Shown: positions 1-64,000 of the stretch, in pieces
Layout: each line of letters begins with the position of its first letter
Numbering within the stretch: position 1 is the stretch's first letter
From: Sclerodactyla briareus
Lineage: Eukaryota > Echinodermata > Holothuroidea > Dendrochirotida > Sclerodactylidae
Assembly (NCBI GenBank): GCA_026419785.1
Contig: JAODTK010002888.1
Location: 310,001-374,000, forward strand
Length of the DNA stretch: 64,000 nucleotides
Reading direction: 5' to 3'
Made by a program: the position numbers and the translations under genes
Notes under the pieces: generated by a model
Seen by the model: only the letters and a program-made list of their open reading frames with translations
What the model was told of the DNA's origin: nothing
Databases searched by the model: none

Positions 1-176
1 ACCAACAATTGGTGTCCCCATTACACGCTACATGAATATTCCAGCATGCATTATTGGAAGGTGAATTGGCCAGGAAATGTTCCAACATAACTTTGTTCAC
101 TCGTTGCAGTACTCAGATAAGTTTACAAATACCAGTTTTTTAGTCTCAAACCTAGCTATTGGAATCGCATGGCAAT

Positions 177-225
177 CATCTATCTATCTATCTTCTATAT
201 CTATCTATCTATCTTCTCTCTATCT
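177..225. repeat. (TATC)n microsatellite
   Basis: Two runs of the tetranucleotide TCTA/TATC, separated by a short TCTTCTATA interruption. This is a simple-sequence repeat with no gene near it. Confidence 0.9.
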
Positions 226-299
226 AATGTGTTTTAACAATTGCCTTTTGGCTCCCAAACAGTCATTCTTGATGGATGTCGACCCAACTTGACACAAGG

Positions 300-1790
300 T
301 TCATTGACCCTTGGGACTAATTGACCTGTGAAGGTCAATGTCAAAGCCCATTACAGGAGCAATAATAGCCATTATGTGTAAAATTTCAAAATGTAGCCTA
401 CCGTACAATTTTTTGTGCACAGTGCCTGATGTTTCGGCATTATGATGGTCGACAGCCGTAACTTCGGGGTGTTCAGGATTTTGTGTTGTGCAAGGTCCCA
501 CTCGGCCCAAGTCCCTTTTATAAATTTCACAACAATGTACTTGAAATCCTCCTCGCCACCTCGATTGCATTTGATGTTCTTCTAAGGTTTCATTAAGGTC
601 CTTGGGTAGGAGGGCGACCGGGGGTGGTCGGACTTTTTGGGGGCTCAGGACCCACTTTGGGCCCAAGGCCCATTCTATGAAATACCATAAATCTTGTATC
701 TTGCCTACAAATTTTGTTGCACAGTGCCGATGTTTTCAGTCGTAATGGTGTCTAATAGCCTATCTTTAAAGGCCCAGGGAATTAGGTCCAGCCCATTGTG
801 GGCCTTGGGGCCCATCATGAGGAATTTTGCAAAATGCTTCTTTCCTTTACATTTTTAGTGCACAGTTGCTACATTCAGTCATAATGATGATCATGACATC
901 TGTACCTTTGGGGTGACTCAGGACTGCTTGGTCCAAGTCCCACTTGGGCCGTCGGCCCATTTCATGAATGTTCACACAATGGTACTTGAAATCAATCTCC
1001 CACAGAGCTGCAATTGATTTTCTTAAAAGTTACAATTAATGGTCCTTGGGTAGACAGCCACGAATTTTGGGTCCAGGGCCCAGCTTGGGCCCCATCGCCA
1101 ATACATGAATACTGCCAAATCTTGTATCTCCACAAATTCAGTTGCAAGTGCTGATGTTCGGGTCATAATGATGGTCTGATAGACATACTTTTGGGTGTTG
1201 AGTTTTCTGTTCCAAGGTCTGACTCGGGCCCTAGGGCCCATTTTTGATATTTCAACACATGGGTTCGAAATGCGTCCCTCCCCACAGTTCAATTGTCTTC
1301 TTCAACGTTACAGTCATGGTCCCTTCAGTAGAGGACTTTTGTGCTCGTCCAGGAATGTTGCGGGCCCCAGCCCATTTGTCCTGGGGCCCCTCATATGAAA
1401 TACTGCTGCGAAATATAGTATTTCCTCCTACAACTAGTTGTCAAAGTGCCAATGTTTCGTTCAAAGGAACCGTCTAATAGCCATACATAACCTCATGGTG
1501 CCTAGGATTTTTGGACCCAAGGCCCACTTGGTGGGCCTGAAGCCTATCAATGTGGAATCACGCAAAATTATGCTTCGCTTTTTCAGTTTGGTGCACATAT
1601 ACATTCGTAGTGATGATGTTCAACAGTCGAACCTTGGGTGTTCCCGAACTTGGGGGACCCAGGGTCCTACTTGGATCCATGGAATTACACACATTAGTAC
1701 GTGAATGCATCTCAAGTTCCAATGGATTTTCTTATATTTAATGTTCCTTGGTTAGTGTCATCAGGTTGTTCAGGCACTTCTGGCTGAGGT
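300..1790. repeat. Satellite of ~145-bp alternating monomers
   Basis: About ten diverged monomers of ~140-150 bp. Two types can be told apart. Type A (near 369, 669, 810, 1095, 1393 and 1545) has a 'tgaaatac..caaaatcttgtatc' start followed by 'tgcacagtgc'. Type B (near 525, 960, 1245 and 1690) has 'aatttcacacaatgtacttg' followed by 'tggtccttgggtag'. Every monomer ends in 'cttgggccc/gggcccat'. A and B mostly alternate, giving a 285-300 bp higher-order period, with AA neighbours at 669/810 and 1393/1545. Open frames across the array (for example 301-666 minus) are by-products of the repeat. Confidence 0.8.
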
Positions 1791-1810
1791 TCACTGTTGT
1801 CCTAGGCAGG

Positions 1811-2140
1811 GACGTCGCGAGCGGGGGGGGGGGGGGGCGGGGGGGGGGGGGGGGGGGTGGGGGGGGGTTGTCTCCCCCCCCAAAAACTCGTCAGAACGAC
1901 CTCGCAGTTGGACTTTTTCGAATATCCAGTTGGAATTTCCGACAGATCGTAAGATTGTATATTTTCACCTGAGGTCCTCGCTCCCAGTCAACTATGTAAG
2001 TTTTCCAACTCAACCAACAGGCATATTCTTTATTCATGTAAAAAAACGGTTTGATTACATTAACACAAATGATTGGAATATTTTTATAACTATCCAACAA
2101 TGTGAAAAATTTTGCGCGCTTCGCGCGCAATGACAGTACT
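1811..2140 (+). repeat. Poly-G / GCGCGC-hairpin dispersed element
   Basis: A run of ~40 nearly pure G (1826-1867) follows 'gacgtcgcgagc'. About 250 bp later comes the perfect hairpin TTGCGCGCTTCGCGCGCAA (2112-2130). The same layout recurs at 22.5-23.0 and 53.5-53.98 kb and, inverted, at 58.5-58.7 kb. It looks like a short non-autonomous element; its ends are not defined. Confidence 0.5.
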
Positions 2141-3640
2141 CTAAACTTCAATTACCAAGCATATTTACAAAAACTTGATCGGCTGTCGCTATTGTATGAC
2201 ATTCAAATGTGTTTATTGTTTGATTGGAGATTAGAGTAGAGATTAGATTGGCTTACACCAATACCGGAAAAAGCTAGAATTGCGATGGACCCTCACGCAA
2301 TATTTTACATTGGCTATTGTAATTTGTATCCGCGCATGGGATGAAATTATACAAATAGCGTCCTTAATATCCGCCTGATGCGTGGACAACGAGATCCTGT
2401 TCTTCCAATTGCCGAGGAAACCCGAAAAAACTGCTTTTTCGCGCGCACTGGTGAATTAGAGTGTGCAGCACAACCATGAACATTCATTCTGGCAAAAAAG
2501 TTAAAGTCGGGCCAAGCGATAAGACCGAGTCCTCACCAAATGTTCAAATTCCCACTGTTACAGAATTTTTTATCAGGTTGCAAAGTGGCCCGCAAGGTGT
2601 GAGCTTGGTACCATGACCGAAAACGCCTTGGGAGGGGGTCATTTTTGGTCATCTGGGGCTTAAAACGCAACTAAAAATTATTTAAATTTCTCTGTCTCCC
2701 CTTGTCCCCCATAGAAATGAAGTCTGGCGACGCCACGGCTGACTGGGCAAAACTTATGATACATGGCCCGAAAAAAACGTCGGAATATTGGGTTCACTTA
2801 AACATCTTCCTAAGCCCATTAAAAAAAATTCGGGCAAATTTTTTGGCGCCCTCTAATGTGAACTTTTTTGTTGGAGTCCGACTGTCGGGAAAGAATTTCA
2901 TCAACCCCAAAGAACTTACTACTGCCCATGAATGAAGCTCAGTACAATTTGCAGAAATAGTCACATAATCCTGAGTTACTTGAAAATTGAAATTATTCTG
3001 GTTTGGAGTGTTCGTAAATGCATCAGATTGCATCTAAGGCCACCTGAACTGCAAACATTCTCTAAAGTGGTAGGCGGGGATTCGGCGGTCCTCTGAAAAG
3101 TTGAGATCTATAAATTCAATTCACTGAATCTTGCTTCCCTCGATTAAAAATCCTGAGCCTCAAATCGCATCTAGGACAATGTGAAAAGCGAATTATTATG
3201 GTAGGAATGTATGTTTTGGATTGCTATAATTGCAACTGAACTGCATCATACTGTCACCGAAAATTGCAAAAATTTGCAGAGGTGAGAGGGACCCCCTCCC
3301 CTTTGGGTAGCCTCAATTTTCGACACCAATTTAGAGTAAGTCAAATTTTAGATTAGAGTAGTCTCTTAGGTTCTGGTATAATACAAAAAATAACCCTAGA
3401 AAAAGCATTAAGTATGAACATCAAGAGAAAGAGTATTAATTAGAAATCATTTGCCTATCCACCTCCGTGAAAAACATAATAGGATTGAAAATCAGAAGGG
3501 AATAAGTGGCAAATTGATACAGTAATATAGATTAAGAAAATATCATGAGTGTGGTTGAAAATTTAGCAGGCAAATTGCAATTCGCAACTGCCACCCATCC
3601 CCATTGCTTCCCTAGCAATTTAAGCAACGCTATACATTTA
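2141..3640. other. Unassigned non-coding stretch
   Basis: AT-rich sequence with no supported gene. A 77-codon frame (2702-2935 plus) has no recognisable motif. Short direct repeats of 'agattagagtag' occur near 2231 and 3351. Confidence 0.6.
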
Positions 3641-4045
3641 AGGATTCATATAGAACATGCTCAATATGGAAATGAGTTGACCCTTCCCCCGAAAATTCTT
3701 GCCAACCCACACTTCCCTAGACCCAGAAGTATTGTGTGTTAATGCTTGTATGAAATATGAGGCAAGTTAAACCCTCCTTCTGAAATGTTGGCATCAAGTA
3801 CCATAGAAAAAATACCCTGACAACAATCGCCCTCTCCCCATCTGACGCTGGGATAGGCTGGGAATGAGTTGACCCTCCCCGAAAAATCTTGCCAACCCAC
3901 TCCCCCTACCAATGCCAGAATTATTGCGTTGTTAATGCCTGTATGACTATGAGACAAGTTACCCTCCCTTTGATATTTTGGATCAAGTACAATAGAAAAA
4001 TACCCTGACAACAATCCCCTTCTCCCCTCCATCTGAGGACTAAGA
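3640..4045. repeat. ~190-bp tandem duplication
   Basis: Two copies, offset by ~192 bp. 'aatgagttgaccct' starts at 3671 and 3863; 'ataccctgacaacaatc' ends each copy near 3820 and 4010. Copies are roughly 80 percent alike. Frames on both strands lie in the repeat and are not supported as genes. Confidence 0.8.
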
Positions 4046-5639
4046 GGATAAGGCCACTGTGGTAGCCTTCCTTATCATACAATCTGTGCACATAGCCACC
4101 GACCAATGCTTTGTTAGAAAATCCCATATAAGGGCAACACGAACTAGTGTTTTCTCCACTCAGAGTGGCCTTGACAAGAAGTCAACTTTTGGGTCCACTA
4201 GGCATTGCCTCCAAAGCCGATGCCGAGGGCCATGGCCTTCAGGGCTTCCCAGGCTCCGGTCACCTCTTGCAATACTACTGGCTGCACCCATTGCCAATGT
4301 GGCAGGGCGCTCCACCACTGTAATATCCACCCTCTGGGCTATTGTATCAACAACCCTTCACGCCACATACTAATGGTTATTGAGGAGGGAATAATAGCTT
4401 TAACATAACACAGAAACTACAATGCTAAATTTGAAGCTAAACCTGCAGAACTTCTCATGTAACTAGCTTATTTTTCCTCGATAATTATCCAGTATAGCTC
4501 AGTCAGTACCATACACAAAAAAGACTACTGGTTTGAGTGAGCCTCAGTGTGTAACACAATTTTCAAATTTTCACCCATACTTAAATTTTCTCTGCCCATA
4601 GGCTTCTTCTGATCTTATTGCTGATTACAGCTTTTTCAACAACTTCAGGAAGCCATTCAAGCCTCATCTAGTAGTCCTGGTTATTTTGATCTTTGGATAA
4701 CTCACACGTCAACTCTTCCAAAAGTGGCAAATGATCTCAAGGCAGGGGTTCACCGTTCCAGGACCCACCGTGTACGTTTCCATCCACAGACAAGTCAGTG
4801 AATCCCAGGATCCGACCACTTTCTCAGACCCTGGAGAAGGCAAAATATTTCATGCTCCATGTGACTTGTTTACAAAGCCGACTGCCAAGACTCATTGTGA
4901 AACCATTCCCAGACCAAAAGAAAAAAAAATATTACATTCCACTGCACATGAGCGCAATTTTACAGAACCAGAAAGCAGCCCCAATGAAATCTGTGGCATG
5001 TTTTCGTATGGTTTCAGCTATAGCCTGATTTGATCACATTAATGGCAACAAAGTTATGTGTAGGGTGATCTAATCAGAATTTAGGCACCAATCACTATAA
5101 TTAATGAGTAATTTTCCTATCCATAGATTTTTATTGTTTATGCGTCTTAGCAGATACGCCATGACCATACGAAGCTATAATGATGTGGTTTGACTTTGGG
5201 GGCCCTATAATCATGATGCAGTTTCATGAACTGCCTAGATGTCAGATAAAATATGCTAATTAGGTGGACCAGCTTAACAAATTTTACATTGGCATTTCCC
5301 ATGGGTGGGAATTCTCTCTCAGAGTGTTAAAAACTACACCTTCAACTCGACATGTAGAGTAGCTATCATTGTTTCATCTAAATGGTAAAACCACTGATTG
5401 CACAAGCGGTGGGGCGAGACACTATTGGGACGGATCATCACGCCTTGTTCTCTCTCAATTGTTATTCTCATGGATGGTGACCGAACTAAGAGCAATGTTT
5501 ATTGACTTCTAAGACATCTGTGGCCTTATGAAGATCAGGTCAAAGGTTGTTCAAGGGGCACATAGACAATTGATTGAAACTGCCTTCTTGATTCATTATC
5601 TCAAACATTGAACACATAATTTTTTAATTTGTCATGGTT
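4046..5639. other. Unassigned non-coding stretch
   Basis: Overlapping frames of 100 and 76 codons (4731-5033 and 4798-5028, plus) have no recognisable motif. No repeat was identified. Confidence 0.5.
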
Positions 5640-6690
5640 CATCTTTGCAGTTTGAGCTACAGGGGGCGCCATTGGTGCTCTTGTTTATGAATTTGGGTCA
5701 TTCCCATATTCAGAATGACCAACATAACTACATCGCTACAAGGGGGACACCAACAATTCAAATGGCCCCTCAGCGAGAGAAACTTCGTTCAGAATACAGG
5801 TTATCATGCTGCATGGTAACATTCTGGTCACCTTCACGCTGAAAAACCCAATCCATGATCATTCCATCTGTTTTGGGCAAATTCTGAGCCATCAAACATT
5901 GCATAACTCACTAGGGGGGACACCAAATTCATGTCAGAGTAATATGTTTGGGGAATATTGTCTAATTCTTCCAAACTGGCATTTTTTTTATTACAGTTTG
6001 GAACCCTGAATCCTCAGATTGGATTACCTTTTTCCACTCAAGGATACCTGAATTTCATGAGAATGCTGCAGGAAAAATGGTAAAACCAACATAAATAGGG
6101 GGACACCAACAATTCAAATGGATCCTCAGCGAGAGAAACTTCGTTCAGAAGGCAGGTTACAGCCTGCATGGTAACATTCTGGTCACCTTCACTCTTGAAA
6201 ACCCAATCCATGATCATTCCATCTGTTTTGGGCAAATTCTGAGCCATCAAACATTGCATAACTCACTAGGGGGGACACCAAATTCATGTCGAGTTATAAT
6301 TGTTTTGGGTATTATTGTCTAATCTTCCAAACTGGCATTATTTTTTTATATTATCAGTTTGACCTGATCCTAATATATTACCTTTTTCCACTCAAGGATA
6401 CCTGAATTTCATGAGAATGCTGCAAGGAAAAATGGTAAACCAACATAAATAGGGGGACACCAAAACAGTTATGTTGGTCCGACCATTATTCTACGGGCCA
6501 GTGCGAGAAATTGGGTTAAGTGTTAGTACCAGTTTTTTGACAGGTTCACTCTTGTGATAAGCTCACTATATTATAAGAGCAAGGGGTTGAGGACATTGGA
6601 AAAATATATCAGATAATTCAGATTTGTATATTTAGAACGTCACAGCTGGTATCCCAAAATCAGGGGGGACACCATCACAAATCATTCCTT
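5640..6690. repeat. ~355-bp tandem repeat with GGGGGACACC boxes
   Basis: The unit start 'agggggacaccaa' is found at 5740, 6097 and 6451, so the periods are 357 and 354 bp. Each complete unit has a second 'ggggggacaccaaattcatg' box about 180 bp in (near 5916 and 6271). A further 'aggggggacacc' box lies at 6661. Two complete units and a diverged third are present. Confidence 0.85.
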
Positions 6691-6699
6691 TACTAAAAA

Positions 6700-7205
6700 T
6701 CATACGAGTGACATTCACAAGTCTACGAATATACCTCACATGCTGGAATTGCCTGTTCCAATTGTTTGGAATTCCGCATAAAATCTTATTGAAAATCAGT
6801 GTAATCCCTATTGGACCCCTGAAGGCCCTAATTTATGGATTGAGCCAATTCTTATTATCGGGGCCATTGGATTTCTGTAAATAAAGCGAAAGAGATGGTA
6901 TGAACACGACGGCTAGAGACAGGACCAGGGAACATGCTCCCCCACCTATCCCTGTAAAAATTGCTGTTATTTACTGGGAAATTCCTGCAGTCGGTATTCA
7001 CGGTTTCAAAGTTTTTTGACAAGTGCTCGTAAAAACAAAAGTTCTTGTGGAACAAAATTCTGTCATCTTCACAGTGAAGTAAATCCTTTGAAAAACAGGA
7101 TGTTTCTTACAGACCTACCATAAAATAACAAATAATTTAATAGGAACTTTTTTTTTACAGCACTTGGAAAAATACTTGCAACTGTGAATCCCAACTGTCA
7201 GGATT
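6700..7205. other. Unassigned non-coding stretch
   Basis: AT-rich, with short poly-T. No gene or repeat family could be supported. Confidence 0.5.
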
Positions 7206-7209
7206 TGTA

Positions 7210-8112
7210 CCATGTATAAAGCGCTGTTCATCACACTTGTGCGATACGCATACTACGATAAATTTTTCGGACGGAGTGTTCACACTTGTGCGATAAAATA
7301 TCGTACGATATATTTATCAACTTAGGGTAGTTCCCGTCAGACGTAGAACTGTGTGTCGACCCCTCTGGGAAACTTCCTGCTACCCAACCCGGCCCTCTCA
7401 ACCCACCCCCCTCCCCCGGGCCACTTCCACTACCCACCGCATATCCTCCCTCCTTGGCATGTCACTGATCCTTGGTGGACGGCCGCCGACGCAAAATGAA
7501 CCCCTCCCATTCTTTCATGGCCTGGTCACCTCCTATTGTATATGGTGAGAGCATCATGATGCGAACTAAAAATAATGGTTTCGTAGTCCCCATCATGGCG
7601 GCAAATCGGGCGAGAGCTCACCAGAAGACATGTCTCCCCGTACGTCACTACTCAATACATTCCATCAAACCCCTGATTTTATCAACGAACAAACCCCCAC
7701 TTTTCATTTCACGGCAAACTTCCCCCAATAGCCTATCTGGCGTTCCATACTCTTGCAGAATTGCGCACGTTTATCATTGCATTGCGCATTTTAATCGCAT
7801 CCGATCAATTTATCGAACGATAAAGTTGAAATATTTTTCAACTTGACGTCCGATAAAATTATCGACATTGTTATCGCACAGGTGTGTGAACACTCTACTC
7901 TGAAAATACACTTTTTAACTCGACGGTCCGTAAACTTTTTTGTTCGTATCGTATCCGTAATCGCCCAAGTATGTGACACATTCCCTTCAATGTTAAGGCG
8001 CCACACGGTCCCGATGAAATTATCGTTACGACATTTTCTATGGCACTAAGTGTGATACAAGTCCACTGATAGAATTATCGTACATCGTAATCGCACAGTG
8101 TGGAGCACCCTT
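7210..8112 (-). mobile_element. Nested TIR-type DNA transposon cluster
   Basis: Several copies of one transposon end are nested. Left ends read 'gctgttcatcacacttgtgc' (7222) and 'gagtgttcacacttgtgcga' (7276). Right ends, read on the minus strand, start 'gagtgttcacacacctgtgc' (7893), 'tgtgtcacatacttgggcga' (near 7981) and 'gtgctccacactgtgcgatt' (near 8106). All run into AT-rich palindromic sequence of the TATCGTACGATA type. The core (7276-7893) is an inverted, shorter relative of 59226-60716: both contain 'ctgcaaaagtatggaacgcc'-like DNA and a matching G-rich internal block. The 'GTTCACACTTGTGCG' tip and possible TAA/TTA flanks are compatible with PIF/Harbinger, but that is inference. No transposase could be recognised, so the element is probably non-autonomous. 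Confidence 0.7.
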
Positions 8113-9884
8113 AGAGACAGATTTCATTAGCAGCGGCGTGTGCGTGGCTTATGATTGACACTAACATAGGTTTTCAAGACCCCATAAACTAAGTACATAT
8201 TCAATGAAATTGTTATCCTCTCCCTTCACTCAGCTCCGGCCAATCATCCCGATTTTCCAACTTACGATTTTGGAGTGAAATCTGGATGACACAGACTTTT
8301 TTTCGAGTGACCAACGAAGGATAGATACGCATTATTCCGGTACATTATATTCTCTTCAACCCTCAAAATGACGAAGAACATTTGCATTGGACCTATTTTC
8401 ATGTTGTCCAAATTCTGATTGCTGATTTTAGCGGCGATTGCTGGGCTGTGAAAAGTGACTGATTTCAGGCACCCCTTCTCGAGTTAATTGTTTCTGTTGA
8501 GACATGAAAAAACTGTGCATCCGGAAAAGATCTGATCCATAAATGATGCTGGCAGAACTTGGCGATATGTTCTGTTAAGACAAATTAGCAAAATCTCCGT
8601 AAATAAGTCGAGACGACTCATGATTACTCCATTGGTTACGGTATCCTACGGAATACCCATAAAAGGAAACCCAAAAATATAAGTCGGTTTCTTTCTTACT
8701 GATTTTCCTAATGTTCAAAAGTACTTTTCATTCAGCTAACTGACTGGTCCGCTCTCCACGATTTCCTTCCTTCCCGAAGGATAGATCGTGGATTGTAAGC
8801 TTCTACTGACCAAATGCCTCCCTGGTAGCGCCCTCTATATGCCAGGGACGAGCCCATACGCGGCTGTCATAGGATCGAAACATCTGGGGCTATCGATGGA
8901 AAGAAAAATCACACGACTACCAAATTATGCGTCATTCATTTTAGGAGACAGACATGCCGCTGTTGCAGCAGACTCTGGATACATCCGTATGGCTGTTGCG
9001 CCAGACGTTCTATTCAACAATTGGATGAGGATCTCCACGATTATTTTATGACACTGCTAAGTAATTCCTTAAAGTGTCAGAATGGCTACAGGGTTAGGTA
9101 GTTTTCCATCAACAATGCTGCATCTTTCCCATCAATAACGGGGTTCTCTCTCTTTCTTCTTTTTTTTTACACTTGGCTAGCCTCTATGAGGTATCCGCGG
9201 TGCCTCGGCATTTGCATCTACCATCATATCTTTTGATGGTACGCCCTTCTGGGAGCTCCGGGCCGTACTGAATGCGATTATCAACTTGATCGATCGGTAT
9301 CAGCATTCTCCTATTTTGATTTGATCTTATCCAATGTACTGGACTTTAATATTCATTTTAAGATGGTCACCAAGTATAGTTCGCACTCCCCAGGCCGCCA
9401 CACAACGTTACATACCCCCTCTAATAATTTTGTTACTCACCCACACCGCCGCCCAAGGGAATACCGAGGCTGTGGTGGGGGAGGGGGAGTTGGTAATGTA
9501 CCTTAACCCGTAGATCTTTTCGTCCCACACACCACAGTTGTTGAGACCGTCCTGTTTTTTTGTTGTGAGTTAGACCGCACCGGCGGAGGTCAAGTTCATC
9601 CACTGGGTACCCAGCTGAGCGGTGTATCATCATAGGCGCTTTTACCGCAGTTTCACACCGGAGGGCCGTCTGGTTAATTCTGGATCTCTTGCAAATAGTC
9701 GCAGTATAGCAGGCGTCCTCCCCTAGCCCGCCGAATCTGCTTGGTCTGCGCATGTCCCCCTCGACGAGATGTCCTCTTTAGGTATCACACATTTGGGACC
9801 GGTTCCTGTTTGAAATGGTGAATCCAAGAGGCAGTCTTCATTTTGTGGTACGCCGGAAGAATTAACTGTTCACTGGGCGCGTTT
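8113..9884. other. Unassigned non-coding stretch
   Basis: Frames at 8788-9051 (plus, 87 codons) and 9433-9753 (minus, 106 codons, partly in G-rich DNA) have no known motif. No repeat was identified. Confidence 0.5.
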
Positions 9885-10460
9885 AAAGTACAATGGTCAT
9901 TTAAACAACGTCTGCTATTTGGTGGTTTGGTACCTTATATCTAGTATATTTTGGAAACTCAACGTCAGAAAAGAATTTCATGCGATTTCGAGGGTGAAAA
10001 GGAGACACATTCTGCTATTGTGACCATATGCCATGTGACGTCCCGGGTAACCGGGACCCTCGTGTATACAAAGTCATCCAAACATTGCATTTTTTACCAA
10101 CCTAGTGACAAAAGAGCGAACAGGGATTGATTGGAAACTTACAAATTTGTACACAAGATATGAGAGAACTATTTCATTAATTATAACTATGAAGATTAAC
10201 TAATGAAAAAAAAAATATTTTTCCCTGCTATAATGGTACAAATGGTGCCAAAAATATCAGCATTTAATACTGTGTAAAGTCGATGAGGGCGATTTTGGTG
10301 ACGGTCATCAATTTACGGTGAATTCATTCCAGTAAAATAAATAGCTCAACACGGGAAACTGGCTAGAATCATCGCCAAATTTTGTGTTATGTGGTTTTGA
10401 CATTCCCTCTTTTCACTGTGCCCGTTTGGAGATGAATATGTCACATGACCATTGTACTTT
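9885..10460. mobile_element. MITE-like element with perfect 16-bp TIRs
   Basis: AAAGTACAATGGTCAT at 9885-9900 is matched exactly by its reverse complement at 10445-10460. The enclosed 576 bp has no coding frame. It contains a small palindrome, GTCCCGG-GTAA-CCGGGAC, near 10042-10059. The flanks are T-rich on both sides (TTT/TTT), so a target-site duplication cannot be judged. A short non-autonomous DNA transposon is the simplest reading. Confidence 0.6.
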
Positions 10461-11501
10461 TTTACTAAAATCTCACATTGTTACTACTGAATTTGCACGT
10501 GCGCTGCAAATGTGAGCTAAACTACTCAGTTCCCATATTTATGCATGGGAAGAGGTGATATTGTGAAATGAGTGTTTTTTATTTCTTTACAGGTCGGAGG
10601 CATATGAACTTTCGAAAAACCCAACTACTGTTTATATTAATCCTCGGGGAAATAGTTATCATGGTGCTTGATTCCTACCAGAAGGCCATTATGGCGCACC
10701 AGTAGTTGCGTCACAAGAACACGGGAATCATGGGTGCACCGCCTCTTTTACAGAAACTAATGAAGGTAGGCCTACGCGAATAAAATAACAGAAATCATTA
10801 AAGATGTTAAAGCCAAAAGAGGTTTTTCGCATCAAATGATAGGCACAGCAATTCACTATACCTACCCCCCGTCCGAATGGGATACACCTTGTATGTTTTA
10901 CTCTGTTACTCATTACGCTCGCCTGAAACCCTGCAGTATGAGGAGTCCAAGCACGCGTAGTCACATATTGCCAAGAGCCACTTATTATTTGAGTTATGCC
11001 ACCGGAGTCTGGTCAGCGCGCCCGCATTTTTTTGTTTTTAATGGTATAAATAATGGTTCTTAGGGTACGCCCAACTAAGGACTTTAAAGTAGATGGGTAC
11101 AAGGTACGTGCAGGGCGCCAACCCAAGTACATACACAAATATACTATTATCCCTCATCCTCCCAAATAACGGAGAATAAGAGGGTAAAATGGAAACACTG
11201 AAAGTGGAATGGGGAATATACATATACAGTATAGATAGTTGAGGAGGGTGAGCTTCCACACAAAAAAGGTAACAATTTCTGTTAGCCACCAGAGGCCCCC
11301 CCTCCCCAACCTTCTCTTTTTCGTACCCCTGCAGTTGTCTGTTTTCACTAAAGATCTGTAAAACAGGTGATGGGCTCCAGCCTCCTTTCCCGGGAAGCGC
11401 ATATCGGGTCTTGACCCCCTACAAACTACCCCCTTGTGACTCCACTTTGCGTGGCATAATGAAAAGAAAAACAGTCGTTGACCAATTATCCGTTTTTCCA
11501 G
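10461..11501. other. Unassigned non-coding stretch
   Basis: Mixed-composition sequence. Overlapping frames on both strands (for example 11154-11510 minus, 118 codons) have no recognisable domain and are partly low complexity. Confidence 0.5.
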
Positions 11502-11612
11502 GCTCGCCATGGAAGAGTCAAGCTGGAAGTTCCATAGATGCGTATGTGAGTGTCCGGGGCTGGAGTTCCATTATTACGAAAACGAGCGATTGTTTCAGAA
11601 AAGAGTACACTA
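11502..11612 (+). CDS. Possible internal exon, unknown product
   Basis: The sequence shows a pyrimidine-rich acceptor (ccgtttttccag) immediately before 11502 and a consensus donor (GTAAGT) after 11612. Between them one frame is open for 111 bp and reads LAMEESSWKFHRCVCECPGL and onward, ending ..ERLFQKRVHY. The peptide has three closely spaced cysteines (C-V-C-E-C) and a natural-looking composition. The ATG inside it could also be the start. I recognise no domain, and no partner exon was found nearby. Chance splice-like signals are common in 64 kb, so this is only a candidate. Confidence 0.3.
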
Positions 11613-12445
11613 GTAAGTTCATGCGAAAAAAAATAAAAATACTGGCAGGTCCAATGCTTATTGTCGTTGCTTGACTCTTAAAGGGAGATTCCATAGATTC
11701 ATATTCGAAGTGACACGAATCCGTGTACGCATTGGTACGTCGTGGCTTTTTCCGCCTATCCGTGTTGGTTTGCCTAGTTTATCATTTTTTTTACCCCTCG
11801 TGTGGAACCAATATCTATCCCGAAAACTAAAATTTGGGGCCAATCGACCCACACTACCGCCACCGCTGCATGGCCGTCCTACTGATCCCAATTGACCTTA
11901 AAAAACTGTGAGGTTGGTGAGTTTGGTCTTCCACCTGAAACCGATCTGCACTTTTCGTTGGTTTGTGGAACAAAACCGACTCTATCACAAGCGCCTATAA
12001 CCAACCTATCGTGGTTATCCAATCAGATACCGGAACCGAATCACGAGGCTTCAATATGCTGGCTGTTCGGTTGATTCTGGTTATATTTATTGATATGACA
12101 CCTGTGCCTCATAACATTAAACTTACATTGAACTCTCGCCCGGCCTTGCGCCTTCAGACCTTCTCTTCAGAGTCACCGCTGGAATAAGGTTTCTCCTACT
12201 TGTCAGCAACTATCCTGCAGTGCCTACAATACTGACTCAACTGAAACGAATCACACTGTTTCGTCTTAGACTTATGCAAAACTTTTATTTCATCTTTCAT
12301 CTCGCGTCAATTTCACGTTCTCGTGAATTCGAGATCAAAATGTTGTTAAAAAATGCCCCGTATTGTGGCCCACGGTTTTTGTTCTCTTCTTTTAAATCAA
12401 AGATGAAAGTGTGAAACTCTTTCAAATTCAAGGGAAATTCGTTTT
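11613..12445. other. Unassigned non-coding stretch
   Basis: Short frames on both strands (for example 11658-11891 minus and 11963-12187 plus) have no recognisable motif. Confidence 0.5.
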
Positions 12446-12449
12446 CGTT

Positions 12450-12557
12450 TCCCCCCCCCCCACCACTGCCGCCCCCCCCCCCCCCTACTGCCCCCACTGT
12501 GCTGCCCCTCCCCCTCCTTCCCCCACTGCCCCCCTGCCCCCCCCCCCCCCACTGCCC
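12450..12557. repeat. C-rich low-complexity tract
   Basis: Runs of 8-14 C separated by 'actgcc', 'ccactg' and 'ccttcc'. Proline-rich or glycine-rich frames across it (12297-12686 minus, 12411-12653 plus) are composition artefacts. Confidence 0.9.
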
Positions 12558-14403
12558 TCGGGTACCCATCTCCGCCCGACGGGGGAACCATCTCCAGCCT
12601 GCCGCGCCTGCTACCACCTCGCGTTCAAAACGTTTCTGTGGGTTCTTCTCTGATTGAGCGTCCCAAACAGTCTTGCCCACCGACATTTGATAATCGGCCC
12701 ATTGACGTTGCTGTTTTCAACCCATGACTTTTTCAACGAAGAGGTGTCCGAAGAAATTGTCCTTTTTGGTGCCTGTGGCGGAGACCTTACCGCATAGACC
12801 GGTATTAACCAATACATCTCTAGAGGTTGCTGTGAGTGTCAATTGGAGCGGATCAAGATTAGTTCGCTCATTTTTGTCTGGTCCATCTATTCAATGCGAG
12901 TCTGTTTCAGCCAGTCACTTTCGTCTTCCTACAGTTGATAGGCGGTATTCTGCCCACGTGGGGTAGGGGGTAACTGATTGTTTTTTCATTCCACCCATCT
13001 CGAGGACAGAGGGCGTCTTCGGCGTCCGCAAACGAACAACACTGGTTGTCCACCTTGTTCACACCCGACAGTGGATATCCCCATCCGGTCTGCATTCGAA
13101 TAGTTCCGTGGCGTTGCGATGCCCTTGTAATCCTTAGAGCGTACCTATATGGTCTTACAATGCTCCAAACATAATTTTATCATAAAAAACAATGGTAATA
13201 AAGTTTATGAAGGTGATAATATCCTTTGTATATCTATGTCCGTCCAACAGGTTGTGTGTGTGTTTTCGTGATGTGTGTGTGTACTGCAGCGCGTTTTGTA
13301 TGACAGATACTGTGAACACGTATCATCTCTTGACCTAAATGCCGATGTGTAACTCCCATTCACGCAATTAGATTTCTATATGGGGAAGTAGTGACTTCGA
13401 CGGCGGGTTTGGCACGCTAGGAGGTCGTCCAAGGCAGGAGAAGGCGAAAACGTAAAAGAAAAATCAGTTGACACGATATTTGGAGATTTACAGGCATTAA
13501 TCGAGTTTCAATGGGGGCCGTTAGGTTACAAACTTAATAGGGAAGGGCCCTACTGTTTTTTATTGTATTGCAATTCTTCGTCGACAGGTAACCAGTGAAG
13601 AGTCGAAGAGAGCTGGTGTGATGTGGACAGTCCGATTGGATTCAGCATCCTTGCCACCTTTGCTGATAATTCCTACAATCGGCTACCCCCCCGTGAAGTC
13701 AGCATTGTTGGGACTTCAAGTCACCATGACTTCAAGTGTTGACTCGAAATCAAGAGGGTATCTATTCATCCCCTGTTAGGATTCACTCTCTTTCCTGTGT
13801 GATTTGTTCTTTCAAGGCTTTCTGCTTAAGCCTCTTGACCTCTGGGGTTTGAATCAGGCAAATCATGGCCTGTAGGGCTATTCATCGGAAGATGTGAGAA
13901 CCATATTGTTTAGTCCACTTGACGGTCGCGTCGAGGTCATGAAGAATCTCAACTCTACAACAAAGTTAACAGTGTTTATTTATTAGGATAACGCAAAAAG
14001 TTCCAATCTTTCATACACTCGACATATAGGTGAAAATAGCTGTAATGGCTTTTGGTAGGTCAGGTCAATGTATTTTTAGGTCCGGAGAAAAGAAAAAAAA
14101 ATATGCAAATCCCACTTGGCAGAATGTTCGTCGTTAAGAAAGGAACGCTTTTGTTTTCTGTTTTCACAGGTCAGGACAATTCAACACACACCTTTCCTTT
14201 CTCTGTGGCCTCAGATGGCTATGCCAGAGCCATGGTGGATGAGTAAACAGAATAACTGTGTCTAGGCCTAACTGAAACCACCTTCCGAACCGGAAAATTT
14301 CAGACCTACTTCCAACTCTTTGTTCCCGTAACCACACCCCCCCCCCATCTACTGTTTCCATGATTCTCATCACTCATACGACATCGCCCCCACTCCACCC
14401 CAT
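12558..14403. other. Unassigned stretch with short GT repeat
   Basis: Contains a (GT)n tract near 13252-13292. A 47-codon open frame (12654-12797, plus) ends in ..EEIVLFGACGGDLTA and looks coding-like, but it has no start or splice support. Nothing else is assigned. Confidence 0.45.
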
Positions 14404-14460
14404 CTCAACACATACACACACACCAACCTTACACGCACGCACAAACAAACACACACACTG
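14404..14460. repeat. (CA)n-rich microsatellite
   Basis: Interrupted CA/AC dinucleotide runs, with CACGCACGCA and (CAAA) variants. Confidence 0.8.
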
Positions 14461-14810
14461 CTTTCCACACTACTAGATGTTTGTTTCCTAATGTACGATT
14501 GCAATGTAAATATAACATAGTGTATTCCGCCGATCCGAATCCAATCAGTCACAATGCTGTTTCCACTGATTTTTGGGACGTCATTGGAGATTCCCTTGAT
14601 ACAAATCAAACGCAAACTACATGTTAGTTCTGGAAATCCCGTACATACGAACTATAAATGGTGGATCTGAATGAAAACCCACATAATTGTTCGGCAAAAT
14701 TGAGGAATTGTTTATTACTTCTATTAAATAACCTATATCTAGTTTTTTACTTTATCAAGTGCATAATTGCGGCATTTACTGTAGGAGTCGTGACAATTTT
14801 CATTTTTTAA

Positions 14811-14821
14811 AATATATATAT

Positions 14822-14884
<63 letters not shown>

Positions 14885-14910
14885 TATATTATCTAGTATA
14901 TACTATATAA
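14811..14910. repeat. (TA)n microsatellite
   Basis: Nearly uninterrupted TA repeat of about 100 bp. Confidence 0.95.
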
Positions 14911-16820
14911 CTAATATCCTCTTTCACTTTTGTCTAGTCAAAAGGATTCTGTTACACGAACTCATGTGTTTTTTCGTAATTTTAGTTTTACCACATTAAG
15001 AAGTAAATATGCAGTTTTTCAGTCTCTCTATATCAGTAGAAGCGCTATTTGGTCATAGGGATTATAGACCCGACACTCTTTTATGTCTAAAATTGGAAAA
15101 AACAATAGCAGGCTATACGACGGATAACGGCATTGCCGTCTGGTAACAACTTGCGGAACAGGTACAGCGGTCATTGTTTGCATGACTGTCCCTATACGGA
15201 AAACCGCGCACCGTAACGCAATTTCAGTACGATACTACGGTGTATTGTCACTATGATTTGTCGATGCCAGAGTACGCGGGGTAGGTGCTTTTTATATTCT
15301 TTATACAACCCTCGCACGCCTTTTTTTTTTCTTTGTTATGATACCGACATGCGATCGGAACCCGTCCATTAGCCGGAGAGCCGGGTTGCTGGTGACACAA
15401 GGCCTATATTACCTATTTTAAATAATTGAATAAATACTCAAACTCTGAATGACTAAAACGGTGGAACGTTTGGGACCCTCATGTGACGATGTATATATAG
15501 GATTTAGAAATATCTCTCTTTTGCCGCTATGTAGTCTCCCCGCTTGAGTCTGGGGGGGTACATGACTTCCAGGGCAATCAATCACCGCTCCATTATTTCT
15601 CGGTGTTCTGTAAAGAAAATGATAAGACCCTTTCAATTAAGGGACGCCAAACTTTTGTTGTATTGTTCTTGGAGATACATTTCCGTTAAATGTTCACTCT
15701 AACCTCTGGCTTGCCGAATGACTCATTGCTTCACTACAATCGAGCAAGATAGAGAGTAATTCATGCTTGAACCCAGCACTTTGAACACTTAGAAGAGGTC
15801 TTATTGATGCAGTATAGGACCTTCAAGCCTAGGTGACTCAACTTTTGGAGATCATTGGCACTATGGACACAAGAAACCGTATTTCAAAGGCGAAGTCAGT
15901 TACGACGAAGATGGTCGATTTCAGTCCTTGGCTAGGCCATTAAGTGTCTGGCAGTAACGAAACAGGATGAGCAGTCATGTTCATATTGTCGGCCAATGCA
16001 CATCAAACCGCGCAATCGTAAACGTCTTTGTAACTGCGAGCAAATACCGTATAGGCTTGAATATCGCCGAGGATTCCCTAAATCAGTTCCCAACTATTAT
16101 CAAAAAAAAAAAACCCAGACACTTTTCCACAGAGGTGATATTTCGTTGAATCTGTAATGACCTGGTAGCAATCACATCATTTGACGCTTCAGTGACTTAT
16201 GAGGAACCACCATGAACGCCCCTGGATGAGCAATTTCCCCCATTTATTTATTAGTTAATATGTTCACATCACAGTTAATGACTTTCAACAATGTCATCCA
16301 TTCTGGGACTATATTAGCTTTTGTACCCCAGCACAATCCAATAGTAATTTACCCCAGCCATTCCAATACCGGCCCCGCTAGCCTGCAGCATGAACACTGA
16401 AAACCACCACTTATGTTAAGTTGGAACTGCCTGCCTCAATTGCCTAGTGTGTAGACTAGTACACGCACACACGCAACATGATGAGAACGTCATGACAGAA
16501 TTCTCTCCTGGAATCACTCAGGGCTACAATTGCAAGCCTATAATACGATAAAGTGATTCCCAGATAGTCCCCCTCTTCCTAATCCTTACAGACTTCTGTG
16601 AAGGTGTGGGGCACAAATGATAAACAAAAGATGATCTGACAGACGCTCCCGGAGAAGGACTGTGGAAGAACTAGTTGTGGTAATTATTGGGATTAACTAA
16701 CACTAATCAATACACAGTAGCTAACAAAATTGAATTCTTTCGTCCTTACCAGTGGCGTCGGGGCTAGCAGCCCCCCCTCGCCCTCAGTTTCCAACCTGAT
16801 CGCACGATACGGTTTAGAAG
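14911..16820. other. Unassigned non-coding stretch
   Basis: No long frame, tandem repeat or inverted repeat was recognised. Confidence 0.5.
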
Positions 16821-17012
16821 TTAATGAGTATAGATGTGACGAAACCATGTCCAGACGGGCCGACAACTACGAAACGGACGGACGGAGAGCAGATGACTTG
16901 TAGAAAAAGCTACAACCAGTAGGGCACAAAATTTATTGTCACATCTACGGGAATTCGAACCCGGTCCCTCCCGCGGGGCTGGCGAGAATTCTACCACTGG
17001 CACCCTCGATTG
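16821..17012 (-). repeat. tRNA-Gly-derived SINE-like element
   Basis: Read on the minus strand, 17012-16935 resembles tRNA-Gly(GCC). It has the A-box region AGTGGTAGAATTCTCGC, an anticodon arm CTCGC-CAGCCCC-GCGGG with GCC in the anticodon position, and a B box GGTTCGAATTCC carrying one extra base. The acceptor and D stems do not pair, so this is not a working tRNA gene. A tRNA-unrelated body follows to about 16821 and includes a 'ccgtccgtccg' run. That tract is also seen near 51.0 kb, as expected for a SINE family. Confidence 0.55.
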
Positions 17013-17623
17013 GCATGCGATACCACGAATTAGAATAAACTCCTCTGGAAAAGCTTGTGGTGTAATCGAACACGGCCCTGTTGATTATGGATAGACTATA
17101 TGAGGGTCGGAACACCTGTTAGAATGCCAGGGTGCTTCCTTGGTTCAGCTTGGCGATTTGACGCAGCTAGCTGACGGCCGGTGCGACCTCATAGTTGGTA
17201 GCTGGCCTGTGGTTCAGGGAGGTGTATGAGGGGGAGGGGGGGGGGGGTGGCGGAAGCACCGTAACAGGTAGTGGAGCCCCAAATGACATGAAATATCGAA
17301 AGTAAAAGTAATGAATGGTTGGACCAGCCACTGAGAATGATAGCAGTGAATGTCCGGGATGTCTAGTTTGTAAACAGGTGTAGGCCTATAAACAATCTGG
17401 CTTGTTTGAGGCGGTGCTACAATAAATCACAGGGTATCGGTTTGGGATAGACTGGGTTCACGGGAGCTAGGGGTGTGGTCCGCTCTAAGCCCCCGAGAGG
17501 CACTAATAATGGGTAATAGGTTTCAACTGAGTGATCATGGAAGCAAAATCCCGAGAAACATGCCCACCTGAATCGAATGTGATAATGCCAAATTAATGAA
17601 TGTCGACTACGAAAGAAGCAGAC
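17013..17623. other. Unassigned stretch with poly-G tract
   Basis: A G-rich run at about 17228-17252. No gene was identified. Confidence 0.5.
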
Positions 17624-17629
17624 CAGGGT
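17624..17629. other. 6-bp target-site duplication, left copy
   Basis: CAGGGT directly abuts the left tip of the element at 17630. The identical CAGGGT follows the right tip at 19937-19942. Confidence 0.65.
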
Positions 17630-19936
17630 TATGGCGCTAGACAGGGAATATATTATCAGGGAAAATATATTTATCTATTGTTAAAATATTCGCGATGGGA
17701 GAAATTTTATCCCTATTTCAAGAAATATCCTTTGTCCAATCAAGATATCTTTTTCTGATTGTGGAACTAGTTATTCACCTGGAAAATACTGTTTCCCCTA
17801 AAAATATTTCAGAAGCACACTAATATTTTCGATGGGAAATTATGCTAAAAGAAATACGTTTCCCAATGATAGAATATATGTAGAGACAATTTTCCTTCGC
17901 AAAAAATAATTGTTTGCAACACGAATATGTTTTGCAACAAAAAAATTTGTTGGCATGAAATTTTTATTTTGCTCTTCACCAATTATATTATCACGTAATT
18001 TTTTCTTCACGTAGTCTTTGCAACCCTGAAAGGTTTGCAACAAATATATGTTGGCAACGGAAATTTGTTTGCCTCTGCCTTATTACATATCACGAAAAAT
18101 ATATATTAGCAACGTAAGTCTCAGTTCAGTCGTTTCAGTGATTCATCGTTTCCATTGGCGTAGCATCACGCCATGCTCATTGCACCATGCATACGCGGAA
18201 CTACGACAGAACTGCAGAAACTTTCACGTTGAACCATTGAAGTGATGTTGTTTTTTTTTTTGTGCGGCATTTTTTTTTTGTTTTTTTTTTTTTTTTTTTT
18301 ACTACTACTGGCCTTGCATTAGCTGGCCTGAACTGGTACCCAATTCCCGGAGTGCCAAATGTCTTAATAGTCCCCCGCCTTCACCCCGCTCTCTCGCGCC
18401 GGAACGGGATGCCACTTCCTGCTGAACTCACTGGCCTAGTATTAATAGTAACAATAACAGTTGAGTTGGGGGACACTGTTACTGGGTGTTAGGGGGAGCT
18501 TCGCCTAGGTGCCGGGTGCATGCAAGGTTTTGCAATCCTCCTGTCCTACTAATGGCCCCGACTCAATACAAGTTGAACATCCTCTTCCAAATGATTGCGT
18601 ACTGCGCCATTAATTACCGAGATCTTATAATCGAACCGACGTAAATATTAGCAGTAAGTCGAAAGGTATCCTTGTATTTGTAACACTCAGCATGTACAAC
18701 AGAAAAACTCGCCGCGATGCCGGGCCAGCAGGGATTTTTTTTATGATGAGGTTGAATGCAACCTGGATGTCCATGATTTGCAACATGTGCTCGAAGTCAG
18801 GTTATGATGGGTAATATGGCTGAAAGTTCTTGCGCCGTTGCCGCGTTTCTAGTTGCCGTTGAACGGCATGTGATGGTGGAAAAATAGTTAATCTGTCGGA
18901 AATATCAAGTTTTCAATAATATCCCATCGCCTAAACAGTGACGTTCTATAGCCCTGGTGCTCACTTATCCATAGAAAAAAATTAACGCGAAGCCTGCCCC
19001 CGGTCATCGGTGATCCAACTTCCACATTTTACGACAACTCCAGGAAATGGAATCACTTGTCGATGCATTTCATTCGTTTTTCTGGACCCCTCGATTTCAC
19101 CAAGCATCATCCTCATAGGATCACACTTGAAAACAATAGTCGCCGTTGGAGTATTTCTATCCTCATACTCATTTTCTCCTATATCATTCCCTTGACATCG
19201 TATCCATATAGTACGAAAAGTGGAAGCCCGCGTTGCAGGTTGAGGAACTGCCACGCAGGTACCCCAGTACAGTAACAGTAGATTCACGTGCTTCACGGCT
19301 CACGGTATTCTGACGATTAGAAGCAACGCTGTCCATGAGGCTACGTTGATACTAAGCTATTTTTCGTTTGGCAAACCTATTTTTGACAGCAATGTTTTTT
19401 CTGTGCCAACTAATATTGTAAGCCAATTATTTTTTGGGGTTTTTTACAATTTTTCTAGTTCTACAAGATTCGTGTTCGGAAAAGTTTCTGTGGTTGGACC
19501 ATATCTCTGCAATGGAAATATCTTTTTGGTTACAACACATTTGTAGAACATTAATTATTTCCTTTTACATATATATTCCCCCTGGAAACCTAATAACTCC
19601 TTGCCAATATTTTTTTTCTCCTAGGATCTATCTTTTTCAGGCAAACAAATTTTCGTTGCTACCGTATATTTTGTTGCAAACAATTATTGTTGTAATGAAT
19701 ATATCTACAATATATTTTTTCATCAGGAAACTTATTTATTTTACGAACAAATGGTTTTCCATCGAAAACATATTTGTGCTTCCGCAATATTTTTTTGCGG
19801 GGAAGAAAAAAAAAAAAAACCAAAAAAAAAAAAAAAACAATATTTTCCATTGTGAATAAATATTTCCACATCAGAAATATTTCTTAGTTGGCATATTTTT
19901 CTTCCTGATAATATATTCCCATTTTCGCGCGCCATA
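17630..19936. mobile_element. Foldback-type DNA transposon, 2.3 kb
   Basis: Both tips read TATGGCGC inward, an 8-bp perfect terminal inverted repeat, then GGGAATATATTATCAGG on each side. The inverted arms continue for ~0.5-0.6 kb (about 17630-18120 and 19340-19936). They are rich in AATATTT and 'ttgcaacaaatat' motifs. Blocks such as 'cggaagcacaaatat', 'ttattcacaatggaaaatat' and 'aataattgtttgcaaca' occur in the same order in both. The element is flanked by CAGGGT duplications. The ~1.2-kb centre holds a poly-T tract and two unassigned frames, and no transposase was recognised. This architecture is known from foldback and some hAT/P-like non-autonomous elements; the superfamily is undetermined. 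Confidence 0.8.
18982..19296 (-). CDS. 104-codon frame inside foldback element
   Basis: An uninterrupted frame starts MKHVNLLLLYWGTCVAVPQP, which resembles a signal peptide: a basic start, a leucine-rich core and a small-residue region. About 80 mixed residues follow, with cysteines but no domain I recognise. It lies wholly in the loop of the 2.3-kb inverted-repeat element, so if real it could be element-encoded or captured cargo. Overlapping plus-strand frames of 61 and 72 codons show that the region is generally poor in stops. Chance occurrence is a serious alternative. Confidence 0.25.
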   Translation of the reverse strand: MKHVNLLLLYWGTCVAVPQPATRASTFRTIWIRCQGNDIGENEYEDRNTPTATIVFKCDPMRMMLGEIEGSRKTNEMHRQVIPFPGVVVKCGSWITDDRGQASR

Positions 19937-19942
19937 CAGGGT
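19937..19942. other. 6-bp target-site duplication, right copy
   Basis: CAGGGT immediately after the right tip, identical to 17624-17629. Confidence 0.65.
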
Positions 19943-20588
19943 TGGCAGTTTTTTATATAACCGGTGTTCTTTACCGATTTCCCCCCATGCTTACCAACAT
20001 CAACATCCGAAATGGGATGAATTGGTTGCGGCTTCTCAATATGGAGACAGTGTAAAATAAGCTATAACGACATTGCTATGGGTGGAATCTGACCGAATCT
20101 CTCCATGTCCCCCGAACTGCTCTTTTGGTGAGTAGCGCACTTAACTACGAACCATATCTGAGATTCCTATAAGAACTGATCGGCATTTTTTTATTCCCAG
20201 TCAATACATTTTAGTTAATGAAGTCTTGTACAGACCCTGTTTGATGCCCTAATTTTGGATTAATGACCTAATATCACTTCTCCCTAATGACAACAATTGA
20301 CAATGGGGTTGCTTTTGTCATTGCATATGACTGCACCTATTAATCCCACTTTAACTGTGGGTGGGGGGGTAGGAGGGGGGGGGAGAGGCCCCCGGCGGGG
20401 AGCAAGTGTGGATTTTGTGTGAAGGCTTTGGTGTTGTGTGGAGGCATTGCGTCTCGCACACCCCGCCGCATAGTGGACGGTGCCGTTCTACAAAAATCGT
20501 CTCACGGAATATCGAGACTAAATGTAGACATCGTCGGCATAAAATTATATTTGCGACGATATATCGTATCGACTAAGGCGGTTTTTTT
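19943..20588. other. Unassigned stretch with poly-G and ATATCG motifs
   Basis: Holds a G-rich run at about 20363-20390. Near 20495-20580 there is 'cggaatatcg..acgatatatcgt', like DNA inside the arms of the 6.9-kb inverted repeat (44.3 and 47.4 kb). It may be a fragment of the same family. Confidence 0.4.
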
Positions 20589-20798
20589 TCATCGTGCGTC
20601 TTCGTGACGTCTTGTCAAACGTTGCCGTCGCTTGTCCGCCAGTAGTCTTCGTGTTAAGCGTCGATCTATTTTCTGCACTGCGCAACCATTAGTCTCTGTA
20701 TAAACGTCTTGTTCAAATTGTAAAGATCCTTTAAAGATATCATTTTCAGCCAAATAATCACATAGCGAACGCGAAAAATTGGTTGCATCGAATGGCAT
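20589..20798 (-). CDS. Possible short ORF or exon, unknown product
   Basis: A 69-codon frame starts MPFDATNFSRSLCDYLAEN and ends in a strongly basic tail (..DRRLTRRLLADKRRQRLTRR). Composition is protein-like: acidic/aromatic first half, then an arginine-rich helix-prone end. I recognise no family. No promoter or partner exon could be tied to it, and repeat DNA lies close on both sides, so an origin from an undescribed mobile element is possible. Confidence 0.3.
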   Translation of the reverse strand: MPFDATNFSRSLCDYLAENDIFKGSLQFEQDVYTETNGCAVQKIDRRLTRRLLADKRRQRLTRRHEDAR

Positions 20799-20799
20799 T

Positions 20800-21229
20800 C
20801 GAACGCGCCCTCCTATGATGTCAAAGTTGTGTCACGCATATAAACTTTGTTTTTTCTTGAGTAGTGCCATGGGCGTAATCCCTTGGAGTCGGCCTACAGA
20901 ATTGATTAGCCTATCGAGGAAATGCATTACAGTTGATTTCCTCCGAGTTACAGAGCTGCTGCATTATGGCTACTCAGATCGTTGGAGCCAAGCGTGAACT
21001 AAATTGAAAACACGAATGAACACACCTTCGGAACCCACATTGCCGGCGACATCATTTCACTGTCAGACCCCGTAGCACTCCGGCATATTATTTCACCTCA
21101 AAATTCAGAGCACGGGGGAAAAAAAACTGTATAGTAGCACGGTGTATATTTCGAAGGCTGTAATAATGTAGGGTGTACAGGGGCGACGATCTAAGTTAAA
21201 TTGGGGGGGGGCAGATGAGGTCAGCACAC
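20800..21229. other. Unassigned stretch
   Basis: No supported feature apart from a short G run near 21206. Confidence 0.5.
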
Positions 21230-22110
21230 CAAGCGGAGAGCCACCATCGCTTGACAGCGTAGGTACAAGGAAATTTTTGTTTTAACCCCCAGACTTGCAG
21301 GAACGGCACTTCCGGGAATAAGGCAGTAACGCACATCCTAAAATTGGCAATAAATTCCGATTTTTATTTCAAGAAACTTCTTGAGGGAAACGAGCGATGT
21401 TTAGTCCGTTGCAAATTTGGCCAACAGTCGGTTGTTGAAGCGTAGGGTACAAGGAAATTTTTAGTTAAACAGACACCCCAGATTGCGGGAAACGGCACTT
21501 CCCGGACCGTATGGAAGTGAACAAAGTCCCTAAAATCGGCAATCAATTTCAAATATTCAATTTAAGAAACGTTCTTGAAGGAACTGACGATGTCTAGTCC
21601 TCACAAATTCCGGGTAACAGCCACCACAGTGGCGCGAGGGTACAAGGAAAATTTTCGTTTAACACCCTCAGATTGAGGGAACGGCATGTCCCGCGCCGTA
21701 TGGCAGTCAGCAACATCCCGGAAATTGGCAATAATTTTCAGAAAATTTATATTCAAGAAACGTTCTTCGAGGAACTGATCGAGGTTTTATTCTTACAATT
21801 TGGGGCCAGCATCAGTGGAGGAGTGGGGGACAAGGGACATGTTTAGCCTACGAATCCCCCAGATTGCGGAAACGGTATTCCATGTATAGGCAGTGAAGCA
21901 ACATCCCAAAATTTACAATACATTCCTGAAATGTATATCTCAAGAAACGCCCTTGAAGAAACTGATCTATGCTTATTCATTACAATTCGCGTCACCATCA
22001 GTTGAAGCGTAACGTACACGAAAATAGTCTTACGACCCCAACCCCCCAGATTGCAGGGAGCGGCACTTCCGTGACTTATGGCAGTAAGCAATCACTGAAA
22101 TTGACAATAA
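21230..22110 (+). repeat. Five-copy ~190-bp tandem array
   Basis: The core 'cccagattgcgggaaacggc' recurs with its AACGGC point at about 21302, 21491, 21680, 21871 and 22059, giving periods of 188-190 bp. Each unit also has 'ggtacaaggaaattttngtt' before the core and 'caagaaacgttcttgaagga' after it. Single, diverged units of this family occur elsewhere: 35.16-35.24 kb, 35.91-35.99 kb inverted, 50.45-50.56, 53.22-53.47, 56.28-56.37 and 56.55-56.59 kb. Confidence 0.85.
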
Positions 22111-22539
22111 TTTCCGAAAGTGATCGATGTTAATCAGTACATTTCTACATCGTGGTCGCCATTCCTACCATAGCCATGTTTTAGAGATCCTTCCATAGAG
22201 GACCCTTCCAATTGGGTTGAGGGCTGCGGCCCGCCAGATTTGAAATTTGCTTGAATATCACACTTCATGAACATGTGTGCAATTTTCGGGCTTGAAAAAA
22301 GAGGATTTGAGCCAGTCAGCAGACAATTAGTCATTTTTACAAGTTTCAATTGATTGTCTCCAAATTTCTCCGTCTCCGAATTTTTCTCTTCCGATCTTCC
22401 GCGCCTGTATAGTGGGCCCCTACTCAATCACGTAAATCTCCATATGGATGTGCACAATCCCCTGTGCCCTGTTGGTTTTCGTTACATATATATAACTTTC
22501 TCTTTATTTGAAAAAACAGCACGCGTCAACTGGCAAAGC
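22111..22539. other. Unassigned stretch between repeats
   Basis: Short frames only. No repeat match was noticed. Confidence 0.45.
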
Positions 22540-23010
22540 CCGTCTGGACAATAGGATCAGAAGTAGACTGAACCGTGTGGTCATGTTAAGAAAATGGGCA
22601 GTTGGATTCCGGCATTGTTGTAGTGGGGAGGAGGGGGGGGGGGGGTGCACAGGAATGTCCCAAACCCAAATTCTCCGTGTGGCTACCCATATGTTCACCA
22701 CAGTTGAAGATGACACGTATGGACGAATATCATAATTGCCAGAATCTGACGAAGTTTATGGTATACTGGGCCTATTGTAGTATCATGTGGCGGAAAAACA
22801 GGACACAGCGCGCGCAAGCGCGCTTTTTGTTGTTGTCATTAATGGCCTTCTTACATAACATTCAAAGCAATCTAATAAAAAATATGATTACCTTTTTTTA
22901 TGGACCTTAATGTACTATTGATTAAGATTTTTTTTCCACCCCATTACTGCAGTCAATATCTGGGGGGGGGGGGGATTTGTTATTATATTCCCACCAAAAA
23001 TTTGGTGCCA
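22540..23010 (+). repeat. Dispersed repeat, copy 1 (poly-G / GCGCGC type)
   Basis: Collinear with 53500-53975 over ~470 bp. Shared landmarks are 'ggatcagaagtagact', 'ttggattccggcattgttgt', a poly-G tract, 'tatgttcaccaca', a GCGCGC(A)AGCGCGC hairpin, 'ggccttct', a second poly-G tract and 'cccaccaaaa'. The ~190-bp repeat family lies upstream of both copies, which suggests the two form one larger element. Confidence 0.75.
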
Positions 23011-23051
23011 ACTTGGATGAGGGCCTGCTATAACATAACATCTTTTTTCGC

Positions 23052-23288
23052 CTACATAACAATGCTCATTACTGCTGTGAACTCTTCAATTCGTTCTGAC
23101 TCCCAACTCTCAACATCTTTGTTGCGCTCTTGGTTTTTGCTGACTATTGTCCCTACACTGAAACACTTTTTGTAAACATTCAACGCCATTTTGTAGTTCC
23201 AGGGGTAAAGGCTATCCATGCTTAGAAGGGTATTCACACTAGATTCAACAACATATAACCACAACCAGGAATATTTTTTTGGCCGCAC
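23052..23288 (-). CDS. Possible ORF, unknown product
   Basis: A 78-codon frame begins MRPKKYSWLWLYVVESSVN and includes a charged stretch (SKNQERNKDVESWESERIEE). A second minus frame just upstream (..SWLTSVQAQLKEDKRAAK..) also looks coding-like and could be joined by one indel. No domain is recognised. It lies directly beside a dispersed repeat copy, so it may be element-derived. Confidence 0.25.
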   Translation of the reverse strand: MRPKKYSWLWLYVVESSVNTLLSMDSLYPWNYKMALNVYKKCFSVGTIVSKNQERNKDVESWESERIEEFTAVMSIVM

Positions 23289-23693
23289 GTTTATCCTCTT
23301 TCAATTGTGCTTGGACGGACGTCAGCCAGGAATATACGTAAACCTAGTAACATAGCCGCAAAACAAAGGTTTTTCAGTCAAGAACCAAATACAAGGTGGG
23401 TTGCCCAACTTCCATGAGTTTTACCGCTGTCAGCGTGCAGACTTCATTACTGCTATGATAACATCGCTGTCTAAATGCGATGCCCCATTTATCGAAATTT
23501 TGGGTGAACGTGACGCTTATCGGTATATTCAACTACTGTTTGGCTGTTAAACTGTTTGGATGAACGTTTACCCTTATTGTGGTACTGACTGGACTGGATA
23601 ATAGACATTGCCCGCGATTTTGTTTAACGTTAACGCCATATTCGTGGTTTTTAATTCCCACCGGCATGTGTGGGAGTAGCGGTATAATACGCT

Positions 23694-23951
23694 GTGCATG
23701 TCACCGTCTTTTCAGTTTTTGACAGGCATCTCCCGTACAAGATGTCCAACAGGTGGGTATCCTTGCTACTTTTCATCAATGATGGCTGTTATTTTTGTCC
23801 TCGGTCTCGCCTGAATGAAATTCAGGAGAGACTTAGTTATCAACCTACGGCGTGTGTGTACTTTCTCGTTAGCAGGGAATATCTTTCGAACGTAAGTTCA
23901 CTCGCGATGGAAACTTTTCAGGGTAGCATCAGGGTTTGGCTGTACTCTTGA
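23694..23951 (+). CDS. Possible ORF, unknown product
   Basis: An 85-codon frame; its second half reads SRLNEIQERLSYQPTACVYF and then LVSREYLSNVSSLAME. A possible acceptor (gtttttgacag) and donor (CAACAG|GTGGGT) lie inside the first part, so the frame may not be read as one exon. No domain is recognised. Confidence 0.2.
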   Translation: MHVTVFSVFDRHLPYKMSNRWVSLLLFINDGCYFCPRSRLNEIQERLSYQPTACVYFLVSREYLSNVSSLAMETFQGSIRVWLYS

Positions 23952-25569
23952 GCTGATTAATTTTGGGAATGATAACTCGTTAATTAGGTATGCTCATTAG
24001 CCTATGTTTTTCATTGTTTCATCGCGTTAGAGCGCAAGATTGGCACAACAATGGACCTACGGGGATGTAGCCTGGCATATCGAAACAGGATAGCGAGTAG
24101 ATGAACTGATTTAGATTTCCAGCCAAACTTATTCTACTAAGTACCTTAATAATTGCATAATTTATTCAAAATTTTCAAAAAGCTCGTCGGATTTTCAGAA
24201 ATGGCTTGTTGGGCATGTCTACCGTCCAGTCTCGATAAATTTATGACCAGATTCAAGGTCATCGGAGGTCATTTTATGGTGTCTTTTTTTGCATAATTAT
24301 ATGCATATTTTTGGAATTGGTCAGATATTCATGAACTTGAGGGATGCGATACCAGTTGTTTCTGAAGATAATTTGAGGGTAGGATTTGGGGCTCAGTGAG
24401 TCACATACTGAGTCAATTTGCTAATTTAGCTAATTTAACCTTTGGTCAGATTTTTCACATAGTTTTCCATTCCTCCCCCCCCCCCCCCCTCCTAGTCCGA
24501 CATAGAGAAAATACAAGACCAGTTGTACCTACTCTATTTCCGAACAGTTTGACCTCCATTCTGGGTCCATTTATTAAAAAAGAAGACTCTAACTGTTACA
24601 TCGAGTTTTCAATATCTGCCGACACCATAAACGTGTATCTGAATAGTGGTGTTTGATTGATGTTCACCTGGAAATCGGATGTCAGCAAACTCAGATGACA
24701 GCGCACCTAAAATCCGATGAAAGTCCAACCCAGCATTTGATTACCGAAAACTATTGGATCAGCCTGGTACGGATGAACGTTAATCCCAACATTATGATAT
24801 GCAGGATTACTACTTTCAACGAGAATCCGTTACCCTCCAACCAACGTAAATGATTAACGAAAGAGAGAACGACAGGAGACGAATCGCCCAGGAGCTGATT
24901 GATGATCACTACTTCCCATCAGAATCGTTTTAACTAATATGGTTGTGCAGAAGCAATATGGGTAACATTACTGATTTTTTTTACCCCAGTGTACTGCGGT
25001 AGTGGGTAATTCTGTGTGTTGTATGTAATGTAGTATGCTATGTATTATTATGTATGTATGGTGTTTTCATATCTCGGTTTCCGGGTCGTATTACGTCCCC
25101 TTTCAGCCGGTTCCCGCATCGAGCGGACGTATGGCTGAGCTGTACCTGAATACGGAGTAATGAGCGGAGTTTATCTGTAGGGTGCAAAGAACCTCAACAA
25201 GCGAACGGAACGCATATCAGCAGGCCCCTCGAGTAGAGTCGTGTCGAAATGGCGGATATCTGTTCCGGAAGGCAAAAAAAGGAAACAAAACTTTCAACCG
25301 GTTTGGGACTAGCTCCCTGTAGCAGGTGATTACCTTAGGATACGATATAGATTTCACGGGAAGATTTGTACATAAAAATCCTCAACCTCACATTTGGGAT
25401 ATGTGGAACCATGTTTGGATTTTTAAATTTTATTGATTTAGAATTTTCGGTTTGTATAACTTGTCCTTGTCGTCTACTATGCAACGCAACTAGTGGTTAT
25501 CACTGCTAGGGGGCAACATGCAACATGCACAAGCTCGAAGACCCTGATGATAATCACTCATCAATGTCC
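23952..25569. other. Unassigned stretch
   Basis: Holds a poly-C tract at about 24474-24491 and two unrecognised frames (24396-24656 and 24653-24853, plus). Nothing further is supported. Confidence 0.5.
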
Positions 25570-26590
25570 GAAAGGAACTGTGGATTGGTGATTCTTCGGT
25601 TGGAAAGCACATTGGTTCGAATCTGGAATTGTGCTTGGCCAACAATGACTACTTGAAAACATCTGTTGAAAACACGAACATGTCTATAACTATGAGCTAT
25701 TGGCTAATGTGACATAGTTAACATCTACAAAGTCCAGTACGGGAGAGCCCTCTCAGCTTGTTGAACTGATTTGTATAAAAGCTTAGTCGTGAATCCCCGC
25801 CCTTCTCTCCTGCAGTATTCCGCACTGTTTAGGCAAGCCAAGCTGTTGAAGAATGGCTGTCTCACTGGTTGATCGACAATCGGCTTTTGCAAACAGCGGA
25901 GCTGCTCTCAGCAGGAGTAGCATTTCCCTGCTCCCTGTAACGCTTGGAACCATTTCCAGTCGTTAATGTTACATGCTTTGTATGGATCAAAACCCTGCGG
26001 AGGCATTTCCAACAGGGAACGAAACAAGGATTAAAAGCATTAACTTTACGTTTTTATATCACAGTCCATAGGTGTCTAACGAAATTCAATCCGAGAACTT
26101 TGGCGGCTTTGCACATGTTGTTGATATGCGAATTTACAGAAAGATTACTCGTGATTGTGACACCAAGGTATGTATGTTTCCTTCACCATTTTAGAGAAGA
26201 AGTGTTTATCTTGACATATTCGGTTGTATAACTATCCTTTTTATTTTAACAACCATAGACTTGCCCTTAGAAGCATTTAGATCGATCTGCCAACGATTGG
26301 CCCCATGAATGAAATTCCTACCAGTCTTGTTGTGGAGTCTATGACTGTCACTGATGCATCTGATAGTTCGATACAAAATGCAGTCATCGGCAAATATTCT
26401 ATGGTAAGAGTTTTATGCGTGTAGGAAACATTAATAGATATAGAGCAAAGCATATAGGAGAATAGCTCTACAGTTTCTATTGAGTACTTGTAGCTGTTCA
26501 GTAATCAACATTAATATGAAAAAAATATCCTTAGCCTTGCGACCTCCCTGCGGAAACCAGTGGTTACTGGAGTTAAATGAAAGCTCTAGA
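25570..26590 (-). pseudogene. LINE (non-LTR retrotransposon) reverse transcriptase, degraded
   Basis: Translating the minus strand in shifting frames gives ordered non-LTR reverse-transcriptase blocks. A GVPQG-like region reads VTTGFRREV (about 26545-26575). The catalytic block IFADDCILYRT is at about 26370-26397. ANRWQIDLNASKGKSMVVK follows near 26290. NSHINNMCKAAKVLG is at about 26091-26136 and DPYKACNIN at about 25970-25996. A C-terminal region with SETAILQQLGLP extends to about 25600. This order and spacing fit Jockey/CR1/L2-group LINEs. Several frameshifts and stops break it, and no endonuclease domain was seen upstream, so it is a 5'-truncated dead copy or heavily indel-affected. The FADD motif is intact. 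Confidence 0.85.
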
Positions 26591-26744
26591 TACTAATTGG
26601 GGTGATTCATTAAACTTAAATAAAAGCTCGTCACAGCAGTACTCACCCGCCTCAGTTGAATTTCACATTATAGCTGGTATACGGTCGGGAGTAACGAACA
26701 ACGTAAGTGAGCGGACAGAGGAGTATGTTTTCTTTTCTGGCGAA

Positions 26745-27340
26745 CGTGTTACGTGCACGACGTGAGGGGAGGGGGGTGGGGTGGGGGGGGGGGGGGGGGG
26801 GGGGGGGTGGGGGGGTTGGTTGACCAATCTGTCCGCAGTTGGCTTCCGTACACGGTCCCTTTGTTTACAGTTCTATGGAATTCTCGTTCACGACATCCAT
26901 CTTCGATTCTTCGTACCCCTGCTCTCATGCGATGATTAAACACAAGTATCTCCGATTTTAGCATCCGCATCACCCATTTGTGCGAGTAAAGGCCGGTCAA
27001 CATTATAACATTTCCATCGCCCTGCTCCACGGTCTCTGTACTTTCGTAATACACATTTTTCCAGGGGGGGGTGGGGGTGTGGAACTTCCGGGGAAACCGA
27101 CAATAGGTCCCTGTCTGAGACCGACTTTTTCGATTGACTATTTGTAATTTTCCCAGGTTTTTTTCGTCGCTAACGTGGTTACGGTGCACTACGTGGGGGG
27201 GGGGGGGGGGGGGGGAGCTAGGAGGGGGGGGGGGGGTGTGGTGACCAATCTTTCCGTAGGGGCTTTCCGTACAACGTTCCATTTTGTTACATTTTTATGG
27301 AATTTTTGTTCACGAACACCCATCCTCGGGGTCCTGTTCG
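26745..27340 (+). repeat. ~425-bp tandem pair with poly-G tracts
   Basis: Two copies share 'gttacg(g)tgcac(g/t)acgtg', a long poly-G run (26760-26815 and 27195-27238), 'gaccaatct(g/t)tccg' and 'tatggaatt..gttcacga'. The intervening 'ctgtctgagaccgacttttt' is also found inverted at 51.96-52.00 kb. The 177-codon minus frame here (26749-27282) is rich in proline from the poly-G and is not a gene. Confidence 0.7.
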
Positions 27341-28749
27341 GAGGTTCCTAAAAATCGCTTTGGCCGCTCCAGAGCCCTACTTCCCAATATTCCCGGGGTC
27401 ACACACCCCAAAACAAAAACCGCCCGGCCGCATATTTTAGCGAAAGGGACCCTGTCGTTCCCGTGGCCTGCAATGATGGTCAGATCATTAGAAGTACCAT
27501 GCATACGCTTCTCAAATTCGATGGTGATTGAACTACATTTCTATGATGACTTCATATCTAATGGGATAGAAAAAAAACCGTACGAAAATTCGTTTAGCTC
27601 AACGGTAAGCAGAAAATGAGTGAATACATCAGAACGAAGGAAGGGCTACTCCACATCGAGGTGGTTTGCCAATAATGGGTCGGGTCCTTATCATTGGCCA
27701 TCTCGGTGCTTATGTTCAAGCCGTTTGGATATAGACCTGGCAGGCGCTATAGAGAGATTGTCTTGGGGGCTGTCTGTGGGGGGGGGGGGGGGGGGGGGGG
27801 TGGGGGGGGGCGGTCGGAACCCAAGGGGAACGTGCGCCCTCAAGAATCCCCCTATGGCAAATAAGTATACCTTTATGGGCCCCTAGACCCGTGCGGCCGT
27901 ACTATTTGCTGATCACAACTGGCCTGCAAAACCTTACTGAAACTGCAAAAAAAAAAAAATTGTTAACAATGTCTTGTTCACTCGGGTCATGGGGGGGGTC
28001 GACCCCGCCTCCACCCCGTGGTACGGCCATGAGACCTGGTCCTGCTCGGATACCCAGATCGTGACACGGCACGTAGTATGACAGGGCCTTGAAGGCCAAT
28101 GGTCAAATAAATATGACCAAGATTTGACTGAACCCCTTGACCAGATTCAGCCATCGAGTGCGCCAATAAGTCAGCTCCTGACAATTTTGCCTTGTGGACA
28201 TTACCGGGGGGGGGGGGGGCGGGGCCACGGGACCCTGTAATCAAAGTCAATGTAAAATTGCAATTATGAAAACCCTGCACTAGTGAATATCTCCTGAGTT
28301 TTATCTTCTCTGCATAAAGCGCATAATTGGAGCCTTGCAATCGTACTGGCCCTCCCTCGTGTGTCATAGATTTCTAAAATTCGTCATGGGTACCTTGAAA
28401 ACAAACATCTATGAACATGTCAGAACCGCCAAATATGGTAGTTGAGGTCTTGACCATAGTCCCTTTTCACTGTCTAGTTTGCTAGCAATCTGTTACAAAC
28501 ATGGCCATTTTGCGTTTCAAGTTTTTTAACAGCCGCAATGGCTGATCCTGAAATCGAAGACTAGGCGTGCAACGTCTCGGCATGGAGCATTTTCAACTCA
28601 CTAATAGGACGGACAGATAAGAAGAAGACTACGGTCCACCCTCTCACTCCACATTACGACTTCAATAAACTCCCACACATTCACTCTTGGGAGCACATGC
28701 CTGAAAGGCACCCTAACCTGCTTATAATGCATCAACATGGCCCACCTGC
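27341..28749. other. Unassigned stretch with poly-G tracts
   Basis: Poly-G runs at about 27779-27811 and 28205-28221. Frames across them (27620-27886 plus, 27987-28367 minus) are low complexity and partly glycine/proline-rich. Confidence 0.5.
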
Positions 28750-29045
28750 CGCTTCCAATCACATTGGGCGAATGCTTCTAGTTTTCAAATCAATGAACTC
28801 GGAAAACCCAGGTACCCTTCCCACATGGAGCCCATATGGGCCTATATGTGCAGTTATGAGGCTCTCATTGGCATGACCCACAAGTGGCCCAGCGAAAAGT
28901 GCATCCAAGATTCTCAAGGGTCCCATATGGGCTTGCCCAGAATGGGAATTATCTGGTCCATCCCAAAGGTGTCCAGCAGGGGCCCTAATGGGACAGCCCA
29001 TGTCCAGATGGCCCACACCTTACCCATATGGGAATGTGACCTGGG
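28750..29045. repeat. CCATATGGG-rich low-order repeat
   Basis: 'cccatatggg' and close variants ('cccatgtcc', 'cctaatggga', 'cacatgga') recur every 20-40 bp. Three overlapping frames on both strands follow from this composition. No gene is supported. Confidence 0.5.
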
Positions 29046-29279
29046 TGTCAGATGTACTTCCAAAGAGGTAATATCGTCACATTTGTTTATATTCCGCGAG
29101 ACTGGGATTTCTTTAGCTACTTTGTATAATGTCGTATTTCTCAAGCTCCATTCAGCCTTTATTCATGTCCACCTCTCCAGCCAAGGAGCTACTCATACTG
29201 TACTAACTATGTGTAGGCAGTTTAAATTTTTGGGGACCGATATCAATGAGGAAAAAGTTTGATGAAACGATAGTAATCG

Positions 29280-29780
29280 GTCAAAATGCATATTTCGTGG
29301 GATAGGTCCCCGTGGTGCGAAACGAATACATTTGTTACATCCGGCGGGCACTCTGAAAAATAGCGACTGATCACCATTTTCCCCAAAATAGACATGATTT
29401 GAGTGCTGTAATTTTGACTGAAATTCTTCTTGTAGATGAGGTAGCCGCACTATGGCATTCATTTTCAATACCATGGATGCTTATTTTCTTGAATCTGCGA
29501 AGACTGAATGGAGCTTGGTGAGTTTCGGTGACACGATAGTATTCGAAGTAATTCTCAACTCCGACAAAATTGCACACAGCGGCAGCTACGTTAAACCCCC
29601 TGCAAACATGAAGACAGCGTCAGCGATTGCGTGAGAACTAGAGTCATTGTTTCATGTACTCACCTGAAGGCAGTAGTCGGGTGTTCCGTCGAAAACTCGA
29701 GTTCATCGATGACAGTAAGTTGAAAAAAGTACCAGTTCACAATCAATAGATGAGAAGAAAAAACACGAACATCATCAACG
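29280..29780 (-). CDS. Candidate duplicated exon set, copy B
   Basis: On the minus strand, one frame reads VIDELEFSTEHPTTAF up to a consensus donor (CAG|GTGAGT at 29664/29663). A 64-bp intron (29600-29663) ends in a good acceptor (tgtttgcag). The frame then continues as RGFNVAAAVCNFVGVENYFE and on for ~60 residues. Further on, another frame reads ENGDQSLFFRVPAGCNKCIR, implying an indel. The region is similar to 29830-30180 and 39480-39779. A small multi-copy gene or an element-encoded protein is possible; I recognise no domain. Confidence 0.3.
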
Positions 29781-29829
29781 GACTTTACGTACTATAGGAT
29801 GCCATAGATCATGAAGACGCCACAAATTG

Positions 29830-30180
29830 TATATTCTTGCGGACTTGCGGCGCAACAGACTTTGATTCGCAGTCCACTTTTATAGATTTCTTAACGTTTG
29901 GTGACCCAGTCCAGTATTCCGAATCATTTAGCGTACTCCGAGCAAAACTGTACAGCACACAGCGCAACTACGTGACCTCCTGCAAACTTAAACACGGCGA
30001 CTGCGATTGCACGAGCAACGGACGGCAATCCACCGTCTATTACCAAAAGCATGTTCGTCCCACACTGTGTCTTGACTGAATTTGATGCAAGTACCTCGGT
30101 ATTAACCAGAGAGACAAAACCAAAAAGAAACACGAGCATCATTAAAGTTCCTAACGTACTATAGATGTTCTATTGATAAC
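29830..30180 (-). CDS. Candidate duplicated exon set, copy A
   Basis: Tandem relative of copy B, offset by ~370 bp: 'aacacgagcatcat' and 'cctaacgtactatagatg' match 'aacacgaacatcat' and 'ctttacgtactataggatg'. The equivalent intron again measures 64 bp (29980-30043), with donor TTTG|GTAATA and acceptor tttgcag. Joined, the frame reads ..DEHAFGGHVVALCAVQFCSE before a stop. Unspliced, a 72-codon frame starts with a hydrophobic MMLVFLFGFVSLVNTE leader. It is degenerate relative to copy B. Confidence 0.25.
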
Positions 30181-30189
30181 TCCAACACC

Positions 30190-32382
30190 CGATATCAATA
30201 TTGGCGGCCATTATCGACGACATTTTACAGATTCCCCTTAAAAGGGCGAGTAATAATCCCTAACCAGCTCACATAGTCCCCGAATATGTCGAAACGGGAA
30301 TGGAGTGGATACCAGACATGTTAATTTTTTTTTTTAACTTGTACTAATTTGACTCGGTTTTGATCTTAACAAATAGCTTCACTGAGCCCTGAGAATTTCC
30401 CTGATGACTAGACCCCAGTGAATACGACACGCTGTTTTAACGATTGTGCGTAGCCCTTGAAAGATAATTTTTTGGAGTGTGTTGCATAATGCTAGGACAA
30501 GCAGCTATGACGTATATCGCGATAGTATTCGCTATGAGTTCGCTCTGGGATATGTTATGTATTATATAATTCCCTTATGAAATCGTTTTTGTGCACAACT
30601 TTTATTTAACTCTCCTCATGATTGAGCTGTTATATGCCCATTTTAATTTTTTGAGCTTGAGTATAGGTTTATCGTGTAAATATGTACATAGGTCCTACTG
30701 GAAGACTGGCATAGCCTGTGTATTAGGAGTCCCATTCTGGCAGGAAGCTCAACCAAAAAGGCAATAAAACAAGTATAGGTTATATGTCCTTTTTCATCTA
30801 GGTTTCACAACGTAATTTGACGAGGGTGTGAAAATGGTTTTCCAGAATTTCAATAGGCCATATTCTCCATATCTTTTTGAGACCATTCCCTTCAGACCTT
30901 CTAATGTGAGAACCATGCACGAGCTCCAAAATGTACATTGAGTGAATCCAGTCATTCAGTATGTACTTTTACTTTGTATACGTCCGAAAATTCCCCGTGT
31001 AAATGGGGGAAATTCCAAATTTCACGGATCGAATTTGCTGTAGAGGCCCACAACTGTACTAATATATAGTTTTTCCCACCCAAACTATTTGTTCATATTC
31101 AAGTTCAGTTCAAGTTCATTCTACTATCCTCAACGCCAATATTACATCAACTACATGCCTAACAAGATACAAAAAATCAGAAATGTAGTATCGTCTTAAT
31201 ATCGTACATTGAGGAAGTAGAAGGACCATAAAGAAGTAGACACTTTCTAACTGGCACTTGAGTAAATTACATATTAATAACATGTATGTGTACATACACA
31301 TAAAAAACACCACAATGCTAGAGTCTTGTGGTAAGACGTTGATATAGCCTGATTTCCCGCTGGCTTTTAGCCTGCACGCACAGCCGTCATTACCTTTCTG
31401 CGTCTGTATCAACGGCTTGTCTCAAATTGTAATTTTCCTTCCAATATTGGAAGCGGCCACACACCACTGATAGAGAACCCCCCGCTTGAATATTCATATT
31501 TTTTCTAGATGGTTAGACCATAACACGTGTTTACATAAGGGCCCCCCGACATCGGGCATCCTACCGTTTATCATTTTCACAATGTAAACATGGCTGCCAG
31601 AATATCTATAAAGAAACTTCCAATTTGAACAAAGACGTGATACAGAAAACTAATTGTGGCGCAGTGCAGGAATGTAATGCCGGAGAAAGTTAGCAGGAAA
31701 AAGCGGGAATATATCGACTCAGCCATACTGCACACTACCTCAGGTATTGGATATTATAACATATCCTATATCGAAAAATTTTCAATTAAACTCAACACGG
31801 ATAAATCCAAAATTATGACATACAAAATCTCATGTCCTATAAATTTTTGCTAATATGTGTCCATTCTGGCGCATTTTCCTGTAATAACTAGGACATTTAC
31901 GAACAATATGCCACTTCTTTGTAATTGTCGGGGGGTCCTATAGTTGGTAGTTTTTCACACAATATTAACTTTATTTAAGCAATGAGCCAGACTGCAATGA
32001 TGTCAGCCCTTCCTCGATGCTAAAATTCACCAATGGTACCCAAATTCACGGCAGCATGGAAATGCACCCTGTATTAATGAAGCAAAACATGCATTATCTC
32101 TGGTTCTTAATAGCTTCCAGCTCAGAGGTTACAGCATCTCCTCCGTGCTTAGTTTTTTCGTGGTTTGCGGGACAAGAGTTTCTCAGGGATCTTTCTCGAC
32201 AATCGTTCTAACTCTCGTATGTCTTGTTTTTCTTCGCTACCATGCAAACACCGATACTTACTTATACGCCTCGTTATGCTTCCACCCAAAGTGCTTCAGC
32301 TGACTAAGGAATTGCAGAGCCTAGTGGAAAAAGTACTCAAGTCACATTCACAACGTTTCTGAGAAAACAAGACACTGAATAT
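30190..32382. other. Unassigned non-coding stretch
   Basis: AT-rich, with short frames only (for example 31116-31412 minus, 31656-31853 plus). The frame 32165-32362 (plus) ends in a helix-prone VLQLTKELQSLVEKVLKSHS but is otherwise unremarkable. No repeat structure was noted. Confidence 0.5.
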
Positions 32383-32598
32383 TCAAAGTAACCTACAAAA
32401 TAATATAATAGAAGTTATAATTTCAAGTGAACTTGGAATACAGTACACTATATTTGCTTGCTTATATGCATCCCTGCATGGCCGTTCTTTGGATATGAAG
32501 GTTTTACGTGGAAAATGAAATTTGGACTTCTCTTCTTCAAAATCCCTTGGACTCAGTACTTCTCCACAAAACTGACATTCGGTGCACTCTAGGATCAC
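32383..32598 (-). CDS. Possible small Cys-rich ORF
   Basis: A 71-codon frame starts MILECTECQFCGEVLSPRDF and continues EEEKSKFHFPRKTFISKERPC. A C-x2-C-x2-C start, then H28 and C41, hints at a zinc-binding fold, but the spacing fits no family I can name. Composition is protein-like and stops are absent only in this frame. No flanking exon or promoter is supported. Confidence 0.3.
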   Translation of the reverse strand: MILECTECQFCGEVLSPRDFEEEKSKFHFPRKTFISKERPCRDAYKQANIVYCIPSSLEIITSIILFCRLL

Positions 32599-32599
32599 T

Positions 32600-33786
32600 C
32601 AAGTCCAGCATTTTCCAACCGAAACTGATTATGGTGACGTCACATTGGCAGTGAGGGTGACTTACCATTATTCCACCACCCCCTCAACAACCCCTGCCCC
32701 CTCCCCACTACCCAACTTCTACCAATGTCCGCGCCACCACACGGGAAAGTGGTTCTATGAATTTGATAAAATAGCATTTAAACATTTATTGTAAAAAAAA
32801 AAGTTAAATACTATCATCAAGTACAGTGCAAACCCTGACCATAACAATATCAAAGCAGAAGTTCTCAAACCATGCTAAGATGGAAATGGCGAAGGCATTG
32901 AACACTATGTCTATTCAAACACCAAAATATCTTAATACCTGGCCTGTCAATTGTTCAAATCCTGAGCACTAGCATTCAACATTTGAACAAAATGATATTA
33001 TGTGACTGATTGCATTGAAAATATTATCACTAGTGTGTCAAAAGTTGACAGCAAGTGTGTTTCATAATAACACTGCTCATGCAAATATTTTTCCAGCGTT
33101 CAAAAAGTGACAGATGTGGTCATCTGGGTATCGGATGCTGAAATTTGAGAAGAATGCACTATCCTAAACCTACATGTTTCAAAATATGAGTTATAAACAC
33201 CCGGCCACGTTTCTAATATCTGTTACATCCTGGTGTTAGAAGCTGAGCGTCTGAGTTTGCAGTGTAGGTCCATTAACTACAGACACAGTAACCATAAAAA
33301 CTCTCAATGTATCATGTAAATATCAGGTATGTAAGATCAGAATGGGTCTTTCAGTTCACAAAAAAAACATAGAACAAACGATGTTAGACTGTAATATCGG
33401 TGACATCACTGATTAAAATGAGATGATGATATTAACACTGGCCTGTCTAATATTACTCTATTTCAACCAATAAGGATACAGTCCCTCTGGGTCGCCACTG
33501 CCTACATCAAAAATATGTACCTATATCTCCCTCCTACCTCAATATCACTTCTGATACGTTCTGGTACCTGCCCACTATCCTTACAAGTCTCACTACCCCC
33601 CCCCCCCACATTCCTGAATTCACATCTGCTCCTAACTCCCCGTTATTCACTCACTCTTGCCACCCTCAGTGTCGTCCCCCCCTTCCTCTCCTCCTAGAAT
33701 GATTGTAGAAAGTCACAGTCGGGGGCAGACTCACGTTCTGCAAACTGCTTCAAGTCGTTCAGCTTAGTCACGTTCTAGTCAAGAAT
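32600..33786. other. Unassigned stretch with poly-C tract
   Basis: A C run at about 33596-33607 and CCCC-rich sequence at 32680-32710. No gene is supported. Confidence 0.5.
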
Positions 33787-34014
33787 TCACGTGGGCATCA
33801 TTCGCACACCCTGCCGTAGCAGTAGCAGCTGTGAAAGTCTTTCCTTTTTCACGATGGTGACACGATCGTTGGACTCACCGGTCATGAGATGCTGCTGGTG
33901 GGTTGTTTCCTCTCTCAGAATTACACCCTCTGATCTAGGTATTCCAGAGATATTCTGGATCACTGGGTCATTTGCCGCCTTGTAGTCGCGGGACCTTGGA
34001 CAACGGAGGAACCA
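33787..34014 (-). CDS. Possible terminal exon, unknown product
   Basis: A 75-codon frame with no stops runs from 34014 to a TGA at 33787-33789. It includes ANDPVIQNISGIPRSEGVIL, REETTHQQHLMTGESNDR and VTIVKKERLSQLLLLRQGVR. Composition is typical of a folded protein, but it has no Met near its start and would need an upstream exon or a frameshift. A plus-strand frame across it (33791-33985) is the less protein-like alternative. I recognise no domain. It lies 0.1 kb from the 4-kb palindrome and could be element-linked. Confidence 0.3.
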   Translation of the reverse strand, partial: WFLRCPRSRDYKAANDPVIQNISGIPRSEGVILREETTHQQHLMTGESNDRVTIVKKERLSQLLLLRQGVRMMPT

Positions 34015-35504
34015 TCAGTCATTCAGATGAGGGGTTCTACATAAAACGACGAAACTGAGGGTTACTCCTGTATAATCCTCTGGAACAGCAGCGGTTGTCA
34101 CAACCATGGAGGACTTGGAACATGTCCACTATGGAACGCCGAAGTGCGCAAAAATTATTGCGGCTTCACTCGTTTTGATACGTTTAATCTAAGCGGAATA
34201 CGACCTAAGAAGTCATTATTCCCCTATGATTCCAAGCACATAATGAGAAAAGAAAATTGCTCGTTTTATCGCCCAATAAATCGTGGACGAAAAATGATCG
34301 CCGCTTGCGCCAAAATTCAAGGCAAGTCATGGTTATTACCGTCAGGTTTCAGTGGCCGTAATATATGAGTTCCTTAGTCATATATGCACCGTCTTATGGC
34401 CGTAATAACGACTTCTTTTCTCATTATCGTCTATTCTTCGGAGGGACATAATTAATGACTTAGTTGCGTTATCCGCCTATCCCCGTTCATCATAGTGACA
34501 GCTGGTCCTTATTCCTCCTCTCTCCCCAATTCATAATAGACTTAGTTTTCGTTATTTCGGCCTTTAACCCGATTCATAAAAAATTGATTATTACTCCATT
34601 ATTCCGCCCTTCTCGATCCATAATAATGACCGATACTCATTATGTGGCCCCTGAGAACGAGAACGTAGACAGCATAATTAGTTCTTGGTCTTATTCGCTT
34701 ACGCGGGTCGGTTAAGTATGAGCAGCATAAGGACAGCAGTAAGTCCTTATTGCACGTTAAATTGGCGCATTCAAAGAATAGTGCGCTTTCCAAAAATGTG
34801 AAAGCGCTCTCCCGGAATCAGGGTTGCCGCAGTTGGGTTTTCAGCGCCCAATAATGGAAAATGCGTGTTTCGTGTGGAATTTGGCTGCGAAAATTTTGAA
34901 GGAAAAAGCAAAAATCACAATTTGGCTTTATTTGAGTGTTTCTATGCTATTCATAGAGCAAAATTCATGTACGATATCGTTGTCGATTTGGCTTGCGGTA
35001 TGGCTTCTGAGAACCCAGTTACCTCAAGATTATCTCCATGGCGGATCTGATGTAGTAACCTCAGTGGCGGCGGAAAGCCTACAAATGGGGGGGGGGGGAG
35101 GGAAGCAGACCAAACTCGTGATGAATTTGAATGTTGTGTGTTAACTATTGGTTGGCGGGGATCGTACCAGAATTTTGTGTTTTATTAACCTCCCAGATGG
35201 CCGGAAACGGCACTCCTGTAGCGTTGGAGCTATTTGTCCCAGTCATAACACGTCTGCAACATCGTAGTTATTAAATAAAATGTATGTATGAAGAATGATA
35301 ATGCATATCAGAGGGCTGGAGACAGCAAATTCTCGATGATGGAGGAGCCGGGGATAAGGGATGTCACACCTTCGGCCCTCCGCCTCCCGCCCCCCATCTA
35401 AGAAATCGAATTCGCCTCAACGGTGAATTCCATGCCAATGATCGAGACTGAGTAATTAGGTAGTAATTTGAGGCTCACTCAGGTATCCCTTTCCGCCCCC
35501 AGTT

Positions 35505-35600
35505 GGCCATTTCCTACTGTGGTCACGTGGTTAGGGTATCGGGACTTGCAGTTGTTAGGGGTTTAGGTCGACTCCCGTAGTGGGACGAACCAACCTGGGA
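35505..35600 (+). repeat. tRNA-derived SINE-like sequence at palindrome centre
   Basis: An A-box-like 'cacgtggttagggtatcggg', then 'acttgcagt', then a B-box-like AGGTCGACTCC with near-normal spacing, followed by 'gggacgaacc'. This matches the head of tRNA-derived SINEs. The stems do not form a good tRNA. Confidence 0.45.
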
Positions 35601-36664
35601 AGATTAAAGGTGTTAACACTTTGGGTCCTCGAATTACATTACGAACGTTTAAAAGACAACAAAGTGGGACAAATTGGTGTCTTTAAACGTACGTAATAAT
35701 TTATAACATAAAAACAAAGCCGAAATCGATTTTCTTAGAATGGGGGGGGGGGGCGGAGGGTACGAGGTGTGAATCTCTTTACCCGGGTCTCCCTCAGCGG
35801 AAATTGCTGGCTCCAAGCCCATCTGATAAGCATTATCATTCTTCATACATACATTTATTAATAAACTACGATTTTGCAGACAGACCCCAGTTTTATGACT
35901 GGGTACAATAGCTCAAATTCGATGGGAAGTGCCGTTTCCGGCATCTGGGAGGTTTATGAAAAACCCAAAATGTCCTTGTACACTCTACGCCAACTGATGG
36001 TGGGCGCTCCGCCTAGATATTAAAACAACACAAACAATTCATGACCAATTTGGGTCTGCGTTTCCCCCCCCCCCCCTCCCCCTCCAAAATGTGGAGGCTT
36101 CCGCGCCACTGAAGGTGACTACACCAGATTCATGGACATGGAGAGAATCTGAGTAAACTGGGTCTGCCAGACCAGACACGACAGCCCAGAATAGACAACG
36201 AATGGAAATGAAATATTGCTAGGCATTGATAGCAAAGAAAAGAAGACACTCAAATATAAGGCCCCAAATTGTGATTTTTGCATTTCCTCACATTTTCCAG
36301 CAAAATGCCACACTAAACGCAAATTTTCCATTCTTGGGTAGCGAAACACCAGACGGCACCCTGATTTGAAAATGGAGCAGTTGAAAAAAAAATCTCTTCA
36401 CCTCCTCTTTCATTCACGGGAGAGCGCTTTAATTGTGGAAGAGAGCGCAAACTATTTATTGGAAGGGCGCCAATTTTCATTTGCAATAAGGGACTATACT
36501 CCTAGTCATTATGCAAGCCTCACTTCAGTGCCGACACGCGTACGCGGAATAACGACCTAGAACTAAATTATGCTGTCTACGTTCCAGGCCACATAATGAG
36601 TATAATCGAGTCATTATATGGATCTAGAAGGGCGGAATAATGGAGTAATTAAGTCCTTGTTAAT

Positions 36665-37634
36665 AACGGAACAATGTCAATGGCCAATTCGTACTTTTGC
36701 GTTCAATGGGCTCCTACAGTTAACAAAAATTGCCGCCAAACTGTAAACAAATCTCCGGATATAGCCACCTTTTAGTGTTTGTATATTAAAAAAGACCGTC
36801 GGGATATGAAATATAATACATTGATCTATATCACAAGCTATTAATCCTCCTAAAATCACAGTATCGTCAATTACTGGCCATTAATTTGACAACGATCCGT
36901 GGCGTTTTGAAAATTAGGCTCGCTTGAACCCCCGAGCCGCAGGTAAATTTGATTGCAACTTATAGGCCTCTCTATATTTCAAGTTAACTTCGTTATTGTG
37001 AAGAATTCGGTGACATAAAAGTATGACATGCACACAATAGGAAATGTTAGGTAACATTGAACATATATGTGATGAACATAGCTAATAACTTGATAATATT
37101 CAAGATTTGCATGCGATGAGCGCCGAATTAAATTATGACCAAAGATCATTTAGGCAACCCCAGCACATGGGACGCCGTTGGAAATTTCTGAGTGCGATTC
37201 TATTCGATTTTATGATGGACCTAAAATGCCGTCTGTTCCATTGTCCAATGCAATAAGTTTTACCCTAGGCAGTTAAAACACAAAGGGCGCTCTATAGAAC
37301 AGTTAAACTGGATCAATGGACTAGGGAGTTTCCAATGATCGCATTCTTGTACACCACACTGCATGTATTGTGAAATTTACGATTCCCCATTGAGAATTCA
37401 TTCGAAATAAATTTTTTCAGTCGAAAAACGCCGTCGGTTCCTGGAGTAATATCGCTTCGAATTGACATGATGAGAAAGGTGGAAGATCCTCTTTAAGTTA
37501 TTGAATAAAACGGAGGGATAGCTAGCAGCGTCCTGATTATTGTAATCAAAGAAACTTTGTTCGTAAAAAGAGGGAATTTACACACTGACCATTACGTTGG
37601 TTTAGCCAACAGCAAAAGCGCGGTTAGTTCCGTT
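36665..37634. mobile_element. ~970-bp insertion in right palindrome arm
   Basis: This block has no partner in the left arm. Its left side (36600-36660) pairs with about 34560-34610 and its right side (37605-37705) pairs with about 34503-34575, so it interrupts otherwise paired DNA. It begins AACGGAAC and ends GTTCCGTT, a possible 8-bp terminal inverted repeat. No coding frame was recognised. Confidence 0.5.
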
Positions 37635-38108
37635 AGGGATCGGGATAGGCAGATTAACGAGAAACTAAGTCATTATGATGAATTGATGAGAGGAGGAAAA
37701 GGACCAGCTAATCATTATGATGAACGGTGATCGGCGGGGTGCGGTGTGTAACGAGCAACTAAGTCATTATTTGCCATTTTGAAATAGACGAATAATGAGA
37801 AAAGAAGTCGTTATTACGGCATCCAGACGTTGCAATAATGAACTAAGGAAATCATTATTACCGGACTGGAAAAAACTGACGGGTACTACATGATTGCCTT
37901 GGAATTTGGCGACAAAACGGCGAATCCATTTTTCGTCCACCGATGTTTATTGGCGAAGAAACGAGCAATTTTCTCATTAGGTTGCTTGGAACATAGGTGG
38001 AATAATGAATTCTAGGTCGTTATTCCGCCTAAGATTCACTGGATTAGAACGAGTAAAGCCAGCATATTTTTTTGCGCATTCGGCGTTCAATAGTCTACCA
38101 CATTGGCT

Positions 38109-39479
38109 AATATTTGCTATCAGTGCCCATCAAACAAGTATGCAGCACAACTCATTCCTAAGCCTATGGCAGTGAAAAGTGGAAACCCACTTCCCACAGG
38201 CATGAATGGTCTCTGCATTTGTTGACATCATAAGTTTCGTTGAAACCACTCAAAAGTTACATTAAACAGCTAGGTGGCGGGGGGGGGGGGGGAGGATGGG
38301 ACCACGCCCCCATTGGCCATTGAAAGCGTTCTGTGTCCACACATTTCTAGGTCACCAATGAGAAATTGGACCCAGATGTCATGTCAAACCAAATCCAGCA
38401 GAGGCAAGGTCTAATGTAAACTAGGGCGAGATGTGATGAAAGACAACTCATCTTCCCCTGGACAATGTTTTATTGTCAACTAGGCTGCAGGCCTGGCCCT
38501 TCTGACAGATAAGATAAACAAAATGCTTCGCAGAGGATGGAGTATGTAAACAAACTCGTCTGGCAGGTCAGAGAGCTCAAAGTTAAGTTGGAAATTGGGG
38601 AATTAAATGGATTTAATTACAAATCTGAAAACACTATGCGAACATAATGTAGATAGGCTAGCCAGTAGCAAGATTCATCAAACTACCAAGTTCAACATGA
38701 TCGCAGGTTGGTTTAGAAGTTATGAATGAACGTGACGAACCAGAAGGGACGAACTAACTAAATAACGAAACGACGAACGGACGAAACGAAACGGACGAGA
38801 GATAGAGACGAGAGAGCGAGACATGATGACTTGTGGAGTGCTCTCCCGCAGCTAAAAATATAAAAAAATCCGAACTGCAGGTCGGATAGGATCTGTACAT
38901 GAGGGTATGCACTGAGTTTTCGGAGGAAAGAATTTAGGAATTGAGCCTACAAATGTTCAATAGGAGCGATTCTAGAAGCAAAGTTTTATTTGAAGGAGGT
39001 TAAGTTATGATTATCATGTTCATGCATTCTCCCCGGTATTTTTTTTTCTTGGAACAGGGGGGGGGGTATTAAGATAATGAAGTGGAACAGCCTATGCCGT
39101 TTGGCTTCGAACCCGTTTTCGCACAAATGAAGTGAATTAGAATACTGACCACACAATATTTTTTCAACTATGTGTTTTGTGATGAAGCAAGAAGACCGTA
39201 ATATAATGTTTCTCTTCGATCGGTAGACCTGGATGAGGCAAAATATCCTAGCTGTACTTGAGAAACTGCGTTTGGGGCTGTGGTCCCGCCGAAAAAGGAG
39301 AGAAAGAAGAATATGCAAGATATCTGATAGCCTAAATGTTCAAACCGGTTTTATAGAAAATTGGAAATTTCTGCTAGTTAAAGTCGGTTAAGAGTCAATA
39401 TCGGAGCGTCTTCCTGGTATCCAGATGTTCACGTAGTTGACGTTACTTGACTGATTGAAAATACAATCGAACAGAAGAA
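38109..39479. other. Unassigned stretch with GACGAA-rich tract
   Basis: Poly-G at 38278-38292 and 39057-39066. A purine-rich 'gacgaac/gacgaaac' tract at about 38735-38830 resembles the body of the SINE-like family at 16.8 and 51.0 kb. A 110-codon minus frame (38986-39318) has no recognised motif. Confidence 0.4.
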
Positions 39480-39779
39480 TCTGAGTGTTGAATTGAACGA
39501 AGTATTAGGTCCGTATTCGTTTTTCGTGGAATAGGTTCCAGCTACGAAACATCTACACATTTGTTGCGGCTGGCGGGCTTCTTTTCTTTTTTTAATTCGC
39601 GAACCGATCACCATTGTCTCAAAGAATAGAAATGATTTGAGTGCTGTTACATTTGACTGAGTTCTCTTGTAGATGAGGTATCGAACGACGCTTTCATTCC
39701 CCACATCATTGATGCTCATTTTCTCGAATATCAAAGGTTGAATGGCTAGAGTGACAGCGGGTAAGGTCTGTTTATACAT
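39480..39779 (-). repeat. Third copy of the 29.3-kb exon-like sequence
   Basis: Similar to 29280-29480: shared blocks are 'gtagatgaggta', 'atgatttgagtgctgt' and 'catttgttgc/acatc' in the same order. The minus frame reads EKMSINDVGNESVVRYLIYK and continues for about 70 residues. A second frame gives PASRNKCVDVS, matching VPAGCNKCIRF of the 29.3-kb copy. Either a dispersed repeat or a small gene family. Confidence 0.5.
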
Positions 39780-40715
39780 AGGTCATCGTCATTCCCGGTA
39801 GAACTTCTGAAGAAAAACGACGGAAACTTCTTGATCCGAGGTTGGGAAACGCTGTTACGATAGCATCCCACCCGTCTCATTCAAATGCTGAAATTCAGAT
39901 CGATCATGAACACGGTTCATTTCAGGAACTGGACACACCGCTTATGCGTATTGTTCATTGCACTTTATATACGTCAAGTAGGTAATGCAGTTTCCACAGA
40001 AATGCAAGTCTCACCATATTTTGACCGACGTTAAAACAAAGACAGTACTGCGAGGGTCACTAGTGCAGTAATGAGGGGCGCTGAAAATGAGTTTGGAATG
40101 GCACCTGTTTTGAATAGTCGAGCTTCATCCTCATAAAATTGTCAACAAGGAACACAATAGTTCCGTTTCGAAAATGACTGAAAAATTGACAAGTGTTTGT
40201 TCTCACAGAACATGATTTTGTTACAAGTAATAAATAGGCCTATCTCGAGATATTCTGGATGACGTTTTAAAAAACCGCTTCCCTTAAAAATATACACCAC
40301 AAACATGGATCTCTTTTTGTTTGGGGGGGGGGGGGGGGGCATATACGACAAAATCTTGGACTTTTCAATCCGAATAGTAGAATAGGACGAATTTAATTTG
40401 GGTAAGAAGATCAAATGTAGATGTAATCACAAAACACATGGTGCGTCCGAGAATAAACCATTTTAATTGATGTTATTAAGCCAGAATATTGAAATTTGTA
40501 GAGAAAACACAAATGTATTTTCCGTAGAAAGTGGGTGGATGAAAATCCTGAAATTGTGAATCAAACGAACAAAAACAACCACTCTTATATTAAAATTCAG
40601 TCAGGTTGGGGATTAGATCGACATCATTATAGCCCACATATAATACTACCCCCGAGACTCACTGGAAGTGTCTCGGGATATTATGGGCTTTGGGTGTTTT
40701 TTGGGGGGCTTGTGT
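39780..40715. other. Unassigned stretch
   Basis: Contains a poly-G run at 40323-40340. No gene or repeat is assigned. Confidence 0.5.
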
Positions 40716-40716
40716 A

Positions 40717-40750
40717 GCCGCCGCCGCCGTCCCAGGATCCGCCGCCGCCA
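40717..40750. repeat. (CCG)n short repeat
   Basis: Two GCCGCCGCC blocks separated by 'gtcccaggatcc'. Confidence 0.7.
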
Positions 40751-40789
40751 GAAAAACTTTAGGCGTTAGAGCAATAACTCTTTAACGCT

Positions 40790-41310
40790 TCTATCGATGA
40801 TCTGAAACTTGGTACACAGTCATGTCCGCCTAGTAAATCTCGGATGAGTTCGGAAATAGTGGGGCATCACTGCACTGATGGGGGCTGCTAATTTGCAAAT
40901 TCTGCGAAATCTCAAGTTAGTCGGATTCAAACCGCAAACTTGGTGGGTAGGGACGAGAGGTGATCCCCCGAAAAATGTTTAGAGGTCATTCAAGGTCATG
41001 AAGGTCAAATGTTCGAAATTTAGGCGATTCTCCAAACATGCCGATTTGAACGAAACTTGGTGGTAGGGACTGTAGTTGATCCAAAAAAAATGTGGTCCCA
41101 TTTCAAAGGTTCACGGAGGTCAAATTTGCGAAATTCTTGCGATTTTCCAAAAACTTCTGGAGATTTGAACGAAACTTGGTGGATGGGAGGCTACATTTGT
41201 TCCTCATACAATTGAAGTTACTTTTCAAAGCCATCCGGGGTCGAATTTGCATAATCATGTGCCTAATCAAACTCCATGGATTACAACAAACTTGGTGGAT
41301 GAAGGTATCT
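40790..41310 (+). repeat. ~117-130-bp tandem repeat
   Basis: The 'gaacgaaacttggtggg' core recurs at about 40805, 40936, 41053, 41172 and 41288. Between cores lie 'aaggtcatgaaggtcaaat' and 'cgattctccaaa'-like blocks. The 137-codon frame starting at 41092 is largely within this array. Confidence 0.75.
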
Positions 41311-41577
41311 TGGTTTTCTGACCAAGATTATGGGGGTGTTAGATACTTCTTAATTCCAATGAGTGCTCAAAAAAGCGGGGATATAACGTGGGACGGTTTA
41401 CCAGCCGAAACATGTTATAGGTGGGCTATGAGCTTTTGCAACTCCAGAGTAATAATCTTTGTGCTTTCATTTGGTCAGAGTCGTTGGTTGTGGCTAGTGA
41501 CGTGAAAGTAATCTTGTATGCACGATTGTTGGCATCCTACAACCATTCCAATGAATGTAAATTTGTGCCGTTTTCAG

Positions 41578-41714
41578 GCGACGAGACTGACCCCGCGAGC
41601 GACCGCGGCAACCGGGAACAGGGTGCCAGTGTACCTACCTATAGTAGAACTGATGAGTCTTCCATGCACCTTAAGCCAGTGAGCCCTCCTGCACGATCAC
41701 CATGGTGGGGTTGA
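41578..41714 (+). CDS. Possible terminal exon, unknown product
   Basis: A good acceptor (gtgccgttttcag) ends at 41577. The following frame reads DETDPASDRGNREQGASVPT, then YSRTDESSMHLKPVSPPARS, and stops with PWWG at a TGA (41712-41714). Composition is hydrophilic with Ser/Pro/acidic bias, as in disordered tails. No donor is needed if it is the last exon. I found no upstream partner; the DNA before it is a tandem repeat. Unrecognised. Confidence 0.3.
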
Positions 41715-42871
41715 ACGTCGAAAATTTGAGTTGCAGATAACTGAGGCCACCGATTCTAGAATGAGCGTATACTTGGCGATGGGGTGGGACAGGCCTCAAA
41801 TTCGGTGTGTTATGTTAAAGCGTATTATCTTGCACATGGAACCCTTGTGCCCTTACTGAGAAGTGTTAGCCCGATCACGGTGGCCGGAAAGGTGAAAAAC
41901 CAGGAACAGTAGTAAACTAATAGATGAGCTCATCTCTGCCGCCATGGGTGCAAAATCTGTCCCGTCAAAACGCTTATTCCGTTCGAAAGTCTATGGTCTT
42001 GTGGCACTTATCATCACAATCAGTTGCTTACCAAGAGAGAGTTGCCTTAGTATCAAATTGCACTTGGAGACACATGCGTTGCAATATTGATGAACACATC
42101 TGTTTAAACGTCAAATGAACAGTGGACAGAGTGGATTTTCGTGAAAAATGTATTAGTCGCATGGGTCATAGGTTTATGGGGGGGGGTCTGATTCCCAACC
42201 CCCCTCCGCCTCGTGTACGCACTGCCCCCGATAATGAACTGAGATATTAGGGGAGAAACTAGCTACGAGAGAAAATCCGCCTTAAGACGACCATTCCATT
42301 GCGAGCGACTGTTTCATGTTGAAGCTACAGGAGTTGGCCATGAGATAGTTGGAATAAACAGTCAACGGCTATCTGCTATATGGCTATGGATCTGCTTCAC
42401 CCCCGAACCTATAGTGTTTTGTCAATGCCTGACAGACGGGTCACTCTCGATTAATTAAATTATGATATAGTGTATCGAGTATTTTCCAGCCAGCTATCAT
42501 TAGCTTGCTACCATATAGCTGTATAGCGCTGTAGCTGTATAGCTGTATTAGTATATGACTGTAATACCTGCGCAGTCTTGTTCAGACATTTCAGTTAAGT
42601 GCATATTTTATCCCACTGTGTCTGTATTCGAAGCGTCAAGCATACTTTGACCCCATTACAATCCTACAAGGCGGGGTGGGGGAGGGGATAGAACTCAGTC
42701 ACGTGTCGAGGAGCTACTGACATACCAATATATCGCATGTTCGGGATGACTGAGTGATTCTGTCAATGGCGAATACCTATAACATCATTTTTAAGGCACT
42801 GAAGTTTGGTATCGGCTACGGGAAACGTCCATGCCTGCTGGAAAATTCTCTATGGATCTGATCTGGATTGT
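41715..42871. other. Unassigned stretch
   Basis: Poly-G at 42178-42186. A short 'agctgtat' direct repeat (about 42510-42550). No supported gene. Confidence 0.5.
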
Positions 42872-42879
42872 TTTAGACA

Positions 42880-43560
42880 ACAGAGTCGGGAGCCCGGGGG
42901 GTCAGCCTCGTCTGGAGAGGTAACCATTTGAGCCATACAGCAGGGACAAACGCTAATGGCCTGCAAGTGAAATGGTGTTCTGGCACGTCCCTTCTGGTGG
43001 GTGTGGTGGTGAGGGCCATAAAAAAAGGCCCAAAACTTAGCTAGCTTAGCTCCCTCGGTACCCTGCAGGAATCTAACGGGGCCCAAATGTCTCCAGTATC
43101 CCATGAACCTGAATGGACCCGTGACAGACTTTTAGTTGGTGGAGTGGGCCCTCCAACGCCATAACTGGGGCCCAAATATGAGCTAGCTTAGGCTCTGAGG
43201 TACTAGTTGGAACAAATGGAAAATGGTCATGACACTCCGCAGCATCACAAATGGGGAACCAATGACAGACTTTCAATGTGGTTGGGTTGGGTGCTGCCAA
43301 CGCCATCAAGATATCCCCACCCCTGCGCCCTACAGCTACCTAGTTAGCCTCGTGATGTAACCAGTTGAAACAAGTAAGAAATGATCGTGACACTCCAAGC
43401 TATCACAAATGACCAATGACCGACATTTTCAATTTGTGGTTTGGTGCGCCAGACTCCATACAATCCCCACCCTTCAGCTAACCTAGGTACTCGTAAGGTA
43501 ACCAGTTGAGACAAAGTATAAATGTTCGTGACACTCCCCACTTCACAAATGCACAGTTTG
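42880..43560 (-). repeat. Left arm ~145-bp tandem units
   Basis: Five units, with 'ggtaacca'-like starts near 42918, 43057, 43199, 43356 and 43497. They are reverse-complement relatives of the array at 49000-49800. Confidence 0.8.
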
Positions 43561-43589
43561 AAAACGTAATAGTAATAGGGAGGGGGTGG

Positions 43590-44450
43590 GGGGGGGGTTT
43601 GGCGGTCCCATCTAGTGTTGCGCTTTGACGGCGAACAGGCCTTATCGTTATGGGAGGGCTACCTGAGATCCTGAATTCGACTCAGCGGATTTTGGGCCGG
43701 GCTCTTGGGCAAAACCACTTTAATAATTCGCGGCCTTGGTGACGTGGATTGCCGTTTTTGAGTTGAGGTCGCGTGGTGTTTGTCAAAACGTCTTGAACTA
43801 AAATGGCTTAACCAGTCTGACATGTGTCTTTGAGTAAGTCTCTCTTACACATAGTAGTTTTGGCATTCAAGGTTCATGCGCCTGTTGATCAACGGCGTCC
43901 TTCGTGATATTGTGTATCAGGCAAAAATAATAGCGACTGAACAATTTGATCCCTTGTAGTTGGCTCTCGGGTTTGTAAGCTGAGTTGGACAGGTGATGCA
44001 AACAACGCTTCAGAGTGGTATCGTGTCTTCTGGCAAATATCAATGTATTTGTAATGCACTTTTGACGGCCGATTGAACAATTTGACCATTTTTTGTTGGG
44101 CTTTTGGGGTTTGTTAACACGCTTGGTGGTAATTCAAGGTATTCTCACATCGTTTGCCACTTGACAGTCCGGCAGTGAATGGTTTAAACGGGCGGGTATA
44201 TAACCCCCTATTTTTAACATGTTCACGCTTGTTCACCTTTTTGTGACTCGTGACTGGTATGATGAGGTATGAAAGCGAGTGAGACGGGGTAGCGCGCTTT
44301 TAGACGCCCGACGGAATATCGTCTTGACGCGACAACGGTATCGCCACGATATATCGTCACAATGATATCGAGCGACATCTATGTAACCCTAGTGTCGAAA
44401 TATCGCGAGACGACATCGCCGCCAGGCCCCACATGCGTCCCGTGATCCTG
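43590..44450 (-). repeat. Left inner arm of composite element
   Basis: Pairs with the reverse complement of about 47350-48520. 'gacggaatatcg..cacgatatatcgtcac' at 44308-44372 mirrors 47380-47450. 'aacaatttgatc' units occur near 43950 and 44080. The part at 43640-43740 ('gaattcgactc..gggcaaaaccacttt') has a weak SINE-like look but is shared with the right arm. Confidence 0.65.
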
Positions 44451-44559
44451 CCCTCTCTGGGTGGAGTTAGGCATGTTAGAGCAGTTGTGTTCACGTGAGT
44501 GAGCCTTCGTTGGCTTGAGACTTTGGAACCATACTAAAGTTTCTGCCCTCGGTATTATT

Positions 44560-46960
44560 TGGGGCTTCATCAGTGGTCATCGTCTTGCGGCGTGTGTCCT
44601 CTGGTCTCTGTTCTTGTACAACTTTTGAGCATTTTTGTTTATAGTGCTGCGATCAACTCCTCGAGAAGAGTACGTCCCTTCCTTCTCTGTTTTTTCTTGT
44701 GCATGCCCGTGTGGAAATCATGCCCGTGTAGAAATCTGGATTAACGAGTAAATCTCTGGATTTTGTGCCCTTTTGTAGGCAATTATAGGCTTTGGGGAAA
44801 CAGTTGCGATAGTTCTGGGTGACCGTTTATAAAGTGCCAATGCTTAGTTAAGGACTCTTTTAGGTCCCTGGTTTTGACATTGGGGGGGGGGGTAAAGGTT
44901 AGTTTGAACCCCAGTGGTGGTTCTGATTGTGGGCGTGCCGTGCCGTTTGTGCGGTCCTCATGCTGATAGATTTGGATACGGATACCACCTCTCCTTACGT
45001 GTAGTTACGGAGCAAAAGTTTTTTCTGTGTAATTGTTTTTTTTCTCGATGAAGTCGGCGCTGTCTGCCTCTTGTTGCATAGCGTGCATACCTTAGAACTT
45101 CCCCTTTGATAAAGCCATTTGAAGTGGCTTGGGGATGAGCTTAATTGCGATCTAAATATGGGTAGGTTTCCGTGTGCTTGGAATATAGATTCTTGTATCT
45201 GGACAGCCGTTTTGACGGAATTGCCTCCCTTGAAAATTGTTAGATCGGGGTATGTGACTTCAGTATCAGAAATTCCTGCGTGAACCAATGAGTGGGGTGT
45301 ATACGTTTATACGTTCCACCATGGCGTTCAGTTCATCTTCGTTCCAACCCCTGGTCAAAAGCAAAAAAACAAGTAGGTCCATCTTCGGGGGTCCGGTACC
45401 TTAGGGCCAGTGTTGTAGTGGTGGGGTTTGGTTTTGATGAGATGATTGGATGTCTCTAGTTTTTGTGCATAACAATGTCGCAGATCTCAGAGGACGCTTG
45501 ACTGCCCCATTGCGCAACAACCATTTTTTTGTCTATAATTGGCGTGTTGATTCAAAGCGTTGCGTGAAATTATAAGATCATGAGTTTGGCGCATGATGTG
45601 GACGATATTTTCGGTATGAGTCGTAATGTCCTCATGTGTCGAGAGCCTCATCATTGGCGTGTTGGTGACATTGATATGACATCCAGAGTAGCGATACATT
45701 AACTGGTCATTTCAACCCTGCGTAGTGTAGGGTGATTTTGTGTCTTCCACATAGCGTTCCTTGTCCTTATTACTATTGGAAGGAGGAAATAATCCCCAGA
45801 GGCTGAGATTGGCTCTGTTGGGGACCCGATACCGCCTATGATAGTTCTGCCTGCAAATTTTTGAGTTTGCTGGAGGTGCTTTGTGCACCTTAGGCAAGAG
45901 ACGTATATCACGGCGTCGGTCACGTTGGTGGATTTAGTTAGTTGAATGTCTCTTTCTCTTTCGTCCTATTTCTTTGTTGAGAGCATGTTTAAAGCGGTTT
46001 TGAACACCCGTCCGTGGGGCCTTTGGTTTATGGTCGCTCGGTAAACCCGTTCGTGATTACAGCTTTTCAGCTGCTTCGATCTCTGTTTGATAATCTGAGC
46101 GATTGAGTATGGCTTGCCTCTTCCTTTGTCGAAGCTTCACCGCAAATGGAGTAATCCGTTCCTAATGGTATTCAGAGCGATGCGTTCTGCTTTCTGGGTA
46201 TTGTTGCGTGCATTCTCAATAGGATGCTAGCCATCTCAGCCTTTGTTGCCTCCACAGTATCTTCTCAAGTTCTGGTTTAAAGCCTGGGGACCATGTGGAT
46301 TGCATGCGATCTTTGCGTGTTCGCTGCTTTTTTATTATGTCGCATGACTAACCGAAGGCGCATTGTTCTTGTGCGTTCCTTTATGGAGGGAAACATGCGT
46401 CGCTCGGTTATCTAGTGTCCATGATGAACTTTAACCCACCTAGGCGATAACCTCTGATATTGTTGGAGGGCGGTCTGATAGGTTTCTGACGTACTCTTTG
46501 AGTTATTTTTGCCTCATTTTGCAGGTTTTGTTGTGGCTACGTGTAGCCCCGCTCCCTGAGAGGTTGATATAACGATGTACGGTTATTTTAATATTAATTT
46601 TACCCGCTCTGTTAAATTTCCGTTTTTGGTTAGACGGATCGTGTTATTCTCTACTCTGACAGTAAAGAAATGGACACGGACACAGGCTTGTTTGAGAGAA
46701 CTTGGGCTGATGCAACCCTTTCTGGTGTCTTGTGGTGCCCTAAGAAGAGCCGTTTGATCACAGAAAAGGTCTGGGCCTATCTGCATTTGGATTTGTAACG
46801 CTTAGCTCCTGCCGACTTCTTCTGTGAGGTGTCTCTTTCCCCCCCGTTCGTTCTTCTCCGCATAAGCTTCTGTAGCGACGGCTGGATTCGACACGTTTGT
46901 CCTCGTAGGACTAGATTCTCTGGTGAGCCCTGTTGTGTTGTTTCCTGGAAGCTGTCTTTG
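44560..46960 (-). pseudogene. Penelope-like element reverse transcriptase, frame-broken
   Basis: Reading 46960 to 44560 on the minus strand across frames gives ordered Penelope-like signatures. NLSDRPPTISEVIAWVGLKF-like sequence is near 46480, then WSPGFKPELEKIL near 46290. LPKVHKAPPANSK-like sequence follows near 45890, then RTIIGGIGSPTEPIS (about 45800-45850) and ATLDVISM..TNTPNDEAL (about 45640-45690). Next are VAQWGSQASSEICDIVMHKL near 45480, ISDTEVTYPDLTIFKGG near 45250 and VKTRDLKESLTKHWHF near 44870. IIAYKRAQN..RDLLVNPDF ends near 44720. This is the family's usual order. At least six frameshifts interrupt it. The YxDD box expected near 45390 is not readable, and no GIY-YIG endonuclease follows. 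Non-functional as written. Confidence 0.85.
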
Positions 46961-47349
46961 TACCCGCTTCGCACTGACGTGAGAGCTCTCCGCGCCAGGA
47001 TCTGGACTAGGCGAGGTTCTGCCCGACGGAGTGACGAGTCCCCAGACCTCGTCAGTCCCTCGTCTGTCCCTCGTCAGAGCCGTAGTGCCCCTTGGGAGTG
47101 TTTATAACCCTTTTCACCCGAAGGTAGTTTAGGGTGTATCCTTCCGACTCCTGACGTCGAGTTACTCTCAAGCCTCTTTGTTAATAAAATACTCTTCTCC
47201 TGAAGGGCGTAGGGGTCGTCGACGTGGCTCCGTATTTTCTGGTACGAGACGTTGGATACGGCCTGGACATTTTTTGTGAGTCTCAAGCCAGCAAAGGCTC
47301 TTAAACGTCCAACATACGCTCCTAGCTGCTATTCGCTAGTGAGGGGCAG

Positions 47350-48340
47350 TGGGACACGGTAGCGCACTCGTGGCTTGCCGCGATACCGTCTCGCGATGTA
47401 TCGAATTGTGGTTGCATAGATATCATTGTGACGATATACCGTACGATATCAAATCGCATTGGGACGGTTTTCGCCGGCAAGGTCATAGCAGCGTCCCGGT
47501 CGTTTTACTAGCTGGTCATACCTCCTCTGCCAGTCCCAGCCACACAAAGGCTACGCAAGTGAACAACTTGTTTTTCAAATCGAAGTTATTACCTTCCGAT
47601 TACCAATTTCACTGAACGGGACTGTCACTATTGCAGGAGCATGAGCATCTCATGAACATACCAAAGTCCTTTTTCAAACAACCCAGCGTTTAAAGTTTTA
47701 GCCTGATTATGGCATCCAAGGTGGTCATTGTTTTCATTCGGCCAATATACAACATATATTTGTCCGATTACGATCCACTCCTAAACTTTACATACTCCTG
47801 TAACTCGCGTGATCAAGTCCGTTAACAAAAAGCTAAAAGTGATCAAATTGTTCAATCAGCTATATAGTATTTTGCATGATTAGCAATATCACGGACGGAC
47901 TGTTGCTATTGACCAGAGGCGCATGGCGTCTTGGCAACTCCCAAAAGTCGTTCTACCCATCGTTAACAGTTTTTCAACCTAGAATTGTGGTTTCCGATGG
48001 TCAATTGTTCAGTCGCATTTTATAAAAACGCTTTTTTTGCCAGAACTTTAACGATACCACTCACGAACCTTTAAACATGCCTGCTCAACTTTACTTACTT
48101 GATTGACCTGGGCTAATAAAGCTCACAAGTGAATCAAATTGTTCCAATGGGCTCCTGCTAATTTTAGCCTGACTGACAATATCACAGAACGGGTCATGGT
48201 AATTGACAGGCGCTGGCACTCATGAAGCACAACACGTGTTAGACTTACTAAAGTCATCTATCCGACTTAGTCAAGCCAATTCCGACATTGTTCAATTTGT
48301 GTGACGAACACCACACATTTGCACTCAAAACGGCAACTCA
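47350..48340 (+). repeat. Right inner arm with ~285-bp tandem units
   Basis: 'cactgaacgggactgtcact', 'cacggacggactgttgctat' and 'cacagaacgggtcatggtaa' mark three units at about 47610, 47890 and 48183. Each has 'gatcaaattgttcaat'-like DNA upstream of the next. Its proximal end, 'catagatatcattgtgacga', mirrors the left inner arm. Confidence 0.75.
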
Positions 48341-48643
48341 CGGCCCTACGCCACAAATATTGAAGTGGGTTTTTTGCCCAATCCAGGCCGCAAAATCCGT
48401 TGAGTCGGATTCCAGGATGCTCAGGTAGCCTCCCATAACAATTAAGTCCTGTTCGCTCAGGTCAAAGCGCAACACTAGATGGTGACCGTCAACCCCCCTT
48501 ACTACAAGGATTCCCACTTTGTGATCAGGGAATTGCTTCCAGCGTAGCAAAAAAACATGTAGTGGGGGTTGTGTGGTTGTCACATCTGCACTTGAAACGA
48601 TCTGATTGTGATTATTCACGATTACTATGACAAAAGTAACCAC
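48338..48643 (-). CDS. 101-codon frame in right arm
   Basis: An open frame reading VTTTQPPLHVFLLRWKQFPD, then VRGVDGHHLVLRFDLSEQDL and SILESDSTDFAAWIGQ. It has a protein-like composition and no stops. The matching part of the left arm (43590-43740) keeps the DNA similarity but not the frame. It could be a fragment of an element-encoded protein. No domain recognised. Confidence 0.25.
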   Translation of the reverse strand: MVTFVIVIVNNHNQIVSSADVTTTQPPLHVFLLRWKQFPDHKVGILVVRGVDGHHLVLRFDLSEQDLIVMGGYLSILESDSTDFAAWIGQKTHFNICGVGP

Positions 48644-48985
48644 TTTATACCCTTTTCAACTGGTAAGCTTCATGCCTGCTGCCAGTCCTAATATAGGCGC
48701 CAACTATTCTTATATTTTACACAGCTGCCTTATTTGGCAATCTCTTATAAGATTATGTGAACCCTTCTTACCTGCTCTTTGCGTTTGGCACAGTGGCAAA
48801 ACTGGTTGGATCATGAGATTACCTAGTACAGTTTTGTCCAATCCAATACACTTAAAATTTTTTTTAGTTATCATAACAGTTATAGACCGGATGTACTGCC
48901 GTTTTAACACCCATAAATTTCTTTCTGTCCTGTTTGAGGGGTTTTCTAACATGCGGGGATTTCAGCTAGTGGCCTCATAAAAACT
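48644..48985. other. Right-arm segment without left-arm partner
   Basis: This ~340-bp stretch interrupts the pairing between 43560-43590 and its mirror, so it is an insertion in the right arm or a deletion in the left. Its 117-codon plus frame (48627-48980) is not recognised. Confidence 0.4.
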
Positions 48986-48989
48986 CTAT

Positions 48990-49800
48990 TGAACATACGG
49001 TGATTTCCAGTGGTTACCTTACGGCTAACCTAATAGGTTAGACTCTATGGTGAGGGATATTGTATGGCGGTCTGGCACCTCCTACCAAACCAACTTAAAA
49101 AGTCTGTCATTGGCACTTGGGATAGCTGGATGGTCACGAACATGTTCAACTTTGTTACAGCTGGTTACCTTACGAAGCTAACCTAGGTTCGCTGTAGGGT
49201 GGGGGTATTGTATGTGCGTCTGGCGCACCCAACCCACCACTTAAAATGTCGTTCATTGGTCATTTGTGATAGCTTGGAGTGTAACGAATATTTGTCTACT
49301 TTGTTTCAATCAACTGGTTTACCACCCCCCGAGCTAACCTAGTGTTAGCTATAAGGGGTGGGGTATTGTAATGGCGTTGCGCCAAGCCCACCACTTAAAA
49401 TGTTCCTGTCAGTGGTCATTTGTTGAATAGCTGGGAGTTAACGAACATTTTTCTTTGTTTCAACTGGTTACCTCCTGAGCTAAGCTAGCTCACTTTTTGG
49501 GCCCCAGTTAATGACGTCTGGCGGGCCCACCCAACCAACTAAATCTCTGTCACCGGGTCATGGTCCATGTTTCATTAGATATGCTGAACATTTTGCCGTA
49601 GATTTCCCGCGTTTACCTCGGGAGCTAAGCTAGCCTAATTTTTGGGCCTTTTGTTATGGCCCTCACCACCCCCCCACCAGAAGGGTGCGTGCCAGACAAC
49701 CATTTCATTGAAAGGGCCAAGCTTTTGTCACTGCTGTGGGCTTACAATTGGTTACCCCTCCAGCTAGGCTGACCCCCCGGGGCTCCCGGTCAACTCCAAC
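48990..49800 (+). repeat. Right arm ~150-bp tandem units
   Basis: Six diverged units, with 'tggttacct(t)ac' starts at about 49012, 49163, 49317, 49466, 49612 and 49752. Each carries 'gagctaacctag' and 'gtcattggtcatttgtga'-like blocks. Confidence 0.85.
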
Positions 49801-50399
49801 CCGAGTTTTGGCATACTTGAGATGTGTATTCATTGCTTAGGCTTCAAATGCTCATTCTCTGTAAATTTCTCATTTTCCGCGGTGTTGTAAAAGGTTATGG
49901 AAGAGTCTTCTGTAAATATTCAATGGGGCGATTTTTCTACTTCAGTTGCTCCCATCACTATCAACCCCGTGTTCTACTGATGACTAACATCTACGTCACC
50001 TGAATCGTACTGAGCAAAATCCCAATTTAGAGAGATTTGTCAACGAAGTCCTGCAACGATATGTTGGTAATTCCGACCGTGTCATATACCAAAGATCGAT
50101 AGCCCCCTCTATTTAGGAGTCGGTTCTTATATCGACTTGCTTTAGCAGGCTATAATTGCAACGGCGGACCCTGCAGGAGTGAATCGGTTACTTCAGTACA
50201 AACGGCGCATGCATTGTTCCTCATGACCTTCGATGCAAAATTTCATCAATGTGTTCGCGTTTTCCTATTCACTATGTTGTTTTCAATAAATTGCTTCGGT
50301 ATGCCTTTGTGTTACTCTTCCATCTTGCGAATCGACTGAATAAAAACCGTAAATACTGTTTTTTTTCTGGAGTATAAAGAAAGCATACGATAGGGAGAT
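49801..50399. other. Unassigned stretch
   Basis: No gene or repeat is supported. Confidence 0.5.
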
Positions 50400-50600
50400 A
50401 TTAGTCGCGATGGGCAGGGCCTGGTGCCGTGATTTGTTGCCGACGAGGGAGAGAGCGCCGGGGACGACGTTTTATTGTTATATTATTGTGTTTTTTGGCT
50501 TTCAAGACCCTTCAGATGGCCGGAAACAGTACTTATATCGCGGTCTGGAATTTCTATTTATTCAATCTACTACACAGTCGTATACGCAGGCCCGGCGCGG
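50400..50600 (+). repeat. Single unit of ~190-bp repeat family
   Basis: 'cgttttattgttat..agatggccggaaacagtact' corresponds to 'gtgttttattaacctcccag' and 'gatggccggaaacggcac' at 35180-35215. This covers the first third of the frame starting at 50429. Confidence 0.5.
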
Positions 50601-50833
50601 CTGAAATAATGGTCATCTCACAGTTTGGGTTATTTATAGCTAAGAGTCATCGCACGGCTGCAGGCTTACAGCACAGTGAACCGCATATTGAAATGGAGCG
50701 TGTTGCGAAACGTCTTGGAGATTTGTCAACCAAATTTCGCGAGACACTCGATTGTTTCAAGTACCGTATGGAAAGAGATCATAAATACTGGAAATGTCAA
50801 TTGGAATCTCGGTACCCCTCAACTCTAACTTGA
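50429..50833 (+). CDS. 134-codon ORF, partly repeat-derived
   Basis: One of the longest uninterrupted plus-strand frames outside obvious low-complexity sequence. Residues 15-30 form a hydrophobic stretch (FIVILLCFLAF). The C-terminal half reads EPHIEMERVAKRLGDLSTKF, then RETLDCFKYRMERDHKYWKC, and is charged and helix-prone. The first third overlaps a dispersed ~190-bp repeat unit, which argues against the annotated start. The C-terminal half could be one exon of something real. No firm family assignment. Confidence 0.3.
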   Translation: MICCRRGRERRGRRFIVILLCFLAFKTLQMAGNSTYIAVWNFYLFNLLHSRIRRPGAAEIMVISQFGLFIAKSHRTAAGLQHSEPHIEMERVAKRLGDLSTKFRETLDCFKYRMERDHKYWKCQLESRYPSTLT

Positions 50834-51004
50834 TGTTCCTCAAACCGATTGAACAGTAAATACTTATTCTGTCCTGACCCTCTCTGTAATTTTGCCCCAA
50901 ACCCGTAGGTTTCCAATCCTTTTTCTCTCTCGTCTCCACTCTCAAATGGGGGGAAACTGGGGGTGGGGGAGTTTGCGAACATCCTCCCCCCCCATGCCCC
51001 CTCC

Positions 51005-51310
51005 GTAGCGAGGCAGATGGAGAGACGAACGGACGGACATACGTAACGACTTGCAGACTAGGGCTTTAGCTGCAGCTAATCATTTAATATGTCTTAACAA
51101 CCGAATAATGCCCACTGTGGATGACCGGAACTTGCACCTAAAGGAGGCCATTTGCCAACCGCGCCACACTCATATTTATGTGATCACGCGTTTCACCTAA
51201 GTATACAATGGAATAGTCCATCAGTCGCTGAAATAATCGGTAAGACTATTCCAAATGTGATTGTTCCTCTAGTCCATGAATCACCATCAATATAGCCACA
51301 GGACAGACTA
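51005..51310 (+). repeat. Dispersed SINE-like repeat, copy 1
   Basis: Contains 'gaacggacggaca', 'actagggctttagctgcagc' and 'cacctaagtatacaatggaa' followed by 'tagtccatcagtcgctg'. The second part recurs at 54.57-54.72, 55.56-55.70 and, inverted, 61.59-61.68 kb. Confidence 0.65.
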
Positions 51311-51739
51311 AATTGAGCCTTCGTGTTATGAAAGAGATGTAATATCTTCATAGAACATGATAAAATCAAATATGTCGTATTTCACATAATACCTGGGACG
51401 CTGATGGAAACACTACGAATAAACATATTTTGATGACTTCAAATGGATGTCTGAGAAACACTGACTAAGCGATATCATTTGAGCACTACTTTTTGAAAGT
51501 GACTGTCTTCAAACCTGTGTATCTGTAATGTAGTGCGGGTAGATAATAATCGTGGAGGGACTTTGCTATTTTGTTGTGACAGCATCTCGCAAGTCACATT
51601 AATCACAGTACAACTATACCTCCTCGTGCTGTTAACTAGCTGAGCCCTTCACCACTGACATCTGAGGAAGGGGAGGGAATATGGGAATGGGGTAGGGTTT
51701 GTGTCACCCCCCTGAGATATTGAACTCGGTCCGGTTCGG

Positions 51740-52050
51740 CAAACGGTCTCTGAGCTGTCTGAAGCTGATTTTTTCATGACCCTTGAATAACCCCCGAAGA
51801 TGAATCTTCGAGAACGAAGACTGCCTAAAAAAAATTGTAAACAATATGGACCGTTGTAACGAAGCCACTACGGAGGATTGGCGATGCACCTACCCCCCTC
51901 CCCCTCCCCCCTCCCCCACCACGGTCGCCCGCACAAAACCTGGAAATTAAACGGACTAGTCAATCAAAAAAGTCGGTCTCAGACAGAACGGCTTGTCGTC
52001 CCAAAGTCCTACCCCCCTTTAAAACAACGGTCACCACATCGAGTTGCCAT
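51740..52050 (-). repeat. Inverted copy of the 26.7-27.3-kb repeat
   Basis: On the minus strand it shares 'ctgtctgagaccgacttttt', 'gattgactag', 'ccaggttt' and a following G-rich tract with 27060-27240. Confidence 0.6.
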
Positions 52051-52189
52051 TCTGTTTACGTGATCTTTAACCCCGCGACGGTCACTTATGATAAGCAATG
52101 TAATTTCGTTCTATAGACTGAGGCGATTTTTTTTTTTTTTGGGGGGTGGGGCAAACGAACTCTGTCTGTTATCGTCGGGTGTTGAGTTA

Positions 52190-52455
52190 CCGACAATTTG
52201 TCCTCAAATTATAACAATGGTGTGTGATCCGAGAACAGCCCCTTAGAATGATACTTCAAACTATTATAATTCAGGAGGGTATGCTATCTCAATGCAAAAT
52301 CAGTTCTGAAGAATGACGAATATTTTGTGCCTTGTCTCTACTATAACAAAGGTGTGTGTCAGAGAACAGCCCTATAGAATGATTCTTCAACTATTACAAT
52401 TCAAGAGGGTATGCTTTTCAATGCAAAATCAATTCTGGAATGAATGATGGATTTT
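52190..52455 (+). repeat. ~130-bp tandem duplication
   Basis: 'gtgtgtgatccgagaacagc' (52219) and 'gtgtgtgtcagagaacagcc' (about 52350) start two copies. Both continue through 'cttcaa..ctattanaattca', 'gagggtatgct' and 'caatgcaaaatca'. Confidence 0.85.
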
Positions 52456-52629
52456 GCCGCGATGTCACGCAAACAGCAGCGTCGATTCTGCGACTGGGGC
52501 TTTGATACGATTCCCCGTCGAGTGGCAGAACTCCCGATGCATGTTGCTGCTTCCTTCATGTGCCCGATGTTCAGTTGTTAATATACCGATGACCATCTGC
52601 TAACATCAAGGGCGCAGCCACTAGTGGTC

Positions 52630-52672
52630 ACCCCCCCCCCCCCAAAATTCCCAAAATTTCCCCCCCCCCCCT
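52630..52672. repeat. Poly-C / AAAATTCC tract
   Basis: Two C runs separated by 'aaaattcccaaaattt'. The proline-rich frame across it is an artefact. Confidence 0.85.
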
Positions 52673-52938
52673 TTTGGGAAGGCCCTCAATACATAATGAT
52701 TTTTTGCAACACAACAACTTGTTTCCCATCACTGCTTCGACCCCCCATTGTTCTTTCTTGCCCCACCAACTTTCATACAGTGGGTTGCGCGCCTTCGCTA
52801 AGAGTAACACGGTAACGCTTCAGACAGATGTAGTATTCCCTGGCTGCGGCAACATATCAGCTGATATCGTATAGTACAGATCTGACGTCATTATGCAACA
52901 GCGACACCGCCATTGTTCATATCAAACGTTTTCATTCC

Positions 52939-53229
52939 TTGCCGAAGGAAATGTATCTATTGAATAAAGTGTCACTTGGAAGTTATCTTCATATAGTCTC
53001 GGCAACGAATCATTTCACGGTCGGAATAATGAAAAATTACGCCTCCAACATGGGCCCACTGTCCAGTCACCATATGGCAAGTCTTAGCACAGTTGAGGCC
53101 AAACAAACGAGTTTGGTTCTTGCTCAGATATCTGACTGCCACACCCCAGCGGAGCGGCGATCTGTGTTTGATATGTTGGGGAGTGAACATATGAGGGTAG
53201 CACCATCTAAGCGACGCCACATGGGTTAG
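52939..53229 (+). CDS. 96-codon ORF, unknown product
   Basis: Open from MPKEMYLLNKVSLGSYLHIV to ..RRSVFDMLGSEHMRVAPSKR. The same frame is also open upstream for ~35 codons (from about 52834), giving ~130 residues without a stop. Composition is protein-like. An overlapping 82-codon minus frame shows the region is poor in stops. Its last ~10 codons enter the ~190-bp repeat family, so it may be element-derived. No domain recognised. Confidence 0.25.
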   Translation: MPKEMYLLNKVSLGSYLHIVSATNHFTVGIMKNYASNMGPLSSHHMASLSTVEAKQTSLVLAQISDCHTPAERRSVFDMLGSEHMRVAPSKRRHMG

Positions 53230-53480
53230 CGCGTAGCGTACAAAGATATTTTTCGTTTTACAGACCCCCCAGAGTGGCAGAAACGGGCACTGTCTGGGTC
53301 ATAGGCCAGTGAGCAACATTCTTGAAGGAACGATCAAATGTTTATGTATGATATTCGCGAACAATTCGGCCACCTCGGTTGTGACGCGGTCGGCACAGAA
53401 AAAAACAGTTTAAACAGACCTCCCAGGTTGCAGAAACGGCCATTTCCCGGACCGCATTTTCTATTAAAAACGGCACGTCA
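53210..53480 (+). repeat. Two units of ~190-bp repeat family
   Basis: 'gcgtagcgtacaaagatatt' and 'cccccagagtggcagaaacg' (about 53265-53287), then 'cctcccaggttgcagaaacg' (about 53422-53441). This is the same core as the 21.2-kb array. Confidence 0.7.
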
Positions 53481-53499
53481 GGCTGGCCAACAATCTGAA

Positions 53500-53975
53500 C
53501 AATACAGTGGATCAGAAGTAGACTAAACTGGGTTTCCAGTGTTGAGAAATGGCATATTTGGATTCCGGCATTGTTGTAGTGGGGGGGGGAGGGGGGGGTG
53601 TACAACATGAATAAGTCCTAAACCGTGGCTCTACCCTATATGTTCACCACAATTGAATGACACGTAAAGGACAAAAATCTACTTTGCCAGAATCTTACAA
53701 AGTTATTGTAACACGTGTGCCTACTGTATTATACATTAACGGATAGATAGGATAAGCGCGCGCAGCGCGATTTCTTTTTTGCATTTCGGCCTTCTCAACA
53801 TAAAATTTAAGCAACCAATAAGAAATATGGAGTTAGACTTTGTGTTATGACCGTACTGTACATATGCTTATAGGATTTTTTCGCCAGCCGCCCTAAAAAA
53901 TATTTTGTGGGGGGGGGGGTATTGATATTCTGTCCCCCACCAAAATATTGGGGGGGTGGCGGATGTGCCACCCGT
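53500..53975 (+). repeat. Dispersed repeat, copy 2 (poly-G / GCGCGC type)
   Basis: Collinear with 22540-23010. The poly-G tract, hairpin GCGCGCAGCGCG (about 53757-53769), a second poly-G tract (53909-53919) and 'cccaccaaaatattgg' appear in the same order. Confidence 0.75.
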
Positions 53976-54125
53976 CCCCCCGTGAATCGCCACCCATTCC
54001 AGTGACTTTATGATATTCCATAGCCCAGCCTGAGGTTTCTTGAATAAAACTATATAAGACCTTGCATGAACAGATCCACTTATGGCAATAAATCCGAGTA
54101 AGCCGAAGATAGACGATGACCTCCA

Positions 54126-54760
54126 TCAGTCCACATTTTCGTCCAACACCTGAAAAGAACCCACAGCACCACTTTCCAGGATACAGTGGATACCACCAAA
54201 GTACGGGATTTTTGTTCTTAGTCCCTTAATACCTTGAAAACCCAACGGATTGACGCTTCGACTAGCAGACTTGCCACCAGCCCGATCATCTCTACAGGAA
54301 CCTTCCACACAGCTGCTTCAATGTCCCATATGGAGGTTCGGCTTGTACGCAAGTACACAGCCCTGCAGGGAGCCTCACATCGTTACCTGTCCGTCCATCT
54401 TCCTTGGCAGCTGGGCAGAGAACGACGACAGACGTACCATACTGAACACGTTATATGGGCCGCTTAGCTGCATCTATATGTAATACGTTCTTACGTAATG
54501 TAATATCGACAATGTTTGGGACGGGGCACTCGAACTGAAGGCAATTGTGCAACGTGCCACCCTCTCATTTGCTGATCACTCGTTTTTACCCTAGTACGCA
54601 ATGGAATGGTCCATTACTCGATGATTCACAATGGTTAGAAATATTCCCGCCTGTAATTGTTTCCTAGTCTCATGAATCAGTCCAGCGATATAGACACCCG
54701 AGGAAACTGCGCCCCCTTTTTATAAAGGATTGCTATTTCCTTATTAACATAGTAGTAGAG
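54126..54760 (+). repeat. ~0.64-kb dispersed repeat, direct copy
   Basis: Matches the reverse complement of 61560-62275. Landmarks are 'tttcgtccaacacctgaaaa', 'gaaaacccaacggattgacg', 'caggaaccttccacacag', 'ccttggcagctgggcag' and the 'gtacgcaatggaatggtcca' block. A related tail copy is at 55540-55700. Confidence 0.75.
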
Positions 54761-55049
54761 TTTTGTCGAGTTTCAACTACACTGGAACGCAAGGGAAACA
54801 GAGAACCACTGGACGACTAAACATATTTTCACTTCATATCGAATGGGCTTGAGTACATAAGCGGTGGCGATCATCATTAGAGCACTGATTTGTGGAAGGA
54901 TGACGGGTCTCAAACCCTGTTATCTGTAAACCTACGAAAAGAATAAGCGCGTGAAGGGCTCAGACACGTTTCTCAAAAACTTGTACATAATTTCCGTTTA
55001 ATTGGCATAGGAATGTCAGTCACATATGCTTTCCCTGGTTCATGCTTCC
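54761..55049. other. Unassigned stretch
   Basis: Continuation of repeat-like DNA; no distinct feature. Confidence 0.4.
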
Positions 55050-55432
55050 TGATAATAATAATAATAATACACGCAGCAATTCCCGGGAGTACCAAGTACT
55101 GATCAAGCCGGTCTCGGGACTGGTTAAATATCCGTAAGTAAACATGGACTTCCAGGAACCCATGTAGATCCCGATTATTACAGTTAAGAAATCCTGTGGA
55201 CAAAAGGGTTAAATAATAAATAATAATAATAATAATAATAATAATCATAATAATACTAATAATAATATTAATAATAATAATAATAATATATAATATAATA
55301 ATAATATTATACTAATAACCAAAATTTATGCTGTGGAAAACTTAGATAATAAGAATAATAAGAGTAATAATAATAATAGTAATAATATAAGAATAATAAT
55401 AATAATGAGAATAATATAACAAAATAATATCG
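55050..55432. repeat. (AAT)n microsatellite blocks
   Basis: ATA/AAT trinucleotide runs at about 55052-55069, 55212-55318 and 55347-55430, with unique DNA between. Isoleucine-only minus frames are artefacts. Confidence 0.9.
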
Positions 55433-55539
55433 TTCTGTATAGCGCCTTTCTGATTCGAAGACTGAACCTATATACTCCCTGAAGTGTTATTTTTTTTTTT
55501 TTTACCATTGGATAAATAATCACGGAAATCGACCTAAAG

Positions 55540-55700
55540 GCCATTGTGCAACAGCGCCACCTTTACCCATCACGTGGTTTCACCCAAGTATACAATGGAA
55601 TAATCCATCGGCCGCCGATTTGAAATGGTTAAAATTCTCCAGAAATGATTGTTTCTCTATCTAGCATCCATTCCATCAAAACCGTCACATTGGTAATTGT
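55540..55700 (+). repeat. Tail copy of the dispersed SINE-like repeat
   Basis: 'ggccattgtgcaacagcgcc', 'tttcacccaagtatacaatg' and 'gaataatccatcggccg' match 54540-54640 and 51150-51230. Confidence 0.65.
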
Positions 55701-56219
55701 ACTCCTTCTTAAATCCAAAGCACTGTTATTCCTTCAGGAACTTACTAAATCAAGGTAGGTGATTCCATCAAAAAACTGGAACGCCAATTAAAATCCTATG
55801 AATAACATGTTTTGTCTTCATAACTGGTGGCTTGTTTAATTCGGCGGCTCTTTCGATCATCATTTGGCGCACTGATTTTGAGGGTGACGGTCTTCAAAAC
55901 CTTTTATCTGTTTTGTGATGGATAGACTGTTTTGGAAACTGTAACTTTTTACGCAATATGATGCACGTATGTATTTGCCGAGTAGCTTGTATAAACATTT
56001 GTTCGACAGTTTGGTCACGTCGTAGCAGCCCCTTTCACTCATATTTGCGGATCACCCGTCAACCAATCAGTGTTTGCCTAACAAACGCGCACCTCGTTCC
56101 GCTCGCCATCGAACTGAATCACTAGTGGGGCGGTGCAACGTCACCGTTGATTGCCCAATCGAATATTTCTCTCTTTTACTCTAATTCACGGGCATGGTAC
56201 GTCATCCATTTCGAAAACG

Positions 56220-57000
56220 TGTGGGGGGGTGGGGGGGGGGGAGAGGCTGACTCGATACACTATCTAAGCGAGCGCCACCACCATGGTTGCGCGTAGCGTG
56301 CCAAGGAAAATTTTAGCTTTTTATAACCCTCCCAATCGCCCTTAAATAGCACTTGCCGTTCCTAATTGCAAATCTAAATTGTCAATTTCAGGGAAAGGCA
56401 AATGTTGAAGAGTTGCCACCATCTAATCCTCTTTATAATTTTTGTGAAAGAAATGTCAGCAAGTGACTACAAAAAAATACCAAGACCCACTGCAGGTTTA
56501 ACATTTGCGTACCTTGAACGATCATTGAGGAATTTTGAATGAATGGGTCACTCAGATTGCAGGAAACGGTACTTTTTGGTACACGGAAGGGATCCAGTCG
56601 TATAGCTAATGATTCTTTTTCATGGGCGGGCGCTGGGAGAGGGATTTTGTTGCAATATAAGCACTCCCAAACCCTCACTTCATTCCAGAAAATAATTTCT
56701 CATTTTCCACATGCCCTTATAGATGCACTTGCTGCTCTGATCTACCTGTGCCTTGCTCTGCCAATCGAACTGGGGCGTGATTTAATAAGTTGAAATCTGA
56801 CTTATTCAGAGGACGGCCGAATCCCCCTCCCTTCCACTTTAGAAAATGTTGCATTTTCAGGTGGCCTTAGATGTCAGTCCTGATACATTATAAACTTCCT
56901 GAACACTCACTTTGCTCCAGAAAAACTTTTTTTAAATTTCACGTCCTCAGATTGCGACTTGCTACTCAAATCTCTTGATTTTCTTTTCTTTCGCAAATTG
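56220..57000 (+). repeat. Mixed repeat block (~190-bp family plus ~235-bp units)
   Basis: Poly-G (56221-56241) is followed by a ~190-bp-family unit ('gcgcgtagcgtgccaaggaa') and another core at 56551 ('cagattgcaggaaacggtac'). Then two units share 'cactt..ctccagaaaa..tt', 'cacttgctgctctgatct' and 'gacttgctactcaaatctc', about 235 bp apart (56680 and 56912). Confidence 0.55.
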
Positions 57001-58480
57001 TACTGACCCATGGGCAGTAAGTAGGCCCTTTGGAGGTTGGGTTACATTCTACCACCTACGCTGACCTGGTACCGCCGGAAATTTTGGCAGTTGTTTCGGG
57101 CATTTTATCATAAATTTGGCCAGTCCGTATAAGATTCGGAAATTCGGCTTTTTTATTTGTACTTTTTTGTCCTTTCGCTGCTGCCCAATTTTGCACAATT
57201 TTTTGTCATTTTTCGCCCCGAATTCTCTCATCGCCTAAAAATGTGTAAGGCACACAGTCCTGCCCCCCCCCCCCCAGTCTTGTGATGTTTTTTTCTGCCT
57301 GCCGCAATGTGCTGAGCAATGGCGTGCCATCGTGTAAGGTGGTCGAAATCTCCACTTTTCAGGGACCGTCCAGATCCCTCCAGTCAGTCCATACGTAGAT
57401 GACCCGGTCTAGATTTTTCTGCCACGGCCTCCGTTCCCCTTCCTTCCTTTGACCAAAGATTTCCCGAAAATCATGAAGTTATTCGAATTTCATTGAGTTC
57501 ACAGATGACTGGAACCGGTACGTAAACTACACCTAAGGATATTGCGGCGACAGCGCGCTAAAACTTTCGCACAATTTTGTGCATTGAATTGAAAAAGAAA
57601 CCTTCATCTTTCCCTGAATTTCTCATTGTCGGTTAGAAATTTTGATCATTCCTGTCTGGATATTCTCTCTCACTCTCATTTTTTTTATACCCATTCCGGC
57701 TGTCTCATTTTGGACTCATGGTAAACTTCTTTTGTCCGAACTGGAGTGCGAAGATGGGAGGCTGGAGCTTCCTCCTCGTTTTCCACGCCTTCAGCTGACT
57801 AAACAACCAGGACGCTATTTTGTATATTTTAGTTTTTTTTTTCCACAACCCGAGGAGTAGAGGGGATGGGGGGTACCTCCGCCCCCACATTTATCACTGG
57901 GGGGCTCAGCACCCCTATTCCTACTCCCTTGTCTCACCGCGCTAATGAAATGGTTTTCGGCAAAGAACACGGACGGTACGTATTTAGTGGAATATAAAGG
58001 AAACTATAATTCGGACTTTGATTGGCCCAACTTTTGAGCAGTTTACAATAAACGATGAATGTACAACTAATCTGTAGCTCTTTCTGCAGTTGCCCAGACG
58101 GCTAGAATGACCACTCTAATTGATTCGGCGCATTGCGAATTGTTATTTGGAGTTAACACTATTTCTTTATCGAATGTCGGTAATGTTATTAGTTATTCAC
58201 TTTGGGAAACGTGAGTACAAAGCTGTTCCGATGAGTAGGAAGGATGTATTGGAGACCAGTCTCGGTCAACCGCCTACCTACAGTGTATAGACTCAAGATG
58301 TGCGGCTCTGACTATCTGGTCTCGACTACATCCTGGAGTAGCCTTGAACTAAAGGTAAATCATTCGAAGATAACAGCATCAATCTAAAATCATATGTGGT
58401 TTTGAACGAGTCAGGTATTGAATTCATTTTTTTTTAACACGTTTGAAGATACATAGATTCTTCATGAAACGGGTAACAAA
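57001..58480. other. Unassigned stretch
   Basis: Poly-C at about 57263-57274. The frame 57642-57860 (plus, 72 codons) has a hydrophobic start and a phenylalanine-rich end from poly-T; it is not supported. Confidence 0.5.
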
Positions 58481-58499
58481 ACCTCATTGCTCCATACTT

Positions 58500-58690
58500 G
58501 GCGTTGCATCGTAGAAAAACACAACCTCGCGCGAAGCGCGTGCAAAAATAAGATAGGCTACGCATATGCGAATTCTTACGCCTCCGGTACACTGAATGGG
58601 ACGTGGACTTCTCCTGGCTCAGCAGGCTCATTGAAGGAGTCCCCCCCCCCCCCGAATATTTTAAAAGATCGCCGCCACTGACCCGTGTCC
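58500..58690 (-). repeat. Inverted GCGCGC / poly-C element fragment
   Basis: 'cctcgcgcgaagcgcgtgc' (58527-58545) and a poly-C run (58640-58652) followed by 'gccgccactg'. This is the reversed layout of the elements at 22.5 and 53.5 kb. Confidence 0.5.
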
Positions 58691-59225
58691 GACACGACAC
58701 CAACTTTCACATTCCACCCCGCTCCTCTCTCGTGTAGGACAAGTGACTGATTGAACTACACTCTCGTCTGTCGGATGGGGGACTTAAATGGCGATCGCGG
58801 GAGCATGAAAGTCTCACCCCTGCCTCGTTTGCTCGAGGGCACTCTCTTCGGAAAGAGTAGCGGAATTCCGCCGGTGTCCTTCCACACTCGAAACTGGAGC
58901 CTTTCATTTCCGACAAAAGATTTCTTATCAATCGAAGTACCTTCGAGTGGAATCATAACACGAGACTATATGTAGAAAGAGGCTCTCATGAGCACATGCC
59001 TGCCGTATTCAGTGGTGAAGTGCGTTGCAATAACATACAGACACATGCCGGGGAGTATCGTTGTAAACCGGTATGACTGTGTTTTATATTTGACACCACA
59101 ACGCATGCATTTTGAATGCGAGTTAATTCCCCAACGCAATATTATTCTCTTACCGAGTATTTTCTATATAATGTACAATCTGTGAAAGGTGGGTTTCACG
59201 AGTAAAGTTTCCCTTGCCGCGTTAA
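58691..59225. other. Unassigned stretch, open on both strands
   Basis: A plus frame (58751-58975, MNYTLVCRMGDLNGDRGSMK.. and ..FPTKDFLSIEVPSSG..) and two minus frames of similar length overlap. None can be preferred from sequence alone. Confidence 0.35.
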
Positions 59226-60716
59226 GGGCTGTTACACTTGTGCGATACGATACCGTACGATATCGATAACTTTTAATCGGCGTCGAGTTTGAAAATATTT
59301 CACTTTTATCGTACGATAAATTTTATTTCGGATGCCGATAAATTGCGTAATGCAGTGATAAACTTGCGCAATTCTGCAAAAGTATGGAACGCCAAACATG
59401 CCATCGGGGAGTTTTGGCGTGAACAGTGGGTTTTAGTGATAATATCAGGGGTTTAGATGAAGGTATTGGGTCGGACGTATCCGGGGAAGTCCTCGTCGGC
59501 CTCTGATTGAGCGTCTGGGGCGCCCATTGGCCCGCCATGCAAGGGATCCTACGAAACCATTATTTCAGTTCGAATACATGAATGCCCTCCCCATTACAAT
59601 AGTAGCGTGACCATGTGGTATGGGGGGGGGTGTTTCGTCGGGGTCCACCAATTATCATGTGATATGCAAAGGCAAATTGTGTGTCTGTTAGTGAGTGGCG
59701 GGGAGGGTTCTGTTGCTGTTGAGAGGGCATAGGTAGGAGGGAGCTTCTGGAGGGGGTTATCCACAGCCTGACGGTCTTGACGGGAACTTTCTCCGAACCT
59801 CCTATCCTAAACCAAGCTCCAATTGCCAGCTCAATTGGACTGAATTGACTCAATTGACGAATGCTTTCTTGGCAACCTCACTTCGCCGATATTATTGATA
59901 CCAATGCTAATTGAGACTAGGTGTCAAACGAAGGGGTATGCGGGGATGGGTTAGGTCAGCTGCCTGATGCGTGATCGTCAATTGCTCTGCCTTGGCATAT
60001 GTCGTCGCCTCCGGTGGAACGATCCGACCACCGCGTTCCTTTTTCACTAGAGCCCCTGGGTTCAGGGCGTCCTCCGGGCTGGCCAAGTTAGGTCGGATGG
60101 TTGACGCAACTGCGCGGGTACCCCTCAGTAAAGGGGGGGGGGAGGGACAGGCTCAGCCTTGTCACTTGCTCACGGTACCTCAGGAATGTGGGGGACGGGA
60201 CAGGCTCAGCCTTGTCACTTCTCAGAGAGGTTGGGTGATTGGAAACCGGCGGGTGGTTCCAAGCTAAGTTCCCTCCAGCTAACTGCCGCTCTCATGATTG
60301 ATTGTGCTTTGGGCGAATGATCTGAGGAAATTAATGTATGGATTAAGGGTCAGTCTTTGTCGGAGAAAACAGTTCAATCAGATGCTCGGGCCTATTTGTG
60401 CGCGTGATGTCTCCCTGGATAGTAAAAATGTTGTAACTGTTGTTGTTTTGCTTAAAAATGGTGGATAAACACTATTATTTCCTGCCTCCTACAAGTACTG
60501 CGAAAGGACCCAGCTTCGATTTCTGTCGACCCTGCAGGATATTTTTCACCGCCATAACGACAAAGGGACAACTTGTGCTTTTTTCCCACTAAAATCCTAT
60601 CACTTCCTTCTCCGTTATGTATGGGGCCGAGACGTCCGATCAAAATTTCGTACGGCATTTTTAACGCACAAGTGAAACACATCCATCGTATAATATCGCA
60701 CAAGTGTGCACACGCT
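59226..60716. mobile_element. TIR-type DNA transposon, ~1.5 kb
   Basis: Left end: 'gggctgttacacttgtgcga' followed by 'taccgtacgatatcgataa'. Right end: 'cgtataatatcgcacaagtg' with a second, inner 'gcacaagtg' end ~30 bp before it. The first ~330 bp and the block at 59600-59800 are similar to the reverse complement of 7340-7893 ('ttctgcaaaagtatggaacg', 'gacgggaacttt', 'ggtttcgtag'). The rest of the interior has no counterpart there. A minus frame starting MAGQWAPQTLNQRPTRTSPD (59538) corresponds to MAANRARAH.. in the other copy, perhaps the start of an element protein. No transposase catalytic region was recognised. PIF/Harbinger affinity is inferred only from the tip sequence. Confidence 0.65.
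60140..60222 (+). repeat. ~54-bp direct repeat
   Basis: 'gacaggctcagccttgtcac' occurs at about 60146 and 60199, separated by 53-54 bp. Confidence 0.85.
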
Positions 60717-61559
60717 GTACCCGCGTCCCACAACGTATCCCAGATGAACAGGTTTTTAATTCCTTTCATGTATTCAAACATTTCTACATGTACAATCTGT
60801 GAATGGTATTTACGAAACAGGTTTTAAAAATCCCTTCCTGCGTATACACTCAATAATATACAGTGTAAAATGACCTCAGAAGGGAAATTCCAACCAATTA
60901 TTACTCTTCCCTGGTGTTACAATTTGAAGCAGAGATTACAAAATCATTTAAATATCACTCTGTTCCGGGTTCATATCAATGTGTGGGGTTGGGAAGATAT
61001 GGCTTCCGCAATTGCAATATATGTTGCTGATTGCGGCAAACTGGCAACCTTTGTGTATGTCATATTACCAATCCATGAGGGAAAAACATATTTCTTAACA
61101 TGTTTCTCTCAAATTTGGTAGATATGACGTATCAAATGTCGCCAATTTGCAAAATTGCCATGTTAGCAGTGATTATTTGTCATCTTTCAAATTCATAACT
61201 TTATAACCCGAACTGCTAGGTACATGAACTAAAGTTTGATTGGCATAAATTTCAATGCACAATCAGAGACATTTGAATACTTTTGGCTAGAATTCCCCTT
61301 TAACTTTCAGACAACAGGTTTTAAAAAACCGTTCAAACCCTCAAAAAAGGGCCAAAAGATATCGCCCTAACGGCTTTACTCAAGCCCACCCAATACGAAG
61401 CTAAAACATGTTTATACATAGTGTTTCGATTTGGCGTTCATTGTTTTGATTATATCGGCATACCTTGATCTGGTATGTTCTGAAGAGATTCATCCTCTCA
61501 ATGGTGAAGGTTCAAGCACCACTGTGACTTATATTAAAGACTAAATTAGCACAGACTAG
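60717..61559. other. Unassigned stretch
   Basis: AT-rich. The frame 60870-61121 (plus, 83 codons) is unrecognised. Confidence 0.5.
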
Positions 61560-62275
61560 CGAAACATCACGTCTGGAATAAATTGTTACCATTGTAAATC
61601 GCGGCTGATGGACTATTCCATTGTATACTTAGGTGAAACGCGTGATCACGGGAAGAGCCCTGATGGGGCGCTGTTTGCCGTATTGCCTCCAGAAGTCCGG
61701 TCTATCTAAATAGAGGGCTTTGATTGCCTCTAGGTGCGATTCCCCGTCTTTCACAGTGATTATCACTTCACTGTAAAGAACATTATCAGATGTATTACCT
61801 GTGAAGCGCTTTGAAGTCCAAGTCTTTCGGCCTGGAAGGCGCTATACAAGAACGAAAATTTATCCTTATACTTTTGTTATCATCTCTTTTATATCCGAAA
61901 TTAACGTTATTACAAGATTATATGCAGCTGAGCCAGCCAGACTAACACGTTCGTCAGTATGTACGTCCGTTCATTGCTGCCAGCTGCCAAGGCAGATGAC
62001 GGCAGGTCCGACGCGAGGTTCCCTGCATGGCTGGTACTTTGAGGACAAGGCTGAACCTCCATGAGACATTGACGCAGTTGTGTGGGAAGGTTCCTGTATC
62101 AATCATCCAGAGATGTTCTGGTCCGGTGGCGAGTCCTGCTCGTCGAAGCGTAATCCGTTGGGTTTTCAAGTGTCAGGAACTAAGAAAAAAATCCATTCCT
62201 TTGGTGGTGGTATCCCTATCCTTTGACAGTGGTTTTTGGGTCTTTTCAGGTGTTGGGCGAAACGTGGACTGAGGG
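61560..62275 (-). repeat. ~0.7-kb dispersed repeat, inverted copy
   Basis: Reverse-complement relative of 54126-54760. It carries 'ccattgtatacttaggtgaa', 'gctgccagctgccaaggcag', 'gggaaggttcctgtatcaat', 'cgtaatccgttgggttttca' and 'tcttttcaggtgttgggcga'. Confidence 0.75.
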
Positions 62276-63179
62276 GTCACTTCGTCCCTCCTCGGTCTAT
62301 CCTCGGATTTTTGCCATAAGTTGGCTCTTTCATGCAAGTCTATGTTAGTAGACGCCTCAGACTGGCTTATGGAGTCATAAAGTCACCTGTAATGATGTGA
62401 AATAGATAACTGAGCAGAGGAACCAAACTTCCGTATGTGGCTGCTCCATCAATTGGTGGCTCCCGCCTTGCCTTATTGAGGTGTTGACGCTCGCTTTTTC
62501 GGGGCTGACGCGAGCCTGGATCCTCGTTCTTCACCTCACTCCGTATAGAATCCTCGGCTAACCGTTGGGCAGGACCATGTACCCGTCAGTTTCCTCAAGG
62601 ACGGCGGAGTAGGCAGTTGATGAATCTACTTGTTGTGTTCGCGATCGAAAACTTTGCGATTTTCGGCCATATGCCGGCATATTGCGGGTGACTCCTATCC
62701 TGCCCGCCCGTTAGAAGGACGCCCCCAATGGCCGGCGCCGCTTCGCGGGTACCCTCAAAGAGTGGGCAATGCGTCTAGCTGCCCTCCGGGCATGTATTCC
62801 CTTCCCCCGAGTGAGTGGGTGAGTGAGTGAGTGAGGAAGGGGGGGGGGGGGGTGAGTGGAGTAAAAAGGAGTAGAGTGTATAATGGCCACAGAGATACTC
62901 AGCTACTAATATCAAATCTCCTTAACAGGGAGTACAATTAACCCTATTGTTTCTCGTGTGGACTGTACCTGGGTCCATTTTTATGAAAAAAATAGTAAAT
63001 TGTGAAACAAATGATACGTTGGCTACTACTAATGAAATGTGACTCGATAACTCGACTTATTGGATGGCTAAACCCTCCTTTTCGGTATATTAGTTCCCGA
63101 TCATAGTAACATGAGCCATATTTCGTTGAAAGTAAGCAAATGTTATGCAGAGTCGTGAGAGGGTCAAAGTCTGCCAATC
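62276..63179. other. Unassigned stretch
   Basis: Only a (GTGA)n / poly-G tract (about 62812-62856) stands out. A GC-rich patch with 'cggccatatgccggcatatt' lies near 62665. Confidence 0.5.
62812..62856. repeat. (GTGA)n and poly-G
   Basis: Six or more GTGA units followed by a 14-bp G run. Confidence 0.85.
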
Positions 63180-63500
63180 TTGTTAACACAATAAGTCCAG
63201 AATGGTTGATTTCGATGGCATTGAAAATTTAGTATGCGTGCTCTATTGTTTCTAAGTGAAACCTGGTCATTGTTGGTGGGAAAATAGGAAAATATTAATA
63301 AGAATTTGGGGCTAATTTTAGTTTATTAAAATGATAAAACTTGTTCGTGTTCCCTGATGAAGCCACATGAAAACATGACCTATTTTTATGCCAGGTCGGT
63401 GGTCATCTGATGTCACCAAAGGTAAAAATCTGAAAACGTTGTAGACACAATAAGTCTTACAATGGTCTGTCTGATAAAGTTGAGACTTGGGTATAGCTTT
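63170..63500 (+). repeat. Diverged ~258-bp tandem pair
   Basis: 'gttaacacaataagtccaga' (about 63183) and 'gtagacacaataagtcttac' (about 63440), each followed by 'aatggt'. Confidence 0.4.
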
Positions 63501-63689
63501 CTCATGGGAATTACAAGGAACCATATTGAAAAATATTTCGGTCAAATTTGACTTGTAAACACGATGTATGTATGTGTGTGTATCGCTTCAATCACGATAA
63601 CTCGAACCCCACCTGGATGGTTTAGGGAAGCACTTTCGTCTGCAGAAAAGACGTGGCCATCCCCTTCACCTAAGTAACCAATTCAATAT

Positions 63690-64000
63690 ACCCAGCAAAC
63701 ACGAAAAGTTTTCGAAACTATTTTCCCAATGTTTCAGAAAAATGTTCTATGTTGAGTAACATAAATGTTATGAAAACGTTCTCATACCATTCAAAAAACA
63801 TTTGTTAAGAAAATTGTTTGCCACCAAAACCTTCTAAGAACAATTTCAGAAGTTGAATTTCGAAAAAAGTGTCAAACCGTTTTGGCGAAATGTTGTAAAA
63901 CGTTTTAGAAACAATTTCCTACCATTTGTGTTACTCAACAACAACAAAAATATTTTAAAAAACATTTCGCAAAACATGTTAAAAATATTGTTAAAACGTT
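63690..64000. repeat. AACGTT/AACATTT-rich palindromic minisatellite
   Basis: Begins 'cccagcaaacacgaaaagtt' and continues with frequent 'aaaacgtt', 'aacattt' and 'aaaatgtt'. TTGAGTAACATAAATG (63753) is mirrored by CATTTGTGTTACTCAA (63925) with one mismatch. It runs off the window end. Confidence 0.65.

What the first reader, a model, noticed from the sequence alone, without database searches (positions are those of the whole stretch)
42880..49800. 6.9-kb inverted-repeat element with a Penelope-like reverse transcriptase in its loop
Two arms (about 1.5 and 2.4 kb) mirror each other block by block and are themselves made of ~150-bp and ~285-bp tandem arrays. The 3-kb loop encodes ordered Penelope-like RT motifs. 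Foldback/Galileo-type DNA elements have such arms; Penelope-like elements normally have short terminal or tandem repeats. This combination is unusual: a foldback that captured a retroelement, or a Penelope-like element with extreme inverted terminal arrays.
Basis: partly seen in the sequence, partly recalled or inferred. Interest (0 to 1): 0.8.

Follow-up and report, generated by a model that had tools for sequence, protein, structure and literature searches.

The report
Foldback transposon carrying a Penelope-like retroelement
In an animal-type genome, a DNA transposon with long mirror-image ends took in a reverse-transcriptase element that lacks its own DNA-cutting enzyme, and the fused element spread as one unit to many sites; both halves are known kinds, but the fused, moving unit is unusual.

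Summary
The inverted repeat is real and belongs to a family. Window 42887-49788 is one copy of a composite whose unique right-hand spacer occurs at 39 sites. The outer arms (42887-43552, 49004-49788) are foldback-type: about 140 bp of unique end plus tandem repeats of 142-156 bp, equal left and right when inserted, with TA just outside 24 of 28 recognisable ends. Inside lies a Penelope-like element (PLE), 43588-47278 on the minus strand, then a second, head-on, 5'-truncated PLE copy (47279-48506); so the inner parts of the 'arms' are PLE 3' regions. This PLE belongs to a branch with YRDD in place of YIDD and no detectable GIY-YIG endonuclease; its frame is broken in 20 of 20 copies framed. Both PLE-foldback junctions recur in the composite ends scored (17 and 12) and in none of five other PLE ends. 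PLEs also occur alone (L041, L046) or in other arms (L045), and a different PLE sits in the same arms (L028). Best reading: a foldback transposon captured a PLE once and spread with it as cargo, moved by a transposase from elsewhere. Neither that transposase nor a clean empty site was found.

The parts
42887..43552 (+). left outer arm: foldback-type terminal inverted repeat, unique end (about 42887-43026) then tandem units of about 142 bp
   Evidence: end motif CGGGAGCCC
43553..43587 (.). left junction: foldback sequence ending in a G-run that abuts the PLE 3' end
   Evidence: same junction at 17 composite ends; letters
43588..44638 (-). PLE 3' region (the inner left 'arm')
   Evidence: common alignment start 43585-43590 in L041, L045, L046; 3' end motif
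44639..46665 (-). broken PLE reverse transcriptase gene (RT and thumb, no GIY-YIG found); start approximate
46666..47278 (-). PLE 5' region; upper limit from the end of the L046 alignment (47266) and the start of the inverted copy (47279)
47279..48506 (+). second PLE copy, head-on and 5'-truncated, reduced to its 3' region (the inner right 'arm')
48507..49003 (.). right spacer, present once per element, probably part of the foldback's original middle (inferred)
   Evidence: 39 sites; junctions
49004..49788 (-). right outer arm: foldback-type terminal inverted repeat, tandem units of about 150 bp then unique end (about 49649-49788)
   Evidence: end

Best explanation
A foldback-type DNA transposon, with long tandemly repeated terminal inverted repeats and TA at its target, was entered by a Penelope-like retroelement that lacks an endonuclease domain and that came as, or became, a head-on pair. 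The fused element then spread as one unit, handled at its foldback ends by a TA-preferring transposase supplied from elsewhere (Tc1/mariner-like in its target), with the reverse transcriptase as cargo. Shown: the anatomy, the fixed junctions, the many sites, TA beside the ends, both parts occurring apart, arms equal at insertion. Inferred: DNA-mediated movement, the trans-acting transposase, TA as a duplication, the order of events.
For: Same junctions in the composite ends scored (17 left, 12 right) and in none of 5 other PLE ends; spanning alignments at 11-13 of 20 loci for three junctions. 39 sites with the spacer. TA within 5 nt of 24 of 28 recognisable outer ends, against 24% for random 5-mers. 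Outer 280 bp differ by 0.180 within copies and 0.174-0.177 between copies, so both arms were equal when copies were made. Two unrelated inverted-repeat elements, window 34128-38094 and L045, also have TA outside both ends. PLE apart from these arms: L041, L046, L045. Same arms with another PLE: L028. The majority over copies of the RT region is itself broken up by frame changes and has 7 stops in 615 codon positions, which suits cargo.
Against: No transposase with these ends was found; only one long loop (C2327) was looked at for one, by ORF lists. The empty-site search did not complete (9 tries), so TA may belong to the element rather than being duplicated. The window's own two ends lack TA. 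RT was found in 16 of 20 arm-selected loci, so it is kept more often than mere cargo might be. The frame changes in the majority sequence may come from misaligned decayed copies.
Confidence: 0.72

Rival explanations
1. The composite is a true retroelement: its RT copies the whole arm-loop-arm RNA, the inverted arms priming synthesis and keeping both ends equal, and the DNA joins at TA-rich breaks.
For: RT or loop DNA kept in most arm-selected loci; arm likeness falls from the ends inward; head-on PLE pairs are read as self-priming in rotifers (PMC3846280, passages).
Against: Copies end at the foldback ends beside TA, not at the PLE 3' end; the PLE makes 5'-truncated copies from its own 3' end without the arms (L041, L045); the majority RT is broken.
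Confidence: 0.13
2. The sites are segmental or satellite-like duplications of one nested insertion, not transposition.
For: Some local repetition: two left ends at C3147, a partial tandem in L044, mirrored spacers at C464.
Against: Spread over many contigs with copies ending at the same outer motif beside unlike flanks; L021 holds sequence like both flanks of the L022 site, right flank by eye after a gap of some 36 bp.
Confidence: 0.05
3. Assembly artefact or chance nesting.
For: Long inverted repeats are hard to assemble; no reads were available.
Against: Same order and junctions on many contigs, each copy with its own changes.
Confidence: 0.01

Closest known systems
Foldback transposons (Tetris, Galileo; Drosophila FB and sea urchin TU recalled)
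   Same: Long terminal inverted repeats with internal tandem repeats; Tetris has up to 1,735-bp arms with about 220-bp units and seems non-autonomous (PMC4079207, abstract and passages).
   Different: Carries a PLE; [quoted passage not shown] no transposase found.
Penelope-like elements with inverted pLTRs (Adineta vaga)
   Same: PLE gene; head-on inverted copies; 5' truncation; ability to carry other DNA between repeats (PMC3846280, passages).
   Different: pLTRs there about 180-220 bp and duplications of 8-10 bp in the cases seen; here no GIY-YIG, YRDD box, C-run 3' end, and spread through foreign outer arms.
Endonuclease-deficient PLEs Athena and Coprina (recalled; a paper title seen in a reference list; paper not held)
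   Same: PLE reverse transcriptase without GIY-YIG.
   Different: Those are telomere-associated; the window copy lies at about 353-360 kb of its contig beside ordinary repeats; telomere linkage was not systematically tested.
KolobokP composite-like DNA transposons (PMC9587614, title and abstract start only)
   Same: DNA transposon with a foreign enzyme gene.
   Different: There a homing endonuclease beside a transposase of its own; here an RT and no transposase found.

Membership tests
Penelope-like elements (the loop) | RT homologous to PLE RTs over N-terminal part, RT and thumb | tested here: met
   P0001 matches GIY-YIG-bearing P0034-P0036 and P0038 at 32% over most of its length
Penelope-like elements (the loop) | C-terminal GIY-YIG endonuclease | tested here: not met
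   Pfam found it in 5 distant relatives (4 of 5 below cut-off) and not in the 10 YRDD-branch proteins scanned; best tblastn E in window plus 25 loci 0.59 (the RT control was weak, 2-10 of 26). Endonuclease-less PLEs are known (recalled), so this does not expel it
Penelope-like elements (the loop) | partial tandem or inverted copies | tested here: met
   L046 head-on pair; L043, L044 tandem
Penelope-like elements (the loop) | hammerhead ribozyme in pLTR (not universal) | tested here: not met
   Rfam, window and 14 loci at gathering: 0; 4 loci at E <= 1: 3 weak matches, none a hammerhead
Foldback transposons (outer arms) | long terminal inverted repeats with internal tandem repeats and a middle domain | tested here: met
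Foldback transposons (outer arms) | many copies bounded by the same ends | tested here: met
Galileo / P superfamily | P-type transposase and 7-8-bp target duplications (recalled) | tested here: inconclusive
   no 7-8-bp duplication seen by eye in the flanks of 9 copies; transposase not searched by profile
Tc1/mariner (as engine) | TA target duplication | tested here: inconclusive
   TA beside 24 of 28 ends; duplication not proved, empty-site search unanswered
Tc1/mariner (as engine) | DDE/D transposase | not tested
   no profile search made; none noted among ORFs listed for C2327
Athena/Coprina | telomere association | tested here: inconclusive
   window copy is far inside its contig; no systematic test

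The most novel reading that the evidence does not exclude
Endonuclease-less YRDD PLEs make a living by landing in the loops of foldback elements: foldback hairpins break, free 3' ends (often G-runs) prime the RT on the C-run at the 3' end of the PLE RNA, and the PLE then rides the foldback. Three apparently independent events were met: the composite founder, L028 (other PLE, same arms) and L045 (same PLE, other arms). This would be a standing partnership between a retroelement without an endonuclease and a DNA transposon without a transposase.
Probability: 0.17. Interest if true: 0.8.

Novelty: new variant of a known kind. Interest (0 to 1): 0.52.

Why it matters
It shows a retroelement spread as cargo of a DNA transposon, with fixed junctions at many sites, and it points to a PLE branch without an endonuclease, which makes the question of how such an RT finds DNA ends testable. 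It also warns that long inverted repeats around an RT need not be that RT's own ends.

Tried and rejected
Rejected: a PLE with extreme inverted repeats of its own; chance nesting; an endonuclease elsewhere in the loop (with a weak control); a transposase in the longest loop seen, C2327, which holds other inserts, among them two like-oriented repeats of about 1.35 kb, and no RT. L039 looked like an empty foldback but is a cut composite.

Led nowhere: Pfam on single ORF pieces of the loop (one match below cut-off), PDB (none), IMG/VR with P0001 (none confirmed), COX1 in the assembly to name the species (0 matches). Codon-position counts within the family were spoiled by frame shifts and that script stopped with an error after printing its main counts. 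A fuzzy junction scan timed out (replaced). The left junction gave 0 of 20 spanning alignments with short queries, put down to the G-run. Flank homologues of L035 (window 40.8-41.4 kb) and L025 settled nothing. Nine literature searches listed no paper whose title or abstract start describes a PLE inside a foldback; only listings and some passages of four papers were seen.

Full report
What is there. The window lies at C2145:310001-374000 of an unnamed assembly of 319.5 Mb in 3171 contigs. Self-comparison shows inverted arms from 42887 and 49788 inward. The minus strand of the loop encodes a broken reverse transcriptase; a read-through query matched nine proteins, the best P0001 (672 aa) at E 1.3e-55. 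The window frames follow P0001 from KRKFN near 46625 to its ending (window ELIAAL, P0001 ALIAAL), with the stop at 44641-44639 (read by eye), so the gene is complete in extent though broken.

A family, not one locus. An arm query gave 130 matches with 40 of 112 candidates scored; the outer end gave 40 matches with 40 of 83 scored; the right spacer, seen once per element, gave 41 matches, which I count as 39 sites, with 40 of 43 candidates scored. Not all 39 were read. I fetched 20 arm-selected stretches from 18 sites. An RT match was found in 16 of the 20, in L028 only a remnant. Of the other four, L026 and L027 are two ends of one element whose middle holds other inserts, L039 is a cut composite, and L040 has loop DNA, with an RT match further along the same contig (C2972). 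The window element aligns to several loci straight through arm-loop junctions (for example L030 over 44547-49788, L032 over 43278-48844). Spanning alignments: PLE 5' side to inverted copy 13, inverted copy to spacer 11, spacer to right arm 13 of 20 loci (L029 and L030 overlap); left junction 0 of 20, where the G-run breaks alignments of short queries.

Two modules. The PLE 3' end reads CTAGATGGTGACCGTCAAC(n)TTACT, with variation. In composites one of two sequences follows: the left one at 16 of 16 ends on the RT-3' side plus L027 (side unlabelled), the right one at 11 of 11 on the other side plus L026; 5 of 5 ends of other PLEs (L041, L042, L045, two of L046) have neither. Scored there were 34 of the 35 ends printed; one L026 end that showed no PLE end was left out. 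The two reference strings were read off these same copies by eye, and the window's own left end passes only narrowly (16 against a background maximum of 14). I read this as one founding fusion followed by spread. L046 is a head-on pair of PLEs without the foldback arms: one reaches window 47266, the other is 5'-truncated; they are 79% alike over 2621 columns. The window's inner right arm fits the same plan with the second copy cut down to its 3' region.

Modules apart. L041 carries a 5'-truncated PLE inside another repeat whose homologue lies in this window (22814-21274); 108 bp of the homologue are missing at the site and no duplication is seen. L045 carries a 5'-truncated PLE of the window type between different inverted arms (80% alike over 439 columns), with TA outside both. 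L028 has the window's outer arms around a different, 5'-truncated PLE (83% to L042 over 980 columns; 66% to the window over 197). Of the five loci picked by RT alone (L041-L045) one, L044, carries the window-type left arm and PLE, partly in tandem, with an outer end at C739:138728 and a spacer at C739:150012.

Ends and age. Of 32 outer ends, 28 had a recognisable end and 24 of these had TA within 5 nt outside, against 24% for random 5-mers; outside the TA only an A/T bias remains. The four without TA include both ends of the window copy. Outer 280 bp: mean difference 0.180 within copies (11 pairs), 0.174 between copies on the same side and 0.177 on different sides (26 ends). Outer part of the inner arms: 0.268 within, 0.209 same side, 0.268 other side; innermost part: 0.373, 0.212, 0.384 (L041 and L045 left out). 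So at the time of spread the outer arms were equal, while the two PLE copies differed by about 6% at their 3' ends and 17% further in. That does not fit one self-primed event just before the spread; repair between arms or two separate PLE arrivals could explain it, and I cannot choose.

The RT branch. P0001 has 47 relatives at E <= 1e-20, itself included (7994 candidates scored). The nearer ones have YRDD at the catalytic site and end soon after the thumb. Distant ones have YIDD, YLDD, YVDD or YMDD where a box was printed, and five of six scanned have a GIY-YIG match, four of those below Pfam's cut-off. In a tree of 36 proteins all 20 YRDD rows fall in a 23-row branch with support 100/99; three rows in it lack the motif, so the label needs three changes. 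Named members come from Holothuria, Apostichopus, Amphiura, Patiria and Ptychodera, which suggests, but does not show, an echinoderm or relative as host. In this genome 70 of 71 RT matches hold stops; the one without is short (66 of 536 candidates scored).

How it works. I think the outer ends do the moving: copies begin and end there, the ends bear TA, and both sides are alike at insertion. The RT looks like cargo, since the majority over copies is itself broken by frame changes, though misalignment of decayed copies may add to that. Yet the majority codons agree with P0001 at 379 of 615 positions with 7 stops, so the founder was not far from an intact gene. The engine is unknown. L021 holds sequence like both flanks of the L022 site (left by alignment, right by eye after a gap of some 36 bp), which shows insertion but does not settle the target duplication.

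Known and new. Foldbacks with tandem repeats in their arms (PMC4079207, abstract and passages) and PLEs with inverted pLTRs read as self-priming (PMC3846280, passages) are known, as are PLEs carrying other DNA between pLTRs. A PLE protein that nicks AT-rich DNA with its GIY-YIG domain has been assayed (PMC11167929, passages). None of the nine literature listings shows a PLE carried by a foldback; subscription journals are mostly absent from that library.

Noticed in passing
window 34128-38094: A second long inverted-repeat element (arms 71-77% alike) with unrelated ends (TGGAACGCCGAATGCG), TA outside both ends and no PLE match: another foldback-like family.
   Followed up: partly
window 21251-23005 and 53466-53951: Copies of a repeat with tandem units of about 184-190 bp; in L041 a PLE is inserted in a copy of it.
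   Followed up: partly
L044 2749-4571 and 5662-7531: Partial direct repeat, 91% alike, of the PLE and inner arm, as PLE tandems elsewhere.
   Followed up: no
G000 C464 5179-9448: Two spacers and two outer ends in mirror order: perhaps two composites back to back.
   Followed up: no
G000 C2145:82142-88514: A second likely composite on the window's own contig: inner arm, RT match and spacer.
   Followed up: no
window 53995-54476 with 61919-62394; 7452-7871 with 59257-59672: Further inverted repeat pairs, 74-76% alike; ends printed, not analysed.
   Followed up: no
L046 1337-7929: Head-on PLE pair with a C-run and TTACT or TTTAC at both outer ends and no clear target duplication.
   Followed up: partly
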